Shown in pieces: positions 1 to 64,000 of a DNA stretch of 64,000 bases. The stretch covers positions 1-64,000 of the forward strand of contig CAIKLP010000046.1 of NCBI GenBank assembly GCA_903828245.1, read 5' to 3'. Position 1 is the stretch's first letter; each line of letters starts with the position of its first letter. A program made the translations under genes and the position numbers. The DNA comes from an uncultured bacterium. Lineage in GTDB: Bacteria > Bacteroidota > Bacteroidia > Sphingobacteriales > Sphingobacteriaceae. The notes below the pieces were generated by a model. The model did not search any database and was not told the origin of the DNA. It saw only the letters and a list, made by a program, of their open reading frames with translations.

Positions 1-25
1 GAAGGTTCGAATCCTTCTCTCCCCA
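1..25 (+). tRNA. tRNA-Tyr (3' end only)
   Basis: Only the T arm (gaagg, loop ttcgaat, ccttc) and the 3' acceptor strand tctcccc with discriminator A are present; the gene is cut by the window start. The identity is inferred from the usual Bacteroidota order tRNA-Tyr, tRNA-Gly, tRNA-Thr, tuf, because the anticodon is outside the window. Confidence 0.7.
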
Positions 26-46
26 CATTTTGATTGTTTTAAATAA

Positions 47-119
47 GCGGGAGTAGCTCAGTTGGTAGAGCGACAGCCTTCCAAGCTGTAGGTCGCGGGT
101 TCGAGCCTCGTCTCCCGCT
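47..119 (+). tRNA. tRNA-Gly (TCC)
   Basis: Acceptor strands gcgggag and ctcccgc pair perfectly. The D arm (gctcagttggtagagc) and T loop (ttcgagc) are standard, and the anticodon loop cttccaa reads TCC on the stem acagc/gctgt. It lies between tRNA-Tyr and tRNA-Thr upstream of tuf. The 3' CCA is not encoded. Confidence 0.97.
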
Positions 120-277
120 CAATAAAAAAGATAGCAGGAAGTTGGGATGCAACTTCGTTTAAATAAAATATAGAAAAGGCATTGATTTTTCATTTAGAAG
201 GGAAACCTCCTTTGAAAAAATTAATATCCTGAGATTTTTCTTAGGTTTTTACGCTGTAAAGCAGAAGAAATTCAAAA

Positions 278-349
278 GCCGATGTAGCTCAGGGGTAGAG
301 TACTTCCTTGGTAAGGAAGGGGTCAGGGGTTCAATTCCCCTCATTGGCT
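278..349 (+). tRNA. tRNA-Thr (GGT)
   Basis: Acceptor gccgatg pairs with cattggc with G-T wobbles. The anticodon loop ttggtaa on stem cttcc/ggaag reads GGT, and the T arm is aggggttcaattcccct. It sits 57 bp before tuf and is probably cotranscribed with it. The 158 bp between this tRNA and tRNA-Gly holds only a short hairpin (gaagtt/aacttc, 138-156). Confidence 0.96.
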
Positions 350-406
350 CGATTTTAAAGTATAATTAACAATAAAAAAAATAAATAAACATTAATAATT
401 AAAAAC

Positions 407-1594
407 ATGGCTAAAGAAAAATTTGACCGCTCGAAACCACACTTAAACATTGGTACTATCGGTCACGTTGACCACGGTAAAACCACTTTAACTGCAGCAA
501 TTACTAAGGTATTAGCTGACAAAGGGTTATCAGAAGCAAGATCATTTGATTCAATTGACTCAGCTCCTGAAGAAAAAGAAAGAGGTATCACAATCAATAC
601 CGCTCACGTTGAATATTCAACAGCAAACCGTCATTACGCTCACGTTGACTGTCCAGGTCACGCGGATTACGTAAAGAACATGGTTACTGGTGCTGCTCAA
701 ATGGACGGTGCGATTATTGTGGTTGCAGCAACGGACGGTCCGATGCCACAAACACGTGAGCACATTCTTTTAGCACGCCAAGTAGGTGTACCTGCATTGG
801 TTGTATTCATGAACAAAGTAGACATGGTTGACGATCCAGAATTGTTAGACCTAGTAGAAATGGAAATTCGTGAATTATTATCATTCTACGATTTCCCTGG
901 AGATACAATTCCAGTGATCCGTGGATCTGCATTAGGAGGCTTAAACGCTGATCCAAAATGGGTTGATAAAATCATGGATTTAATGGATGCAGTAGATAAC
1001 TTCATTCCAATTCCTCCACGTTTGACTGAACTTCCTTTCTTAATGCCAGTAGAAGACGTATTCTCGATCACAGGTCGTGGAACTGTTGCTACAGGTCGTA
1101 TCGAAAGAGGTATTGTTAACTCTGGTGAAGCAGTAGATATCTTAGGTATGGGTGCGGAGAACTTGAAATCAACTGTAACAGGTGTGGAGATGTTCCGTAA
1201 GATCTTAGATAGAGGTGAAGCAGGTGATAACGTAGGTTTGTTGTTACGTGGTATTGAGAAAACTGATATCCGTCGTGGTATGGTTATCTGTAAACCAGGT
1301 TCAGTAACTCCTCACGCAGATTTCAAAGCAGAGGTTTACGTATTATCAAAAGCAGAGGGTGGTCGTCATACACCATTCTTTAACAAATATCGTCCACAAT
1401 TCTATTTCCGTACAACAGACGTTACAGGTGAAATTACCTTAGCGGAAGGTGTAGAAATGGTTATGCCAGGTGATAACGTTACAATCAGTGTAAAATTGAT
1501 CAGTCCAATCGCAATGGAAAAAGGTCTACGTTTTGCAATCCGTGAGGGTGGTAGAACAGTAGGTGCTGGTCAGGTTACAGAGATTACTAACTAA
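407..1594 (+). CDS. tuf: Elongation factor Tu
   Basis: The 395-residue GTPase delivers aminoacyl-tRNA to the ribosomal A site. Visible G motifs are GHVDHGKT (residues 19-26), DCPGH (81-85) and NKVD (about 136-139), followed by beta-barrel domains 2 and 3 and the terminal VGAGQVTEI segment. The length is that of the family. The ATG lies 57 bp after tRNA-Thr, and the gene ends in a strong composite hairpin at 1625. The flanking tRNAs and downstream secE-nusG-rplK match the canonical Bacteroidota block, so this is very likely the main chromosomal copy. Confidence 0.99.
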
Positions 1595-1624
1595 TCAACA
1601 GGTAAATATTAATTAGCATTTTTC

Positions 1625-1668
1625 ACAGAAGCGGTCCCGGCCTTATGCCGGGATAGCTTCTGTTTTCT
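1625..1668 (+). terminator. Composite hairpin after tuf
   Basis: The outer stem ACAGAAGC (1625-1632) pairs with GCTTCTGT (1656-1663). An inner stem CCCGG/CCGGG (1636-1640, 1648-1652) is separated from it by internal loops, and a T run follows. This has the form of an intrinsic terminator. Its outer stem resembles that of the rplL-rpoB hairpin at 4824. Confidence 0.8.
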
Positions 1669-1791
1669 AGCAAATAAAGGTTCGTATTTTAAAAGAGGTT
1701 TTTCAGCGTAAAATCCTCCTTTTCAAAACCAATATTATTAGGAAAATAATTATTGAAGATTTTTCTTCAGCATTTAATAGAATAAATACTA

Positions 1792-1862
1792 ACGGGTGTA
1801 GTTCAAGGGTAGAATGTCGGTCTCCAAAACCGCTGATGGGAGTTCGAATCTCTCCACCCGTG
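1792..1862 (+). tRNA. tRNA-Trp (CCA)
   Basis: Acceptor acgggtg pairs with cacccgt, with discriminator G. The anticodon loop ctccaaa reads CCA. The D arm (gttcaagggtagaat) and T arm (gggagttcgaatctctc) are normal. It immediately precedes secE, the conserved arrangement in many bacteria. The outermost anticodon-stem pair appears to be a T-C mismatch. Confidence 0.95.
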
Positions 1863-1884
1863 CATACCTTAAACGCATAAAAAA

Positions 1885-2073
1885 ATGAATAGGTTAATTA
1901 CATACATCAAAGAAGCATATAACGAACTAATGAACAAGGTAACTTGGCCAACATGGTCTGAGTTGCAAAGTAGTGCATGGGTAGTAATGGTAGCTGCTTT
2001 AATTATTGCAGTTATAGTATATGTAATGGATGCAGGATCCGGATCATTAATGAAGTTATTTTATAGTATTTAA
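1885..2073 (+). CDS. secE: Preprotein translocase subunit SecE
   Basis: This 62-residue protein is the short single-span form of SecE, which clamps SecY in the inner-membrane translocon. The N-terminal amphipathic part (YIKEAYNELMNKVTWPTWSE) carries the conserved KVTWPT motif, and the transmembrane helix covers about residues 30-50. It starts 22 bp after tRNA-Trp and is followed 21 bp later by nusG, the universal secE-nusG pairing. The small size is normal outside gammaproteobacteria. Confidence 0.97.
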   Translation: MNRLITYIKEAYNELMNKVTWPTWSELQSSAWVVMVAALIIAVIVYVMDAGSGSLMKLFYSI

Positions 2074-2094
2074 CCAAATTCAAACGCAATAACA

Positions 2095-2634
2095 ATGAGT
2101 GAAGAATTGAAGTGGTATGTAGTGCGTGCGATAAGTGGGAAAGAGAAAAAAGTAAAGCAATATCTTGAGGCCGAAATCAATAGATTAAATGCTACGCATT
2201 TGGTGACTCAAGTATTGATTCCTACCGAAAAAGTTTTTCAAATTCGTGACGGTAAAAAAGTAATTAAGGAAAGAAGTTATTTTCCTGGTTATGTTTTAAT
2301 CGAAGCAAATTTAAACGGCGAATTAGGTCACGTAATTAAAAATATTACGGGTGTAATTGGTTTCTTAGGTGCAGCTGGACAACCAGTGCCATTAAGACAA
2401 TCAGAGGTTAACCGAATTTTAGGTAAGGTAGATGAAATGTCAGAAAGTGGCGCAGCATCTTCTGTAACTTATTATGTTGGCGAACCAGTAAAAGTAATGG
2501 ATGGTCCATTCAATGGTTTCAGTGGGGTAATCGAAGAGGTAAACGAAGAGAAGAAAAAACTGAAAGTAATGGTGAAAATTTTCGGAAGAAGAACACCATT
2601 AGAATTGAATTACATGCAAGTAGAAAAAGAATAA
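2095..2634 (+). CDS. nusG: Transcription termination/antitermination factor NusG
   Basis: The 179-residue protein binds the RNA polymerase clamp and modulates pausing and termination. The N-terminal NGN domain begins with the typical [15 protein letters not shown] stretch. The KOW domain is near residues 125-155 ([20 protein letters not shown]). It lies between secE and the L11/L1 genes, as in most bacteria, and was probably transcribed with them; the 74 bp before rplK contain a possible leader hairpin. Confidence 0.98.
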
Positions 2635-2646
2635 AAACATTGAGTG

Positions 2647-2690
2647 ATGAGTGCATCGTATTAAAGCTTCCACTTTGTACAAATGCTCAT
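2647..2690 (+). promoter_or_regulatory. Possible rplK-rplA leader hairpin
   Basis: Between nusG and rplK, ATGAGTGCAT (2647-2656) can pair with ATGCTCAT (2683-2690) with one bulged base, and AAAG/CTTT pair inside. The position fits an autoregulatory site for ribosomal protein L1, which represses rplKA in other bacteria. The L1 motif itself was not verified. Confidence 0.3.
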
Positions 2691-2708
2691 ACTTAAACAA
2701 ACAAATAT

Positions 2709-3152
2709 ATGGCAAAACAAATAGGCGCGCTTATTAAATTACAGATCAAAGGTGGTGCGGCGAATCCATCACCTCCTGTAGGTCCTGCCTTAGGTGCTAA
2801 AGGGGTTAACATCATGGAGTTCTGTAAGCAGTTTAACGCTAGAACTCAAGATAAACCAGGAAAGGTGCTTCCAGTCGTGATTACAGTGTATATCGACAAA
2901 TCTTTCGACTTTATCATTAAAACTCCTCCAGTTGCAATTCAACTGTTAGAAGTGACTAAACTAAAAGGCGGATCCGCAGAACCTAACCGTAAAAAAGTTG
3001 CCTCAGTTACGTGGGAGCAAGTTAAAACCATTGCAGAAGAGAAAATGACGGATTTAAACGCATTTACTATTGATTCAGCAATGAGAATGGTAGCAGGAAC
3101 TGCAAGAAGTATGGGTATTACCGTTTCAGGTAATGCACCATGGAACAATTAA
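2709..3152 (+). CDS. rplK: 50S ribosomal protein L11
   Basis: At 147 residues it has the family's usual length. It starts [20 protein letters not shown] and carries the conserved PPVGPALG segment of the N-terminal domain. The C-terminal RNA-binding domain ([19 protein letters not shown] onward) binds the GTPase-associated centre of 23S rRNA. It is followed 20 bp later by rplA, the usual L11-L1 pair. Confidence 0.98.
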
Positions 3153-3172
3153 CCAATTAAAAACGAGAGAAA

Positions 3173-3871
3173 GTGGCTAGATTAACTAAAAATCAAAAGT
3201 TGTCATTGTCCAAAGTGGAAATTGGTAAAGCTTATTCTTTGGATGAAGCTTCAAAATTAGTGAGAGAAATTTCGACTACTAAATTTGATTCATCTGTCGA
3301 TTTGGATATTCGTTTAGGGGTTGATCCTCGTAAAGCGAACCAAATGGTAAGAGGAGTAGCTGTTTTACCACACGGAACCGGAAAAACTGTCCGCGTATTA
3401 GTATTATGTACTCCAGATAAAGAGGCAGAGGCTACAGCAGCAGGAGCGGATTTCGTCGGTTTGGACGATTACATTGCAAAAATCGAAAAAGGTTGGGTTG
3501 ATTTTGATATCATGATTACTACCCCAAGCTGTATGGCTAAAGTAGGTAAATTGGGACGTGTTTTAGGACCAAGAAACCTAATGCCAAATCCAAAGTCAGG
3601 AACTGTGACGATGGAAGTTGGAAAAGCTGTTGCAGATGTTAAAGGTGGTAAGATCGATTTCAAAGTAGACAAAACTGGTATCGTGCATGCTTCCATTGGA
3701 AAAGCGTCTTTCGCTGCAGATAAATTGTATGATAACGCATTAGAGTTATTACAAGTTATCTCGAAGTTAAAACCTTCATCAGCTAAAGGAACTTATTTCA
3801 AAAGTATTCATATTTCGAGCACAATGAGCCCAGGTATCCAAGTTGAAACTAAATCAGTAACGGGAATTTAA
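3173..3871 (+). CDS. rplA: 50S ribosomal protein L1
   Basis: The 232-residue protein forms the L1 stalk of the large subunit and often represses its own operon. The recognisable core includes the [11 protein letters not shown] and [21 protein letters not shown] segments. The start codon is GTG (protein [10 protein letters not shown]); no better ATG lies nearby and the GTG is 20 bp after rplK. It ends 2 bp before rplJ, suggesting translational coupling. Confidence 0.98.
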
Positions 3872-3873
3872 TT

Positions 3874-4395
3874 ATGAAAAGAGAAGAAAAAAACGAAATA
3901 GTTCTCGAACTTAAAGACAAATTGTCTGCTCATAATGCATTCTATATTACTGACACGTCCAACTTAACGGTAGCTCAGGTAAATGTGATTAGAAGAAAAT
4001 GTTTTGAGAGAGACATTACATTCCGTGTTGCTAAAAATACATTGATTCAAAAAGCAATGGAAGCAAGCGGTAACGATTATTCTGAATTATTTGTTGCCTT
4101 AAAAGGTACTTCATCAATCATGTTCTCATCAATAGGAAATGCTCCTGCTAAATTGATTAAAGAACTTCGCTCAACTGGCGATAAACCAGTTTTAAAAGCG
4201 GCATGTATTGATTCGGCAATCTTTGTTGGAGACAATCAATTAGACGCGTTAGTAAGTCTTAAATCTAAGGAAGAACTTGTAGGCGATATCATCGCATTAT
4301 TGCAATCTCCAGCTAAAAATGTTATCAGCGGCTTAAAAGCTAGCGGTGGAAAATTAGCAGGAATTTTAAAAACTCTTGAAGAAAGAGGAAATTAA
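3874..4395 (+). CDS. rplJ: 50S ribosomal protein L10
   Basis: At 173 residues it matches the usual length. L10 anchors L7/L12 dimers to the 23S rRNA. The N-terminal MKREEKNEIVLELKDKL and the VVAKNTL-like RVAKNTLIQKA motif are typical, as is the C-terminal helical tail that binds L12 dimers (residues about 135-173). It sits 2 bp after rplA and 31 bp before rplL. No distinct leader RNA is visible ahead of rplJ, so control may come from the rplK leader. Confidence 0.98.
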   Translation: MKREEKNEIVLELKDKLSAHNAFYITDTSNLTVAQVNVIRRKCFERDITFRVAKNTLIQKAMEASGNDYSELFVALKGTSSIMFSSIGNAPAKLIKELRSTGDKPVLKAACIDSAIFVGDNQLDALVSLKSKEELVGDIIALLQSPAKNVISGLKASGGKLAGILKTLEERGN

Positions 4396-4426
4396 TTATT
4401 TTTTAAACAATTAAAAATTAAATAAA

Positions 4427-4801
4427 ATGGCAGATTTAAAAGCGTTTGCTGAACAATTAGTAAACTTAACAGTAAAAGAAGTTAACGAATTAGCTCAGAT
4501 CCTAAAAGACGAATACGGTATTGAACCAGCAGCAGCTGCTCCAGTAATGGTAGCAGGTGGTGGTGCAGCAGCAGCAGTAGCAGAAGAGAAAACATCTTTT
4601 GATGTAATCTTGAAAGAAGCTGGTGGACAAAAATTAGCAATCGTAAAATTAGTAAAAGACTTAACAGGCCTTGGCTTGAAAGAAGCTAAAGACTTAGTTG
4701 ATGGTGCTCCAAAAGAAGTAAAAACTGGAGTTACTAAAGACGAAGCTGATTCTTTGAAAAAGCAACTGGAAGAAGCAGGTGCTGTAGTAGAAGTTAAGTA
4801 A
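4427..4801 (+). CDS. rplL: 50S ribosomal protein L7/L12
   Basis: The 124-residue acidic stalk protein recruits translational GTPases. It has the N-terminal dimerisation helices, an Ala/Gly/Val-rich flexible hinge around residues 36-55, and the C-terminal factor-binding domain containing [20 protein letters not shown] and [16 protein letters not shown] large hairpin follows at 4824 before rpoB, the place where rplJL and rpoBC expression is uncoupled in many bacteria. Confidence 0.98.
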
Positions 4802-4823
4802 TTACTTAATTCAAACACTATTT

Positions 4824-4866
4824 ACAGGAAGACTCTCCCAAAATTGGGAGGGTCTATTCCTGTTTT
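4824..4866 (+). terminator. rplL-rpoB hairpin (attenuator-like)
   Basis: ACAGGAA (4824-4830) pairs with TTCCTGT, and TCTCCCA (4834-4840) pairs with TGGGAG around an aaat loop; TTTT follows. No clear TAnnTTTG promoter lies between it and rpoB, so it is more likely a partial terminator or processing site than a full stop. The outer stem resembles that after tuf. Confidence 0.65.
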
Positions 4867-4892
4867 AATGTGTAAAGGCGGGCACAGCCTAA

Positions 4893-7800
4893 ATGTTGCA
4901 AAAAAATAGTGAACCATTGGGGTTCAAAATCTTAGTAAACCAAAACTTTAAGGCATTGGCAAAAAAAGATAACCAAGTACAAGGAAGAGTAAATTTTGCA
5001 TCTGTAGTTCAGGCGTTAGATTATCCTGATTTTTTAGATGTACAATTAGAATCCTTCAGGGAGTTTTTTCAATTAGAAACTACTTCCGATAACCGTCATA
5101 GTGAGGGTTTATTTAAAGTTTTCAGCGAAAACTTTCCTATCACAGATTCAAGAAACATTTTTGTTTTGGAATTTTTGGATTATTTTATTGATCCACCAAG
5201 ATATGATCTGAAAGAATGTATCGAAAGAGGTTTAACCTACAGTGTTCCATTAAAAGCAAAGCTTCGTCTTTCTTGTAATGATGCAGAGCACGAAGATTTC
5301 GAAACCATTGTACAAGATGTGTATTTAGGAACTATTCCATACATGACTCCTAAAGGAACTTTCGTAATCAACGGTGCAGAACGAGTAATCGTTTCGCAAT
5401 TACACCGTTCACCAGGTGTGTTCTTCGGTCAAAGCCGTCACACAAATGGAACGAAATTATATTCTGCAAGAGTAATTCCTTTCAAAGGATCTTGGATTGA
5501 GTTTGCAACAGACGTGAACAATGTCATGTTTGCTTACATCGATCGTAAGAAAAAATTCCCAGTAACAACTTTGCTTCGTGCAATCGGTTACGATTCGGAT
5601 AAAGACATTTTAGAATTATTTGACTTAGCTGATGAAGTGAAGGTGAGTAAATCTGGATTGAAAAAATTCGTAGGTCGTAAATTGGCTGCAAGGGTTTTAA
5701 AGAAATGGGTTGAGGATTTCGTAGACGAGGATACAGGAGAAGTTGTATCAATTGATCGTAACGAAATTATTTTAGAACGTGAAACTATTTTAGAAGATGA
5801 TCATATTGATATGATCATTGAGGCAGGTGTAAAGTCTATCATTCTTACCAAAGAAGATGTAAATACAGCTGACTATTCTATCATTTATAATACACTTCAA
5901 AAGGATACATCTAACTCTGAAAAAGAGGCAGTAGAATATATCTATCGTCAATTAAGAAATGCAGATCCACCTGACGAAGAAACTGCAAGAGGTATTATCG
6001 AGCGTTTATTCTTCTCGGATAAGCGTTATGATTTAGGGGATGTTGGTCGTTATAGAATCAACAGAAAACTTAAATTAGATACACCTAATGAAGTGAAAGT
6101 TTTAACAAAAGCAGATATTATTGCAATTGTTAAATACTTAATCAAATTGATTAATTCGAAAGCAGAAGTAGACGATATTGACCATTTGTCAAACCGTCGT
6201 GTTCGTACTGTTGGAGAGCAATTATATGCACAGTTTGGAGTAGGTTTAGCGCGTATGGCGCGTACTATTCGTGAGCGTATGAATATTCGTGACAACGAAG
6301 TATTTACCCCTACCGATTTAATTAATGCGAGGACTTTATCTTCGGTTATTAATTCATTCTTTGGTACTAACCAATTGTCACAGTTCATGGACCAAACCAA
6401 TCCATTGGCGGAGATTACGCACAAGCGTCGTCTTTCAGCGCTTGGTCCAGGTGGTCTATCGCGTGAGCGTGCTGGTTTTGAGGTGCGTGACGTTCACTAC
6501 ACTCACTACGGCAGATTATGTACTATTGAAACACCAGAGGGACCAAACATTGGTTTGATTTCTTCTTTGTGTGTGCATGCAAAAATTAACAACTTAGGTT
6601 TCATCGAAACACCATACAGAAAAGTTCAAAATGGTAAAGTTGCAGTGAACGAACCTGTTATTTATATGTCGGCAGAAGATGAAGATGGAAAAACCATCGC
6701 TCAATCAAATGCACAATATGATGAGAAAGGTAAATTCTTAACTGCAAAAGTGAAATCAAGATTTGAAGGTGACTTCCCAATTATTGAGCCATCAAGAATT
6801 GACTTAATGGATGTGGCACCGAATCAAATTACTTCTATTGCAGCATCATTGATTCCTTTCTTGGAGCATGATGATGCGAACCGTGCATTGATGGGATCAA
6901 ACATGCAGCGCCAAGCGGTGCCATTGTTGCGTCCAGAAGCGCCAATCGTTGGTACAGGCTTAGAAGGCCGTGTAGCACGCGATTCAAGAGCTTTAATTAA
7001 TGCAGAAGGCGAAGGAGTTGTTGAATACGTTGATGCAAATGAAATTGTGATTCGTTACACTAGAACAGACGATGATCGTTTAGTTTCTTTTGATGGCGAT
7101 ACAAAATCTTATAGCTTAATCAAATTCAAAAAGACCAACCAAAATACTTGTATGAACTTGAAACCTATCGTAAGAAAAGGTCAAAAAGTTTCTAAAGGTC
7201 AAGTGCTTTGCGAAGGTTATGCAACAGAAAATGGAGAGTTAGCTTTAGGTAGAAACTTAAAAGTTGCGTTCATGCCTTGGCAAGGATATAACTTTGAGGA
7301 TGCGATTGTAATTTCTGAGCGTGTAGTACGTGAAGATATTTTTACATCGGTACATATCGAAGAATTCGAATTAGAAGTGCGTGATACAAAAAGAGGAGAA
7401 GAAGAATTAACTTCTGATATTCCAAATGTGAGCGAAGAAGCGACTAAAGAATTAGACGAAAATGGTATCATTCGCGTTGGAGCAGAAATCAAAGAAGGTG
7501 ATATTTTAATTGGTAAAATTACACCTAAAGGAGAAACTGATCCATCACCAGAAGAAAAATTATTACGTGCTATTTTTGGAGATAAAGCAGGCGATGTGAA
7601 AGATGCATCGATGAAAGCACCTCCATCAATTAAAGGAGTAGTAATTGATTCGAAATTATTTTCGCGTGCTAAAAAAGAGAAAAAGAGTGATGAGAAAATC
7701 TTACTTGATAAAATCGAAAAAGAGCACAATGCAATTAACGATCAATTAAAAAACACCTTAGTAGATAAATTATTTGTTTTAATAGGCGCTAAAACTTCGC

Positions 7801-8765
7801 AAGGAGTGAATAGTGTTTACAAAGAACCATTAATTGCAAAAGGCGTTAAGTTTACACAGAAAATTTTAGCGGAGTTAGATTACAAAAACATCAACCCTAC
7901 TAAATGGACTACAGACGAAGACAAAAATGACCAAGTGAAATTATTGTTGCATAACTACAACATTAAATTGAACGAGGAATTGGGTGCTTACCGTCGTAAG
8001 AAATTTGCGATTAGTGTAGGAGATGAATTGCCTGCAGGTATTGTGCAAATGGCAAAAGTGTATGTAGCTAAAAAGCGTAAGTTAAAAGTAGGTGATAAGA
8101 TGGCGGGTAGACACGGTAACAAAGGTATTGTTGCTCGTATTGTGAGAGATGAAGATATGCCTTTCTTAGCAGATGGAACTCCAGTAGATATCGTATTGAA
8201 TCCACTTGGTGTACCTTCTCGTATGAACTTAGGTCAAATTTATGAAACCGTTTTAGGTTGGGCCGGAAAAGAATTGGGTGTAAAATTTGCCACGCCAATT
8301 TTTGATGGAGCAACACATGAAGAAGTAGAAGAGTGGGTGAGCAAAGCAAATGTTCCAGCATCAGGAAGAACTTATCTTCACGATGGTGGTACAGGAGAGC
8401 GTTTCGATCAACCAACAACCGTTGGTATCATTTATATGTTGAAATTAGGGCATATGGTGGATGATAAAATGCATGCTCGTTCTATCGGACCGTATTCATT
8501 AATTACACAACAACCATTAGGTGGTAAAGCACAATTTGGTGGTCAGCGTTTTGGTGAGATGGAAGTTTGGGCATTAGAGGCATTTGGTGCAGCTAATATC
8601 CTACAAGAAATCTTAACCGTTAAATCTGATGATGTAATTGGAAGAGCGAAAACATATGAAGCAATTGTGAAAGGTGATAACTTACCAACCCCAGGTGTTC
8701 CAGAATCATTCAATGTATTGGTTCACGAATTAAGAGGTTTAGGTTTGGATATTACACTAGATTAA
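4893..8765 (+). CDS. rpoB: DNA-directed RNA polymerase subunit beta
   Basis: The 1290-residue beta subunit forms the catalytic pincer of RNA polymerase. Clear landmarks are the rifampicin-region segments [19 protein letters not shown] and [13 protein letters not shown], the GRHGNKGIV motif, and the C-terminal [21 protein letters not shown] segment. Homologues I recall usually begin shortly before the RVNFAS motif, about residues 32-37 here, so the first 21 residues may not be translated. TTG at 4956 ([10 protein letters not shown]) is an alternative start. It is followed by rpoC after an 81-bp spacer with a hairpin. Confidence 0.98.
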
Positions 8766-8777
8766 TTAGAAATTTTT

Positions 8778-8814
8778 GCCTGTCGCATCAAACGATTCGA
8801 CAGGCAGCATTTTT
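8778..8814 (+). terminator. rpoB-rpoC intergenic hairpin
   Basis: GCCTGTCG (8778-8785) and CGACAGGC (8798-8805) form a perfect 8-bp stem with a 12-base loop, followed by agcattttt. Because rpoC has no obvious promoter of its own, this is probably an RNA processing or stabilising structure, or a weak attenuator, rather than a true terminator. Confidence 0.5.
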
Positions 8815-8846
8815 AAATTCATCATTTTATAATTTAATTGAAAGAT

Positions 8847-11800
8847 ATGTCATATAAAAAAGAAAATAAGATCAAAAGTAATTTCACCTCGATCACCATT
8901 AGTTTAGCATCTCCCGAAGCAATTTTGGAGCGTTCTAGTGGAGAGGTTTTAAAACCTGAAACGATCAACTATCGTACTTACAAACCGGAACGTGATGGTT
9001 TGTTTTGCGAGCGAATTTTCGGTCCAGTAAAAGATTACGAATGTCATTGCGGTAAATACAAACGTATTCGTTACAAAGGTATCGTTTGTGATCGTTGTGG
9101 TGTAGAAGTTACAGAGAAGAAAGTTCGTCGTGAGCGCATGGGACACATTGCCCTTGTAGTTCCGGTTGCACACATCTGGTACTTCCATTCTTTACCGAAC
9201 AAAATCGGATACTTATTAGGTTTACCTACTAAGCGTTTAGATTTAATTATTTACTACGAGCGTTATGTAGTGATACAAGCTGGTCTTAAAGAACAAGACG
9301 GCATCAATAAAATGGATTTCTTAACGGAAGAAGAGTACCTAGATATCTTAGATACTTTACCAAAAGAAAATCAATATTTAGATGATACCGATCCAAATAA
9401 ATTCATTGCCAAAATGGGTGCGGAAGCTATTCAAGATTTATTGAGTAGAATTAAATTAGATGAACTTTCTTATGATTTAAGAAATAAAGCTAATACCGAA
9501 ACTTCTCAACAAAGAAAGAACGAAGCATTAAAACGTTTACAAGTTGTAGAAGCATTCAGAGATGCAAACAAGCACATTGAAAATCGTCCAGAATGGATGA
9601 TCGTTAAAATTGTGCCGGTTATTCCTCCTGAGCTGCGTCCATTAGTTCCATTGGAAGGTGGCCGTTTTGCAACTTCAGATTTAAATGATTTATACCGTCG
9701 TGTAATTATTAGAAATAATCGTTTAAAGAGATTAATTGAAATCAAAGCACCAGAAGTTATTTTAAGAAATGAAAAACGCATGCTTCAAGAAGCAGTAGAT
9801 TCATTATTTGATAACTCTCGTAAAGTGAACGCTGTGAAAACAGAAGGTAACCGTGCGTTGAAATCTTTATCAGATATTTTAAAAGGTAAACAAGGTCGTT
9901 TCCGTCAAAACTTATTAGGTAAGCGTGTCGATTATTCTGCACGTTCGGTAATTGTTGTTGGGCCTACTTTGAAACTACATGAATGTGGTTTACCAAAAGA
10001 TATGGCAGCTGAATTATTCAAACCATTTATCATTCGTAAAATGATAGAAAGAGGTGTGGTTAAAACAGTAAAATCTGCTAAGAAAATTGTTGATCGTAAA
10101 GATCCAATTGTTTGGGATATTTTAGAAAATGTATTGAAAGGTCATCCGGTATTATTAAACCGTGCACCTACATTACACAGATTAGGTATTCAAGCTTTCC
10201 AACCAAAATTAATTGAAGGAAAAGCAATTCAATTACATCCATTAGTTTGTACAGCGTTCAACGCCGATTTTGACGGTGACCAGATGGCGGTGCATTTACC
10301 ATTAGGTAATGCGGCAATTGCGGAAGCGCAATTATTGATGCTTGCATCACACAATATCTTGAACCCTGCAAATGGTACTCCAATTACGGTACCTTCACAA
10401 GACATGGTACTTGGTTTATACTACATGACAAAAGGTAGAAGAACTGAGCCAGGACATGTGATCAAAGGACAAGACAGAATTTTTTATTCTCCAGAAGAAG
10501 TAATTATTTCATTGAATGAAGGTCAATTAGATTTGCATGCATTCATTAAAGTAAAAACACAAACCATAGAGAATGGAGCGTTTGTTCAAAGAATTATTGA
10601 AACTACAACGGGTAGAGTTTTATTCAACCAAGTAGTGCCAACAGAAATGGGATACATCAACGAGTTGTTGACCAAAAAATCATTGCGTGATATTATCGGA
10701 GACATTGTGAAAACAACCGGTATGGATCGTGCAGCTAGGTTCTTAGATGATATCAAAGAATTAGGATTTAAAATGGCTTTCCGTGGTGGTTTATCGTTTA
10801 ATCTTCAAGACTTAACTATTCCTGCAGAAAAAGCAAGTTTAATTAAGAAAGCTTCTGACGAAGTAGAAGAAGTAATGGGTAACTATAACATGGGATTCAT
10901 TACCAACAACGAGCGTTACAATCAAATCATCGATATCTGGACTCGTATCAATTCAAGATTGACAGATAATGTGATGAAGCAATTAGCAACCGACAACCAA
11001 GGATTCAACTCTGTTTACATGATGTTAGATTCTGGAGCGCGTGGTTCTAAAGAGCAAATTCGTCAGTTATGTGGTATGAGAGGTTTGATGGCGAAGCCAC
11101 AAAAATCTGGTTCGGGTGGAGAGATTATCGAGAATCCAATTTTATCAAACTTTAAAGAAGGTCTTTCGGTATTAGAGTACTTTATTTCTACTCACGGTGC
11201 GCGTAAAGGTTTGGCGGATACTGCCTTGAAAACAGCGGATGCGGGTTACTTAACTCGTCGTTTAGTGGATGTTGCACAAGACATGATCGTAAACGTTCCA
11301 GATTGCGGTACTTTAAGAGGAATTCTTACTTCAGCATTAAAAGACAACGAAGAAATCATCGAGCCATTATACGATCGTTTATTAGGTCGTGTTTCTGTTC
11401 ATAATGTATTTGACATAGTTACCGGCGAATTATTAGTGGAAGCAGGTGCACAAATCACAGAAGAAATTGGAAAGAAAATTGAAACTTCTACCGTAGAAGC
11501 AGTAGAGATTCGTTCGGTATTAACTTGTGAAGCGAAGCGCGGTGTTTGTGCTAAATGCTACGGTCGTAACTTAGCATCTGGCCGTATGGTACAGATGGGA
11601 GAAGCGGTTGGTGTTATTGCAGCACAATCTATTGGTGAGCCAGGTACTCAGTTAACATTAAGAACTTTCCACGTGGGGGGTACTGCATCTAACATTGCTG
11701 CAGAATCAACAATCGTTGCTAAGTTTGAAGGTAAAATTGAACTAGAAGGAATTCGTACAGTTCAATTGAAAACAGAAGAAGGCAAAATAGATGTTGTGTT

Positions 11801-13115
11801 AGGTCGTTCGGGTGAATTCAGAATCGTAGACGAAAAATCTGGTCGTATCATTATGACAAATAACATTCCTTACGGAGCACATCTTTTCATTAAAGATGGT
11901 CAGAAGTTGAAAAAAGGAGATGTGATTTGCGGATGGGATCCATACAACGCAGTAATTATTTCTGAGTTTGATGGTAAAATTGATTTCGAATTTATTGAAG
12001 AAGGAATCACTTTCCGTGAAGAGTCTGATGAGCAAACAGGTCACAAAGAAAAAGTAATTATTGATAGTCGTGATAAAACAAAAAATCCTTCTATTAAAAT
12101 TGTAGATAAGAAAGAGTTAATTAAGTCGTACAACATTCCAGTAGGCGCGCATATCGCAGTAGAAAAAGGCGATAAAGTAATTGCTGGTCAAGTAATCGTA
12201 AAAATTCCTCGTTCAACTGGTAAAACCCGAGATATTACAGGTGGTTTACCTCGTGTAACAGAATTATTCGAGGCGCGTAACCCTTCTAATCCAGCGGTTG
12301 TAACAGAAATCGACGGTGTAGTAACTTTAGGTGGTGTGAAGCGTGGTAACAGAGAAATTATTATCGAACCAAAAGATGGTACTTCTAAAAAATATTTAGT
12401 TTCTTTATCGAAACACATTTTAGTTCAAGATAACGACTTTATCAAAGCGGGTATGCCATTGTCTGATGGTTCTATCACACCTTCAGATATTCTTTCGATT
12501 AAAGGACCTTCTGCAGTACAAGAATACTTAGTAAATGGAGTACAAGAAGTTTACCGTTTACAAGGTGTAAAAATCAACGACAAACATTTCGAAGTAATTG
12601 TTCGTCAGATGATGCAGAAAGTAATTATCGAAGATCAAGGAGATACTAAATTCTTAGAATTAGAATCAGCTGATAAATTTGACTTCATGGAAGAGAACAA
12701 TTGGATCTACGACAAAAAAGTAGTAACCGATCCAGGAGATTCTCCAAATGTAAAAGCGGGTCAGATTATTACTGTTCGTAAACTACGCGATGAAAACTCG
12801 GTGTTGAAACGTAAAGACCAAAAATTAGTGGAATCTAGAGATGCAGTATCTGCCACTTCAAGACCATTGTTACAAGGTATTACAAGAGCATCATTGGGAA
12901 CTAAATCATTCATCTCTGCAGCTTCCTTCCAGGAAACTACGAAGGTCTTGAATGAGGCAGCAATTCATGGTAAAATGGATAGTTTATTAGGCTTGAAAGA
13001 AAACGTGATCGTAGGTCACTTAATTCCTTCAGGTACTGGTATCAGAAAATATGATCGTATGATTGTAGGTTCGAAAGAAGAATACGAAGCTTTATTAGCT
13101 TCTAAAGAAGACTAA
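8847..13115 (+). CDS. rpoC: DNA-directed RNA polymerase subunit beta'
   Basis: This is the catalytic clamp subunit, about 1422 residues. The N-terminal zinc-binding cysteines ([20 protein letters not shown]), the active-site NADFDGD (about 472-478), the second zinc site ([13 protein letters not shown]) and the trigger-loop region ([19 protein letters not shown]) are all visible. I start at the ATG giving [13 protein letters not shown], matching the family N-terminus, rather than the in-frame TTG three codons earlier. It ends in a strong intrinsic terminator at 13136, which closes the ribosomal/RNA polymerase block. Confidence 0.98.
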
Positions 13116-13135
13116 TCATTCTTTTATAATATTCC

Positions 13136-13170
13136 AAAAAACCCCGCTTCATTGTGGGGTTTTTTGTTTT
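13136..13170 (+). terminator. Intrinsic terminator after rpoC
   Basis: AAAAAACCCC (13136-13145) pairs with GGGGTTTTTT (13156 onward) around a short loop, and the T run continues. This is the clearest terminator of the first 13 kb. Confidence 0.92.
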
Positions 13171-13174
13171 TAAA

Positions 13175-13206
13175 TTGTACAAAAAATAAAAAGAAATATA
13201 TCTTTA
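13175..13206 (+). promoter_or_regulatory. Candidate Bacteroidota promoter for the DUF3467 gene
   Basis: TTG (13175-13177), 21 bp spacer, then TATCTTTA (13199-13206), a one-base variant of the Bacteroidota -7 element TAnnTTTG. The predicted transcript start is about 20 bp before the ATG at 13233. Confidence 0.5.
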
Positions 13207-13232
13207 TATTTAATATTAATCAATCAAAAAAG

Positions 13233-13541
13233 ATGGAAGAGATCAACGACCCCAATCAAATTAACATAGAATTATCGGAAGAAATTGCCGAAGGAATTTA
13301 TTCAAACTTAGCCATCATTACGCATTCTAATGCAGAGTTTGTGCTTGATTTTATTCGCATGATGCCAGGTGTACCCAAAGCAAAAGTAAAAGCAAGAATT
13401 ATTTTAACGCCGCAACATGCCAAAAGATTATTGGCTGCATTAACTGATAACTTGCGTAAATACGAAGAAGTACATGGAAAAGTTAAACTCGAGGAACAAG
13501 CGTTTCCATTGAGTTTTGGCGGGCCAACGGCACAAGCTTAA
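13233..13541 (+). CDS. DUF3467 family protein
   Basis: This 102-residue cytoplasmic protein starts MEEINDPNQINIELSEEIAE and has the family core (AEGIYSNLAIITHSNAEFVLDF and KAKVKARIILTPQHAKRLL). The family is widespread in Bacteroidota and has no established function, as far as I know. I place the start at the ATG after the candidate promoter; the longer frame back to 13152 runs through the rpoC terminator and is not credible. It converges with the MFS gene, the two reading frames overlapping by about 4 bp at their 3' ends. Confidence 0.88.
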   Translation: MEEINDPNQINIELSEEIAEGIYSNLAIITHSNAEFVLDFIRMMPGVPKAKVKARIILTPQHAKRLLAALTDNLRKYEEVHGKVKLEEQAFPLSFGGPTAQA

Positions 13542-14776
13542 TTTTTAATTTGCTCTTTTGCCAGGTGTGCTTTGATTAAAAAGTGATACCACAAAACAGC
13601 TATGGCATAAATGCCGGCAGTGATTAAAAACACATTGGCATAGGCATAACCATTTTTGCGTAGTACCGAAAAAATAATTGCTGAAAAAAACCAACTCCCC
13701 GACCAAATTGATGCAGTTAATGCAGAAATAATTTCTTGGTTTTTTGGTCCAACATATTGCATCACCAGCTCCGAACTTACGGGTGCAGCCATATTCATTA
13801 AGGGCTGTCTAATTAGAAAAAAGAATATGGCAAAATAAACGCTGTATTCGAATGTTGCATAGAATTCGGTACAAGCCAACAGCGCCAAAGAAATAACTGC
13901 AATACTTTGTGTGCGCGTAATGGCAATTTTATATCCATATTTTGCCCGAACATGCGGAACTAATAAAGCCGCGCCCGCAACGGTAATAGAAGAGAAGCTA
14001 TTGAGCAGGGCAAAATTATCAGATTCCATTTTAAATACTTTAAAGAAAAATAAATTGATGAATGGAATCGTTAAGCCAGCGCCAATGGCTAAAAGCAACG
14101 AAGGTGTCATGGCAAAGGCGATCGTTCCCCAGTCGAAGCCAGAGAGGCTTAAACGACTACCCTCGAATATAGGGATCACTTCTTTTTGTTGCATCTTAAA
14201 AATAAAATAAATACTGATACCAGATAAGAGGGCTAATAATAAAAGAGATTTAAATTCATCAAAGTAAAGTGGATTGAAATGGTTGAGCACAAAAATGATT
14301 ATTCCGGCCAAAATCATGGCTAAACTATAAGTTGCATAGCTCAAAGAAATAGCTGCTGTTTTAGTTTTTTCTGATGTATTTCGAATAATAAAGGGTAGGG
14401 CTAATACCTGAACAATGCCATAGCACATGCCCCAAAGCGCAGCACTGGCATATATCATATCAATTTTTTTAATTTCTGCAGCAATTAAAATACTGATACT
14501 GAAAATAAAAACACCAATGGCTGCGATATAAAATAAGGGTTTTAAGTTTCTTCCTTTTATGAATAATCCTAAAGGAAATGCCAACAACATAACGGTTAAA
14601 AATCTTAAAGAAATAAAGTCTGCAATTTGATGGTCTTCATATCCTTTTTTTGACAAATAAATATTGAGAATCATCATAAAAGATGCATTCACCAATTGAA
14701 TAAAAAATTCGGCAGCAATAAATTGCAATACTATTTTTTCAATATGAAAATAGGGCTTTAGTATTTTGCTCAGCAT
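13538..14776 (-). CDS. MFS-type transporter
   Basis: This 412-residue inner-membrane protein has about 12 hydrophobic helices and a Major Facilitator layout, with a cytoplasmic middle loop near residues 190-215 (KMQQKEVIPIFEGSRLS). The substrate is not evident. The start is the ATG overlapping the miaA stop by one base (TGATG); the longer frame would extend into miaA. Translational coupling to miaA suggests cotranscription, though not a shared function. Confidence 0.8.
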   Translation of the reverse strand: MLSKILKPYFHIEKIVLQFIAAEFFIQLVNASFMMILNIYLSKKGYEDHQIADFISLRFLTVMLLAFPLGLFIKGRNLKPLFYIAAIGVFIFSISILIAAEIKKIDMIYASAALWGMCYGIVQVLALPFIIRNTSEKTKTAAISLSYATYSLAMILAGIIIFVLNHFNPLYFDEFKSLLLLALLSGISIYFIFKMQQKEVIPIFEGSRLSLSGFDWGTIAFAMTPSLLLAIGAGLTIPFINLFFFKVFKMESDNFALLNSFSSITVAGAALLVPHVRAKYGYKIAITRTQSIAVISLALLACTEFYATFEYSVYFAIFFFLIRQPLMNMAAPVSSELVMQYVGPKNQEIISALTASIWSGSWFFSAIIFSVLRKNGYAYANVFLITAGIYAIAVLWYHFLIKAHLAKEQIKN

Positions 14777-15666
14777 CAAATTTGTTGTGCTAAAATGTAG
14801 TCTTTGATTTTTTCGAATTCGTGGAAAGCAAACCACTGGTATTCGGGATCTCTGCGTAGCCAAGTTAGTTGGCGTTTTGCAAATCTTCTGGTGTTTTGTT
14901 TTATAGCTTCGATGCTTTGTTCGAGCGTAATTTGCCCATCTAACATGTCAAAAATCTCTTTGTATCCAACGGTTTTCAAAGCATAACATTCGCGGTTAGC
15001 TAGGTTATTTTTTACTTCTTCCACTAAACCATTGGCCATCATTTGATCTACCCTTTTGTTTATTTTTTCGTAAAGTTTGGCACGCTCGTCGGTAATAGCA
15101 ATTTTGATAATCGCAAAATCTCTTTGTTTTTTCTTACCAGTTAAATGGCTCGAATAGGCTTTGCCACTGAGTGTACTAACCTCTATGGCCCGCATCATTC
15201 TTTGTTTATTTTGAACATCGACTATTGCGTAATAATCGGGATCGAGGCTTGCCAGTCTTGTTTGAAGTTCTTCGGTCGTTTTTGTTTGCAGACTTGCACG
15301 GAGTACGTCATCTCTGAAAGTTAAATCGTCTAAACCCTCGCAAACGGCTTGTGTGTATAGGCCTGAGCCCCCAACTAAAATAGCGTAGGGTTTTTCTTGA
15401 AATATTTTGCTCAATTTAACTAAAGCAATTTTTTCAAAACTACCCGCATCTACTACTTCGCTTACATTATGCGAATCAATAAAATGGTGTGTTGCTTGTG
15501 CGAGTTCGTTGGCATTTGGTTTTGCGGTTCCAATACTTATTTCGCGGTAAAATTGTCGCGCATCTGCAGATATAATTTCGGTTTTAAAGTGCTGTGCTAA
15601 TTGAATGGCTAAAGCTGTTTTGCCAACAGCAGTAGGGCCTGATATAACAATTAGCGTAGCTTTCAA
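14776..15666 (-). CDS. miaA: tRNA dimethylallyltransferase
   Basis: MiaA transfers a dimethylallyl group to A37 of tRNAs that read UNN codons. The P-loop GPTAVGKT lies near the start, followed by the DARQFYREISIGTAKP segment (family DSRQVYR...GTAKP) and the VGGSGLY motif. A TTG start 1 base after the upstream stop gives 296 residues, the usual length, with the P-loop near residue 10. Longer frames up to 15753 would overlap the upstream gene by 86 bp. It couples to the MFS gene downstream. TsaC and CCA transferase in the same run also serve tRNA. Confidence 0.93.
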   Translation of the reverse strand: MKATLIVISGPTAVGKTALAIQLAQHFKTEIISADARQFYREISIGTAKPNANELAQATHHFIDSHNVSEVVDAGSFEKIALVKLSKIFQEKPYAILVGGSGLYTQAVCEGLDDLTFRDDVLRASLQTKTTEELQTRLASLDPDYYAIVDVQNKQRMMRAIEVSTLSGKAYSSHLTGKKKQRDFAIIKIAITDERAKLYEKINKRVDQMMANGLVEEVKNNLANRECYALKTVGYKEIFDMLDGQITLEQSIEAIKQNTRRFAKRQLTWLRRDPEYQWFAFHEFEKIKDYILAQQI

Positions 15667-15667
15667 T

Positions 15668-16282
15668 TTAGTCTTCTTCTTGGTTAAAGTCTTCGTCTTG
15701 AACATCATCAAATTCGGAAGGTTCTTCTTCCTCCTGTTCGTCTGAAGGTTCATCTGGATGAGCTTCTATGCCCATTGCCTCCACTTCTTCTTCGTCCTCG
15801 TCGCCCAATCCAAATTCATTTAAGAAATCGAGGTCGTCGTTGGCTACGGTTGGAATAATAGGAGTATTGCCAAACTGCTTTGGTGCAATGCCAGTTGTTT
15901 TGGTGCATAAAGGGTATTGGAGTTTCGGATCTTCGTTAACGTTAATTTTCACTAACTGAATATAAAAAGTCCAAGGTTTTTCTAAATTAAATATATAATA
16001 TATTTTTTGATGGGGATCGATGATGAAATTTTTCAAAATTGATTTTTCCATCAATACTGTTTTTGCAGCATCTTTAATAGTAGATTCGTTTAAGGTAATT
16101 TCTTTGCCTTTGTGCCATTGGTCATTACTCATGTAAAAGCTACTATTGGCTTTTCCATCAAATCCAATAGCAGCGTGTATCGCACGATGCAAATCTTCAA
16201 AACTTTGATTAGATTTTATTTCTATTTCTCTACTTACTTCGTCGTAATCTTCGAAGGTGATTTTAAATTTATATATCGCCAT
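15668..16282 (-). CDS. Plasmid pRiA4b ORF-3-like protein
   Basis: The 204-residue protein begins MAIYKFKITFEDYDEVSREIE and matches the pRiA4b ORF-3-like fold (seen in FQDLHRAIHAAIGF-like FEDLHRAIHAAIGF and the NLEKPWTFYIQL strand). The last 50 residues are extremely acidic (GDEDEEEVEAMGIEA, then many Glu/Asp). Some annotation pipelines call this family an IS1096 passenger protein, but no transposon ends are present here. It ends one base before the miaA TTG start. The function is unknown; the acidic tail could bind a basic partner. Confidence 0.85.
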   Translation of the reverse strand: MAIYKFKITFEDYDEVSREIEIKSNQSFEDLHRAIHAAIGFDGKANSSFYMSNDQWHKGKEITLNESTIKDAAKTVLMEKSILKNFIIDPHQKIYYIFNLEKPWTFYIQLVKINVNEDPKLQYPLCTKTTGIAPKQFGNTPIIPTVANDDLDFLNEFGLGDEDEEEVEAMGIEAHPDEPSDEQEEEEPSEFDDVQDEDFNQEED

Positions 16283-16346
16283 AATGTAAAAACGATTGAA
16301 TGCTAATGCTATTTACAAATTAATTATTTTTTTCTTTCAATCACAA

Positions 16347-17753
16347 TTATTTTGCGATTAATCCTAGTTTTTTTCCTTCATTCATCATCAATTCGTATGC
16401 GGCTGTTTTTTCGTTCGGTATTACTCCTTCTAAAATGGCTTCTCGAATCGCATTTTTAAGTAAACCGACTTCTTTACCAGCAGCTAAACCAAAAGCTTGC
16501 ATAATGTCGTTACCATCGATTGGTGGCTGCCAATTTCTTAATTGATCTTTAGCTTCTACTTCAACAATTTTTTCTTTGACCAGCTCGAAATTGTTTTTAT
16601 ATTTTTTGACCTTGTATTCGTTCTTAGTGGTGATATCTGCATTACACAAAATCATCAGTGCGTCAATATCCTCGCCAGCTTCGAATAATAATCTTCTTAC
16701 TGCCGAGTCGGTTACTGTATTTTGCGCCAATACAATGGGTCTTAAATGAAGCAATACCAGTTTTTGTACCAACTTCATTTTTTCGTTTTGCGGTAATCTT
16801 AATTCTTTAAATATTTTAGGAACCATGCGGGCGCCTTTATCTTCGTGACCGTGAAAGGTCCAGCCATGTTCTGGTTCAAACCTTTTGGTTGCAGGCTTTG
16901 CAATATCATGTAATACTGCCGCCCATCTTAACCACAAATCATCAGTGTTTTCGCAAATATTATCAAGCACTTGTAAGGTATGGTAAAAATTATCTTTATG
17001 TGCTTTACCATTGATGGTTTCTACACCATGCAAATTCGCCATTTCCGGAAATATGATTTGCAACAATCCGGTATTAAATAAATGTTCAAATCCAATCGAA
17101 GGTTTTGCCGAAAGCATTATTTTATTGAGCTCATCGGTGATGCGTTCTTTACTCACAATTTGAATGCGTTCTTTATTTTCGGTGATGGCTTGCAAAGAAG
17201 CCGCATCAATTTTAAAGTTTAATTGCGCTGCAAAACGAATCGCACGCATCATGCGCAGTGGGTCGTCGGAATAGGTTACGTTAGGCTCAAGCGGAGTTCT
17301 AATCAGCTTTTGTTCGATGTCTGTCAAGCCATCGAATGGATCAATTAATTTACCATAGTTTATTTTTGCTAAACTAATGGCTAAGGTATTAATGGTAAAA
17401 TCTCTTCTGTTTTGGTCGTCTTGTAAATTGCCATCTTCTACAATGGGTTTGCGCGAATCGTTTCGATAAGATTCTTTTCTGGCACCCACAAATTCTATTT
17501 CCCAGCCTTTGTAATTCAGCATGGCCGTACCAAAGTTTTTGAAAACATTGACGGCCGTTTTATTGCCAATTTTTAATGCAACGGCTTCGGCAAATTCAAT
17601 TCCATTGCCAATAATTAAAAAATCGATGTCTTTAGATTTTCTATTCAATAATAAATCGCGCACATATCCACCAATCACATAAACCGCTACTTTGCGTTCT
17701 TGCGCTACTTCGGTAATGATTGGAATAATAGGATGTGTTAACAGATTTTTCAA
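16347..17753 (-). CDS. cca: CCA tRNA nucleotidyltransferase / poly(A) polymerase family, with HD domain
   Basis: This 468-residue class II nucleotidyltransferase adds or repairs the 3' CCA of tRNAs. The head domain carries GGYVRDLLL and [10 protein letters not shown] (catalytic Asp pair), then [10 protein letters not shown] and [14 protein letters not shown]. The C-terminal half has an HD phosphohydrolase motif (VLHDIAKP). The start is TTG: an in-frame TAA lies three codons upstream and no nearby ATG precedes the GGYVRD motif. None of the tRNAs seen here encodes CCA, so the enzyme should be essential. It lies 40 bp after tsaC. Confidence 0.95.
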
Positions 17754-17793
17754 AAGGTATTATTTATTTGGCGTGAAAATAAGAAAAAAAGCG

Positions 17794-18357
17794 TTATTCC
17801 CTGATAAATTCAAATGTGCCGTTGATCCCTAATTTAATAATGCTCGAAGGTTTCCCTGTGCCATTTTCATTTAAATCACAAACATAATCTGCCGCTGTTA
17901 GAAAATAGGGGTCAATGTCGCTGCGCTCAATTGCTGCAGCTTCGCCCGATAGATTAATAGAAGTAGAAACAATTGGAAATTTAAATTTTTGAATCAGTTG
18001 ATGTGCAAATCCACTCTTCACAAATCGAATACCAATGCTACCATCTTCGTTGATGGCATTTTTTGCTAAATTTTTTGCATTGGGTAAAATAATCGTCATT
18101 GGGCTATCTGCAAATTCTATGAGGCTCCAGGCTATTTCTGGTACTTCTTGAACGTAGGATTGAATTTTATTTTCGTTGTCTAATAGCAGCACAAAACTTT
18201 TAGCAGCAGGTCTTTTTTTTAAAGCAATTACTTTATCAATGGCCACTTCGTTTCTTGCATCGCAACCTAAACCCCAAATGGTATCGGTGGGGTAGAGTAT
18301 GGTTCCACCTACATTTAATATATTAATTGTTTTTTTTATTTCTTCTGTATAATTCAT
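17794..18357 (-). CDS. tsaC: L-threonylcarbamoyladenylate synthase
   Basis: The 187-residue Sua5/YrdC/YwlC-type protein makes threonylcarbamoyl-AMP for the t6A37 modification of ANN-decoding tRNAs. The conserved segments GGTILYPTDTIWGLGCD, ALKKRPAAKSFVLL and STSINLSGE are visible. The size is that of the short TsaC/YwlC form without the Sua5 extension. Its ATG overlaps the glycosyltransferase stop (ATGA), indicating translational coupling. Confidence 0.95.
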   Translation of the reverse strand: MNYTEEIKKTINILNVGGTILYPTDTIWGLGCDARNEVAIDKVIALKKRPAAKSFVLLLDNENKIQSYVQEVPEIAWSLIEFADSPMTIILPNAKNLAKNAINEDGSIGIRFVKSGFAHQLIQKFKFPIVSTSINLSGEAAAIERSDIDPYFLTAADYVCDLNENGTGKPSSIIKLGINGTFEFIRE

Positions 18358-19487
18358 CTCGATAAGATTGATTGATAGAGGCCCATTAATTCAGTTGCAA
18401 TTTTTTCGCCATTAAATTTTTCGACATATTTTTTACCGCTAACAGCCATACTTTTTTGTTTGCTTTCGTCTGCTAATAAATCGGCAATTAAACCGGCTAG
18501 TTCGTCGGCATTGCTTGGTTCAAAATACAAACTGTTGGGGCCACCGGCTTCTGCTAGGCAAGAACCTTTCGCAGCAATTACCGGCGTTTCGGAATGCAAT
18601 GCTTCAATTATTGGAATGCCGAAACCTTCAAATTTAGAAGGGTAAATAAATATATTTGCTGCTTGATAAATAGCTGGCAGATCTTTAAAATCTACTTGAT
18701 TGATTTGAATAACCCGATCGTTTAATGCGTGCTTTTTGATAAATGCATCGATGATTAAGCCATAAGATTTTTTCTTACCGACCATCACTAATTTCAAATG
18801 ACTGGGCAATTGTACCATGGCTTGTAAAATCACCAAAGCATTTTTTCTTTCTTCTATTGTACCTACGTATAATAAATAATTAGCTGGCAGGGCATATTTT
18901 TCTTTTACTAAATTGATGTCAACACTCGTTTTTGTTTTTTCAAAAATAGTATCGCAAGCTTGGTAAATAACTTCAATTTTATTTTCGGCTACTTGGTAAA
19001 ATTCAATAATATCTTTTTTAGTTTGCTCCGAAATGGCAATAATGGTATGCGCAAATTTTACCGCATGTTTAATTTTATTGTCATATATTTTTCGATCAAT
19101 TTTTTTATAATAATGGGGGAATCTTTTAAAAATTAAATCGTGAATGGTAACCACTGTTTTGATATTGGTTTTCTCAATGCCGTCGGGTATTTCGTGGCTT
19201 AAACCATGGTATAAATCTATTTGATCGTGAGCAGCATCTGCAGCAATTCCAAATCGTCTCCAAGCAGCAGAAAATGTTCCGTAAAATAAATTGCGAGGTC
19301 CGCGAATGTGTGCGTGTTTTATATCATGAATAAAATCACTTGCACCATCTGCCACCTTTGTTGGCGTGTATAAATAATATTCGTGCGCAGGAAATACTTT
19401 GCAAATATTACTGATGGTAGAGCGTGCATAATTGCCTAGTCCTGTAAAATTTGCAAAGGCTCTTTTAGCGTCGTAACCTATTTTCAT
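18354..19487 (-). CDS. Glycosyltransferase family 4 protein
   Basis: This 377-residue GT-B enzyme has an N-terminal acceptor half (MKIGYDAKRAFANFTGLGNYAR) and a C-terminal nucleotide-sugar half (YVGTIEERKNALVILQA, IYPSKFEGFGIPIIEAL, with the E-x7-E motif). It resembles mannosyl/glucosyl transferases of cell-surface polysaccharide synthesis, but substrates cannot be read from sequence. I start at the internal ATG four bases after dapD ends; six additional upstream codons would overlap dapD. It is coupled to tsaC downstream. Confidence 0.9.
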   Translation of the reverse strand: MKIGYDAKRAFANFTGLGNYARSTISNICKVFPAHEYYLYTPTKVADGASDFIHDIKHAHIRGPRNLFYGTFSAAWRRFGIAADAAHDQIDLYHGLSHEIPDGIEKTNIKTVVTIHDLIFKRFPHYYKKIDRKIYDNKIKHAVKFAHTIIAISEQTKKDIIEFYQVAENKIEVIYQACDTIFEKTKTSVDINLVKEKYALPANYLLYVGTIEERKNALVILQAMVQLPSHLKLVMVGKKKSYGLIIDAFIKKHALNDRVIQINQVDFKDLPAIYQAANIFIYPSKFEGFGIPIIEALHSETPVIAAKGSCLAEAGGPNSLYFEPSNADELAGLIADLLADESKQKSMAVSGKKYVEKFNGEKIATELMGLYQSILSR

Positions 19488-19491
19488 TTGT

Positions 19492-20310
19492 TTATACGGC
19501 AACATTGTATTCTCTTAAAGCATTATTAAGAGAAGTTTTTAAATCTGTTGATGCTTTTCTTTGGCCAATAATTAATGCACATGGAACTTGGTAAGCACCT
19601 GCAGCAAATTCTTTTGTATAAGATCCAGGAATCACAACCGATCTAGCCGGAACCCTACCGATATATTCTACAGGTGTTGTACCGCTTACATCAATTATTT
19701 TTGTTGATGCGGTTAAGACAACATTTGCGCCCAATACGGCTTCTTTTTCGACGTGTACGCCTTCTACCACAATGCATCTTGAACCAATAAAGCATCCGTC
19801 TTCTATAATAACTGGAGCTGCTTGTAGTGGCTCTAAAACGCCGCCTATGCCTACACCTCCACTTAAGTGAACATGTTTGCCTATTTGTGCGCAAGAACCT
19901 ACCGTTGCCCATGTATCAACCATAGTTCCTTCGTCTACAAAAGCACCAATATTTACATAAGAAGGCATCATAATTACACCCTTTGCTAAAAATGCACCAT
20001 AACGCGCAACTGCATTGGGTACTACTCTTACGCCTTGTGCTACATAATTGGTTTTTAATTTCATTTTATCGTGGTAAACAAATGGCCCCACAATTATTTC
20101 TTGCATTTCGTTGATGGGAAAATATAATACCACTGCTTTTTTCACCCATTCATTTATTTTCCAGCCATTTGCTGTTGGTTCTGCAACCCTTAATTCACCT
20201 TTATCTAATTGATCAATAATTGCATGAATGGCTTCTTTTACTTCAGTAGTATGTAAAATACTTCTGTCATCCCATGCATTTTCGATAATTGATTTGAAAT
20301 TTTCGTTCAT
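19492..20310 (-). CDS. dapD: 2,3,4,5-tetrahydropyridine-2,6-dicarboxylate N-succinyltransferase
   Basis: DapD catalyses the succinylation step of the meso-diaminopimelate/lysine pathway, feeding peptidoglycan synthesis. The 272-residue protein has the N-terminal helical domain and a left-handed beta-helix of hexapeptide repeats (GAFVDEGTMVDTWATVGS, GIGGVLEPLQAAPVIIEDG). I place the start at the ATG giving MNENFKSIIENAWDD, the usual N-terminus; 29 extra upstream codons would overlap the divergent S4 gene. It heads the minus-strand run that continues through the glycosyltransferase and tRNA-modification genes. Confidence 0.96.
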   Translation of the reverse strand: MNENFKSIIENAWDDRSILHTTEVKEAIHAIIDQLDKGELRVAEPTANGWKINEWVKKAVVLYFPINEMQEIIVGPFVYHDKMKLKTNYVAQGVRVVPNAVARYGAFLAKGVIMMPSYVNIGAFVDEGTMVDTWATVGSCAQIGKHVHLSGGVGIGGVLEPLQAAPVIIEDGCFIGSRCIVVEGVHVEKEAVLGANVVLTASTKIIDVSGTTPVEYIGRVPARSVVIPGSYTKEFAAGAYQVPCALIIGQRKASTDLKTSLNNALREYNVAV

Positions 20311-20369
20311 TTTTATGCTTAATTTTTTAGAATATGCAAATCTAATAACAAAGTGTAAACAAAAGCGCT

Positions 20370-20377
20370 TATTTTTG
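20370..20377 (+). promoter_or_regulatory. Candidate -7 element, possibly leaderless transcript
   Basis: TATTTTTG matches TAnnTTTG exactly and ends 7 bp before the ATG of the S4 gene, so transcription would start about at the ATG. No convincing -33 TTTG was found. Confidence 0.45.
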
Positions 20378-20384
20378 AATTTAT

Positions 20385-20777
20385 ATGGCCCCGGCAAACG
20401 ATAAATTAAGGATTGATAAATACCTGTGGGCTATTCGAGTCTATAAAACAAGAAGCATTGCTACCGAGGCTTGTAAGGCAGGAAAGGTGAAAATGGGCGG
20501 GCAATCGCTCAAACCAGCTCATATTGTAAAAATAGGAGACCTATACGCCATACAAAAAGACCAGCAAAAGAAAATTTTTAAGGTATTGGCATTACTCGAA
20601 AAAAGAGTAGATGCGGCCAAAGCAGCTCCTTTTTTCGAAGACTTAACACCACCCGAATTAGACTCCAAATTAGTTTCTGTATTTAATGCTCCTGTATTAA
20701 AGCGTGAAAGGGGTTCAGGAAGGCCAACCAAGCGAGATCGTCGAGAAATAGACGATCTACAAGACAGCTGGGAATAG
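20385..20777 (+). CDS. S4-domain RNA-binding protein, Hsp15-like
   Basis: The 130-residue protein opens with an S4 RNA-binding domain (LRIDKYLWAIRVYKTRSIATEAC...GKVKMGGQSLKPAHIVKIGD). The basic C-terminal tail contains GSGRPTKRDRREID. The layout matches Hsp15 (HslR), which in E. coli binds 50S subunits carrying stalled nascent chains. It is transcribed divergently from dapD and appears monocistronic. Confidence 0.88.
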   Translation: MAPANDKLRIDKYLWAIRVYKTRSIATEACKAGKVKMGGQSLKPAHIVKIGDLYAIQKDQQKKIFKVLALLEKRVDAAKAAPFFEDLTPPELDSKLVSVFNAPVLKRERGSGRPTKRDRREIDDLQDSWE

Positions 20778-20882
20778 CTGATTTTGATGGGTGTCTAAAC
20801 AATTAAATACACAGGAATGTAAGTCATTTTAGATTTAAAATAAAATAACGATATTTAACTTTTTATTTATAGAAATTAGCAC

Positions 20883-21956
20883 ATGATTCAAGTAAAATTT
20901 AATACCCAAAGTCAACCTTTCTTTCAAGCTTTAAGAACCCGTACTGATCAATATTTCAAATCAAATAAAATCAGCACCAAAGGCGATAGTCGTTTGTATT
21001 GGAAGACTGCAATTCTTTCGATTACTTTTGTTGCCATTTATATTACACTTGTTTTTTTAACGCCAACCAGTAATTGGATTAGTTTAATCTTGTGTTCCTT
21101 GTTGGGTGCCAATTTTGCAGCCATTGGTTTTAATATGATGCATGATGGTGCACATGGAAGTTATTCCGACAATAAATTTTTAAACGAATCGATGGGATTC
21201 ACTTTAAATATTATGGGTGGAAATATGTATGTGTGGAAGCAAAAACATAACGAGAATCACCACACCTTTACTAATATTGAAGGCCACGACGACGATATTA
21301 ATTTAAAGCCCTTTTTAAGAATGCATGAAGGTCAGCAAAAGCTTTGGATCCACCGCTACCAACACTTTTACGGGGTGTTCATGTACGGCATGTCGTTAAT
21401 GTTTTGGGTATTTTACCAAGATTTTAAAAGATATTTTTCTGGACAAATTGCCGAGCATACCAACATGAGAAAAATGAAAAATTCGGATCACCTTATTTTC
21501 TGGTCTTCTAAATTTTTACATATTTTATTATTCCTATTAATTCCAATGTATACTGTTGGTGTGGTTGCAGCTATTGTAGGTTATATTACCATGTCTTACG
21601 TATGTGGAATAATTTTAGGCATTGTTTTTCAAATGGCGCACGTTGTGGAACCCGCTTCTTTTGTAACGCCTTCAAATGGTATAGAATCAATCGAAGAAGA
21701 ATGGGCAGTGCATCAAATAAAAACTACTTTCGATTTTGCTACAAAAAATAAAGTGGTGTGTTGGTTGTTGGGCGGCTTGAATTTCCAAGTAGAACATCAC
21801 TTGTTTCCAAGGGTAAGTCATGTGCATTATCCGGCACTAAGAAAAATTGTAAGAGATACCTGTGATGAGTTTAGTATTAGATATCACGAATTCCCTACTG
21901 TTTTAAAAGCTTTCAGGTCACACCTAAGTTATTTAAGAACAATTGGTAGGGCTTAG
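20883..21956 (+). CDS. Membrane fatty acid desaturase
   Basis: This 357-residue integral membrane diiron desaturase has the three histidine boxes of the family: HDGAHG (about residue 87), HNENHH (about 121) and QVEHH (about 300). Paired hydrophobic spans lie before box 1 and between boxes 2 and 3. It resembles the linoleoyl-CoA/acyl-lipid front-end type of desaturase without a cytochrome b5 domain. It would adjust membrane fluidity using oxygen, showing that this organism is not a strict anaerobe. It appears to stand alone between the S4 gene and HU. Confidence 0.92.
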   Translation: MIQVKFNTQSQPFFQALRTRTDQYFKSNKISTKGDSRLYWKTAILSITFVAIYITLVFLTPTSNWISLILCSLLGANFAAIGFNMMHDGAHGSYSDNKFLNESMGFTLNIMGGNMYVWKQKHNENHHTFTNIEGHDDDINLKPFLRMHEGQQKLWIHRYQHFYGVFMYGMSLMFWVFYQDFKRYFSGQIAEHTNMRKMKNSDHLIFWSSKFLHILLFLLIPMYTVGVVAAIVGYITMSYVCGIILGIVFQMAHVVEPASFVTPSNGIESIEEEWAVHQIKTTFDFATKNKVVCWLLGGLNFQVEHHLFPRVSHVHYPALRKIVRDTCDEFSIRYHEFPTVLKAFRSHLSYLRTIGRA

Positions 21957-22152
21957 ACCTGAGCTAAAACCCTTATAAACACTGTGTTTCGATTCACATT
22001 GTGAAAATGTGGATAATTTCTAAATTTATTTTTGAAAAGAAGTTAGCAAAAGTGAAGAATATTACATTTCTTAGAGGTATGAAATAGACCGCTTTTCCTT
22101 TAGGAATAGGCTATACATAAAAAACTAAATATTAAAACTTAAATTTAAAACC

Positions 22153-22428
22153 ATGAACAAAGCAGAATTAATTGACGCAATCGCGGCAGAAACACACATG
22201 ACAAAAGCAGATTCAGGTCGTGCTTTAGATGCATTCTTAAATGCAACTACAAAATCTTTGAAAAAAGGTGAGAAATTAACTTTAGTTGGTTTCGGTACTT
22301 TTTCAGTTACTAAAAGACCAGCTAGAATGGGACGTAATCCACAAACTGGTAAAGCAATTAAAATTGCTGCTAAGAAAGTTGCTAAATTTAAAGCAGGTGC
22401 TACTTTAGCTAAAGTGGTTAACAAGTAA
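22153..22428 (+). CDS. hup: HU family DNA-binding protein
   Basis: The 91-residue histone-like protein has the family start MNKAELIDAIAAE and the DNA-arm region GFGTFSVTKRPARMGRNPQTGK. HU bends and compacts DNA as a dimer. The 196-bp upstream region has a TATTTTTG element at 22027 and a long leader. A bidirectional terminator follows at 22448. Confidence 0.97.
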   Translation: MNKAELIDAIAAETHMTKADSGRALDAFLNATTKSLKKGEKLTLVGFGTFSVTKRPARMGRNPQTGKAIKIAAKKVAKFKAGATLAKVVNK

Positions 22429-22447
22429 TTTTTTAAAAAATTATTTT

Positions 22448-22483
22448 AAAAAAAGCCTCGAATTTATTCGAGGCTTTTTTTTT
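22448..22483. terminator. Bidirectional terminator between hup and msrB
   Basis: The stem GCCTCGAA/TTCGAGGC around a ttta loop has an A run on the left and a T run on the right. It serves the convergent genes hup (+) and msrB (-). Confidence 0.92.
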
Positions 22484-23027
22484 ATTTCTTTTCGAAAACT
22501 AATGAAACAGAATTCATGCAAAACCTTTTGCCTGTTGGCTTTGGGCCATCGTCAAATACATGGCCTAAATGAGCATTGCACCTTCCGCAAACTACTTCTG
22601 TACGAATCATGCCATGTGTTTCATCTGTAATATATTGCACACTGCTTTCGGTATAAGTTTCAAAAAAACTAGGCCAGCCACAACCACTTGCAAATTTACT
22701 ATCCGATTCAAATAATTTATTACCGCAGGCAGCGCAATAATAAAATCCTCTGTCAAAAAAATTATCATACTTTCCGGTGTAGGCTCTTTCGGTTCCTTTT
22801 TTTCTAGCAATTTCGAATAATTCAGGGCTTAAGGTTTTTTCCCATTCTTGTTCCGAAACATTTATTTTTTCTTTACTTGTTTTATTAAAATACGGATTGG
22901 CGGATGTGGTCATTTTTTTATTAGTTTGTTGTGTTTTTTTTGCTGTGTAATTTGACTTATTTGTTTGTGCCTCACAATTGATGTTCAAGCAAATGGCCAA
23001 TGCCACAAATGGTATAATTGCTTTCAT
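22482..23027 (-). CDS. msrB: Peptide-methionine (R)-S-oxide reductase, exported
   Basis: The 181-residue protein carries an N-terminal export signal (MKAIIPFVALAICLNINCEAQ) with a Cys near the cleavage region but not a clean lipobox. The MsrB domain follows: zinc-binding YCAACG and CGRC pairs, ASGCGWPSF, HLGHVFDDGP, and the catalytic Cys in RFCMNSVSL (about residue 170). It repairs R-methionine sulfoxide, here probably in the periplasm. The region from 23028 to 23172 upstream shows nothing further that I could identify. Confidence 0.95.
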   Translation of the reverse strand: MKAIIPFVALAICLNINCEAQTNKSNYTAKKTQQTNKKMTTSANPYFNKTSKEKINVSEQEWEKTLSPELFEIARKKGTERAYTGKYDNFFDRGFYYCAACGNKLFESDSKFASGCGWPSFFETYTESSVQYITDETHGMIRTEVVCGRCNAHLGHVFDDGPKPTGKRFCMNSVSLVFEKK

Positions 23028-23172
23028 TTTTAATAATTATATGGTTCTACTAATTTAGACAAATACAATACCTATTTGTTTGCCAAAATTGGATTTCAAC
23101 TGTTGGGGAAAAGTTATATTGCCTGAGAGGTGTTTTTGTGCTTCAAAAACTTTTATTTGTCACAAAAAATAA

Positions 23173-23180
23173 TATTTTTG
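23173..23180 (+). promoter_or_regulatory. Candidate -7 element for the 2-oxoacid oxidoreductase operon
   Basis: TATTTTTG is an exact TAnnTTTG match about 65 bp before the TTG start at 23245. A TTTG at 23156 is too close for the usual -33 spacing, so the -33 element is uncertain. Confidence 0.45.
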
Positions 23181-23244
23181 TTATAGGCTGATTATCTGTA
23201 AATTTATTATCGAAGCCACATTTATCCCTAAAAAAACAACCAAT

Positions 23245-25032
23245 TTGGAACCTACTCAAACTAATGATCCAGAATACTATCACAAGGTGGTAGATTGTCA
23301 ATATGCTTGTCCTGCTCATACACCAGTTCCAGAGTATATTCGATTAATTGCTGCAGGTAAATATACAGAAGCCTATATGGTTAACTGGGAGTCAAATGTT
23401 TTCCCTGGAATTTTAGGAAGAACCTGCGATCGTCCATGTGAACCAGCCTGTAGAAGAGGAAGGATTGAAGAAGAGCCCGTTGCCATTTGTAGATTAAAAC
23501 GGGTAGCCGCAGACAACAAATCGGATGTTACAGATTTGATGCCTATTATACCTTCGGTAAAAAATGGTAAACGCATTGCCTTAATTGGGGGTGGTCCTGC
23601 TTCTTTAACAGTTGCACGAGATTTAGCACCTTTGGGTTATTCAATAGATTTATATGATAATCAAAACAAAGCAGGTGGCATGATGCGTAGTCAAATCCCA
23701 TCGTTTCGTTTGCCCGATTCGGTTTTAGATGAAGAGGTTGGTTATGTTTTAAATATGGGTATTGAAACACATTTCAATACGTATGTAAATAGTTTAAAAG
23801 AAATTACGGATAAAAAATATGATGCGGTTTTTATAGGTACTGGTGCACCCAAAGGAAAAGATCTTTCCGATTTACCTGGAAGAAAAGACGCAAGTGCAAA
23901 TGTGCATATAGGTATTGAATGGCTTGCCAGTGTTGCATTTGAGCATACCAATAAAATAGGTAAAAAAGTAATCGTGCTAGGTGGTGGAAATACCGCAATG
24001 GATTGTTGCCGTACTTCTCGTCGTTTAGGTGGCGATCAAGTGAAAGTTGTGGTAAGAAGTCCATTCTCCGAAATGCGCGCATCGGAATGGGAAAAAGAAG
24101 ATGCATTACACGAAGATATTCCAATTATTGATTGTCATGTGCCGCAAAGTTTTGTGGTGACAAACGGCAAACTAGTGGGAATGAATTTCGATAAAGTACA
24201 TGCGGTTTACGATGATAATGGAAAGCGTAAATTAGTGAGCACTAACGAAGCGCCCGTGTTTATTGAAGCAGACGATGTTTTAATTGCCATTGGCCAAGAA
24301 AATACTTTCCCTTGGATAGAAAAAGATTTAGGATTGGCATTCGATGAATATGGCATGCCGGTAGTAGATAAAAATACTTTTCAATCAACCAACGAAAAAA
24401 TATTTTTTGGTGGAGATGCAGCATTGGGTCCTAAAAATGTTATCACTGCAGTTGCACAAGGACATCAAGCAGCCATTTCCATCGATTTATTTTGTAATCA
24501 ACAATCATTAACAGAAAGACCCAGTCCATATGTAAATTTGGTGAGTCAAAAAATGGGTATTCATGAATGGAGTTACGACAGTGATGTGGTAACAGACAAT
24601 AGATATATTGTACCACAAGTGAATAAAGAAATTGCACTCAAAGACCGTAAGGTAGAAGTAGAGCTTGGCTTTGATGGCTTACATGGCTACAAAGAAGCCA
24701 AGCGTTGTTTAAATTGTGATGTGCAAACCGTGTTTACAGAAAATAAATGTATAGAGTGTGATGCCTGTGTAGATATTTGTCCAACGGCTTGTATTTCTTT
24801 TACATTTAATGAAGACGATGAAAATACATTGAGAAATAAACTTCAAGTACCTGCCTTAAATTTAAGTCAAGATTTATTAATCTCGGCACCATTACCTACC
24901 CAAAGAGTAATGGTGAAAGATGAAGATGTTTGTTTGCATTGTGGTTTATGTGCAGAGCGTTGTCCAACATCTGCATGGGATATGCAAAAGTTTTTTTATA
25001 CTACCAGTAAAGCAGGAAATCAATGTCAGTAA
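23245..25032 (+). CDS. GltD-like FAD/NAD(P) oxidoreductase with two C-terminal ferredoxin clusters
   Basis: The 595-residue protein has GltD-type Fe-S cysteines at the N-terminus (CQYACPAH, CDRPCEPACRRG), an FAD-binding IALIGGGPAS (about 111-120), an NAD(P)-binding VIVLGGGNTAMD (about 242-253), and C-terminal ferredoxin motifs CIECDACVDICPTAC (about 502-516) and CLHCGLCAERCPTS (about 562-575). Joined to korA (overlap of 10 bp) and korB, it probably moves electrons between NAD(P)H and the ferredoxin used by the 2-oxoacid oxidoreductase. The start is TTG, just before the conserved N-terminal cysteines. It is not a glutamate synthase, because no large GltB subunit is nearby. Confidence 0.9.
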   Translation: MEPTQTNDPEYYHKVVDCQYACPAHTPVPEYIRLIAAGKYTEAYMVNWESNVFPGILGRTCDRPCEPACRRGRIEEEPVAICRLKRVAADNKSDVTDLMPIIPSVKNGKRIALIGGGPASLTVARDLAPLGYSIDLYDNQNKAGGMMRSQIPSFRLPDSVLDEEVGYVLNMGIETHFNTYVNSLKEITDKKYDAVFIGTGAPKGKDLSDLPGRKDASANVHIGIEWLASVAFEHTNKIGKKVIVLGGGNTAMDCCRTSRRLGGDQVKVVVRSPFSEMRASEWEKEDALHEDIPIIDCHVPQSFVVTNGKLVGMNFDKVHAVYDDNGKRKLVSTNEAPVFIEADDVLIAIGQENTFPWIEKDLGLAFDEYGMPVVDKNTFQSTNEKIFFGGDAALGPKNVITAVAQGHQAAISIDLFCNQQSLTERPSPYVNLVSQKMGIHEWSYDSDVVTDNRYIVPQVNKEIALKDRKVEVELGFDGLHGYKEAKRCLNCDVQTVFTENKCIECDACVDICPTACISFTFNEDDENTLRNKLQVPALNLSQDLLISAPLPTQRVMVKDEDVCLHCGLCAERCPTSAWDMQKFFYTTSKAGNQCQ

Positions 25033-26825
25033 ATAATTTAATTAATAATTTTGTAGTTCGATTTGCTAATGTAAATGGAACGGGATCTGCTTCTGCCAAT
25101 TATATGTTTGCAAAAGCAGTTTTTAGGATGGGCATTTTTGCCACGCCTAAAAACATTTTTCCTTCTAATATTCAAGGTTTACCTACTTGGTACGATGTAC
25201 GAGTGTCTGAAAAGGGCTACCTAGGCCGAAGAGAAGGCGTTGATATGATGGTGTCGGTGAATCCACAAAGTATGGCTAACGACATTAAAAGTGTGAAAAC
25301 AGGTGGTTATTTTTTATATGATTGCACTAAAGATTTACCAGAAAATTATATCAGAGAAGACATCAATTATATTGGTGTACCCTTAATGGAAATGTGTATT
25401 AACGAATATTCGGATCCAAGACAAAGACAATTATTTAAAAACATCATTTATGTAGGGGCACTTGCGGCACTCATGAATATTGAATTTGAAGTATTGGAGC
25501 AATTATTTAAAGAGCAATTTGCAGGCAAAGAAAAATTAATTGCTCCCAATGTAAAAGCACTACAATTAGGAATGGATTATATCAAACAACATTATGCATA
25601 TCCATTACCTATTCGATTAGAGAGAAGAGATTTAATTGGAGATAAAATTTTAATTGATGGCAATTCGGCATGTGGTTTAGGTGCAGTGTATGGAGGCGCA
25701 ACAGTAGCGGCTTGGTATCCTATCACCCCATCCACCTCTGTGGTTGAAGCCTATTCGGAGTACGCCAATAAATACAGAGTAGATCCTAAAACAGGTAAAA
25801 ATAACTTTGCAATTGTTCAAGCAGAAGATGAGTTAGCTGCCATTGGAATGGTGATTGGTGCCAATTGGAATGGTGCAAGATCATTTACCGCAACCAGTGG
25901 GCCAGGTGTTTCTTTAATGAACGAATTTTTAGGTTTAGCTTATTTTGCGGAGATTCCTACCTTGCTCATTGATGTGCAAAGAAGTGGACCTTCGACAGGT
26001 ATGCCAACTAGAACACAGCAATCAGATATTATTAGTGCAGCCTATGCATCGCATGGCGATACTAAACAGGTACTGGTCATTCCAAGTACACCCAAAGAAT
26101 GTTTCGATCTTACTGCCGATTCGCTTGATTTAGCAGAGCATTTGCAAACGCCTATTATCATGCTAACCGATTTAGATTTGGGAATGAATGATCATGTTTC
26201 GGAACCATTTGTTTGGGATGATAATAGAAAATACAATAGAGGTAAAGTATTGAATGCCGAAGAATTAGAAAAAATGGGTCGCTTCGGAAGGTATTTAGAT
26301 GTTGATAATGATGGCGTCACTTATCGAACCTATCCAGGCACACATCCAACCAAAGGATCGTTTTTTACGCGCGGTACTTCTAGAGATGAATACGCTGTAT
26401 ATACCGAAGACAGTGGCGCTTACGTTCAAAATATGGAACGCTTACAATTGAAATGGGAAACCGCAAAAACATTGGTGCCTACACCAATCATGTATCAAGA
26501 AAAAAATAAATCTAATATCGGATTTATATTTTTCGGTACTACTTTATTTGCAGCCGAAGAATCGATGGATATGTTAGCCGAAAATAATATCACAATAGAT
26601 GCTATGCGTTTAAGAGCTTTTCCATTTAATAATCAAGTATCTGATTTTATTGAATCGCACCAAAGCATTGTAGTTATTGAGCAAAATAGAGATGCGCAAA
26701 TGAGAAGTTTATTGATCAATGAGTTGAATTGTAATCCATCAAAAATTAAATCGATTTTAAATTACGATGGTATGCCAATTACCGCAGACATGATCGTTAC
26801 TCAATTTCATAATTTATCATTATAA
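25023..26825 (+). CDS. korA: 2-oxoacid:ferredoxin oxidoreductase, fused gamma-alpha subunit
   Basis: The 600-residue protein joins an N-terminal gamma domain (about 8-190; NNFVVRFANVNGTGSASANY) to the alpha domain. The latter carries the substrate-binding loop YPITPSTSVVEAYS (about 230-243), TSGPGVSLMNEFLGLAYFAE and the RSGPSTGMPTRTQQSD segment. This gamma-alpha layout is typical of KorA-type 2-oxoglutarate oxidoreductases. It makes or uses acyl-CoA from a 2-oxoacid, CoA and ferredoxin. The ATG overlaps the upstream gene by 10 bp, and korB follows 18 bp later. The exact 2-oxoacid is inferred from family likeness. Confidence 0.92.
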   Translation: MSVNNLINNFVVRFANVNGTGSASANYMFAKAVFRMGIFATPKNIFPSNIQGLPTWYDVRVSEKGYLGRREGVDMMVSVNPQSMANDIKSVKTGGYFLYDCTKDLPENYIREDINYIGVPLMEMCINEYSDPRQRQLFKNIIYVGALAALMNIEFEVLEQLFKEQFAGKEKLIAPNVKALQLGMDYIKQHYAYPLPIRLERRDLIGDKILIDGNSACGLGAVYGGATVAAWYPITPSTSVVEAYSEYANKYRVDPKTGKNNFAIVQAEDELAAIGMVIGANWNGARSFTATSGPGVSLMNEFLGLAYFAEIPTLLIDVQRSGPSTGMPTRTQQSDIISAAYASHGDTKQVLVIPSTPKECFDLTADSLDLAEHLQTPIIMLTDLDLGMNDHVSEPFVWDDNRKYNRGKVLNAEELEKMGRFGRYLDVDNDGVTYRTYPGTHPTKGSFFTRGTSRDEYAVYTEDSGAYVQNMERLQLKWETAKTLVPTPIMYQEKNKSNIGFIFFGTTLFAAEESMDMLAENNITIDAMRLRAFPFNNQVSDFIESHQSIVVIEQNRDAQMRSLLINELNCNPSKIKSILNYDGMPITADMIVTQFHNLSL

Positions 26826-26843
26826 GAATAGTCCAAGCATATT

Positions 26844-27896
26844 ATGACTTATATCAAACCAAAATTTCGTCATCCTTCTTTGCCTAAAAATGATTTAGGT
26901 TATACCAAAACAGTTTACGAAGGTTCCCTCTCTACACTTTGTGCGGGTTGTGGCCACGATTCAATCAGTGCGGCTATTGTACAGTCTTGTTACGAATTGG
27001 CATTAGAACCACATCGTATTGCCAAACTTTCGGGCATTGGATGTTCTTCTAAAACGCCTGCTTATTTTTTGAGTCAATCGCATGGTTTTAATTCTGTGCA
27101 TGGTAGAATGCCTTCGGTTGCCACCGGTGCTAGTTTAGCCAATAAAGATTTAATTTATTTTGGTGTTTCGGGCGATGGTGATACCGCGTCTATAGGTATG
27201 GGACAATTTGTGCATGTGGTGAGAAGAAATTTAAACATGGTTTATGTTGTCATGAACAATGGATGTTATGGATTAACCAAAGGACAAGATTCGGCAACAG
27301 CAGACGAAGGTTCTAAAAGTAAAGCAGGGTCTGTTAATTTATTTAATGCTATTGATTTGCCAAGTTTAGCTTTGGAATTAGGTGCTTCATTTGTAGCGCA
27401 AAGTTTTTCAGGCGATAAAGCACAGTTGATACCATTGATTAAAGCGGCCATCAAGCATCCTGGTTTTGCACTCATCAATGTTATTTCGCCCTGTGTTACT
27501 TTTAATAATAATCCGGGTTCGACTAAAGCATACGATTATGTAAGAGAACACCTCGATGCAACATCAACGGTAGATTTTATTCCTTTGCAAGAAGAAATTA
27601 GCGTAGCCTACGAAGCCGGTTCTACTAAGAATATCGAATTACACGATGGTTCCTCTTTACAATTAAATAAATTAGCAACTAATTGGAATCCCGAAGATAG
27701 AATGTCTGCCATGACCGCCATGCAGCAAGCAAAATTAGATGGAGAAATTTTAACAGGCTTAATTTTTATTGAACCCGAAACCACCGATTTGCATGCCATG
27801 ATAAAAACTTCTGATACACCTTTAAATACAATGGATGAATCGCAGTTGTGTCCAGGATCACAAGCGCTCGAAGCACTCAACGAAGAATTTAGATAA
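26844..27896 (+). CDS. korB: 2-oxoacid:ferredoxin oxidoreductase beta subunit
   Basis: The 350-residue TPP-binding subunit shows the GDGD motif (about 110-113) and the NNGCYGLTKGQ segment (about 138-148). The Fe-S cysteines are C33 and C36 (LCAGCGHD), C67 (GIGCSSK) and one near residue 216 (SPCVTF). With KorA it forms the catalytic core. The C-terminal extension past residue 240 (YEAGSTKNIELHDGSSL onward) is seen in KorB. The operon ends with a strong terminator. Confidence 0.94.
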   Translation: MTYIKPKFRHPSLPKNDLGYTKTVYEGSLSTLCAGCGHDSISAAIVQSCYELALEPHRIAKLSGIGCSSKTPAYFLSQSHGFNSVHGRMPSVATGASLANKDLIYFGVSGDGDTASIGMGQFVHVVRRNLNMVYVVMNNGCYGLTKGQDSATADEGSKSKAGSVNLFNAIDLPSLALELGASFVAQSFSGDKAQLIPLIKAAIKHPGFALINVISPCVTFNNNPGSTKAYDYVREHLDATSTVDFIPLQEEISVAYEAGSTKNIELHDGSSLQLNKLATNWNPEDRMSAMTAMQQAKLDGEILTGLIFIEPETTDLHAMIKTSDTPLNTMDESQLCPGSQALEALNEEFR

Positions 27897-27929
27897 AAAA
27901 AATAGCGCTTATTCAGCGCTATTTTTTTT
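27896..27929. terminator. Terminator after korB
   Basis: AATAGCGCT (27901-27909) pairs with AGCGCTATT (27915-27923), with an A run before it and a T run after. It can also terminate the converging methyltransferase gene. Confidence 0.92.
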
Positions 27930-27966
27930 GATAATATTTTGTGGTATTGTAAATAGGATATAAGCA

Positions 27967-28719
27967 TTACCTTCCTTCTTCGTTTAAGATATTAGTATTG
28001 CTTTTTATATATTTTAAAATAATGTATAATAAAGACGATAAAACGGCTGCTGTAATGAAGAACCCATTGTAGGTTGTTTTATGTTGCACGTAATTTCCAG
28101 CAATATTAAATAAAGCAAAAATTAAGAAAGTAGCTGCTAATCCGTTCTTCTCTTTTTTAATTACTTTTTTCCAACTGAAAGGTAAATTTGGTTTTACAAA
28201 TTTGGTAAAACTTGGAATAAATGCAGGTGTTTTAGCTGCCCAATCGGTATATAGTGCGCCGAATTTTTTTCTTAAAAATTGTTCTTCTGCAAACATAATG
28301 CGTTCGTAATATACCCAGTAGAAAAATCCAAAAGCAATATTGAACCACCAATTTTGTGTTAACAAAGCAGGCCCTAACCACATAAAGAAATTTCCTAAAT
28401 ATAAAGGATGACGAAGGATAGAATAAATACCCGTTGTATTCACCGTATCTGCAACTTGCTCCGTTACATTTCTACCCGAAGTATTGTTTGGCGTATGCCC
28501 AACGGTATAGCTTCTAATATATAAGCCTAATAAGCTAATAGCTAAACAGAAATATTCAAAGTAGCTCACCGCTTCAGCTGTTTGAAAACAGTTTAAAGTG
28601 GGGTTTAATTGCGATTGAATATAAAAGTATATCGCAATAATTAATATAATAATCGGAAGGCTTCCTCTGTATCTAAATAGCCAAATACCTTGTGATTCAA
28701 ATTCTTCTTGTAATGCCAT
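27967..28719 (-). CDS. Isoprenylcysteine carboxyl methyltransferase-like membrane protein
   Basis: The 250-residue polytopic protein has about five to six membrane spans and the ICMT/phospholipid-methyltransferase signature: GIYSILRHPLYLGNFFMWLG, followed by ERIMFAEEQFLRKKFG. Such proteins use SAM to methylate lipids or other small membrane substrates in bacteria; the substrate here is unknown. The gene appears monocistronic. The 158 bp between it and the next gene contain only a terminator. Confidence 0.82.
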   Translation of the reverse strand: MALQEEFESQGIWLFRYRGSLPIIILIIAIYFYIQSQLNPTLNCFQTAEAVSYFEYFCLAISLLGLYIRSYTVGHTPNNTSGRNVTEQVADTVNTTGIYSILRHPLYLGNFFMWLGPALLTQNWWFNIAFGFFYWVYYERIMFAEEQFLRKKFGALYTDWAAKTPAFIPSFTKFVKPNLPFSWKKVIKKEKNGLAATFLIFALFNIAGNYVQHKTTYNGFFITAAVLSSLLYIILKYIKSNTNILNEEGR

Positions 28720-28822
28720 AGCGGTTAAGGTTATGTTTTATATGATTATATAAGCTCGCACAAAATAGGGATATTTTTTTAATTATAATAGCAGAAATGG
28801 CCCTTTCGTGCCAATCTAAATC

Positions 28823-28857
28823 AAAAAAAGCCATTGATGGGATCAATGGCTTTTTTT
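28823..28857. terminator. Bidirectional terminator
   Basis: GCCATTGAT (28830-28838) and ATCAATGGC (28842-28850) form a perfect stem with an A run on the left and a T run on the right. It ends the coiled-coil protein gene, which is transcribed leftward. Confidence 0.85.
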
Positions 28858-28877
28858 GTATAATGATTTTTTAAAAT

Positions 28878-29651
28878 TTATGCTTTATTAATTTGATCAA
28901 TTATACTTTGGATTTGTTCTGCAACGGCTGCTTTTTCCGCATCCAACTTGTTATTCATATCAGATTTTGCATGACTAATATCTCTACTCAATTTAGTTTG
29001 TACATGATGCATTTCATCATGAATTTTCTTGTTTATTACATCTTCTTGTGCGGCTACAATAGCTTTTATAGCGTTGATTTTGCTATTCATTACCACAAAA
29101 ATTACAATTGCTAATATAAGCGCTAAACCTATACCAGCATAGGCGTAGGTGAATTGCTCATCTGCAACTTCTAGTTTCTTTAATTTTGCTTCTGTATCTA
29201 CTCTAAATTCTTCAATAGAAGTTTGCGTTAGTTTTAATGAATCATTGGTAGTTGCAATTTTAAAATTCGCAGAGTTTAAAATTTCTTCTACGCTGGTCAT
29301 TTTATTATTCAATTCTTGAATAGCTTCAAATCTTCCTTCTATTTCAGCCCTTAAACTATTGGTTGCTTTTTTTGCAGCATTAGCAGCGTTTTCTACACCT
29401 GCAAATCTATCTTCAAAATCTTTTTTCAATAAATAGGGCGAAGGAAGTTTTTGAACAGATTTTCCTGCAGCTGTAGTTGTAGTTGCTGTTGCTGGACCTG
29501 CTGCAACTGTTGTTGTAGTTGTTGCAGGTTTTGGAGCTGGTTTAGTTGCTGGACTTGAACTGCCAAGTGGTTTTGATTGAAATTGAGCAAAGCCATTGTT
29601 TACAACAATGCTAAGGCATACAACCAAGATGAGAGATAATAATCTTTTCAT
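28878..29651 (-). CDS. Exported coiled-coil membrane protein, unknown function
   Basis: This is a 257-residue protein of a family I do not recognise. It has a signal peptide (residues 1-22, ending FAQ), a low-complexity Pro/Ala/Thr linker (about 30-65), a helical coiled-coil-like stretch (about 75-165), one transmembrane helix (about 169-188) and a second charged helical region (about 190-257) containing KKIHDEMHHVQTKL. The layout suggests a long periplasmic coiled coil anchored in the membrane, with a cytoplasmic coil. It is probably monocistronic, with a terminator just downstream. Confidence 0.75.
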   Translation of the reverse strand: MKRLLSLILVVCLSIVVNNGFAQFQSKPLGSSSPATKPAPKPATTTTTVAAGPATATTTTAAGKSVQKLPSPYLLKKDFEDRFAGVENAANAAKKATNSLRAEIEGRFEAIQELNNKMTSVEEILNSANFKIATTNDSLKLTQTSIEEFRVDTEAKLKKLEVADEQFTYAYAGIGLALILAIVIFVVMNSKINAIKAIVAAQEDVINKKIHDEMHHVQTKLSRDISHAKSDMNNKLDAEKAAVAEQIQSIIDQINKA

Positions 29652-29802
29652 GACAATGATTTTTGTTTCTACTAATTTAATAAAAAAATATGATTTTGTA
29701 TATATTTAAAAATATGTATAATAAACTAATAATCAAGTACTTATATGTGATTATTAAGCGATAAAATCATTGATAAGTCTTGAAATGCCTATCAATGCTG
29801 AT

Positions 29803-29838
29803 AAAAAAGGACCTTAATATTGAATAAGGTCCTTTTTT
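29803..29838. terminator. Terminator below the small basic gene
   Basis: AAAAAAGGACCTTA (29803-29816) pairs perfectly with TAAGGTCCTTTTTT (29825-29838). It lies 3 bp beyond the stop of the small leftward gene. Confidence 0.88.
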
Positions 29839-29841
29839 GAA

Positions 29842-29946
29842 TTATTTTTTGCTATCTCTTTTTGCTTTTTTATCTGCACGTTTTTCTTTTAAAGATTTAG
29901 CAGGTTCTTTTTTTGCTTCTTTGGTGGGTGATTTTTCTTTAGCCAT
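29842..29946 (-). CDS. Very small, highly basic protein (34 residues)
   Basis: The frame reads MAKEKSPTKEAKKEPAKSLK and then EKRADKKAKRDSKK: about 14 Lys/Arg-rich positions, no hydrophobic core, no cysteine. It lies downstream of purT in the same orientation and is followed directly by a strong terminator, which supports its being a real transcribed gene rather than chance. Small Lys-rich proteins of this kind occur in Chitinophagales genomes without assigned function. A nucleic-acid-binding role is only a guess. Confidence 0.6.
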   Translation of the reverse strand: MAKEKSPTKEAKKEPAKSLKEKRADKKAKRDSKK

Positions 29947-29997
29947 GATTTCTGTTGTTTATATAAGACAAGGTAAGTATTATTTTTTAATAGCTGT

Positions 29998-31188
29998 TTA
30001 CAAAGTAGATATTATATTTGCAGCAGCTGAATTTGCACAATTTCTTGCAGATTCGATACTTTCTGCTCTGGCCAAGCAAACACCCATTCTTCTTTCGCCG
30101 TCTACATTTGGTTTGCCAAATAGTCTAATTTGCGTGTTTGGATTTTCGAGCGCTTTTTCGATGCCCGAAAAACTAACTTTATTGGAATTTCCTTTTACTA
30201 GAATTACACTAGAAGCAGATGGCCCATGTTGCACAATATTGGGAATGGGTAGGTCTAAAATTGCACGCACATGCAAGGCAAATTCAGAAAGGTCTTGCGA
30301 AATCATGGTCACCATTCCAGTGTCATGTGGTCGGGGTGATAATTCTGAAAAATAAACTTCATCTCCTTTGACAAAAAATTCTACGCCAAATAAACCTTTA
30401 CCTCCCAAAGCATTTACCACTTTGCTGGCAATGTCCTGTGCTGCCTTTAAAGCATTTTTCGACATAGGATGTGGTTGCCATGATTCTTGGTAATCGCCAT
30501 GTTCTTGGCGGTGCCCTATAGGTGCACAAAAAGAAATGCCCGCTTGATGTTTAATGGTGAGTAAAGTAATTTCATAATCAAAATCGACAAAGCCCTCAAT
30601 AATTAGGCGTCCTTTTCCAGACCTTCCACCTTGTTGTGCGTATTCCCAAGAGGCTAACACATCTTCTTGTTTTTTTATTACACTTTGTCCTTTTCCTGAG
30701 GAACTCATGATTGGCTTAATAACACAGGGTATCCCAATCTTAGCAACAGCGATTTCAAATTCTTCGAATGTTCCTGCAAATTCAAAAGGAGAAGTTTTTA
30801 CATTTAATTCAAATGCAGCAAGAGATCGAATGCCTTCTCTATTCATGGTTAACCAAGTGGCCTTTGCTGTTGGAATAACCGTAAAGCCTTCGGCCTCTAA
30901 TGCAATTAAAGTGCCGGTAGCTATGGCTTCTACTTCGGGCACTATATAATCTGGCTTTTCTTTGCGAATAATAGTGGCTAATGCTTCACCATCTAACATC
31001 GAAACTACATAGGAACGATGTGCGACTTGCATTGCAGGAGCGTTTGCGTAGCGGTCTACTGCAATTACTTCTACGCCTAATCGTTGAAATTCGATTGCTA
31101 CTTCTTTGCCTAATTCGCCCGAACCCAACAACATCGCTTTTTTGGCGGTGTTGCTAAGTGGTGTTCCAATAGTAATTGTTTTTTCCAT
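29998..31188 (-). CDS. purT: Formate-dependent phosphoribosylglycinamide formyltransferase
   Basis: The 396-residue ATP-grasp enzyme makes formyl-GAR from GAR, formate and ATP in purine synthesis. Landmarks are the N-terminal [26 protein letters not shown], the ATP-grasp segments [16 protein letters not shown] and [12 protein letters not shown], and [11 protein letters not shown]. The length is as expected. The small basic gene follows 51 bp downstream on the same strand. No purine-repressor site was recognised. Confidence 0.97.
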
Positions 31189-31502
31189 ACGGAAAAGTAA
31201 GCATATTTTTTATGCGTACAAAAAAAATCATTTAGCTAATGAACGTGTATAATTAATAATGCTCCATAACTCGTCTTGGTCCGTAATTTTCTTTAATATT
31301 GACCCAATTAATTAAAGTATTTAAGTACATTTATGCTTTATTCGTTTTATAGAATTAATTTGATTTATATAAAAAAGGCAAAATGGAAAGATGCATAGCA
31401 ATTCCATTTCAACTAATCATTACAATCTCACAATACCTTTATTTATAGATAAGTCCTATCGAGCAAATTTGATTATTAGAAATCACCAGGGGTATTAATA
31501 AT
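31189..31502. other. Intergenic region between divergent purT and the His-rich membrane protein
   Basis: The 314 bp must hold two divergent promoters. I saw no clear TAnnTTTG element. A GCATA/TATGC inverted repeat lies close to the purT start (about 31203), and an imperfect TGATT-N6-AATCA dyad (31470-31485) lies 17 bp before the membrane-protein ATG. No gene is visible. Confidence 0.5.
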
Positions 31503-32693
31503 ATGAATTACAAAAAATGGATTTTAGTATTAATCACTAACTTATTAATTGTTGCATTGTTAGGTTTTTTGATGCGATACAAAATTGCTTTTTCTTTCCC
31601 ATATCTTGAGCAAAAACATTTACAACATGCACATTCACATTTTGCTTTTGCCGCCTGGATTAGCCAAGCATTATATCTTATGTTGATTTATTTTCTAGAT
31701 CAACATATTCAGCTAAATTGGAAAAAATACAATTTAATTCTAATTGCAAATACGGTTTTTTCTGTTGGAATGATGATATCTTTTATATTATATGGGTATC
31801 ATATTTCATCAAATACATTTTCTTTCCTTATTGTTTTAACCGCTGTGTTGTTCAGCTTTTTTTTTATAAAAGACACTTTAAAGTTTAAAGAACAAGCTTT
31901 TGTTAAGCACTGGTTTTATGCGGCATTGTTTTTTAATTTCATTTCAAATTTCGGAACATTTTATATAGCTTATTTAATGATAAGCAAATCGTACCAACAA
32001 GATGTTCATCTAGCAAGTGTTTATTTTTATTTGCATTTTCAATATAATGGCTGGTTTATCTTTTCTTGTTTTGGTTTGATGTGCTATCAGTTATTAAAAA
32101 ATATGCAAATAAAAAATTCGATGGCAATTTTCTGGGTGTTTTTCTTATCAACTTTCCCTAGTTATTTTTTATCAATTTTATGGTTTAAAATCCCTTTATC
32201 ACTATATATAATAGTAGTCTTATCATCTTTGTTGCAGCTACTAACATGGGTCTATTTATTGCTTCAGATTTCAACACATAAAAAGAAGTTTGTATTATCA
32301 ACCGATAAGAATTTTTCAAGAATTGTTTGGGTAATTTTATTTTCGTTTACACTCAAATTAATTTTTCAATTGGTTTCAACCGTTCCATTTATTAGTCACA
32401 TAGCCTATAGCTTAAGATCAATTGTTATTGCTTATTTGCACTTGGTTTTATTAGTAATTATCTCCATGTTCATACTTCACTATTTATTTAGATATATTCT
32501 GCTCAAATCAATCTCTAAGTACATTTATTATTTTCTAATTATTATCATCATAAATGAGATTTTGTTAGGCATTCAGGGCTTTGCAGGCATGTTTACGATA
32601 AGCATTCTAAACATCCAGTATTATCTATTTTTCATTAGTATTTTCATTGTATTAAGCGTAATCTCTATTTTTAGGCATATCCAAACTTTATGA
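31503..32693 (+). CDS. Polytopic membrane protein with conserved-looking histidines, unknown function
   Basis: This 396-residue protein has about ten to twelve hydrophobic helices. Histidines cluster at the start of helix 2 (H39, H42, H44, H46 in HLQHAHSHFAFAAW) and recur at H178 in YLHFQYNGWF and in later helices (SHIAYSLR, AYLHLVLL, ILHYLF). That pattern resembles membrane heme or metal sites, as in heme-copper oxidase-like proteins, but I cannot match a known motif. Its place near the nos genes and a fasciclin lipoprotein suggests a respiratory or nitrogen-oxide role; this is inference. Confidence 0.7.
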   Translation: MNYKKWILVLITNLLIVALLGFLMRYKIAFSFPYLEQKHLQHAHSHFAFAAWISQALYLMLIYFLDQHIQLNWKKYNLILIANTVFSVGMMISFILYGYHISSNTFSFLIVLTAVLFSFFFIKDTLKFKEQAFVKHWFYAALFFNFISNFGTFYIAYLMISKSYQQDVHLASVYFYLHFQYNGWFIFSCFGLMCYQLLKNMQIKNSMAIFWVFFLSTFPSYFLSILWFKIPLSLYIIVVLSSLLQLLTWVYLLLQISTHKKKFVLSTDKNFSRIVWVILFSFTLKLIFQLVSTVPFISHIAYSLRSIVIAYLHLVLLVIISMFILHYLFRYILLKSISKYIYYFLIIIIINEILLGIQGFAGMFTISILNIQYYLFFISIFIVLSVISIFRHIQTL

Positions 32694-32759
32694 TTAAAGT
32701 CATAAAATACTATTGTTTCAAGTAGTAATTTTAATTAAACAATTAAATAATTAAACATT

Positions 32760-33323
32760 ATGGAAACAATACTTAAATCTATTATCATTTCAGGAATTGT
32801 ATTAAGTACCGCATGTGGTGGCAACAGTACATCTGAAAATACGAGCAATACAAGTGCCACTGAAACTCCTGCACAAACTGGTCAATCAGGTGTACAAGAT
32901 GATGTTTCTAATCCAAATGTAGTACAAGTTGCTATTGGTAGTAAAGATCATACAACGCTAGTTGCAGCAGTTAAAGCTGGTGAATTAGTTGATGCATTAA
33001 GCAACGCTGGTCCATTTACTGTATTTGCTCCAACAAATGCTGCGTTCAATGCATTGCCTACCGGAACGGTTGAATCGCTATTAACTCCAGAAAAGAAAGA
33101 TGCGCTTATTGATATTTTACAATACCATGTATCTGTTGGGGTTTATAAATTAGAAAATATTCAAGATGGCCAATCTATTGGGCAAGTAAATGGTGGTAAT
33201 GTAATAGTTACTAAAAAAGGGGAAGACTATTTTGTGAATGGTAAAGCTAAAATATTAGGTACTGTTATTGCTTCTAATGGCATTATTTATGTAATAGACC
33301 AAGTGTTAATTCCAGGGCAATAA
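32760..33323 (+). CDS. Fasciclin (FAS1) domain lipoprotein
   Basis: The 187-residue protein has a lipoprotein signal with Cys19 (VLSTAC), a Ser/Thr/Asn-rich tether (about 20-50) and one FAS1 domain (about 58-187). The domain motifs are TTLVAAVKAGELVDALSNAGPFTVFAPTN-like, with GIIYVIDQVL at the end. FAS1 lipoproteins are surface or periplasmic proteins with adhesion or unknown roles; several occur near denitrification genes in Bacteroidota. It lies 66 bp after the His-rich membrane protein, so the two may share a transcript. A terminator follows. Confidence 0.9.
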   Translation: METILKSIIISGIVLSTACGGNSTSENTSNTSATETPAQTGQSGVQDDVSNPNVVQVAIGSKDHTTLVAAVKAGELVDALSNAGPFTVFAPTNAAFNALPTGTVESLLTPEKKDALIDILQYHVSVGVYKLENIQDGQSIGQVNGGNVIVTKKGEDYFVNGKAKILGTVIASNGIIYVIDQVLIPGQ

Positions 33324-33355
33324 ATTTATTGCTAATAAAATTTATCGTAATAAGT

Positions 33356-33392
33356 AAAAAAGCATGGCGTATTAACGCTATGCTTTTTTTTA
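33356..33392. terminator. Terminator after the fasciclin gene
   Basis: AGCATGGCG and CGCTATGCT pair with one G-T wobble around tattaa, preceded by an A run and followed by a T run. It separates the fasciclin gene from the converging nos operon. Confidence 0.88.
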
Positions 33393-33452
33393 TTTAAGTT
33401 AATCGGTATCACGTTCGTAATACTAAATTATTCCGCTAATTTCTTCTTGAAT

Positions 33453-34220
33453 TTAATGATCTTTCTTGTTGAATTTTCTTAGTGAAATCATAAAAGGGAT
33501 AATCATCCATAAAAATAAAAGTGAGGAGGAAAAGAATATTCCCCAACCGGTGCCAAATGTTTGTTTGAATACTGCTCCTGTAAACCCAAGCATAGCGGAT
33601 AGGTCTAGTTGCAGTAGGATTACTATTCTTGATAAATCTATTGGGTTTAAAGCAGCTATTATGGCAATCCAATTTTCCATTGGATAATCTGCTAGTTGAA
33701 ATAATAGAAACATAATTAGGCCATCAAATAATAAAGAGAAGAAAAGCCAAATTAAAATTGACATTCCAATCCCTTTAGCTTTGTCTCTAGCTATGATAGA
33801 GCATAAGAATGCTAAGGAAGTAAATATTACCGATATAATACAACCCATAACAATTAGAATAATGCCTATTAAGTTTGGACTGTAAAGTAATATTGGAATT
33901 CCAGCGCCAATTATAAATGAAATAATAAGTGATGTGTTTAGCCCTAAATATAAGCTAATCCAAATTTTATTTCTTTTGATAGGCTGACTAATTAAAAGCT
34001 CTATAAATTCTGAGCTATTATAAATATATATAGTGGAAAATATGATTGCTACTAGCGGAACATTAAGTAGTATTAAATTTAACAAACTTAACAACCCTTT
34101 AGCTTCATTATCTTCTAGGCTAAACATACTAAATGACATGATCGCTAACAGAAGTGTATAGAATAGAATTATTTTATTTCTTAATATATCTAGCATTACA
34201 AATTTAATGATTCTATTCAT
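33453..34220 (-). CDS. nosY: NosY-like ABC transporter permease
   Basis: The 255-residue membrane protein has six hydrophobic segments and is the last gene of the nos operon. NosDFY together support maturation of the CuZ site of nitrous oxide reductase, NosFY as an ABC complex that works with periplasmic NosD. The assignment rests on the permease layout (QPIKRNKIWISLYLG near the middle) and on its coupling to nosF through an ATGA overlap. ABC-2-type permeases diverge strongly, so sequence alone would be weak evidence. Confidence 0.88.
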   Translation of the reverse strand: MNRIIKFVMLDILRNKIILFYTLLLAIMSFSMFSLEDNEAKGLLSLLNLILLNVPLVAIIFSTIYIYNSSEFIELLISQPIKRNKIWISLYLGLNTSLIISFIIGAGIPILLYSPNLIGIILIVMGCIISVIFTSLAFLCSIIARDKAKGIGMSILIWLFFSLLFDGLIMFLLFQLADYPMENWIAIIAALNPIDLSRIVILLQLDLSAMLGFTGAVFKQTFGTGWGIFFSSSLLFLWMIIPFMISLRKFNKKDH

Positions 34221-34927
34221 ATGAGTTGTGCTTTAAGAATAGTTGAAATAGCTTTAGATAATTTTTCTTCTCCAGTTTTGTTTTTAAGTTCTTCTACTGT
34301 TTGGTGTATCAGTAATTCACCATCTTGCATGAATACAATTTCTGAAACGAGTTCTTCTAAATCGCTCAATAGGTGAGAGGTTATTAAAATTAATTTGCCC
34401 TTAGATTTTTCTAATAACATTTTTTCTTTTAATATTTCAGCCGAAATTGGATCAAGCCCTGCAGTTGGTTCGTCTAATATATATACAAGAGGATTGAACA
34501 TAAAGGCTAATGCGGCACTTACTTTTTGTGTGGTGCCTCCAGAAAGCGTTCGCATTCTTTTGTTTAAAATTTGATCTAATTTATATGCTTTATATAGATC
34601 TTCGTCAAATGATAGATGGCCGCCTCTAAGCTCTTTCATCATTTCAACTATTTGCCCAATACTCATATTCTCTGGATACTTGCCTATTTGCGGCATATAT
34701 CCAATATAATTTCGGTAATCAGTTTCGTTGAAAATAGATTTATTGTTAAATGTAATTTCTCCCGAATCTGGCAGAACCATACCGAGGATACTTTTTATAA
34801 GTGTTGTTTTACCACAACTATTTGGACCGATTAAAGCAATGCATTCCGACTGATTAAATTTAGTCGAAATTCCTTTTAGAACTGCTAATTTATTGTATTT
34901 TTTTCTTAATTCTATTAGCTCAATCAT
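34217..34927 (-). CDS. nosF: NosF-like ABC transporter ATP-binding protein
   Basis: The 236-residue ATPase shows Walker A GPNSCGKT (34-41), the signature LSGGTTQK (128-135) and Walker B with DEPTAGLDP (152-160). LSGGTTQKV is the form usual in NosF proteins. It would power NosY in supplying a sulfur or copper-site component to NosD and NosZ. It overlaps nosD upstream and nosY downstream by 4 bp each. Confidence 0.93.
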   Translation of the reverse strand: MIELIELRKKYNKLAVLKGISTKFNQSECIALIGPNSCGKTTLIKSILGMVLPDSGEITFNNKSIFNETDYRNYIGYMPQIGKYPENMSIGQIVEMMKELRGGHLSFDEDLYKAYKLDQILNKRMRTLSGGTTQKVSAALAFMFNPLVYILDEPTAGLDPISAEILKEKMLLEKSKGKLILITSHLLSDLEELVSEIVFMQDGELLIHQTVEELKNKTGEEKLSKAISTILKAQLI

Positions 34928-36162
34928 ATAACTACTGAATGCATTCGTGGTTTATTATCAATAAAATTTTCTGGAGTTAAACTAGGTATTATTTTTTCTG
35001 ATTTGTCTAATAAGCTAACCATAAAACTTCTAAACAATAGCATTAATGAAGAATTAGATTCGACCATAACGGAGAATAAACTTAATGGCCGATAGGGAAC
35101 GTCTCCAAATTTATCTTTGTCTAAATCGTAGCCTTCATATTTATCCCAATAATTTTCATTAAAGGTGTTAAGCACTAAAGTTCCATTTGTACCGATGTCA
35201 AAAGTGTTCCCTAAGAAATTATTCTCTCGAATAATATTATCCATGCAACTTGCTTGAATTTTCATTCCCCACCCATTTTCTTTCAATGTATTATGCTCCA
35301 CTAATATTCTATTAGTCCCTTCCATGTAAATGCCAGAAGTGTTGTTGTTAAACCTATTGTGAAGAATATAGCTATCTGAAATTTCTTTTAACAACAGCCC
35401 ATAAGCTGCATCACCCCAATTATTGAGAAAGTAATTATTAAACATTTTTACACGGTGGGTAAACATTACAGATACTCCAGCACCATTATTTTTAAACACA
35501 TTAGAGATATAGGCATCATCATTCGAAAACATAAAATGAAGACCATAACGAATATTTGCAAAGGAAATATTTCGCCAAATAACAGAATTTGTTACAAATT
35601 CGAAATATATACCATCTCTATGCCCATTAATTTTATTGCCTACAATAATAATACTATCACTTTTCCAACAATGAATTCCATTTCCTATTTGTTGTTCTTC
35701 AACGCCCTTAGCATGTATTCGATTATGCTCGATTTTACAATGGTTTGCTTGTTGTAAGTAGATCCCAAAAAAATTATCGCGAAGTTCGTTGTTCTTGATA
35801 ATCACATTATCGCAGTTATAAATTTTTATAGCACCTGGATCATCAAGAGTTGAAAATCCTGAATTCTGAATGATTAAGCCTTGAACTATTACACCACTAG
35901 ATTTTATACTTAGAATTTCGTATTTATTTTGTCCATCAAGCACTGGCTTGTTTATTCCTAGTAGCGTAATTTTTTTTTGAATAATGATATTTCCTTCTTT
36001 ATATGTTCCCTCATGAATAACAATGGTGTCTTCATCATGGGCCTCAGACAAGGCTTTTTTTATTTTTTGATGGGAGTATTTAGCCCCTACATGTATATTT
36101 TTAGCACAGATAGGCAAGCATATTATTAGCAATAAAATTATAAATACTGGAATGCGCATCAT
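34924..36162 (-). CDS. nosD: NosD, nitrous oxide reductase maturation protein
   Basis: The exported 412-residue protein has a signal peptide (about 1-20, ending ICAKN) and then right-handed parallel beta-helix repeats of the carbohydrate-binding/CASH type (GIYLQQANHCKIEHNRI, GIYMEGTNRILVEHN). The C-terminus carries the typical NENYWDKYEGYDLDKDKFGD and PYRPLSLFSVMVE segments. NosD works with NosFY to assemble the CuZ cluster. I start at the first ATG of the ATGATG overlapping the nosL stop; the eight upstream codons lie within nosL. Confidence 0.95.
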   Translation of the reverse strand: MMRIPVFIILLLIICLPICAKNIHVGAKYSHQKIKKALSEAHDEDTIVIHEGTYKEGNIIIQKKITLLGINKPVLDGQNKYEILSIKSSGVIVQGLIIQNSGFSTLDDPGAIKIYNCDNVIIKNNELRDNFFGIYLQQANHCKIEHNRIHAKGVEEQQIGNGIHCWKSDSIIIVGNKINGHRDGIYFEFVTNSVIWRNISFANIRYGLHFMFSNDDAYISNVFKNNGAGVSVMFTHRVKMFNNYFLNNWGDAAYGLLLKEISDSYILHNRFNNNTSGIYMEGTNRILVEHNTLKENGWGMKIQASCMDNIIRENNFLGNTFDIGTNGTLVLNTFNENYWDKYEGYDLDKDKFGDVPYRPLSLFSVMVESNSSLMLLFRSFMVSLLDKSEKIIPSLTPENFIDNKPRMHSVVI

Positions 36163-37163
36163 TTTTTTGAAAGTAATTCTTCCCAAGTGATATCTTTTGC
36201 AGCGAAATAATTTTTATAAACTATCGCAGAATCTAAATTACTGAATGCCGCAATTCCACCTCCCATAGGACTAGCAATACCATTACCTTGGATGAAAATC
36301 AAATTTTCTATGTTTATTAGTGCGTTATTATTTAAGTAATTCGAGGCAAAGTATGTTTTTATTTTAAACGTCTCCGTTTTTTGCTCTTTCACGAAAGAAG
36401 TCATGCAGTCAATGTCATCAAATTTGTATGCTTTCCCATGATTTGTTTTTAGTTCACAAGAAAATCTTGGATCAACAATTGTCATTCTACAAAAATCACA
36501 GGGGTCTGAGTTGTATTTTACACTTACTGGTTCGTCGTTCGAACAACCAGTTATTCCTCCAAAGCAAATGCTTATTAAGATAAGATTTAAAGCTGTGTTT
36601 AATTTTTTACTTTTTCGTTCTAAGTACATTCCAATTAGCATAAATATTCCAGATAAGATAAATAAAACACCTCCAATATCAGGTATTGAGTAGGCACCAA
36701 AATTCAATAGTTGTTTAAATCCAATTAATGGTGGTTGATAGGCCATGCCAGGAACTATGATTGCTGCTGCTGGATTTAGATTGTGTCCATAATCATATTC
36801 CCATCTCCAAAAATCAACCATAGCGATAATTCCAAATGCTACAAATGCAAAAAATAGGATAGGTAACATTTTTTTACTTTTTGTTAAGGCAATTACAATT
36901 GAAAATATGGAAAAGAATAAAATAATATATGGTAAAACAGTAAATTCAATAAAATCGTTTTCGTGTAGGGTTTTCATACCTATGTAATGATTTAAGCCAT
37001 TAATAATATCAACGGCACCAGCTAATTTATTTGAGTAGATAAGCAAACGCAAGCCTTCAGGATATTGAGGTGCATCTAAATCTATTCTCCAAATTGGAAC
37101 AAATATCGAAACGAATAAAAATATTGCTGAAAGTATTAAAAGTATTTGAGTAATTTTTTTCAT
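36159..37163 (-). CDS. nosL: Membrane protein fused to NosL copper chaperone
   Basis: The 334-residue protein has two parts. Residues 1-180 hold about five membrane spans with a large exported loop (FVPIWRIDLDAPQYPEGL). Residues 205-334 are a NosL domain with the copper-binding CDFCRM (222-227), DIDCMTSFV (about 251-259) and a GNGIASPMGGG segment. At the join, residues 185-207 read like a complete lipoprotein signal (Lys-rich start, hydrophobic run, GITGC with Cys207). NosL delivers copper to NosZ. An internal start at Met179 could also yield free NosL. Genes for the membrane part often stand separately in other nos clusters, as far as I recall. Confidence 0.9.
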   Translation of the reverse strand: MKKITQILLILSAIFLFVSIFVPIWRIDLDAPQYPEGLRLLIYSNKLAGAVDIINGLNHYIGMKTLHENDFIEFTVLPYIILFFSIFSIVIALTKSKKMLPILFFAFVAFGIIAMVDFWRWEYDYGHNLNPAAAIIVPGMAYQPPLIGFKQLLNFGAYSIPDIGGVLFILSGIFMLIGMYLERKSKKLNTALNLILISICFGGITGCSNDEPVSVKYNSDPCDFCRMTIVDPRFSCELKTNHGKAYKFDDIDCMTSFVKEQKTETFKIKTYFASNYLNNNALINIENLIFIQGNGIASPMGGGIAAFSNLDSAIVYKNYFAAKDITWEELLSKK

Positions 37164-37170
37164 GATAATG

Positions 37171-37206
37171 AAAATAAAAAAGAGGGAGTATGTTGAATAC
37201 TCCCTC
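37171..37206 (-). terminator. Terminator between nosZ and nosL
   Basis: GAGGGAGTAT (37182-37191) and ATACTCCCTC (37197-37206) form a perfect 10-bp stem with a 5-base loop. On the minus strand a T-rich run follows (A-rich 37171-37181). It lies just after the nosZ stop and before nosL. Confidence 0.85.
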
Positions 37207-37214
37207 GGAAAATC

Positions 37215-39197
37215 TTATTTTACTTTTGAGTTGGAAGTGGTATTTCCTAAACTATATGTTAAGGGAACTAAACTTCTTTTGGGTGAAACTCTTACGTATC
37301 CTTGCATTTCTTGATGTAAGGCGCTACAAAAATCTGTACAGTACATTGGGAACATTCCCACTCTATCTGGCGTCCATTTTAGCGTTGAAGTTTCTCCTGG
37401 CATAATTAAAAGTTCTGCGTTATTTGCTCCTTTAATTGCAAAACCATGAGGTACATCCCAATCTTGTTCAAGGTTAGTAACATGGAAGTATACTTCATCA
37501 CCCATTTTAATTCCTTCAATATTATCTGGTGAGAAATGGGAACGAATGGAGGTCATGTATACATGCACTTTATTTCCATCCCTTACAACTTTAGATTCCT
37601 TTTCGCCCTTTGCTACATACTTATGTTTGTTATCATCAATTTTAAAAATCTTAGTTTGATTTTTTGAGATCAAATCTGCTGGTACAGCTTGTGCATAATG
37701 TGGTTCGCCAATTGTTGGGAAGTCTAATATTAACTGCATCTTATCACCCGAGATATCAAATAATTGTGCACTTTGAGCCAATTCTGGTCCAGTTGGTAAG
37801 TAACGATCTTTTGTAATTTTATTATAAGCAATTAAATATTTAGCCGATGGTTTCTTACTATCTCCACCTGGTATACAAATGTGACCTACAGAATAGAAAG
37901 TAGATGCTCTATCTAATACTTTTAAATCTTTTATATTCCATTTTACCACTTCCGACGAAACAAAGAAAGAAGTATATGCATTTCCTTTTCCATCAAATTC
38001 AGTATGTAATGGACCTAATCCTGGTTTTTTAACTTCTCCATATAAAGCCGCTTCATATTTAATTACTGGAATTCCATCATAGGCTCCATCAAAAGATTTA
38101 TTAGCGATGGCCGATTGGATTTTATCAAAGCTAAATACTGGAATAATTGCTGCAAGCTTTCCACTACCTACGATAAATTCACCGGTTGGATCTACGTCGC
38201 AACCATGCGGTGATTTAGGACATGGAATCATGTAACAAATATCTTTTAATTCTTTAGCATCTAAAACCAATACGGTATTTATAATTTCAGAAGTGGCGGT
38301 ATGTGTTGATTCATTATAAGTATTATGAGCATACTTAACCGATTCAGTTTTACCCTTACCAGCTTTGATATATTCTTCTGCTTTTTTCCAATTTACCGCC
38401 ATGATAAAGTCTTTGTCTTTTTGAGATGCATTTACTTCTAATAAAGTATTTGCTTGCTCGGTATTATAACAAGAGAAGAAAAACCATCCATGTGATTTGC
38501 CTTTACCCGCGTGACTTAGATCGAAGTTTACCCCAGGGCAACGAATTTGAAATGATAAATTCATTTTACCTGTTACTTTATCTACACCAATGAAGCTTAA
38601 ATGTCCTTTGAAATTTTCTTTATAAGAATTAATTGGAACATCTCCATTTGAGTTATCTCCTGGTACACTGAATCTTGTTCCTGCAACAACATATTCTGTA
38701 TTTTCAGTTATGAATGGAGAAGAATGGTTTCCTGCACTATTTGGCAACTCGATTATTTCAGCTGTTCTAAAAGATTTTAAATCAATACGAGCAACTCGAG
38801 GTGTGTTATTAGCATTTCCAAATACCCAACGACCATCAATTTCTCCATTTGTTTGAGAAAGTTCTGTATGATGTAAATCGTCCCAAGGCACCATGCCATG
38901 TGATGTATTTAACATTGGTTTTGTTTCTTCTGAATAACCCCAACTCTTTTCTGGATCAACAGAAAATACAGGAATAACTCTGAGTAAACGTCCACTAGGA
39001 AGGCCATATACACTCATCTGTCCACTAAACCCACCACTTACAAAGTTGTAATAGGTATCATATTTTCCTGGAGCTACATATGTTTTCTCAGCAGCATCGC
39101 CCGATACTGCATTGCTTGCATTTTTAGGTTTACAAGCGTTTAATATAACCATTGAACTTATCGCAAGTGCAACAGCTAGGATTGTATTTTTTTTCAT
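37215..39197 (-). CDS. nosZ: Nitrous oxide reductase, Sec-type (clade II-like)
   Basis: The 660-residue periplasmic enzyme reduces N2O to N2. It has a lipoprotein signal (Cys22 in VILNAC) and no twin-arginine motif, so export is by Sec, as in clade II NosZ. The beta-propeller supplies CuZ histidines, the first at about 109-110 (WDDLHHTELS) with others in NSAGNHSSPF and CPKSPHGCDVDP. The C-terminal cupredoxin domain carries the CuA ligands C620, C624, H628 and M631 (CTDFCSALHQEM). It follows a cytochrome c lipoprotein gene, a probable electron donor, and precedes the accessory genes nosL, nosD, nosF and nosY. Confidence 0.97.
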   Translation of the reverse strand: MKKNTILAVALAISSMVILNACKPKNASNAVSGDAAEKTYVAPGKYDTYYNFVSGGFSGQMSVYGLPSGRLLRVIPVFSVDPEKSWGYSEETKPMLNTSHGMVPWDDLHHTELSQTNGEIDGRWVFGNANNTPRVARIDLKSFRTAEIIELPNSAGNHSSPFITENTEYVVAGTRFSVPGDNSNGDVPINSYKENFKGHLSFIGVDKVTGKMNLSFQIRCPGVNFDLSHAGKGKSHGWFFFSCYNTEQANTLLEVNASQKDKDFIMAVNWKKAEEYIKAGKGKTESVKYAHNTYNESTHTATSEIINTVLVLDAKELKDICYMIPCPKSPHGCDVDPTGEFIVGSGKLAAIIPVFSFDKIQSAIANKSFDGAYDGIPVIKYEAALYGEVKKPGLGPLHTEFDGKGNAYTSFFVSSEVVKWNIKDLKVLDRASTFYSVGHICIPGGDSKKPSAKYLIAYNKITKDRYLPTGPELAQSAQLFDISGDKMQLILDFPTIGEPHYAQAVPADLISKNQTKIFKIDDNKHKYVAKGEKESKVVRDGNKVHVYMTSIRSHFSPDNIEGIKMGDEVYFHVTNLEQDWDVPHGFAIKGANNAELLIMPGETSTLKWTPDRVGMFPMYCTDFCSALHQEMQGYVRVSPKRSLVPLTYSLGNTTSNSKVK

Positions 39198-39213
39198 ATA
39201 TTCTTTTTATAGA

Positions 39214-39690
39214 TTATTTTACTCCGTCAATTTTTCTCATGAATTCTAGTATGTGTCTAGCCTCATCATCTGTTAATCCTTGATTTGGCATTCTCACTAA
39301 ACAGATCTCTAATTGAGCCTGTACCTCTGGGTCTTTATTTATCATAGGATCTGGATTAGTGATAAAGTTCATGATCCATTGTGGTTGCCTGCGAATAGTT
39401 ACCCCATTCCAACCTGGTCCTACTAGCTTTTCATCTGTAGTTTTATGGCATGAAGAACATTTTACGCCATACACTGCTTCTCCGTCGGTTGCCATGGTTT
39501 GGTCTAATGTTGCTGACAATGCTACATTTGAAAATTTACCTTCACCACGTTTTGGATCATAATCAGAAACTTCTTTGTTTTCTGTTGACTCGTTGTTTGA
39601 TTCGTTTTCTGTGGCTTCAGTTTGTTTATTGCTTCCTCCACAAGAAGCAAGTACTAGGCACATCGCTATTAGCGTGAATATTTTTCTCAT
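39214..39690 (-). CDS. Cytochrome c lipoprotein of the nos operon
   Basis: The 158-residue protein has a lipoprotein signal (Cys17 in VLASC), a Glu/Asn/Ser-rich tether (about 20-45) and a class I cytochrome c domain. The heme site is CSSCH (78-82), with Met134 (RMPNQGL) the likely axial ligand. It is the first gene of the nos operon, 16 bp before nosZ, and would donate electrons to NosZ at the membrane. Such c-type cytochromes commonly precede clade II nosZ. Confidence 0.94.
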   Translation of the reverse strand: MRKIFTLIAMCLVLASCGGSNKQTEATENESNNESTENKEVSDYDPKRGEGKFSNVALSATLDQTMATDGEAVYGVKCSSCHKTTDEKLVGPGWNGVTIRRQPQWIMNFITNPDPMINKDPEVQAQLEICLVRMPNQGLTDDEARHILEFMRKIDGVK

Positions 39691-39771
39691 AATTTGTTAT
39701 TTTTTTAAATAATTAATAGTCCATCATCCTATTTACATATTACCCATAGAATGAATTTCTCTTATCGAGTA

Positions 39772-39779
39772 TAAAACTA
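39772..39779 (-). promoter_or_regulatory. Candidate -7 element of the nos operon
   Basis: On the minus strand TAGTTTTA is a one-base variant of TAnnTTTG. The transcript would start near 39766, leaving a leader of about 75 bases before the cytochrome c gene. Confidence 0.4.
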
Positions 39780-39801
39780 CATCTGTAACAATCGTGATGT
39801 T

Positions 39802-39815
39802 ATGATATTAATCAC
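39802..39815. promoter_or_regulatory. Fnr/Crp-type dyad 1 of the nos promoter
   Basis: ATGATATTAATCAC contains TGAT-N4-ATCA, the core of an Fnr-type site (TTGAT-N4-ATCAA). Its centre is about 42 bp upstream of the inferred nos transcript start, the position of class II activators. Confidence 0.5.
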
Positions 39816-39823
39816 CTGCATAT

Positions 39824-39837
39824 ATGATTAATATCAT
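39824..39837. promoter_or_regulatory. Fnr/Crp-type dyad 2 of the nos promoter
   Basis: ATGATTAATATCAT again has TGAT-N4-ATCA, with its centre exactly 22 bp from that of dyad 1, about two helical turns. The two sites lie on the same face of the helix. Confidence 0.5.
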
Positions 39838-39927
39838 GTATGGTTTCAAAAGCTATTTAGTAAAGGGTTTGGAGGGGTTTTAAGCGGAATAGCTGAGCAA
39901 TCCACTATCCTTTTTTTTGCTAGAAAC

Positions 39928-39953
39928 AAAAAAAGCCTCACAAATGTGAAGCT
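39928..39953 (-). terminator. Terminator downstream of the tRNA-Glu region
   Basis: AGCCTCACA and TGTGAAGCT pair with one mismatch around a 2-base loop. On the minus strand a T run follows (A run 39928-39934). Confidence 0.6.
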
Positions 39954-39961
39954 TTTGTTTG

Positions 39962-40130
39962 GTAGCCCGTAGGGGATTTTTGTTTTCAACAAAGTTCCCC
40001 TTAAACTCAGAAATGGATCAAAGCGTACTGCCTCGCTATGCGCGAGTCAGCGCTCATTTTCGAGCAAATAAAAAAAGCGAGCATTTTTATTTGCTCGCTT
40101 CATTTCGCGTTTTCACGCTTTGATCATCTG
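39962..40130. repeat. Duplicated tRNA-Glu 3' end flanking a nested palindrome
   Basis: The 15-mer GTAGCCCGTAGGGGA occurs at 39962-39976 and again at 40130-40144, where it is the 3' end of tRNA-Glu. Between the copies an 11-bp inverted repeat (GATCAAAGCGT at 40016, ACGCTTTGATC at 40115) encloses a perfect 14-bp inverted repeat (40061-40074 and 40084-40097). The left copy also pairs with AGTTCCCCTT nearby to form a T-arm-like hairpin. Confidence 0.75.
40069..40099 (-). terminator. Terminator of tRNA-Glu
   Basis: Read on the minus strand, AGCGAGCA and TGCTCGCT form a perfect 8-bp stem followed by a run of seven T. It lies about 30 bp beyond the tRNA 3' end and overlaps the larger palindrome. 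Confidence 0.75.
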
Positions 40131-40202
40131 TAGCCCGTAGGGGAATCGAACCCCTGTTTGAAGAATGAAAATCTCCTGTCCTAACCCCTAGACGAACGGG
40201 CC
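40131..40202 (-). tRNA. tRNA-Glu (TTC)
   Basis: On the minus strand acceptor GGCCCGT pairs with ACGGGCT (G-T at the first pair), with discriminator A. The anticodon loop TTTTCAT on stem GGAGA/TCTTC reads TTC. The T arm is CAGGGGTTCGATTCCCCTA. The 3' end is partly duplicated 168 bp downstream. Confidence 0.95.
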
Positions 40203-40315
40203 ATTTGTTAGAATGGAATGCAAAAATAGACTTTTGAATCAGTCAAACAAAATTTATTTGAAAAAATAAGCCGAATGCCTCAGTTCCACTATTTTACCTC
40301 CTCATTCTTTATTTG

Positions 40316-40323
40316 TATTTTTG
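40316..40323 (+). promoter_or_regulatory. Candidate -7 element, possibly leaderless gap transcript
   Basis: TATTTTTG is an exact TAnnTTTG match that ends 4 bp before the ATG of the first GAPDH, so transcription would begin about at the start codon. Confidence 0.45.
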
Positions 40324-40327
40324 AAGC

Positions 40328-41335
40328 ATGAAAAATAGCATAAGGGTTGCAATTAATGGTTTTGGCCGCATTGGCCGCATTACCTTAAGAAGGTTGTTGA
40401 CAAATCCAAAGGTAACAGTGGTTGCTATCAACGATTTGGCAGATGCCGCAACTTTAGCACATTTGTTAAAATACGACTCTATTCACAGGGGTTTAGCAGC
40501 CAAAATAAAGGCCGATGGCAATAATTTATGCATTGATGATCTCATTATACCTTGTTTTGCTTTAAATGACCCATCAATGCTTCCTTGGAAAGATTTATCG
40601 GTAGATGTCGTGATAGAGTCTACTGGAAAGTTTTTAACAAGTGAATTAGCCGCCAAACATTTACAAGCAGGAGCGGGCCGCGTATTACTTTCGGCACCAG
40701 CAGCAGATAAGCAAATTCCAACTTTAGTATTAGGCGTTAACGACACGCAAATAGATTGGTCTGCAAAAATAATTTCGAATGCCTCTTGCACTACAAATAA
40801 TGTGGCACCAATGGTGAAAATATTAGACGAGCTGGGTGGCATCGAAGATGGATATATTACCACCGTACATTCTTATACTAGCGATCAAAATTTACATGAT
40901 GCACCACATCGTGATTTACGCAGGGCAAGAGCTGCCGCGGTATCGATGATACCCACTAGTACAGGAGCAGCAAAAGCCATTACTTCTATCTTCCCGCATT
41001 TAACAGGTAAGTTAGGTGGTGCAGGCATTAGGGTTCCCGTGCCAAATGGTTCCTTAACCGATTTTACTTGCATCTTAAAAAAGCAAGTAAGCGTAGCGCA
41101 AATCAACGAAGCATTTCTAAATGCATCACAAAATAGTTTAAAAGGAATCATGGAATATACCGCCGATCCTATTGTATCTATTGACATTCAAGAGAACACA
41201 CATTCTTGCGTATTTGATTCCGAATTAACTTCGGTGGTTGGGCGTTTGGTAAAAGTAGTGGGATGGTACGATAACGAGTGGGCTTATTCTAGTCGCATTG
41301 CGGATATAGTAGAACGCATCAGGTTAATCGACTAA
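40328..41335 (+). CDS. gap: Glyceraldehyde-3-phosphate dehydrogenase, GapB/plant-type
   Basis: The 335-residue enzyme has the NAD(P) site INGFGRIGR, the catalytic Cys154 (SNASCTTN) and His181. The position occupied by a second Cys in many GAPDHs is Asn158 here. The cofactor-loop segment [13 protein letters not shown] (about 191-203) resembles chloroplast and GapB enzymes that accept NADP rather than the GPSxKDWRGGR form of catabolic NAD enzymes. That suggests a biosynthetic or dual-cofactor role. It lies 25 bp before pgk and is likely cotranscribed with it. A second GAPDH lies on the other side of pgk. Confidence 0.93.
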
Positions 41336-41360
41336 TTTTTTATTTTTTCAATTTTTATTT

Positions 41361-42557
41361 ATGTCATTTCCAACAATAGATCAATTTAATTTTAATCAAA
41401 AGCGCGCATTAATTCGTGTCGACTTTAATGTTCCTTTAAATGAAAATTTCGAAATCACCGATGATACCCGCATGCGTGCTGCTATTCCAACGATTCAGAA
41501 AATTTTAAATGATGGCGGATCGATAGTATTAATGTCGCATTTGGGTAGACCAAAAGAAGGACCCACTTCAAAATATTCGCTCCTGCATTTAGTAAAACAC
41601 TTAGCCGAAATTACCCAATCAAATGTAAAATTCGCAGATGATTGTATTGGAGCAAATGCCAATCAATTAGCAAAAGATTTAAAAGCAGGTGAAATTTTAT
41701 TATTAGAAAATTTAAGATTTTATAAAGAAGAAGAAAAAGGCGATGTAGCATTTGCTAAAAAATTAGCGGCATTAGGCGATGTGTATGTGAATGATGCATT
41801 TGGCACGGCGCATAGAGCACACGCATCTACTACCATAGTTGCGCAATTTTTTCCTGCACATAAAATGTTTGGCTATGTAATGGCTAGCGAACTAGCCAAT
41901 GCCGAGAAAGTCTTACACGCAGCGGTAAAACCTTACACAGCCATTATGGGTGGTGCAAAAGTTTCGGATAAAATTTTATTAATTGAAAAATTAATTGACC
42001 GAGTAGATCATTTAATTATTGGCGGTGGCATGGCTTATACATTTGCCAAAGCACTAGGAGGAAATATAGGCTCTTCCTTAGTAGAAGAAGATAAAATTCC
42101 TTTGGCGCTTTCTTTAATTCAACAAGCAAAAGATAAAGGCGTAAATTTATGTTTACCCATAGACTCTATTATTGCAGATGCTTTTAGCAACGATGCAAAT
42201 ATTTCGACGGCTATGAACAATGCCATTCCTGATGGTTGGATGGGCTTAGATATTGGCGAAAAAAGTATTCGTGTAATAGAAGAAATATTAGCGCAATCAA
42301 AAACTATTTTATGGAATGGTCCGATGGGTGTTTTTGAAATGAGTAATTTTGAGACAGGCACCAAAGCCGTTGCAATAGCCGTAGTTAAAGCAACACAAGC
42401 TGGTGCGTTTTCTTTAATAGGAGGAGGAGACTCTGCAGCAGCGGTTGCCAAATTTAATTTATCGGATCAAGTATCTTATGTATCGACCGGTGGCGGTGCA
42501 TTGTTAGAATATATGGAAGGAAAAGTATTGCCAGGTGTTGCGGCCATACTTTCCTAA
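41361..42557 (+). CDS. pgk: Phosphoglycerate kinase
   Basis: The 398-residue two-domain enzyme exchanges phosphate between 1,3-bisphosphoglycerate and ADP. The N-terminal [10 protein letters not shown] and SHLGRPK segments and the C-terminal WNGPMGVFE and GGGDSAAAV nucleotide-binding motifs are present. The length is usual. It follows gap by 25 bp and converges with the second gap gene, their stops only 7 bp apart with no visible terminator. Confidence 0.98.
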
Positions 42558-42564
42558 TTCCAAT

Positions 42565-43575
<1,011 letters not shown>

Positions 43576-43683
43576 TTATTAAATAATTATACTAATGTAA
43601 GTAATAAGTGTAATAAATACACTAAGTAACTTAAAAAAAGTATTTTTATGCCATTTTTAAGGCTAAATAGCTGTTTTTGAAGC

Positions 43684-44751
43684 TTATACTTGGTACGAAA
43701 AAGCGTTGATATTCATGCCAGCACCGACCGAGGCAAATAAAACCTTTTGGCCAGCCTTTACTTCATGACCCGCTAAATTGCCTTGTAAAACCATATCGTA
43801 TAAAGTTGGAACCGTTGCGACAGAACTGTTTCCAAGCAATTGAATACTCATGGGCATAATATTTTCTGGCGTGGCTTTATCGTATAGTTTATAGAATCGA
43901 TTAATTATGGCTTCGTCCATTTTTTCATTTGCTTGATGTAAAAAAACTTTTGCTAATTCATCAATCGAAATATTTGCTTTGTCTAAACAAATCTGCATGG
44001 CTTTTGGAACATTGGTTAAAGCAAATTCATAAATTTTTCGACCATCCATTTTAATATAATTATTCTCTGGTAAAAAATCTTTTTGATTAGAACAACCGTA
44101 ATATAAATAGAAAGCTTCTTGTTCGGTAAATGTTTGAGAAGCTACGCTAAGTATGCCGCGTTTAGTTTCGGATTCTTCGGTTTCTATAATTGCGGCACCT
44201 GCACCATCTGCATAAATCATTTGGTCTCTATCGTGCGGATCAACAACCCTAGATAGCGTTTCGGCGCCTATCACCAAAACTCTTTTTGCATCGCCACTGA
44301 GTAATGCCTGTCTTGCTACAATTACCCCTTGTATCCAACCAGGGCAGCCTGCTAATAAATCATAAGCATTGCAATTATTGTTTTTAATACCCAATGCATG
44401 TTTCACTCTCGAAGCTAAACTGGGTAAAACATCGGACTGTACTTTTTCAAAAGCAACATCACCAAAATTATGTGCGTAAATAATTGTGTCGATACTTTCT
44501 TTATCGCATCCTGCATAGGTAATCGCACGCTGCGCAGCAATAAGCGCAAGGTCGGAAGATACTTGATTGGGCTCGGCATATCTTCGTTCTTCAATACCAG
44601 TTATGGCATTAAATTTTCGAATAATCGTTTCGTTATCAAGGGATATTTTTTCTCCATTTACTTCATAAAAAGAGGTCTGAAGAAAGTCTTTGTTTTGGAC
44701 AGTTTGCGTTGGAATATAACTTCCAATACCACTCAAAATTACATTGGTCAT
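43684..44751 (-). CDS. 3-oxoacyl-ACP synthase III-like ketosynthase
   Basis: The 355-residue thiolase-fold enzyme shows the FabH catalytic triad Cys136 (LLAGCPGW), His272 (FLHQAN) and Asn308 (LLGNSSVATVP). FabH condenses acyl-CoA with malonyl-ACP. This protein is longer than FabH and has an unusual N-terminal insert (VNGEKISLDNETIIRKFNAI), a pattern seen in Bacteroidota ketoacyl synthase III family members of uncertain substrate. I start at the internal ATG (MTNVILSGIG); ten extra upstream codons look unconserved. It does not lie with other fatty acid genes. Confidence 0.88.
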   Translation of the reverse strand: MTNVILSGIGSYIPTQTVQNKDFLQTSFYEVNGEKISLDNETIIRKFNAITGIEERRYAEPNQVSSDLALIAAQRAITYAGCDKESIDTIIYAHNFGDVAFEKVQSDVLPSLASRVKHALGIKNNNCNAYDLLAGCPGWIQGVIVARQALLSGDAKRVLVIGAETLSRVVDPHDRDQMIYADGAGAAIIETEESETKRGILSVASQTFTEQEAFYLYYGCSNQKDFLPENNYIKMDGRKIYEFALTNVPKAMQICLDKANISIDELAKVFLHQANEKMDEAIINRFYKLYDKATPENIMPMSIQLLGNSSVATVPTLYDMVLQGNLAGHEVKAGQKVLFASVGAGMNINAFSYQV

Positions 44752-44825
44752 GGTGCTATTTTTTAATAAGCCTTTAACCAAATATAAAAATTAGTGTATA
44801 GAATACAATAAAAAAGAAATTCCTT

Positions 44826-45815
44826 TTAATTATTGATGGTTTTCCATAACTCATCTTTTAAGGCTGTAATGCCTTGCTGCGTTACGGAAGAAAAGAATTG
44901 AACCGGTATTTTTGGAAGATCTTTCTTGATCTCGTCTATGAGCTCTTGGTCTAATAGATCGGCTTTAGAGATACCCAACATGCGGGGTTTGTCTAATAAT
45001 TCGGGATTGTATTGTTTTAATTCGTTTAACAATATTTTATATTCTTCGTGAATGTCTTTGCTATCGGCCGGCACTAAAAATAATAAAACACTATTTCTTT
45101 CAATATGTCTTAAAAAACGAATACCTAAACCTTTTCCTTGCGAAGCACCTTCGATAATTCCAGGAATATCTGCCATTACAAACGAACGACTTTCTCTGTG
45201 CGCTACAATTCCTAAATTAGGCACTAAGGTGGTAAATGGATAATCTGCAATTTCTGGTTTGGCAGCACTCACCGTAGCAAGTAAAGTAGATTTACCTGCA
45301 TTAGGAAATCCAACCAATCCAACATCTGCTAATAATTTTAATTCTAAAATTTTCCAAGATTCTTGACCGGGTTCGCCAGGTTGCGCATATCTTGGCGTTT
45401 GGTTAGTGGGTGTTTTAAAGTGCCAGTTACCTAAGCCACCTCGACCACCTGGTACTAAAATCACTTCTTGACCTTCTTCGGTAATTTCAAAATGTACTTC
45501 GCCTGTTTCTGCATCTTTGGCAATGGTACCGAGTGGTACATCTAGTATTTCATCTTTACCACGCTTGCCGCTTCGGCAATCACCTTCGCCATAAGCGCCA
45601 TTTTCGGCAATAACATGCTTACGGTATTTTAAATGGAGTAAAGTCCAAAATTGACTGTTGCCTCGTAATATAATATGTCCGCCTCTGCCACCGTCACCAC
45701 CATCTGGTCCACCCATAGCCGTTTTTTTGTCACGGTGTAAACTGAACGATCCAGCACCTCCGGCCCCAGTACGACAACAAATTTTTACGTAGTCAACGAA
45801 ATTGGAACCTGCCAT
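44826..45815 (-). CDS. obg: Obg-family GTPase
   Basis: The 329-residue ribosome-associated GTPase has the glycine-rich Obg fold (about 1-159; [12 protein letters not shown] and [14 protein letters not shown]) and a G domain with [19 protein letters not shown] and the SKADL base motif. It lacks the C-terminal OCT domain, as is common outside Firmicutes. Obg acts in late assembly of the 50S subunit. It lies 6 bp after adk and is likely cotranscribed with it. Confidence 0.97.
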
Positions 45816-45821
45816 TTTATA

Positions 45822-46397
45822 TTATTTATTACTGTCTATTGTAAGACAGATTTGCGTGAAAATTTCTGGAATAGAACCAATCCCATTGATTGATTTTAAT
45901 TTGTTTTGTGTTTCGTAGAACGAAGCAACAGCAGCTGTTTTGCTGTTGTACTCTTCAATTCTTTTTTCAATAATAACAGGATTGGCATCGTCTGCGCGGC
46001 CAGAATCTTTGCCTCTTAAAAGTAATCGGCTTTTTAATTCTTCGTCGGAAACGACTAAAGAAATCATCATCGAAATGGCACTATTTTTACTCCCTAACAA
46101 GGTATCTAAAGCGGTTGCTTGTGCTACTGTTCTTGGAAATCCATCGAATATAAAACCATTCGCATCTTTGTTGGCATCCAATTTATTGCTGATCATACCA
46201 ATCACCACCTCATCTGGAACCAATATGCCTTGGTCCATTAGCTTTTTAGCTTCTAAACCCAAAGCGGTGCCCGCTGTGATTTCTGCTCTTAAAATATCGC
46301 CTGTTGAAAGGTGTACAAGCGCGTATTTAGCAATTAATTTTTCAGATTGTGTGCCTTTGCCAGCACCTGGAGGGCCAAAAAGTACAATATTTAGCAT
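45822..46397 (-). CDS. adk: Adenylate kinase
   Basis: The 191-residue enzyme interconverts ATP, ADP and AMP. It has the P-loop GPPGAGKGTQ, FDGFPRTVAQA and RLLLRGKDSGRADD, with the short LID typical of Bacteroidota Adk. I start at the ATG giving MLNIVLFGPPG; the nine upstream codons are unlikely to be translated. It precedes obg by 6 bp. Confidence 0.96.
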   Translation of the reverse strand: MLNIVLFGPPGAGKGTQSEKLIAKYALVHLSTGDILRAEITAGTALGLEAKKLMDQGILVPDEVVIGMISNKLDANKDANGFIFDGFPRTVAQATALDTLLGSKNSAISMMISLVVSDEELKSRLLLRGKDSGRADDANPVIIEKRIEEYNSKTAAVASFYETQNKLKSINGIGSIPEIFTQICLTIDSNK

Positions 46398-46444
46398 AAA
46401 TTCAATTTTAATCTTAGCCTTCAAAGGTAAGAAAAAAAAGGAAT

Positions 46445-47065
46445 CTATAGAAAGTTCACGCTTCCTGTATCTACATTGTAGATCGCACCAACAATTTTAA
46501 TCGCTCCTGTATTTTCTAAATCTAGAATAATTGGACTTTCGTGTCTAATTCTTTCGATGGTATGAATGACATTATGGGTTGTTACATTGTCTACAAAACG
46601 CACATTACTTCCTGTTCTGTTTTCAGTGGTTTCTTTTTCGAGTGCAATGGCTGGTTTTACTTTATTTAACAGGGCCGTTAAATTTCCTAATTCTACATTG
46701 TTACATGCACCCACAATGGCGCCGCATTTGTTATGTCCTAATACAATAATAACTTTTGTGCCAACTACTTTAGTCGCAAATTCCATGCTGCCTAAAATAT
46801 CTTCGTTTAAAATATTTCCCGCAATTCGAATACTAAAAACATCTCCTAAGCCTTGGTCAAAAATTAATTCAGCAGAAGTTCTAGAATCTATGCAACTTAA
46901 AATGGTGGCAAATGGAAATTGACCTTGGGCTGTTTCGTTTACTTGTTGTAATAAATTTCGATTAGCTTTTAAATTTTTAACAAAACGACCGTTGCCTTCT
47001 TTTAAAATTTCCAAAGCCAAGTCTGGATTTAATTCTAATTGTGTTTCTTTTGAATGTGTTCTCAT
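46445..47065 (-). CDS. Beta-class carbonic anhydrase
   Basis: The 206-residue enzyme hydrates CO2 to bicarbonate. The zinc ligands Cys58 (SCIDSR), His111 and Cys114 (GHNKCGA) and the catalytic Asp60-Arg62 pair are visible. No export signal is present, so it is cytoplasmic. It ends close to adk and begins 1 bp after the bestrophin stop, suggesting cotranscription with a possible bicarbonate or chloride channel. Confidence 0.95.
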   Translation of the reverse strand: MRTHSKETQLELNPDLALEILKEGNGRFVKNLKANRNLLQQVNETAQGQFPFATILSCIDSRTSAELIFDQGLGDVFSIRIAGNILNEDILGSMEFATKVVGTKVIIVLGHNKCGAIVGACNNVELGNLTALLNKVKPAIALEKETTENRTGSNVRFVDNVTTHNVIHTIERIRHESPIILDLENTGAIKIVGAIYNVDTGSVNFL

Positions 47066-47066
47066 G

Positions 47067-47954
47067 TTAGTTTAGGTAAAATTTGTTTGCGTTTAATTTT
47101 TCTGGTATATTTTTATCTTCAATAATATTTTTAATATTGATTTCAATTGTTCTTGCAATAGCGGTAACCGCCGTATCAGTTGGTCTGTTTTCAAATGGAT
47201 CTTGCATGTGTGTCGCCGATTTTTCTAATAAAAAGAATGCGGCAGACAATACCAGTAATAATGGAATTTCAAAAATACTTTCAATATTTTTAAGTGAAAT
47301 AGAAAGGGTAATGGTAAATAAATAAATCATCAGGTGTAAGAATAAGCGGTAGGTAACGGGGAATACCGTGCTTTTAATTCGCTCTGCTTTCCCCATTGCA
47401 TCTACTAGTCTTACCAATGTATTATCTAACTGTACTTCTGAAAATTGATTTATTTTTTCCCCATTTTTAAATTTTTTTAAATCTTTATAGTGATGTTGAA
47501 TAATGGCTAAAGGTTTATTGCTCTGTTTATTTACTTCTTCCATTTCAATTTCGTTTAAATATTTTTTTAAGGTTTGATTGGAGTCTAATCCTCTTAAACT
47601 CTCGCCTAATGCATAGCACCAAGCAATTTGACGGTAAGCAATTTTATTGATGTTTTCGTTATCTGGTAAATACTGTTTAAACTGAAGTATTAATGAACGG
47701 GAGTCATTCACAATGCTTCCCCAAATTTTTCTGGCTTCCCACCAACGGTCGTAAGATTGGTTGAGTTTAAATGAAATTAAAATAGAAATAGAGGTACCGA
47801 TAAATGCAGGAATAGTTAAAGGCATTTCTGGAATGTTGTTTTGGAAAACATGGGTGATATAATATACAATAACAGCCATAATCAAAACATAGATTAGCTC
47901 AAGCTTTACTTTGTTAAACAAGTATTTTAATGGAATTGCACTATTGATGATCAT
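47067..47954 (-). CDS. Bestrophin family anion channel
   Basis: The 295-residue membrane protein has the bestrophin core: IPAFIGTSISILISFKLNQSYDRWWEARKIWG near the start, and the DPFENRPTDTAVTAIARTIE segment near the end. Bestrophins form pentameric anion channels for chloride or bicarbonate. It starts the bestrophin-carbonic anhydrase pair and is divergent from a TetR-type regulator across 141 bp containing a candidate operator. Confidence 0.92.
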   Translation of the reverse strand: MIINSAIPLKYLFNKVKLELIYVLIMAVIVYYITHVFQNNIPEMPLTIPAFIGTSISILISFKLNQSYDRWWEARKIWGSIVNDSRSLILQFKQYLPDNENINKIAYRQIAWCYALGESLRGLDSNQTLKKYLNEIEMEEVNKQSNKPLAIIQHHYKDLKKFKNGEKINQFSEVQLDNTLVRLVDAMGKAERIKSTVFPVTYRLFLHLMIYLFTITLSISLKNIESIFEIPLLLVLSAAFFLLEKSATHMQDPFENRPTDTAVTAIARTIEINIKNIIEDKNIPEKLNANKFYLN

Positions 47955-47983
47955 GTTGCTTTAATATTATTTACAAATATAAT

Positions 47984-48013
47984 AATACTATATTAAATAA
48001 TAGTATTACTATT
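47984..48013. promoter_or_regulatory. Candidate TetR operator
   Basis: Overlapping inverted repeats: AATAGTA-T-TACTATT (47999-48013, perfect 7-bp arms) and AATACTAT-N8-ATAGTATT (47984-48007). They lie between the divergent bestrophin and TetR genes, nearer the bestrophin start. Confidence 0.5.
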
Positions 48014-48060
48014 GTAAATAATTGTAAAAATATGTGTAATGATATCGTTACTATTTTGGT

Positions 48061-48068
48061 TATATTTG
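48061..48068 (+). promoter_or_regulatory. Candidate -7 element of the TetR gene
   Basis: TATATTTG matches TAnnTTTG exactly, 27 bp before the ATG. The operator palindrome lies about 50 bp upstream. Confidence 0.45.
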
Positions 48069-48095
48069 ATAGATTTAAAGAAAAATTAGGCTTTT

Positions 48096-48767
48096 ATGGA
48101 CTTCCAGCTACGATTTAAGGTTAATGATTATATTTATTTGAGAGACCCAGAAAGCTCTGAAATTGGTAAAGCCATCGTAAAAAGCGCCATTGATTTAATC
48201 TATACGCTAGGTTTTGAACATTTTACTTTCAAAAAATTAGCCACAGAAATGGGCACAACCGAAGCAACTATCTATCGTTATTTCGAAAACAAACACCGTT
48301 TATTACTCTATATTTTAAATTGGTATTGGTCTTATATGTCTTTCTTGGTTGATTATGAATTAAAAAATATCAAAGAACCAAAGCAGCAATTAAAAGCAGT
48401 CATTCATTTATTAACTCATGAGCTACCAGATAGTGCAGGCGATTTAGTCTATAATAAAAAATGGTTGAATCAAATTGTAATTTCTGAAAGCAGTAAAGTT
48501 TATTTAGTAAAAGAAGTAAAAGAGATAAATAAAGCAGAAGTTTTTCTGCCTTATAAAGAATTATGCGCTAGCATTGCAGCAATTATTGAGTTGTACAACC
48601 CTAAATATAAATACCCTAAATCGCTTACCAGTACTATCATTGAGGCCTCCCATCACGAACAGTTTTTTATTGATTATTTGCCTAGGTTAACCGATGTGCA
48701 AGCAAAAAATAAACCCGAATTTGTAGCGAATTTTTTAGAAGACATGTTATTTAAAACATTAGCATAA
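48096..48767 (+). CDS. TetR/AcrR family transcriptional regulator
   Basis: The 223-residue protein has an N-terminal helix-turn-helix (AIVKSAIDLIYTLGFEHFTFKKLATEMGTTEATIYRYFENKHRL, about 26-68) and a helical ligand-binding C-terminus. The first 20 residues form an extension unusual for the family. It is divergent from the bestrophin and carbonic anhydrase genes and probably controls them. The ligand is unknown. A bidirectional terminator follows. Confidence 0.9.
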   Translation: MDFQLRFKVNDYIYLRDPESSEIGKAIVKSAIDLIYTLGFEHFTFKKLATEMGTTEATIYRYFENKHRLLLYILNWYWSYMSFLVDYELKNIKEPKQQLKAVIHLLTHELPDSAGDLVYNKKWLNQIVISESSKVYLVKEVKEINKAEVFLPYKELCASIAAIIELYNPKYKYPKSLTSTIIEASHHEQFFIDYLPRLTDVQAKNKPEFVANFLEDMLFKTLA

Positions 48768-48800
48768 AAAAAAGGCTTCGATAAATTCGAAGCCTTTTTT
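48767..48800. terminator. Bidirectional terminator
   Basis: GGCTTCGA (48774-48781) and TCGAAGCC (48787-48794) form a perfect stem with an A run before and a T run after. It serves the TetR gene and the converging rhodanese-thioredoxin gene. Confidence 0.92.
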
Positions 48801-48814
48801 GTGATGGAGATATT

Positions 48815-49522
48815 TTATTTTAATTGTTTTAAAACAGTTGTCTTATCTACATACCCAATTTGATTCCATGTTAGTTGACCAGCTTTATAAACTTGCAAAA
48901 CGGGTAAAGCATCTATTTTTAATGATTTACAAAGGGCTTGATTGTCGTCTGCGTTGATTCTTACCAAAAAAACATCAGCGCTCATTTCTTTCTCAATTTC
49001 TAAAAGGTAAGGTTTCATTTTCTTACAAGGTGCACACCAATCTGTATAAAAATCTACTAAAACAATTTTATCTGATTTGGTGAGTTGCTGAAAATCAGCT
49101 ACACTCATGCCGGTATTTTGGACCGTGGCCTCGGTTGTTTCTGGAAGGTTTGCACCTCTCCATTTCATTATTCCGCCATTTAGCTCAATTACATTTTTAA
49201 ACCCAGCTGATCGAAGTTGCGCTGCAGCTGCAGCACTTCTGCCGCCACTTAAACAATATACAAATACGCTAGCCTCTTTATTTAAGCTGCTTACTTGTTT
49301 ATCGAATTCGTTTCCATTCCAATCAAAGTTAAGGGCATTTATTAAATGTCCTTTTGAAAATTCTTCTGGCGTTCTTACATCTATTAGTTGTGCTTGATTG
49401 TTAGCTTTTACAAGTTCATTAAATGCATTGGCATCTACATTTGTTTTGGCATTTTGGCCATTGCTACAGTTAATAAAAAATAATAGCGATAGTGCTAAAA
49501 TTCCGATGTTTAGTTTTTTCAT
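48815..49522 (-). CDS. Exported rhodanese-thioredoxin fusion lipoprotein
   Basis: The 235-residue protein has a lipoprotein-like signal (Cys19 in FFINCS), a rhodanese domain (about 35-125; active Cys90 in VYCLSGGRS) and a thioredoxin domain (about 140-235; WCAPCKKMK with Cys163 and Cys166). Rhodanese moves sulfane sulfur; an attached thioredoxin could reduce or release it. It is the last gene of the relay cluster, directly after a stand-alone thioredoxin (1 bp apart). The periplasmic placement is inferred from the signal. Confidence 0.9.
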   Translation of the reverse strand: MKKLNIGILALSLLFFINCSNGQNAKTNVDANAFNELVKANNQAQLIDVRTPEEFSKGHLINALNFDWNGNEFDKQVSSLNKEASVFVYCLSGGRSAAAAAQLRSAGFKNVIELNGGIMKWRGANLPETTEATVQNTGMSVADFQQLTKSDKIVLVDFYTDWCAPCKKMKPYLLEIEKEMSADVFLVRINADDNQALCKSLKIDALPVLQVYKAGQLTWNQIGYVDKTTVLKQLK

Positions 49523-49822
49523 TTAAGCGATTTTTTTGATTATTTCTTTTAAAGTATGCGCGGGTACCACTCCAGATTGTCTCCATTTAATCTCCCCATT
49601 TTTAAAAATCAATAAGGTTGGAACACTCTGAATTTGATACTTACTGGCTGCCGAGGGATTTTTATCGATATCAATTTTAATTACATTAGCAGCATCTTTT
49701 ATCTCGTTTTTAAAATCAGATAAAATGGGTTTCATCATTTTGCAAGGGCCACACCATTCGGCAAAAAAATCGACCAAAGTAGGGGTGTCGCTATTGATAA
49801 TTTCGGCGAATGTTTTACTCAT
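49523..49822 (-). CDS. trxA: Thioredoxin
   Basis: The 99-residue cytoplasmic thioredoxin carries the classic active site WCGPCK (Cys24, Cys27), [12 protein letters not shown] with the cis-Pro, and no signal peptide. It lies 46 bp after a rhodanese gene and 1 bp before the rhodanese-thioredoxin fusion, so it probably serves the same sulfur or thiol pathway rather than being the only housekeeping thioredoxin. Confidence 0.95.
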
Positions 49823-49868
49823 TGTTAATGCTGATAAATAATGTTAAAGATAATTAGATTTTACAGAA

Positions 49869-50183
49869 TTAAATTTTATTTCTTAGTGAATACCAAGATC
49901 CGCCGTTGTGCACATTTGTATAACCGCTAGAGATTAATAATCTTTTAGCAGCGCCACTTCTTGCACCCGATGCGCAACAGGTAATAATTGCATTTTCTTT
50001 GTTTTTAAATTTGCCTAAATTTGCAGCTAATTGATTTACCGGAATATTGGTAGAACCTTTAATGTGTCCTCCGGCATATTCGCCTTTGGTTCTTACATCA
50101 ATAATTACAGCTCCGTTTTCCATTAATTCTTTATAATTAACAGCTGGGCCAAATCCTAATAATTTTTTTAAAAATTCGATCAT
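49869..50183 (-). CDS. Single-domain rhodanese-like protein
   Basis: The 104-residue protein begins with a short hydrophobic-basic helix (MIEFLKKLLGFG) and has the rhodanese core IIDVRTKGEYAGGHIKGSTNIPV with active Cys70 in CCASGARS. It lies 2 bp after another rhodanese gene and is clearly cotranscribed. A sulfurtransferase role is expected; the sulfur donor and acceptor are unknown. Confidence 0.93.
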   Translation of the reverse strand: MIEFLKKLLGFGPAVNYKELMENGAVIIDVRTKGEYAGGHIKGSTNIPVNQLAANLGKFKNKENAIITCCASGARSGAAKRLLISSGYTNVHNGGSWYSLRNKI

Positions 50184-50185
50184 AT

Positions 50186-50467
50186 TTATTTAGTTGAAGT
50201 GATTTGATTAACCGTTAGCCAAGAGCCTGCATTATGGCAATCAACTCCTTGAGCCGAAAGCATTGCATGCGCTACACTGCTTCTGCCACCAGAAGCGCAA
50301 CATAAAATTAGAGGTTTGGCTAGATTTTGTAAATCCTCCATTCTGTATCCAATTTCTTGTAATGGAATGTTAACCGACCCATTCACACATCCACCCATAA
50401 ATTCATCGGGCGTTCTTACGTCTACGATGGTTCCTTCGTTTGCTAAAATTAATTGTTCTATGTTCAT
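50186..50467 (-). CDS. Single-domain rhodanese-like protein
   Basis: The 93-residue protein has TIVDVRTPDEFMGGCVNGSVNIPL and the active loop CCASGGRS with Cys57. It is close in size and sequence to its neighbour at 49869, consistent with an old tandem duplication. It is 12 bp after the heavy-metal-associated domain gene. Confidence 0.93.
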   Translation of the reverse strand: MNIEQLILANEGTIVDVRTPDEFMGGCVNGSVNIPLQEIGYRMEDLQNLAKPLILCCASGGRSSVAHAMLSAQGVDCHNAGSWLTVNQITSTK

Positions 50468-50479
50468 ATTTATTAAAAT

Positions 50480-50749
50480 TTAATTACTCATTCTTCCAAC
50501 AATACAACTGCCATAACTTTTCAATTGCATTAATAAACCATTTTTTTCGGTTGCTTCGGGGTATCCGAGTTTGTGCAGTTTATCGATGATTACTTTTCTT
50601 TCTATTTGATCATACGTAATATCTATTGCATCGTGATCAACATCCACCTTAACTGCACTAACACCTGCTATTTCACTTAATTCTTTGTTAATTGTAGCAG
50701 CACAACCACTACATTTTAAATTTGCGATAATAATTTTTTCGTTTGTCAT
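50480..50749 (-). CDS. Heavy-metal-associated (HMA) domain protein
   Basis: The 89-residue protein has an HMA fold with the metal or thiol motif CSGC (Cys13, Cys16) after a beta strand (KIIIANLKCSGCAATI). The C-terminal extension (LLMQLKSYGSCIVGRMSN) contains a further Cys. HMA domains carry Cu(I) or similar soft metals; in this rhodanese setting, binding of sulfane sulfur is also conceivable. Its ATG overlaps the DUF6132 stop by 4 bp. Confidence 0.88.
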   Translation of the reverse strand: MTNEKIIIANLKCSGCAATINKELSEIAGVSAVKVDVDHDAIDITYDQIERKVIIDKLHKLGYPEATEKNGLLMQLKSYGSCIVGRMSN

Positions 50750-50937
50750 TTTTCGTTTTTTAAAGAAGTAAAGGCTAAGCCGCCCATTAAGGCACCATAT
50801 GCTGTACTATTAATTGGACTCGAAGTAATGGCGCAAGTGCCAGTACTACATCCCACAAAATAATAATATAGAAAACCTAATAGGGCACCAAATGCGGCGC
50901 CTAAAATGCCTAGTTTATATTTCTTAAGTAAATGCAT
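50746..50937 (-). CDS. DUF6132-like small membrane protein
   Basis: The 63-residue protein has two hydrophobic segments (about 9-28 and 45-57) and two cysteines (Cys30, Cys35 in GCSTGTCAIT) in the loop between them. Such proteins are frequent beside rhodanese genes in Bacteroidota. It is the first gene downstream of the Crp/Fnr regulator and overlaps the HMA gene by 4 bp. The cysteine pair suggests handling of a thiol or metal. The function is not established. Confidence 0.8.
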   Translation of the reverse strand: MHLLKKYKLGILGAAFGALLGFLYYYFVGCSTGTCAITSSPINSTAYGALMGGLAFTSLKNEK

Positions 50938-50945
50938 ATAATTCG

Positions 50946-50961
50946 CTTTGTTGATACAAAG
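50946..50961. promoter_or_regulatory. Palindrome over the sulfur-cluster promoter
   Basis: CTTTGT-TGAT-ACAAAG is a perfect 6-4-6 inverted repeat 8 bp upstream of the DUF6132 start. It overlaps the candidate -7 element, so a bound protein could block transcription. Confidence 0.4.
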
Positions 50962-50964
50962 GTA
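50957..50964 (-). promoter_or_regulatory. Candidate -7 element of the sulfur relay cluster
   Basis: On the minus strand TACCTTTG matches TAnnTTTG exactly. The transcript would start near 50951, about 14 bp before the DUF6132 ATG. Confidence 0.5.
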
Positions 50965-50986
50965 AATATGCTTTAAGCTGAATATT

Positions 50987-51000
50987 GCAACATTTGTTAC
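50987..51000. promoter_or_regulatory. Candidate Crp/Fnr-type box
   Basis: GCAAC-ATTT-GTTAC has the 5-4-5 dyad layout of Crp/Fnr sites with one mismatch between arms. It overlaps the stop of the Crp/Fnr gene, and its centre is about 42 bp upstream of the inferred cluster start. Confidence 0.45.
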
Positions 51001-51608
51001 AGAAGGGTAATTTTATTTCTACCCAGTTCGATGAGGTTTAAATCTTCCATGTGTTTTAATAACCTAGAAATTACTACCCTAGCCGATCCTAGCTCTATCG
51101 CAATTTGTTCGTGGGTAATATGAATGGTTTTTTCACCACTTAATTCGCATTTCTTTTTTAGGAAATCGAGCAATCTTTCATCCAATTTTTTAAAGGCAAC
51201 ATCATTTATTACCGCTAATAATTCTTCGAATTTTTTATGGTATAATCTGAAAATATATTCGGTCCATTCTGGAAATTCTTTGATCATTTCTCTAACCTTA
51301 TCTACCGGAACAAATAGCACTTCGGCTGCTTCTTCGGCAATGGCTTTTACCTTACTGGTATCATCGTGTAAGCCACCTAAAAAAGACATAATACAACTTT
51401 CGCCAGATTTAATATAATATAGTAAAAGTTCTCTGCCATCTTCATCGGTTCGCATCACGCGCATGCTACCGCTAATAACAATTGGAACAGATTTGATATA
51501 GGCGTTTTCGTTTAAAATAACATCACCTTCTTTGAAACTTTTCTGCTGACCATATTCAAATAGTTTTGTCAACATTTTTGGAGATGGTTGAAAGTTGTTA
51601 TTTTCCAT
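50997..51608 (-). CDS. Crp/Fnr family transcriptional regulator
   Basis: The 203-residue protein has a cyclic-nucleotide-like sensor domain (about 10-125) and a winged helix-turn-helix (about 160-203, HITHEQIAIELGSARVVISRLLK). It lacks the N-terminal cysteines of oxygen-sensing Fnr; only Cys72 and Cys154 are present. Against E. coli CRP the recognition-helix triad R180-E181-R185 aligns with Arg177, Val178 and Arg182, so the usual Glu is lost and the half-site may differ from TGTGA. The gene lies directly upstream of the sulfur relay genes and is their likely regulator. Confidence 0.92.
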   Translation of the reverse strand: MENNNFQPSPKMLTKLFEYGQQKSFKEGDVILNENAYIKSVPIVISGSMRVMRTDEDGRELLLYYIKSGESCIMSFLGGLHDDTSKVKAIAEEAAEVLFVPVDKVREMIKEFPEWTEYIFRLYHKKFEELLAVINDVAFKKLDERLLDFLKKKCELSGEKTIHITHEQIAIELGSARVVISRLLKHMEDLNLIELGRNKITLL

Positions 51609-51610
51609 TT

Positions 51611-52633
51611 TTATTCTTTTATAAATTTATTTCTGGTAATAAATTTTTCGGTACTTAAATTAATTAGATACAAACCATTCGGTAGAAAGTCAATCTGGAT
51701 AGGTGTTTCGGGGTAAGTGGCCACACAGCTAAAAACGTATTTTCCATTGATATCTGTGATACTAATAATTCCATTTTCAAATTCAGTATTAGCTTTAACA
51801 ATTGCATGATTGATAATTGGATTTGGGTAAATCGCTATTTTATTATTTGAAAAAATGTCGGTACCCATGGCTGTTGATTTTTGATATACCCTTACATAAT
51901 CTACCAACATCGTATCTGGAAAACTAGTTTGCGCATTTGGGCTACCTGGCCAATTACCACCAATGGCTAAATTTAAAATAAGATAAAATGGCTTATGAAA
52001 TTCTTCTGTATTATTAATGTTATTGTAGGTATAACCTTCTTTATATTTTACGCCATCTACAAACCATTTGATCATAGTATTGTCCCATTCAATACTATAA
52101 ACATGAAATTGGCTAGCATCGCATTTTTTGGTACCGCCAAAGCTTTGATGACCATTGTTATCCCAGTGCATAGTTCCATGTATAACGCTATCGGAATTGA
52201 TGTGTTCCATGATATCTATTTCACCGCATTTTGGCCAACCAATTTGCCAAATATTTTGACCTAACATCCAAAAGGCAGGCCACATTCCTTGTCCGATAGG
52301 TACTTTTATATTTGCTTCAATCTTTCCATAAGTACAGCTAAATTGTTGATCAGTGGTTAAACTAGCAGAAGTATAATCTGAACCTTTATAGATTTCTTTT
52401 TTACCAATAATTTTAAGTTGTCCATTAGCGACCCAATTATTTTCAGCTCTTTTATTGGCATAATATTGTAGCTCGTTATTTCGAATCTTTCCAACTTCAT
52501 TAGTCCATTTAGTGCTATCTGGTAAGCCTGTATAATTGAATTCTTCTGCCCATAGCAATTGCCAGTTTTGTGCAAAAGATGGTAAACTCATAAAGATTAA
52601 TAAGCAGGAAATTAAATGTGTTTTAAATTTCAT
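51611..52633 (-). CDS. Secreted GH16 beta-glucanase (laminarinase-like) with T9SS sorting domain
   Basis: The 340-residue protein has a signal peptide (about 1-21, ending SFAQ) and a GH16 domain with the catalytic motif EIDIME (nucleophile Glu138, acid/base Glu143). The C-terminal type A sorting domain (about 260-340) starts with IAIYPNPI and ends in the typical NLSTEKFITRNKFIKE. It should be exported by the type IX system and cleave beta-1,3- or mixed beta-glucans. It ends 2 bp before the Crp/Fnr gene. Its substrate is inferred from family likeness. Confidence 0.93.
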   Translation of the reverse strand: MKFKTHLISCLLIFMSLPSFAQNWQLLWAEEFNYTGLPDSTKWTNEVGKIRNNELQYYANKRAENNWVANGQLKIIGKKEIYKGSDYTSASLTTDQQFSCTYGKIEANIKVPIGQGMWPAFWMLGQNIWQIGWPKCGEIDIMEHINSDSVIHGTMHWDNNGHQSFGGTKKCDASQFHVYSIEWDNTMIKWFVDGVKYKEGYTYNNINNTEEFHKPFYLILNLAIGGNWPGSPNAQTSFPDTMLVDYVRVYQKSTAMGTDIFSNNKIAIYPNPIINHAIVKANTEFENGIISITDINGKYVFSCVATYPETPIQIDFLPNGLYLINLSTEKFITRNKFIKE

Positions 52634-52693
52634 TTTTTAAATTTAGCTAAATCTTCTTTGGAATGCATTTTGCAAGCGTAATTTAATAATTGC

Positions 52694-52723
52694 AAAAAAA
52701 AAGCCCTTCTGTGAAGAAGAGCT
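52694..52723 (-). terminator. Terminator of tRNA-Arg
   Basis: Read on the minus strand, AGCTCTTCT and AGAAGGGCT pair (one T-G wobble) around a TCAC loop, followed by at least eight T. It lies just beyond the tRNA 3' end. Confidence 0.85.
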
Positions 52724-52729
52724 TTAAAG

Positions 52730-52803
52730 TGCACTTGTAGGGATTCGAACCCCAAACCTTCTCATCCGTAGTGAGATGCTCTATCCAATTGAGCTACAAA
52801 TGC
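52730..52803 (-). tRNA. tRNA-Arg (ACG)
   Basis: On the minus strand acceptor GCATTTG pairs with CAAGTGC with one wobble. The anticodon loop CTACGGA on stem TCTCA/TGAGA reads ACG, which TadA converts to ICG. The D arm is AGCTCAATTGGATAGAGC and the T loop TTCGAAT. Discriminator A. Confidence 0.96.
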
Positions 52804-52896
52804 ATTTCCTCCGGTAGGTTAAACCTATCCTTCGGGTTGCAAATATAACCAACCAAATCTAATTTCAAGGAAATTTTTATCAAAAAAGCCTAAAAT

Positions 52897-53367
52897 TTAA
52901 GCTATTTGAGCAACACAAGCTTTAATGGCTTCGAAATTTGGCAAATCGCCAGCGCTTTCTAAAACCTCTACATATTGTAAAATTCCGTTTGAATCAATTA
53001 CAAAAGCAGCTCTTTTAGCCACCCCGTTCATATTCAAAATCCAGTTTTCGTATAAAGCATCGTATGCCTTAGATACTTCTTTGTTGAAGTCTGACAATAA
53101 ACTGAAGTTGTAGTTTTGCTCTTCTTTGAATTTACCTAAAGTAAATACCGAATCGACTGAAATACCTAATACTACTGCGTTTAAGTCGGTGTAGTAATTT
53201 AAGTTATCGCGCATAGTACATAATTGCGTAGTACATACACCGGTAAATGCTTGTGGGAAAAAATGAATGATTACTTTTTTTCCTAAGAAATCTGTTAATG
53301 CAACTTCTTCTTTTTCTGAGTTGAATAATTTAAAAGCAGGAGCTGCTTGTCCAATTGTTAAAGCCAT
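52897..53367 (-). CDS. Peroxiredoxin (redoxin family)
   Basis: The 156-residue AhpC/TSA-type protein has the peroxidatic Cys45 in FTGVCTTQLC, a possible resolving Cys50 five residues later, and the conserved Arg near KRAAFVID. It reduces hydrogen peroxide or organic peroxides with thioredoxin. It resembles Bcp/AhpE-type bacterial redoxins. It lies 23 bp after the RmlD-like gene on the same strand. Confidence 0.92.
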   Translation of the reverse strand: MALTIGQAAPAFKLFNSEKEEVALTDFLGKKVIIHFFPQAFTGVCTTQLCTMRDNLNYYTDLNAVVLGISVDSVFTLGKFKEEQNYNFSLLSDFNKEVSKAYDALYENWILNMNGVAKRAAFVIDSNGILQYVEVLESAGDLPNFEAIKACVAQIA

Positions 53368-53390
53368 AATTTGTATATATTATTTTTTAG

Positions 53391-54302
53391 TTAAACACTT
53401 TTTTCGTCTAATTGTTTTTGAATCAGGGCTAAGCCTTCTTCAAAAGAATGGGGTTGGTAATCTAATTCTTTGATTGCCTTAGCTAATACAAAACCTGTTC
53501 TGGGCGGCCTTTTAGCTGCTTGATTTAAGGTGTTAGAAGAAATACTTTTGATATTTTCTTTTGATAGTTGATAGTAATCTGCAATTCGATTCACCAGTTC
53601 GAATATGCTCATGTAGTCTTTGCCCGAAACATTGTATGCGCCTTGCGCTTTTTTCATTCCAGCCGAAATACAAGCAGAGGCTAAGTCTTCGGCTAAAGTG
53701 GGCATTCTAAATTGATCATCTATAATCGAAATTGCTTCTCCTTTTTCTAAAACAGATTTTGCCCAAAGCACAATGTTATTCCTACTCATTTGAGATGCTA
53801 CACCATATACAATGATGGTTCTGATAATGCTATAAGAAACGCCAGCTTTCTCAATCAATTTTTCTGCGGCTAATTTTGATTCGCCATAATAACTCAATGG
53901 GTTTGGAATAGCCGTTTCGTTGTAGGGCCCATCTTCTCCATCATAAATAAAATCGGTAGACAAATGCACCAAATGAAATGGATTGATTTGGCTAGCCTCT
54001 ATCAAATGAGCGACTGCATTTACATTTAAATCCCAACAGCCCGTTCTATCCGATTCGCAGGTATCGACATTGGTCATTGCCGCGGTATGAATAACTATAT
54101 CAGGTTTGGTATTAGCCAATAAAGTTAAGATAGCCGATCGGTCGCAAATATCCATTGGGAAATAAGTATAGCCCGATTGATTAGGGTATCTATCTTCACC
54201 TTTAGAAGTATTAATTAATTGAATATCAGGGTTCAGGCGTATTTGGTCACTTAGTTTTTGACCCAACAATCCGTTACTCCCGGTTACCAAAATTTTTATC
54301 AT
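53391..54302 (-). CDS. RmlD-like NAD(P)-dependent sugar nucleotide reductase
   Basis: The 303-residue extended SDR protein has the Rossmann motif TGSNGLLGQK, LSTDFIYDGEDGPYNE, and the catalytic YxxxK in YYGESKLAAEK. This pattern matches dTDP-4-dehydrorhamnose reductases (RmlD) and the related MAT2B group. No rmlABC genes are nearby, so the specific substrate is uncertain. It is divergent from mdh across 85 bp. Confidence 0.87.
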   Translation of the reverse strand: MIKILVTGSNGLLGQKLSDQIRLNPDIQLINTSKGEDRYPNQSGYTYFPMDICDRSAILTLLANTKPDIVIHTAAMTNVDTCESDRTGCWDLNVNAVAHLIEASQINPFHLVHLSTDFIYDGEDGPYNETAIPNPLSYYGESKLAAEKLIEKAGVSYSIIRTIIVYGVASQMSRNNIVLWAKSVLEKGEAISIIDDQFRMPTLAEDLASACISAGMKKAQGAYNVSGKDYMSIFELVNRIADYYQLSKENIKSISSNTLNQAAKRPPRTGFVLAKAIKELDYQPHSFEEGLALIQKQLDEKSV

Positions 54303-54387
54303 AATGCGAAAGTAATAATTCGTTTTATAAACTTATGAATCTTCTCTATATTCGCATCAGAATTTCTGAACAAATAAAAATCTTCAT

Positions 54388-55326
54388 ATGAAAATAACGG
54401 TAGTTGGAGCTGGTGCAGTAGGGGCAACCTGTGCAGACAATATAGCTCGTAAAGAATTAGCAAAAGAATTGGTTTTATTAGACATCAAAGAAGGATTTGC
54501 CGAAGGTAAAGCCATGGATATGATGCAAACTGCAGCATTGCTTGGTTTCGATACCAATATTATTGGTTGTACCAACGATTATGCAAAAACGGCGGGAACA
54601 GATGTTGCGGTTATTACTTCTGGTATTCCTAGAAAACCAGGTATGACGCGCGAAGAATTAATTGGTATCAATGCAGGAATTGTAAAAGGCGTTACCGAAA
54701 ATATTTTAAAGCATTCTCCAAATGCCATCATTGTGGTTATTTCTAATCCAATGGATACTATGACTTACCTTGCTTTAAAATCGAGCGGTATTCCTAAAAA
54801 TAGAATTATTGGAATGGGTGGAATTTTAGACAGCGCAAGATTCAAATATTATTTAAGCAAAGAATTAAATTGCTCTTCGAATGATTTACACGGAGTAGTG
54901 GTTGGTGGTCATGGTGATACAACTATGATTCCATTAACACGTTTAGCTACTTTAAATGGATTAGCAATTAGTAATTTATTAAGCGAATCCGAATTAGAAA
55001 AAATTGCAGCAGATACCATGGTTGGTGGCGCTACCCTTACTGGTTTATTAGGCACTTCGGCTTGGTATGCACCAGGTGCAGCGGGTGCGGCCTTAGTGGA
55101 AAGCATTATCCGCGACGAGAAAAAAGTGTTCCCTTGTTGTGTTGCCTTAGATGGCGAATACGGTCAATCAGATATTTGTTTAGGTGTACCAGTAGTGATT
55201 GGTAAAAACGGATGGGAAAAAATTATTGATTACAAATTAAACGAAACAGAACAAGCGGCATTTAATAAAAGTGCAGATGCGGTAAGAAATATGAATCAAG
55301 TTTTAGTAGAAATGAAATTAGTGTAA
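54388..55326 (+). CDS. mdh: Malate dehydrogenase
   Basis: The 312-residue LDH-like enzyme of the citric acid cycle has the NAD site VGAGAVGATCADN, DIKEGFAEGKAMDM and substrate-binding RKPGMTREEL. The catalytic His is in GGHGDTTMIP. Motifs and length match the tetrameric LDH-type MDH usual in Bacteroidota. A bidirectional terminator separates it from gyrB. Confidence 0.97.
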   Translation: MKITVVGAGAVGATCADNIARKELAKELVLLDIKEGFAEGKAMDMMQTAALLGFDTNIIGCTNDYAKTAGTDVAVITSGIPRKPGMTREELIGINAGIVKGVTENILKHSPNAIIVVISNPMDTMTYLALKSSGIPKNRIIGMGGILDSARFKYYLSKELNCSSNDLHGVVVGGHGDTTMIPLTRLATLNGLAISNLLSESELEKIAADTMVGGATLTGLLGTSAWYAPGAAGAALVESIIRDEKKVFPCCVALDGEYGQSDICLGVPVVIGKNGWEKIIDYKLNETEQAAFNKSADAVRNMNQVLVEMKLV

Positions 55327-55349
55327 TTGCATTTTTCTAAAAATTAATC

Positions 55350-55387
55350 AAAAAAAAATCAGCTAATTTATTAGCTGATTTTTTTTT
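55350..55387. terminator. Bidirectional terminator between mdh and gyrB
   Basis: AATCAGCTAA (55357-55366) pairs perfectly with TTAGCTGATT (55371-55380), with eight A before and a T run after. Confidence 0.93.
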
Positions 55388-55404
55388 GATTAAAAATATT
55401 TTAA

Positions 55405-57375
<1,971 letters not shown>

Positions 57376-57470
57376 TCAATAGTTTCAAAGATACCTTTTT
57401 TTGCCCGCAAATGGGAATGAATTTTGTCGATAAATCGAACTTTTTTTCAACATTTTGTGAAGTATTTAAT

Positions 57471-57478
57471 TACCTTTG
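57471..57478 (+). promoter_or_regulatory. Candidate -7 element of the SlyD-OmpH operon
   Basis: TACCTTTG matches TAnnTTTG exactly, about 100 bp before the ATG at 57580. A TTTG at 57454 lies only 13 bp upstream, shorter than the usual -33 spacing. Confidence 0.4.
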
Positions 57479-57579
57479 ACGCTGGAAATTTTGATGTTTT
57501 GATTAATGGCTAAAAATCCTTTAAAATGCCCTATTTGAAAGGGTTTTTCCTGTTTCTAAATTTTAAAAAAAAAGTATAA

Positions 57580-58092
57580 ATGAAAGTATCAGCAAACAAA
57601 GTAGTGTCTTTGACCTATGAATTAAAAATTGAAGATGGCACAGAGATGCTAATGGTAGAAAAAGTAACACCAGAAACCCTGTTTGTTTACTTACATGGAA
57701 TGGGTGGTTTGCCACCTAAATTTGAGGAGTCAATTGACAACCTTGCTATAGGAGAAGCATTTAGCTTTAAATTGAGCAAAGAAGAATCTGGTTATGGCGA
57801 AATTGACGAAACAGCTATTGTAGATTTACCCAAAGATATCTTTGTGGTAGATGGTAAATTTGATGACGAAATGATTGTGTCGGGTCATTTTATTCCAATG
57901 ACAGATAACGAAGGCAATAAAATGCAAGGCTTAGTGTTAGAGGTTGGCGAAGCAACTATTAAAATGGACTTCAATCACCCATTAGCGGGTCGTGACTTGT
58001 TTTTCGATGGTTTGATTCATGATGTAAGAGAAGCAACAGCAGAAGAAATGGATCATGGACATGTGCATGGCGAAGGAGGACACCAACATTAA
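57580..58092 (+). CDS. slyD: FKBP-type peptidyl-prolyl isomerase, SlyD-like
   Basis: The 170-residue cytoplasmic protein has the SlyD layout: an FKBP part starting MKVSANKVVSLTYELKIEDG, an inserted-flap domain (about 70-125) and a return segment KMDFNHPLAGRDLFF. The tail is histidine-rich (DHGHVHGEGGHQH), as in metal-binding SlyD. The usual active-site pattern is altered in the HGMGGLPPKFEESIDNLAIGE segment. It is followed 2 bp later by an OmpH-like gene, so both are likely chaperones cotranscribed. Confidence 0.9.
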   Translation: MKVSANKVVSLTYELKIEDGTEMLMVEKVTPETLFVYLHGMGGLPPKFEESIDNLAIGEAFSFKLSKEESGYGEIDETAIVDLPKDIFVVDGKFDDEMIVSGHFIPMTDNEGNKMQGLVLEVGEATIKMDFNHPLAGRDLFFDGLIHDVREATAEEMDHGHVHGEGGHQH

Positions 58093-58094
58093 TT

Positions 58095-58670
58095 ATGAAA
58101 AATTTATCAGTTTACTTAAACATTGTTTTAATTATTGCAGTTGTTGTTTTATATATTTTAAGATGGCAAGATCAAGCTAATCAAAACACATCTCCTGCAT
58201 TAAGTTCGACAAATGCAGCAACAACAGTATATGTAAATGGTGATTCTTTATTGAATAATTACGATTATTTTATTGATGCCAAAAAAGATTTTGAAGCCAA
58301 AACCAAACAGGTAGAAAACGTTATTATGGCTAAGCGTGGCGTATTAGAAAAAGAAATTGGTGCCTATCAGCAAAGTGCCGCAGGCATGAGTACAGAGCAG
58401 CGTGCTAGTGTCGAAGAATCTTTGATGAAAAAGCAAGAATCGTTTAAGCAATACAGCGAAAATGCAAGTGCAAGTTTACAAGAAGAACAAGCTAAATTTA
58501 ACGAAGCATTATTTGATAAAGTAGCGGCTTACCTTAAAGAATTTAGTAAAGATAAAAAATATAAAATCGTGATGAACTATGCAAAAGGTACTGGTATTTT
58601 ATTTGCAAATGATAGTTTAGACATTACGCAAGATGTTTTAAAAGGTTTAAATAAAGCCTATAAAAAATAA
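58095..58670 (+). CDS. OmpH/Skp-like envelope protein
   Basis: The 191-residue protein has an N-terminal hydrophobic helix (about 4-22) that acts as signal or anchor. The domain that follows has the Skp/OmpH form: VYVNGDSLLNNYDYF, a long coiled helix (about 60-125) and a C-terminal segment GTGILFANDSLDITQDVLKGLN. Skp-type proteins hold unfolded outer-membrane proteins in the periplasm. It starts 2 bp after slyD. Confidence 0.88.
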   Translation: MKNLSVYLNIVLIIAVVVLYILRWQDQANQNTSPALSSTNAATTVYVNGDSLLNNYDYFIDAKKDFEAKTKQVENVIMAKRGVLEKEIGAYQQSAAGMSTEQRASVEESLMKKQESFKQYSENASASLQEEQAKFNEALFDKVAAYLKEFSKDKKYKIVMNYAKGTGILFANDSLDITQDVLKGLNKAYKK

Positions 58671-58691
58671 AATTTTTAAAAAAATTTTTTA

Positions 58692-58727
58692 AATGCGATG
58701 GAAGCTCTTTCATCGCATTTTTTTTGT
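58692..58727 (+). terminator. Terminator after the OmpH-like gene
   Basis: AATGCGATG (58692-58700) and CATCGCATT (58711-58719) form a perfect stem with a 10-base loop, followed by T8. Confidence 0.9.
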
Positions 58728-58887
58728 CCTTTTTTTTGCGGCAACGAGCTATTTTTTTCCGCAATTCGATCCATTTTTCCCTCCATTCGATCCATTTTTT
58801 TCCCGACAACGCGCTTTTCTCCATTTTTCATGTTTTTGGGCATTTATTCGTTTTTAGTATCGCTATAGGCATGTTGAAAACTTTTTA
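58728..58887. other. T/C-rich spacer with a short tandem repeat
   Basis: ATTCGATCCATTTTT occurs twice with a 21-bp period (58764 and 58785). The rest is T-rich with no gene; the reading frame on the other strand is a Lys/Arg-rich artefact that also crosses the terminator. Confidence 0.5.
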
Positions 58888-58917
58888 GTGGTAAGATGTG
58901 GTAAAAAGTGGTAAGAA
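58888..58917 (+). promoter_or_regulatory. Candidate MraZ operator (three direct repeats)
   Basis: GTGGTAAGAT, GTGGTAAAAA and GTGGTAAGAA follow one another with an exact 10-bp period, ending 41 bp before the mraZ ATG. In E. coli MraZ binds three TGGGN repeats separated by 5 bp, the same 10-bp spacing. Confidence 0.7.
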
Positions 58918-58957
58918 TATTTAAATTTACTACATCAATCAGCGATAAAATCACCAT

Positions 58958-59422
58958 ATGAGTCAGTTTTTAGGAGAATTTGAGTGTAAAGTAGACCCCA
59001 AAGGAAGAATCATGCTTCCGGCAGGTTTAAAGAAGCAACTGTCGCCAGCAGCTGAAGGACGCTTTGTGATTAATCGTGGATTCGAGAAATGTTTGGTTTT
59101 ATATCCTTTGAACGAATGGCAAACCATCAGTGCCGAGGTAAATAAGCTCAACTTATACAATAAGAAAAACAGAGACTTTGCCAGGTACTTTTTTAGAGGG
59201 GCCTCGGAATTAATGTTAGACGGTACTAATAGATTGTTATTGCCAAAAGCTTTAACCGAATATGCCGACATAGATAAAGACTTAATCTTATTTGCTTATT
59301 CCAACCGAATTGAAGTTTGGTCTAAAGCAAATTACGATAAGCTATTAACCGATGAGCCAGCAGATTTTGCATCACTGGCCGAAGAGGTAATGGGCAAGCC
59401 AAAGGAGGGCTTACATGAGTAA
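58958..59422 (+). CDS. mraZ: Transcriptional regulator MraZ
   Basis: The 154-residue protein has two AbrB-like repeats (about 1-60 and 75-140), with GEFECKVDPKGRIMLPAGL and MLDGTNRLLLPKALTEYADID as the matching motifs. MraZ forms rings that bind repeats upstream of the division/cell-wall cluster and usually represses it. It is the first gene of the cluster and overlaps rsmH by 8 bp. Confidence 0.97.
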   Translation: MSQFLGEFECKVDPKGRIMLPAGLKKQLSPAAEGRFVINRGFEKCLVLYPLNEWQTISAEVNKLNLYNKKNRDFARYFFRGASELMLDGTNRLLLPKALTEYADIDKDLILFAYSNRIEVWSKANYDKLLTDEPADFASLAEEVMGKPKEGLHE

Positions 59423-60317
59423 GTATCATCAACCAGTCATGTTGTCGGAATGTTTAGATGGCATGAATATAAAAGCAGATGGTATTTATGTAGATGTAAC
59501 TTTTGGCGGCGGTGGACACAGCCGTGCAATTTTAGCCAAGCTTGGTCCGAATGGAATTTTAATTGGATTCGATCAAGATCCAGATGCTTTGCAAAATGTG
59601 ATCGACGACGATCGATTTATTTTTATTGATCAAAACTTTCAGTTCTTAAAAAACAATTTACGCTTACATCAAATTGGAAAAGTAGATGGAATTTTAGCCG
59701 ATTTAGGTGTTTCCTCTCATCAGTTTGATGATGCTGCAAGGGGCTTTTCTATTCGCTTTGACGCAGATTTAGATATGCGTATGGATCAGAGCCGTGCTTT
59801 AACAGCAAAAAAAATTATTGCCACTTATACAGAGGCAGATTTGCATAAAATATTTGGCATGTATGGCGAATTACACAATGCAAAAACATTGGCCAATTTA
59901 ATTGTCAAATCGCGTCAGATCAATGAGATTAACACGGTTGCGCAATTAAAAGATATTGTAAAGCCAATTGCAAAACGAGGAAAAGAAAATCAATATTTCG
60001 CGCAAGTATTTCAAGCATTAAGAATTGAAGTAAACCAAGAGCTCGATGTATTAAAAGATTTTTTAATGCAAACAGAAGAAGTATTAAAACCAGAAGGAAG
60101 ATTAGTGGTCATGTCTTACCATTCTTTAGAAGATAGATTGGTGAAAAATTATATACAAAAAGGAAAATTTTCTGGTTTGTTAGAAAAAGATTTATATGGT
60201 AATACTACGGTGCCATTTAGCATGGTGAGCCGCAAAGCCATCATCGCTAGCGAAGCAGAGTTAAGCATCAACAATAGAGCACGCAGTGCAAAATTAAGAA
60301 TAGCAGCAAAAAACTAA
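59415..60317 (+). CDS. rsmH: 16S rRNA (cytosine(1402)-N(4))-methyltransferase
   Basis: The 300-residue SAM-dependent enzyme has YVDVTFGGGGHSRAIL at the SAM site, ILADLGVSSHQFD, the GKENQYFAQVFQALRIEVNQEL stretch and VMSYHSLEDRLVK. It methylates C1402 in the P-site region of 16S rRNA. The ATG overlaps the mraZ end (8 bp), and the stop is followed at once by the FtsL-like ATG. Confidence 0.97.
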   Translation: MSKYHQPVMLSECLDGMNIKADGIYVDVTFGGGGHSRAILAKLGPNGILIGFDQDPDALQNVIDDDRFIFIDQNFQFLKNNLRLHQIGKVDGILADLGVSSHQFDDAARGFSIRFDADLDMRMDQSRALTAKKIIATYTEADLHKIFGMYGELHNAKTLANLIVKSRQINEINTVAQLKDIVKPIAKRGKENQYFAQVFQALRIEVNQELDVLKDFLMQTEEVLKPEGRLVVMSYHSLEDRLVKNYIQKGKFSGLLEKDLYGNTTVPFSMVSRKAIIASEAELSINNRARSAKLRIAAKN

Positions 60318-60728
60318 ATGAAAAGGCCAAATAGAATAAGAACAAATGATCCAGTTGCAGAAGCGTCTTCGGTAATAGAAGAGGAGCCTGTGATTGAATT
60401 AAAAAAACAGGAGCCAGCTGTTTCGCCCATCGACTCTTTATTTTCTTCCGAATTTTTTAGTAAAGAAAATGTGAGTAATGGATTACCATTTATTTTTTTT
60501 CTAGCCATGTTGGGCATGTTATACATAGCAAACCATCATTATGCCGAAAAAAGCGTAAGGAATTCGGAAAAAATAAAAAAAGAATTAAAAGAATTGTATT
60601 GGGAACACCTCAATACCAGTTCTAATTTAATGACACAAAGTAAACAAACCGAGGTGGCTAAATTAACCGAAGTGTTTGGCTTAAAAGAATCAGTAGTTCC
60701 ACCAACCAAGCTTGAAGTAAACGAATAA
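60318..60728 (+). CDS. ftsL: FtsL-like division protein
   Basis: The 136-residue bitopic protein has an extended N-terminal cytoplasmic region (about 1-54, rich in Glu/Pro), one transmembrane helix (about 55-71) and a short periplasmic coiled segment (HYAEKSVRNSEKIKKELKEL). Sequence is poorly conserved in this family; the assignment rests on topology and on its position between rsmH and ftsI. The long N-terminal region is seen in Bacteroidota FtsL-like proteins. It overlaps ftsI by 1 bp. Confidence 0.85.
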   Translation: MKRPNRIRTNDPVAEASSVIEEEPVIELKKQEPAVSPIDSLFSSEFFSKENVSNGLPFIFFLAMLGMLYIANHHYAEKSVRNSEKIKKELKELYWEHLNTSSNLMTQSKQTEVAKLTEVFGLKESVVPPTKLEVNE

Positions 60729-62830
60729 TGAACATCAGGAAAAACATAATTTTAAGAGTTTATCTAGCATTTTTCATGCTTGCCATTGTGGCTGTGGGTA
60801 TACTCGGTAGGGTTTTTCAGCTGCAAAATATTCAAGGAGAAAAGTGGAGAAAATTATCTGATAGCTTAACTACTAAATTGGTTAATGTGCCAGCCATCAG
60901 AGGAAATATTTATTCTTCGGATGGAAGTTTGCTTGCCACTTCTTTGCCAGAATACGAATTGCGTTTTGATTTAATGGCAGAAAAAGTAACAGACGAAATC
61001 TTCAATAGCAAAGTAGATTCTTTAGCTTATTGTTTAGCAGATTTATTTAAAGATAAAACAGCCGCAGATTATGAACGAAAAATGATTGCAGCGCGTAATC
61101 ATAAAGAACGATATTATTTATTGAAAAGAAATGTTACTTATTTAGAATTAAAGAAAATCAGAACATTTCCAATTTTTAGATTAGGAAAAAATAAAGGAGG
61201 ATTACTTTTTATTCAAAAGAATAAAAGAATTCAACCATTTAAATCTTTAGCCCCTCGATTAATAGGTTATAAAATTGATGGCGTGCAACCCGTTGGCTTG
61301 GAAGGTGCATTCGATAAAGAGCTTGGCGGTGAACCCGGAAAAAGATTAATGCAAAGAATTTCGGGTGGTGTATGGATGCCATTAAACGAAGAAGATGAAA
61401 TTGCAGCAAAAAACGGCGTTGATATTATCAGCACTTTAGATGTAAACTACCAAGACGTTGCGCAAAAAGCTTTGAATCAGCAACTCATTAAACATGATGC
61501 CCACCATGGCTGTGTGGTATTAATGGAAGTAGCTACAGGCGAAATTAAAGCGATTGCTAATTTAACTCGAATAGAAAAAGGAATTTATAAAGAGACCTAT
61601 AATTATGCCGTTGGCGAAGCAACCGAACCAGGCTCTACTTTTAAATTGGCTTCTTATCTAGCTGCTTTAGAAGATGGTATGTTTGATACCTCAACAGTAG
61701 AGAATACAACCGGTGGAGTTGTTGAATTTAGTGGGCATAAAATTAAAGATTCGCACGAGGGCGGTTACGGTATCATCCCTATGCGTAAAGCCTTTGAGTT
61801 GTCTTCGAATGTGGCTATATCTAAACAGATAACGAACGGCTATAATGGAAAGGCTTCACTTTTTATCAATCGATTAAAGGCCTTTGGTCTAGGCGAAGAT
61901 TTGCCGATTGAAATTGCGGGTTCGCCTAAAACTAGAATTATAGAGCCAAATACTCCTGCATGGAATGACCTTACCATGCCAACTTTATCGATGGGTTATG
62001 CTATTTTATTGACTCCATTAAAAACTTTAACACTTTACAATGCAGTTGCCAACAATGGTGTTATGGTTTCTCCAAAATTTGTCCGCGAATTAAGAAGCGG
62101 TGGACAATTGGTTAAAGCATACGAGCCAATTATTATCAGAAAGAAAATTGCTTCGGATGCATCGATTGGAAAAATGCGAAAATTAATGGAGGGTGTAGTA
62201 AAACAGGGTACTGCAAAAAATTTAAGCACGACTATTTATTCTATTGCAGGTAAAACCGGAACAGCTGTAATAGCCGGTGGTGCTGGGGGTTACGCGAACA
62301 AGCGTTATTTGGCTTCGTTTTGTGGTTACTTCCCTGCCGATTTTCCAAAGTATTCTATGATTGTCGTAATTACCGATCCATCTATGTCGGGTTATTATGG
62401 AAACGTGGTTGCGGGTCCAATATTTAAAGAGATTGCAGATAAAGTTTACGCAACAAGTTTAACCATGCATAATGATAATGCAAATGCTTTAGCTGTTGCC
62501 ATTGCACCTACTTACCCAGATGCAAAATCGGGAGATAAAACAAAAACAGTTTTGGCTTATCAAAAAATGGGTATTAAAGCTCCAGCAAATTTCGAAGCAG
62601 CTTATGTTAGTATCGATAAAAATGAAAACGGTGTGAGTCTTAGTCCTAAAGCAATGATTGCGGGTTTGGTTCCAAATGTAGTAGGCATGGGCTTGCAAGA
62701 TGCATTGTACTTAATAGAAAACGAAGGAATGATTGCGATTGTAAATGGTAGTGGAAAGATTACCAATCAATCTATTAATGCAGGAGCAAAAGTAAATAAA
62801 GGAAGTCGAATCGTATTAGATTTAAGATAA
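60728..62830 (+). CDS. ftsI: Division transpeptidase (PBP3/FtsI type) with PASTA domain
   Basis: The 700-residue class B penicillin-binding protein has a transmembrane helix (about 9-27), the dimerisation domain with RGNIYSSDGSLLATS, and the transpeptidase motifs STFK (303-306), SSN (359-361) and KTG (509-511). A C-terminal PASTA repeat (about 640-700, VPNVVGMGLQDALYLIENEG) is present, as in Spo VD-like enzymes. It makes septal peptidoglycan. Its stop overlaps the murE start (TAATG). Confidence 0.96.
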   Translation: MNIRKNIILRVYLAFFMLAIVAVGILGRVFQLQNIQGEKWRKLSDSLTTKLVNVPAIRGNIYSSDGSLLATSLPEYELRFDLMAEKVTDEIFNSKVDSLAYCLADLFKDKTAADYERKMIAARNHKERYYLLKRNVTYLELKKIRTFPIFRLGKNKGGLLFIQKNKRIQPFKSLAPRLIGYKIDGVQPVGLEGAFDKELGGEPGKRLMQRISGGVWMPLNEEDEIAAKNGVDIISTLDVNYQDVAQKALNQQLIKHDAHHGCVVLMEVATGEIKAIANLTRIEKGIYKETYNYAVGEATEPGSTFKLASYLAALEDGMFDTSTVENTTGGVVEFSGHKIKDSHEGGYGIIPMRKAFELSSNVAISKQITNGYNGKASLFINRLKAFGLGEDLPIEIAGSPKTRIIEPNTPAWNDLTMPTLSMGYAILLTPLKTLTLYNAVANNGVMVSPKFVRELRSGGQLVKAYEPIIIRKKIASDASIGKMRKLMEGVVKQGTAKNLSTTIYSIAGKTGTAVIAGGAGGYANKRYLASFCGYFPADFPKYSMIVVITDPSMSGYYGNVVAGPIFKEIADKVYATSLTMHNDNANALAVAIAPTYPDAKSGDKTKTVLAYQKMGIKAPANFEAAYVSIDKNENGVSLSPKAMIAGLVPNVVGMGLQDALYLIENEGMIAIVNGSGKITNQSINAGAKVNKGSRIVLDLR

Positions 62831-64000
62831 TGAAATTAAGTGCCTTATTAAGTTCTTGTAAAATTTTGGAGTTGGTAGGCAATACCGAGCAAGACATTAC
62901 GGGCATTTGTTTCGATTCAAGAAAAGTGAGTGCTTCGTCTATGTTCATTGCTACGGTAGGAACAGTGGCAGATGGACACCAATTTATTACCAGCGCAATT
63001 GAAAAAGGGGCAAGTGTAATTGTCTGCGAAAAATTACCTAAGAAATTAGATTCAACAGTTACCTATGTTGTAGTAGATAATAGTAGCCGTGCCATGGGAT
63101 TAATTGCGGCAGCCTATTACCAACATCCTTCTAAAAAATTAAAATTAGTTGGTGTAACGGGTACTAATGGCAAAACAACTGTTGCTACTTTGCTTAGTAA
63201 TTTATTTCAAGCATTAGGTTATAAAGTAGGTTTGCTATCTACAGTCGAAAATAAAATAAATAATACCGTAATACCCTCTACCCATACTACACCTGATAGT
63301 ATTACCATTAACGAACTTTTATTAGACATGATTGCTGCTAATTGTGATTATTGTTTTATGGAAGTAAGTTCGCATGCAACGGTTCAAGAACGCATTGCTG
63401 GCTTAAGTTTTACAGGCGGTATTTTTACGAATATCTCACACGATCATTTAGATTTCCATCAAACATTTGAAGAATATATCAAAGCAAAAAAATACTTTTT
63501 TGATCAATTACCTGCTTCGGCTTTTGCATTAACCAATTCGGATGATAAGCGTGGCGCAGTGATGTTGCAAAACACAAAGGCACATGCTAAAACATATGCC
63601 TTGCAGTCGATGGCTACTTTCAAAGCAAAAATAATTGAAAATCAATTTTCAGGTTTGTTTTTAAATATAGATGCCGAAGAAGTTTGGTTTAAAATGGTCG
63701 GCAGTTTTAATGCCTATAATTTATTGGCTGTTTATGCTACGGCCATGTTGCTTGATCAAGATAAAACAAGGGTCTTAACTATTTTATCTACGCTAAGTGG
63801 TGCCGAAGGAAGATTCGATTATACCATTGCGCCCAATGGAGTTATAGGTATTGTAGATTATGCGCATACACCAGATGCTATTAAAAATGTATTGCAAACC
63901 ATTGCCAATATTAGAAAAGGCAACGAAACAGTTATCGCTATTGTGGGTTGTGGTGGCGATCGCGATAAAACAAAAAGACCCATCATGGCCGAAGTAGCTT
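62830..64000 (+). CDS. murE: UDP-MurNAc-tripeptide (DAP-adding) ligase, partial
   Basis: The first 390 residues are present; the gene runs off the window. It starts MKLSALLSSCKILELVGNTE. Visible motifs are the ATP loop VGVTGTNGKTT, the substrate-binding TTPDS, EVSSHA, the IFTNISHDHLDFHQTF stretch with the carbamylated-lysine region EYIKAKKYFF, and the Mur central/C-terminal segments DYAHTPDAIKNVL and GCGGDRDKTKRP. It adds meso-diaminopimelate to UDP-MurNAc-Ala-Glu; the DAP specificity motif (DNPR) would lie beyond the end. The ATG overlaps the ftsI stop. Confidence 0.93.
   Translation, partial: MKLSALLSSCKILELVGNTEQDITGICFDSRKVSASSMFIATVGTVADGHQFITSAIEKGASVIVCEKLPKKLDSTVTYVVVDNSSRAMGLIAAAYYQHPSKKLKLVGVTGTNGKTTVATLLSNLFQALGYKVGLLSTVENKINNTVIPSTHTTPDSITINELLLDMIAANCDYCFMEVSSHATVQERIAGLSFTGGIFTNISHDHLDFHQTFEEYIKAKKYFFDQLPASAFALTNSDDKRGAVMLQNTKAHAKTYALQSMATFKAKIIENQFSGLFLNIDAEEVWFKMVGSFNAYNLLAVYATAMLLDQDKTRVLTILSTLSGAEGRFDYTIAPNGVIGIVDYAHTPDAIKNVLQTIANIRKGNETVIAIVGCGGDRDKTKRPIMAEVA

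Follow-up and report, generated by a model that had tools for sequence, protein, structure and literature searches.

Gene content of the locus

The window—the whole stretch of 64,000 nucleotides that was analysed, from an uncultured member of the Sphingobacteriaceae—contains a clade II nos cluster with the order cytochrome c–nosZ–[NosB-NosL fusion]–nosD–nosF–nosY. The genes are:

39214..39690, reverse strand: cytochrome c gene upstream of nosZ (PF00034)
37215..39197, reverse strand: nosZ, Sec-dependent clade II N2O reductase (TIGR04246, E 1.1e-279)
36159..37163, reverse strand: NosB-NosL fused gene, 334 amino acids, ATG at 37163 and TGA at 36161-36159; full-length homologues are known
34924..36186, reverse strand: nosD, with its likely ATG start at about 36162 (TIGR04247, E 2.7e-129)
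34217..34927, reverse strand: nosF-type ABC ATPase (PF00005)
33453..34220, reverse strand: nosY-type ABC-2 permease (PF12679)

The known biological sink for N2O, a greenhouse gas, is the enzyme NosZ. The open reading frame from 37163 to 36159, of 334 codons, has no internal stop, and its preliminary description as one frame with two functions is borne out. The stop codon of the fusion and the likely start codon of nosD share the tetranucleotide ATGA (36159-36162, reverse strand), an overlap that suggests coupled translation. The fused gene is present as a single copy in the whole genome (1.95 Mb in 99 contigs), which also encodes both Lgt and LspA. Just past nosY, on the opposite strand, lies a fasciclin-domain lipoprotein-like gene (PF02469; 32760-33323, forward strand), adjoined by a gene for a 396-residue membrane protein (31503-32693) that has no Pfam match.

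The NosB and NosL parts of the fused protein

The features of the fused gene are:

36612..37163, reverse strand: NosB part, residues 1-184, with four spans and loops of periplasmic beta-strands (hydropathy, AlphaFold, synteny)
37089..37145, reverse strand: span 1, residues 7-25 (hydropathy)
36975..36995, reverse strand: NosB motif LNHYIGM, residues 57-63, predicted periplasmic (motif per PMC9697520)
36882..36938, reverse strand: span 2, residues 76-94 (hydropathy)
36810..36866, reverse strand: span 3, residues 100-118 (hydropathy)
36780..36791, reverse strand: NosB motif YGHN, residues 125-128, predicted on the periplasmic side (motif per PMC9697520)
36621..36677, reverse strand: span 4, residues 163-181 (hydropathy)
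36627..36629, reverse strand: Met179, a proposed internal start, not conserved
36543..36620, reverse strand: internal type II (lipoprotein) signal, residues 182-207, with ERKSKK, a hydrophobic stretch and GITGC
36543..36545, reverse strand: lipobox Cys207 (TGT), at which lipidation and cutting are predicted, conserved in fused and split relatives
36162..36545, reverse strand: NosL part, residues 207-334 (PF05573; PDB 7osf_H, 7og7)
36483..36500, reverse strand: copper motif CDFCRM, residues 222-227, of the clade II NosL form CXXCXM; invariant in 61 rows

By profile and predicted fold, the C-terminal part is a clade II NosL. PF05573 (NosL) matches residues 218-316 (E 1.2e-7) with 32.6 bits, exceeding the gathering cut-off of 24, and all 61 of 61 fused members match it at E ≤ 1. 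Compared with solved chains the NosL profile finds PDB 7osf_H (E 4.8e-6), and a Foldseek search with the AlphaFold model recovers the NosL fold in 7og7 (E 8.1e-5, TM-score 0.75 on the target). The CXXCXM form is that of the Cu(I) motif of clade II NosL (PMC6530538). The NosL proteins of Pseudomonas stutzeri, Paracoccus denitrificans and Shewanella denitrificans (PDB 7osf, 7og7) share the fold, the Cu(I) CXM core and a lipoprotein anchor with this part, but they are products of stand-alone genes, and that of P. denitrificans has the clade I motif CXMX3H.

Residues 1-184 are NosB, as judged by the presence of both LNHYIGM and YGHN, which are NosB motifs (PMC9697520), by the flanking clade II nosZ and nosD (37215-39197 and about 36162), and by homologues at the same cluster position. 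His59 and Met63 are invariant across 114-115 NosB rows; in the same rows YGHN is nearly invariant and His127 near-invariant. NosB is a polytopic membrane protein of four or six spans (PMC11388526), with four found here by both hydropathy and AlphaFold, and Wolinella has been reported to require it for N2O respiration (cited in PMC9697520). It had been suggested that the membrane part may be an uncharacterised copper-handling partner of NosL; its tie to NosL stands, and the motifs and synteny identify it as the known protein NosB.

Homologues of NosB occupy the same place in the clusters of Deinococcus, Thermomicrobium, Gemmatirosa and the archaeon Natronorubrum, the gene order being nosZ–NosB–NosL–nosD in Gemmatirosa and nosZ–NosB–nosD in the other three. 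A separate nosL beside the NosB homologue is absent from the listed stretch of Deinococcus and of Natronorubrum, and in Thermomicrobium nosL sits farther down the cluster. On a plasmid of the haloarchaeon Natronorubrum aibiense the NosB homologue comes immediately after a Tat-type nosZ, in agreement with reports that NosB is not strictly limited to Sec-type clusters (PMC11409646).

The preliminary description gave the membrane domain five spans. Family-averaged hydropathy assigns it four, and the fifth hydrophobic segment (residues 190-208) is the lipoprotein signal; AlphaFold agrees, with helices of the fusion at residues 3-19, 73-94, 99-127, 163-182 and 190-204. The net charges of successive loops (+1.3, −3.3, +2.5, −1.1 and +1.9) conform to the positive-inside rule for a cytoplasmic N-terminus, a pattern that would put both NosB motifs, as well as NosL, on the periplasmic side. 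NosB modelled alone has a pLDDT of 96.7 and a pTM of 0.89, while the signal helix in the model of the fusion is short (190-204) and of only moderate confidence (about 68-79); a model of this kind cannot reveal cutting.

The model of NosB alone shows four membrane helices and a beta-sheet on the periplasmic side, formed from strands of both loops. The solved structures that Foldseek ranks closest to it are TARP gamma-5, claudins and a designed claudin fold, with E from 0.0076 upward, a probability of at most 0.99 and TM-scores near 0.5, and this borderline likeness to claudin-type folds is possibly convergent. In relatives, Pfam DUF4131 matches the NosB part, seemingly through a shared composition of membrane helices, and the NCBIfam 'lipo-invert' tail was dropped as a weak match (16 bits against a cut-off of 37).

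Fused and separate nosB and nosL genes

The NosB-NosL fusion itself is already known. It is given for Dyadobacter fermentans in PMC9697520, which refers to van Spanning 2011 and Hein et al. 2017; the same paper infers it for the flavobacteria F. azooxidireducens, F. denitrificans and F. crocinum, and gives two genes for others of that group. The Dyadobacter and Flavobacterium proteins have the same order of parts as that of the window, the same place between nosZ and nosD, and both LNHYIGM and YGHN; no difference of kind was found. PMC9697520, in which the word lipoprotein does not occur, takes up neither the internal lipobox nor its conservation. We consider that the universal presence of the buried lipobox, its likely processing, and the recurrence of fusion and fission are useful additions.

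The occurrence of fused and separate genes in relatives was compared, as the preliminary description had proposed, and both forms occur. A match is present in 66 of 301 genomes of the order and, in a phylum-wide draw, in 134 of 396 genomes, with fused and split forms mixed in both; a separate scan of GTDB genomes favours full-length matches by design and is unfit for frequencies. Among the best 17 full-length matches in the order, 15 are, with the window's own left aside, genuine fusions; L010 and L017 (among L002-L017) have a stop between the two parts. Classification of 217 loci with two HMMs gave 123 fused and 94 split, and the 206 distinct frames or pairs among these (113 fused, 93 split) were used in the analyses below.

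It had been noted that a sequencing error at the junction would undo the fusion, and metagenome-assembled sequences can indeed carry indels; nothing more specific speaks for an artefact in which a missed stop or a frameshift joins two genes. The same continuous frame is, however, present in a relative of 89% identity (L032) and in about 96 fused proteins less than 90% identical to one another, several of them from isolates and some from complete chromosomes, and the fusion has been published for cultured strains (PMC9697520). An artefact can thus be practically dismissed.

Where nosB and nosL are separate genes, in other Bacteroidota and in Gemmatimonadota, they have homologous parts, lie adjacent to each other, and encode the same NosL lipobox; they differ from the window gene in forming two frames, often with a 4-base overlap. 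The gap between split genes has a median of 0 bases and is most commonly a 4-base overlap (ATGA), so that a single indel or stop change converts one form to the other. In the split clusters L176, L191, L209, L212 and L215 a second NosL-like gene follows the first one at a distance of a few hundred bases.

The fused and split states were mapped on trees of 181 pairs at less than 90% identity, built quickly and without bootstrap. The tree of concatenated NosB and NosL requires 21 changes by parsimony, at least 14 of them forced by well-supported branches; a few of the changes could be sequencing indels in metagenome-assembled genomes. A NosB-only tree gives 21 changes with 14 forced, and the NosL-only tree, which has few columns, gives 22 with 7 forced. 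A single origin of the fusion is ruled out by the at least 14 switches.

The lipobox at the joint and its likely processing

The internal lipoprotein signal GITGC with Cys207, which had been picked out together with CDFCRM, is present and intact. The protein of the window has a basic n-region, a hydrophobic stretch and a lipobox of the form [GAS]-C, as type II signals do, and departs from them in location: the signal lies at residues 182-207, behind four spans, and not at the N-terminus. It may therefore work like a type II signal without being a standard one.

Conservation at this site was examined in all of the fused and split proteins. A lipobox Cys is present in 113 of 113 fused frames and 93 of 93 split proteins, 14-16 residues upstream of CXXCXM in nearly all; part of its conservation is inherited from recently split forms. 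For these counts the Cys was chosen as the one nearest to the expected distance upstream of CXXCXM, with the preceding residue ignored; most of the few odd preceding residues are due to a neighbouring Cys and vanish once the lipobox-like Cys is taken. With the latter, the preceding residue is Ser (73), Gly (24), Ala (15) or Asn (1) in the fused forms (n = 113) and Ala (44), Ser (27) or Gly (22) in the split forms (n = 93). A PROSITE-type lipobox pattern is found in 108 of the 113 fused proteins' signals and in 85 of the 93 from split genes, as compared with 4.4% of shuffled segments. Over fused-only branches amounting to about 33 substitutions per site, the lipobox Cys is never lost.

The 20 residues before the Cys are variable, being merely hydrophobic with a basic start. 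Only eight positions beyond residue 165 are invariant in 61 aligned fusions: Cys207, C222, C225, M227, D249, C253, P299 and M300. The internal signals resemble those of separate NosL proteins, with a similar letter profile and a median distance from the last Lys or Arg to the Cys of 17 residues, as against 16. Taken together, the conservation of the Cys, the fit to the pattern and the absence of Cys loss along fused-only branches point to selection for a working lipobox and not for a mere span.

What such a lipobox does in the fused protein can be read in more than one way, and we regard it as probable that the clade II NosB-NosL protein is a precursor polyprotein, with an internal type II signal to which Lgt attaches lipid and at which LspA probably cuts. 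NosB would insert through four spans, leaving its two ends in the cytoplasm, and ERKSKK with the following hydrophobic segment would act as an internal type II signal running from cytoplasm to periplasm, thereby exporting NosL. Lgt would then lipidate Cys207, and LspA would most likely cut before it. The products would be NosB, which would retain the spent signal as an added fifth span at its C-terminus, and an ordinary lipid-anchored NosL, both made in equal amounts and at the same place. NosL would hand Cu(I) through CXXCXM to NosD(FY) for the CuZ site of NosZ, and NosB—perhaps by way of His59, Met63 and His127—may help in the supply of electrons or copper.

Post-translational cutting at the lipobox would fit the pattern of conservation best, a pattern that a lipidated but uncut protein would nevertheless show equally. 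The main rival, which we find rather unlikely, is a stable bifunctional protein that stays uncut, either lipidated at Cys207 or held by a plain fifth span, with NosL tethered for direct hand-off of copper. The published view is of one multidomain protein combining both functions (PMC9697520), and the fairly constant spacing between NosB core and Cys (median 44 residues from the core's end, quartiles 42-45) is neutral or slightly favourable to it. A plain uncut span, however, needs neither the Cys nor a small residue before it, yet 113 of 113 fused proteins have both, and a tether is seemingly dispensable, given the frequent switching with separate genes. Nor is the Cys likely to be kept as a copper ligand, since NosL of P. 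denitrificans retains very tight Cu(I) binding when it lacks this Cys (PMC6530538), and the small residue preceding it is kept as well.

An internal start at Met179, yielding free NosL as a lipoprotein, had also been put forward; such a start, there or nearby, could add to the fusion or replace it. In this gene the n-region that would follow is a good one (MYLERKSKK...) and the RNA around Met179 is weakly folded (z +1.46). The methionine is not conserved, with Val in 35 of 61 rows, and an in-frame ATG is found at −35 to −15 relative to the Cys in 46 of 113 fused genes and at −30 to −18 in only 32, counts that refer to ATG, with GTG and TTG starts being common by chance. Methionine shows no enrichment in the −30 to −18 region, where it is rarer than in the NosB part (2.4% and 3.1%, respectively), and we regard an internal start as highly improbable.

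A literature search, mostly outside subscription journals, returned no published case of LspA cutting a signal that lies behind a polytopic domain. A polyprotein that would work in the same manner as proposed for NosB-NosL is FbcH, the cytochrome b/c1 polyprotein of Bradyrhizobium, in which a polytopic protein and an exported protein are separated post-translationally at an internal signal peptide. FbcH differs in that the cut is made by signal peptidase I, no lipid is involved, and the proteins are unrelated.

With slightly less assurance than for the precursor alone, we lean towards a fuller account for the Bacteroidota, in which LspA would cut the NosB-NosL polyprotein at the buried lipobox, the spent signal would stay on NosB, and the fusion would be gained and lost repeatedly, since either form yields one and the same pair of proteins. 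Identical end products from fused or split genes would explain the ease of switching.

Bacteroidota dominate the carriers of clade II nosZ in, for example, wastewater plants (PMC11409646). A pair that recurrently fuses and parts, with a putative cut site in every fused copy, ties NosB to the copper chaperone NosL, in amount as well as physically, and this tie makes the idea that NosB acts in copper supply a testable one. If the proposed processing is correct, an internal-signal polyprotein joins the known substrates of LspA.

A genome of the same family (G151) carries a fused gene and a separate nosB/nosL pair on one contig (L006 and L162), and offers a natural comparison of the two forms within one cell.
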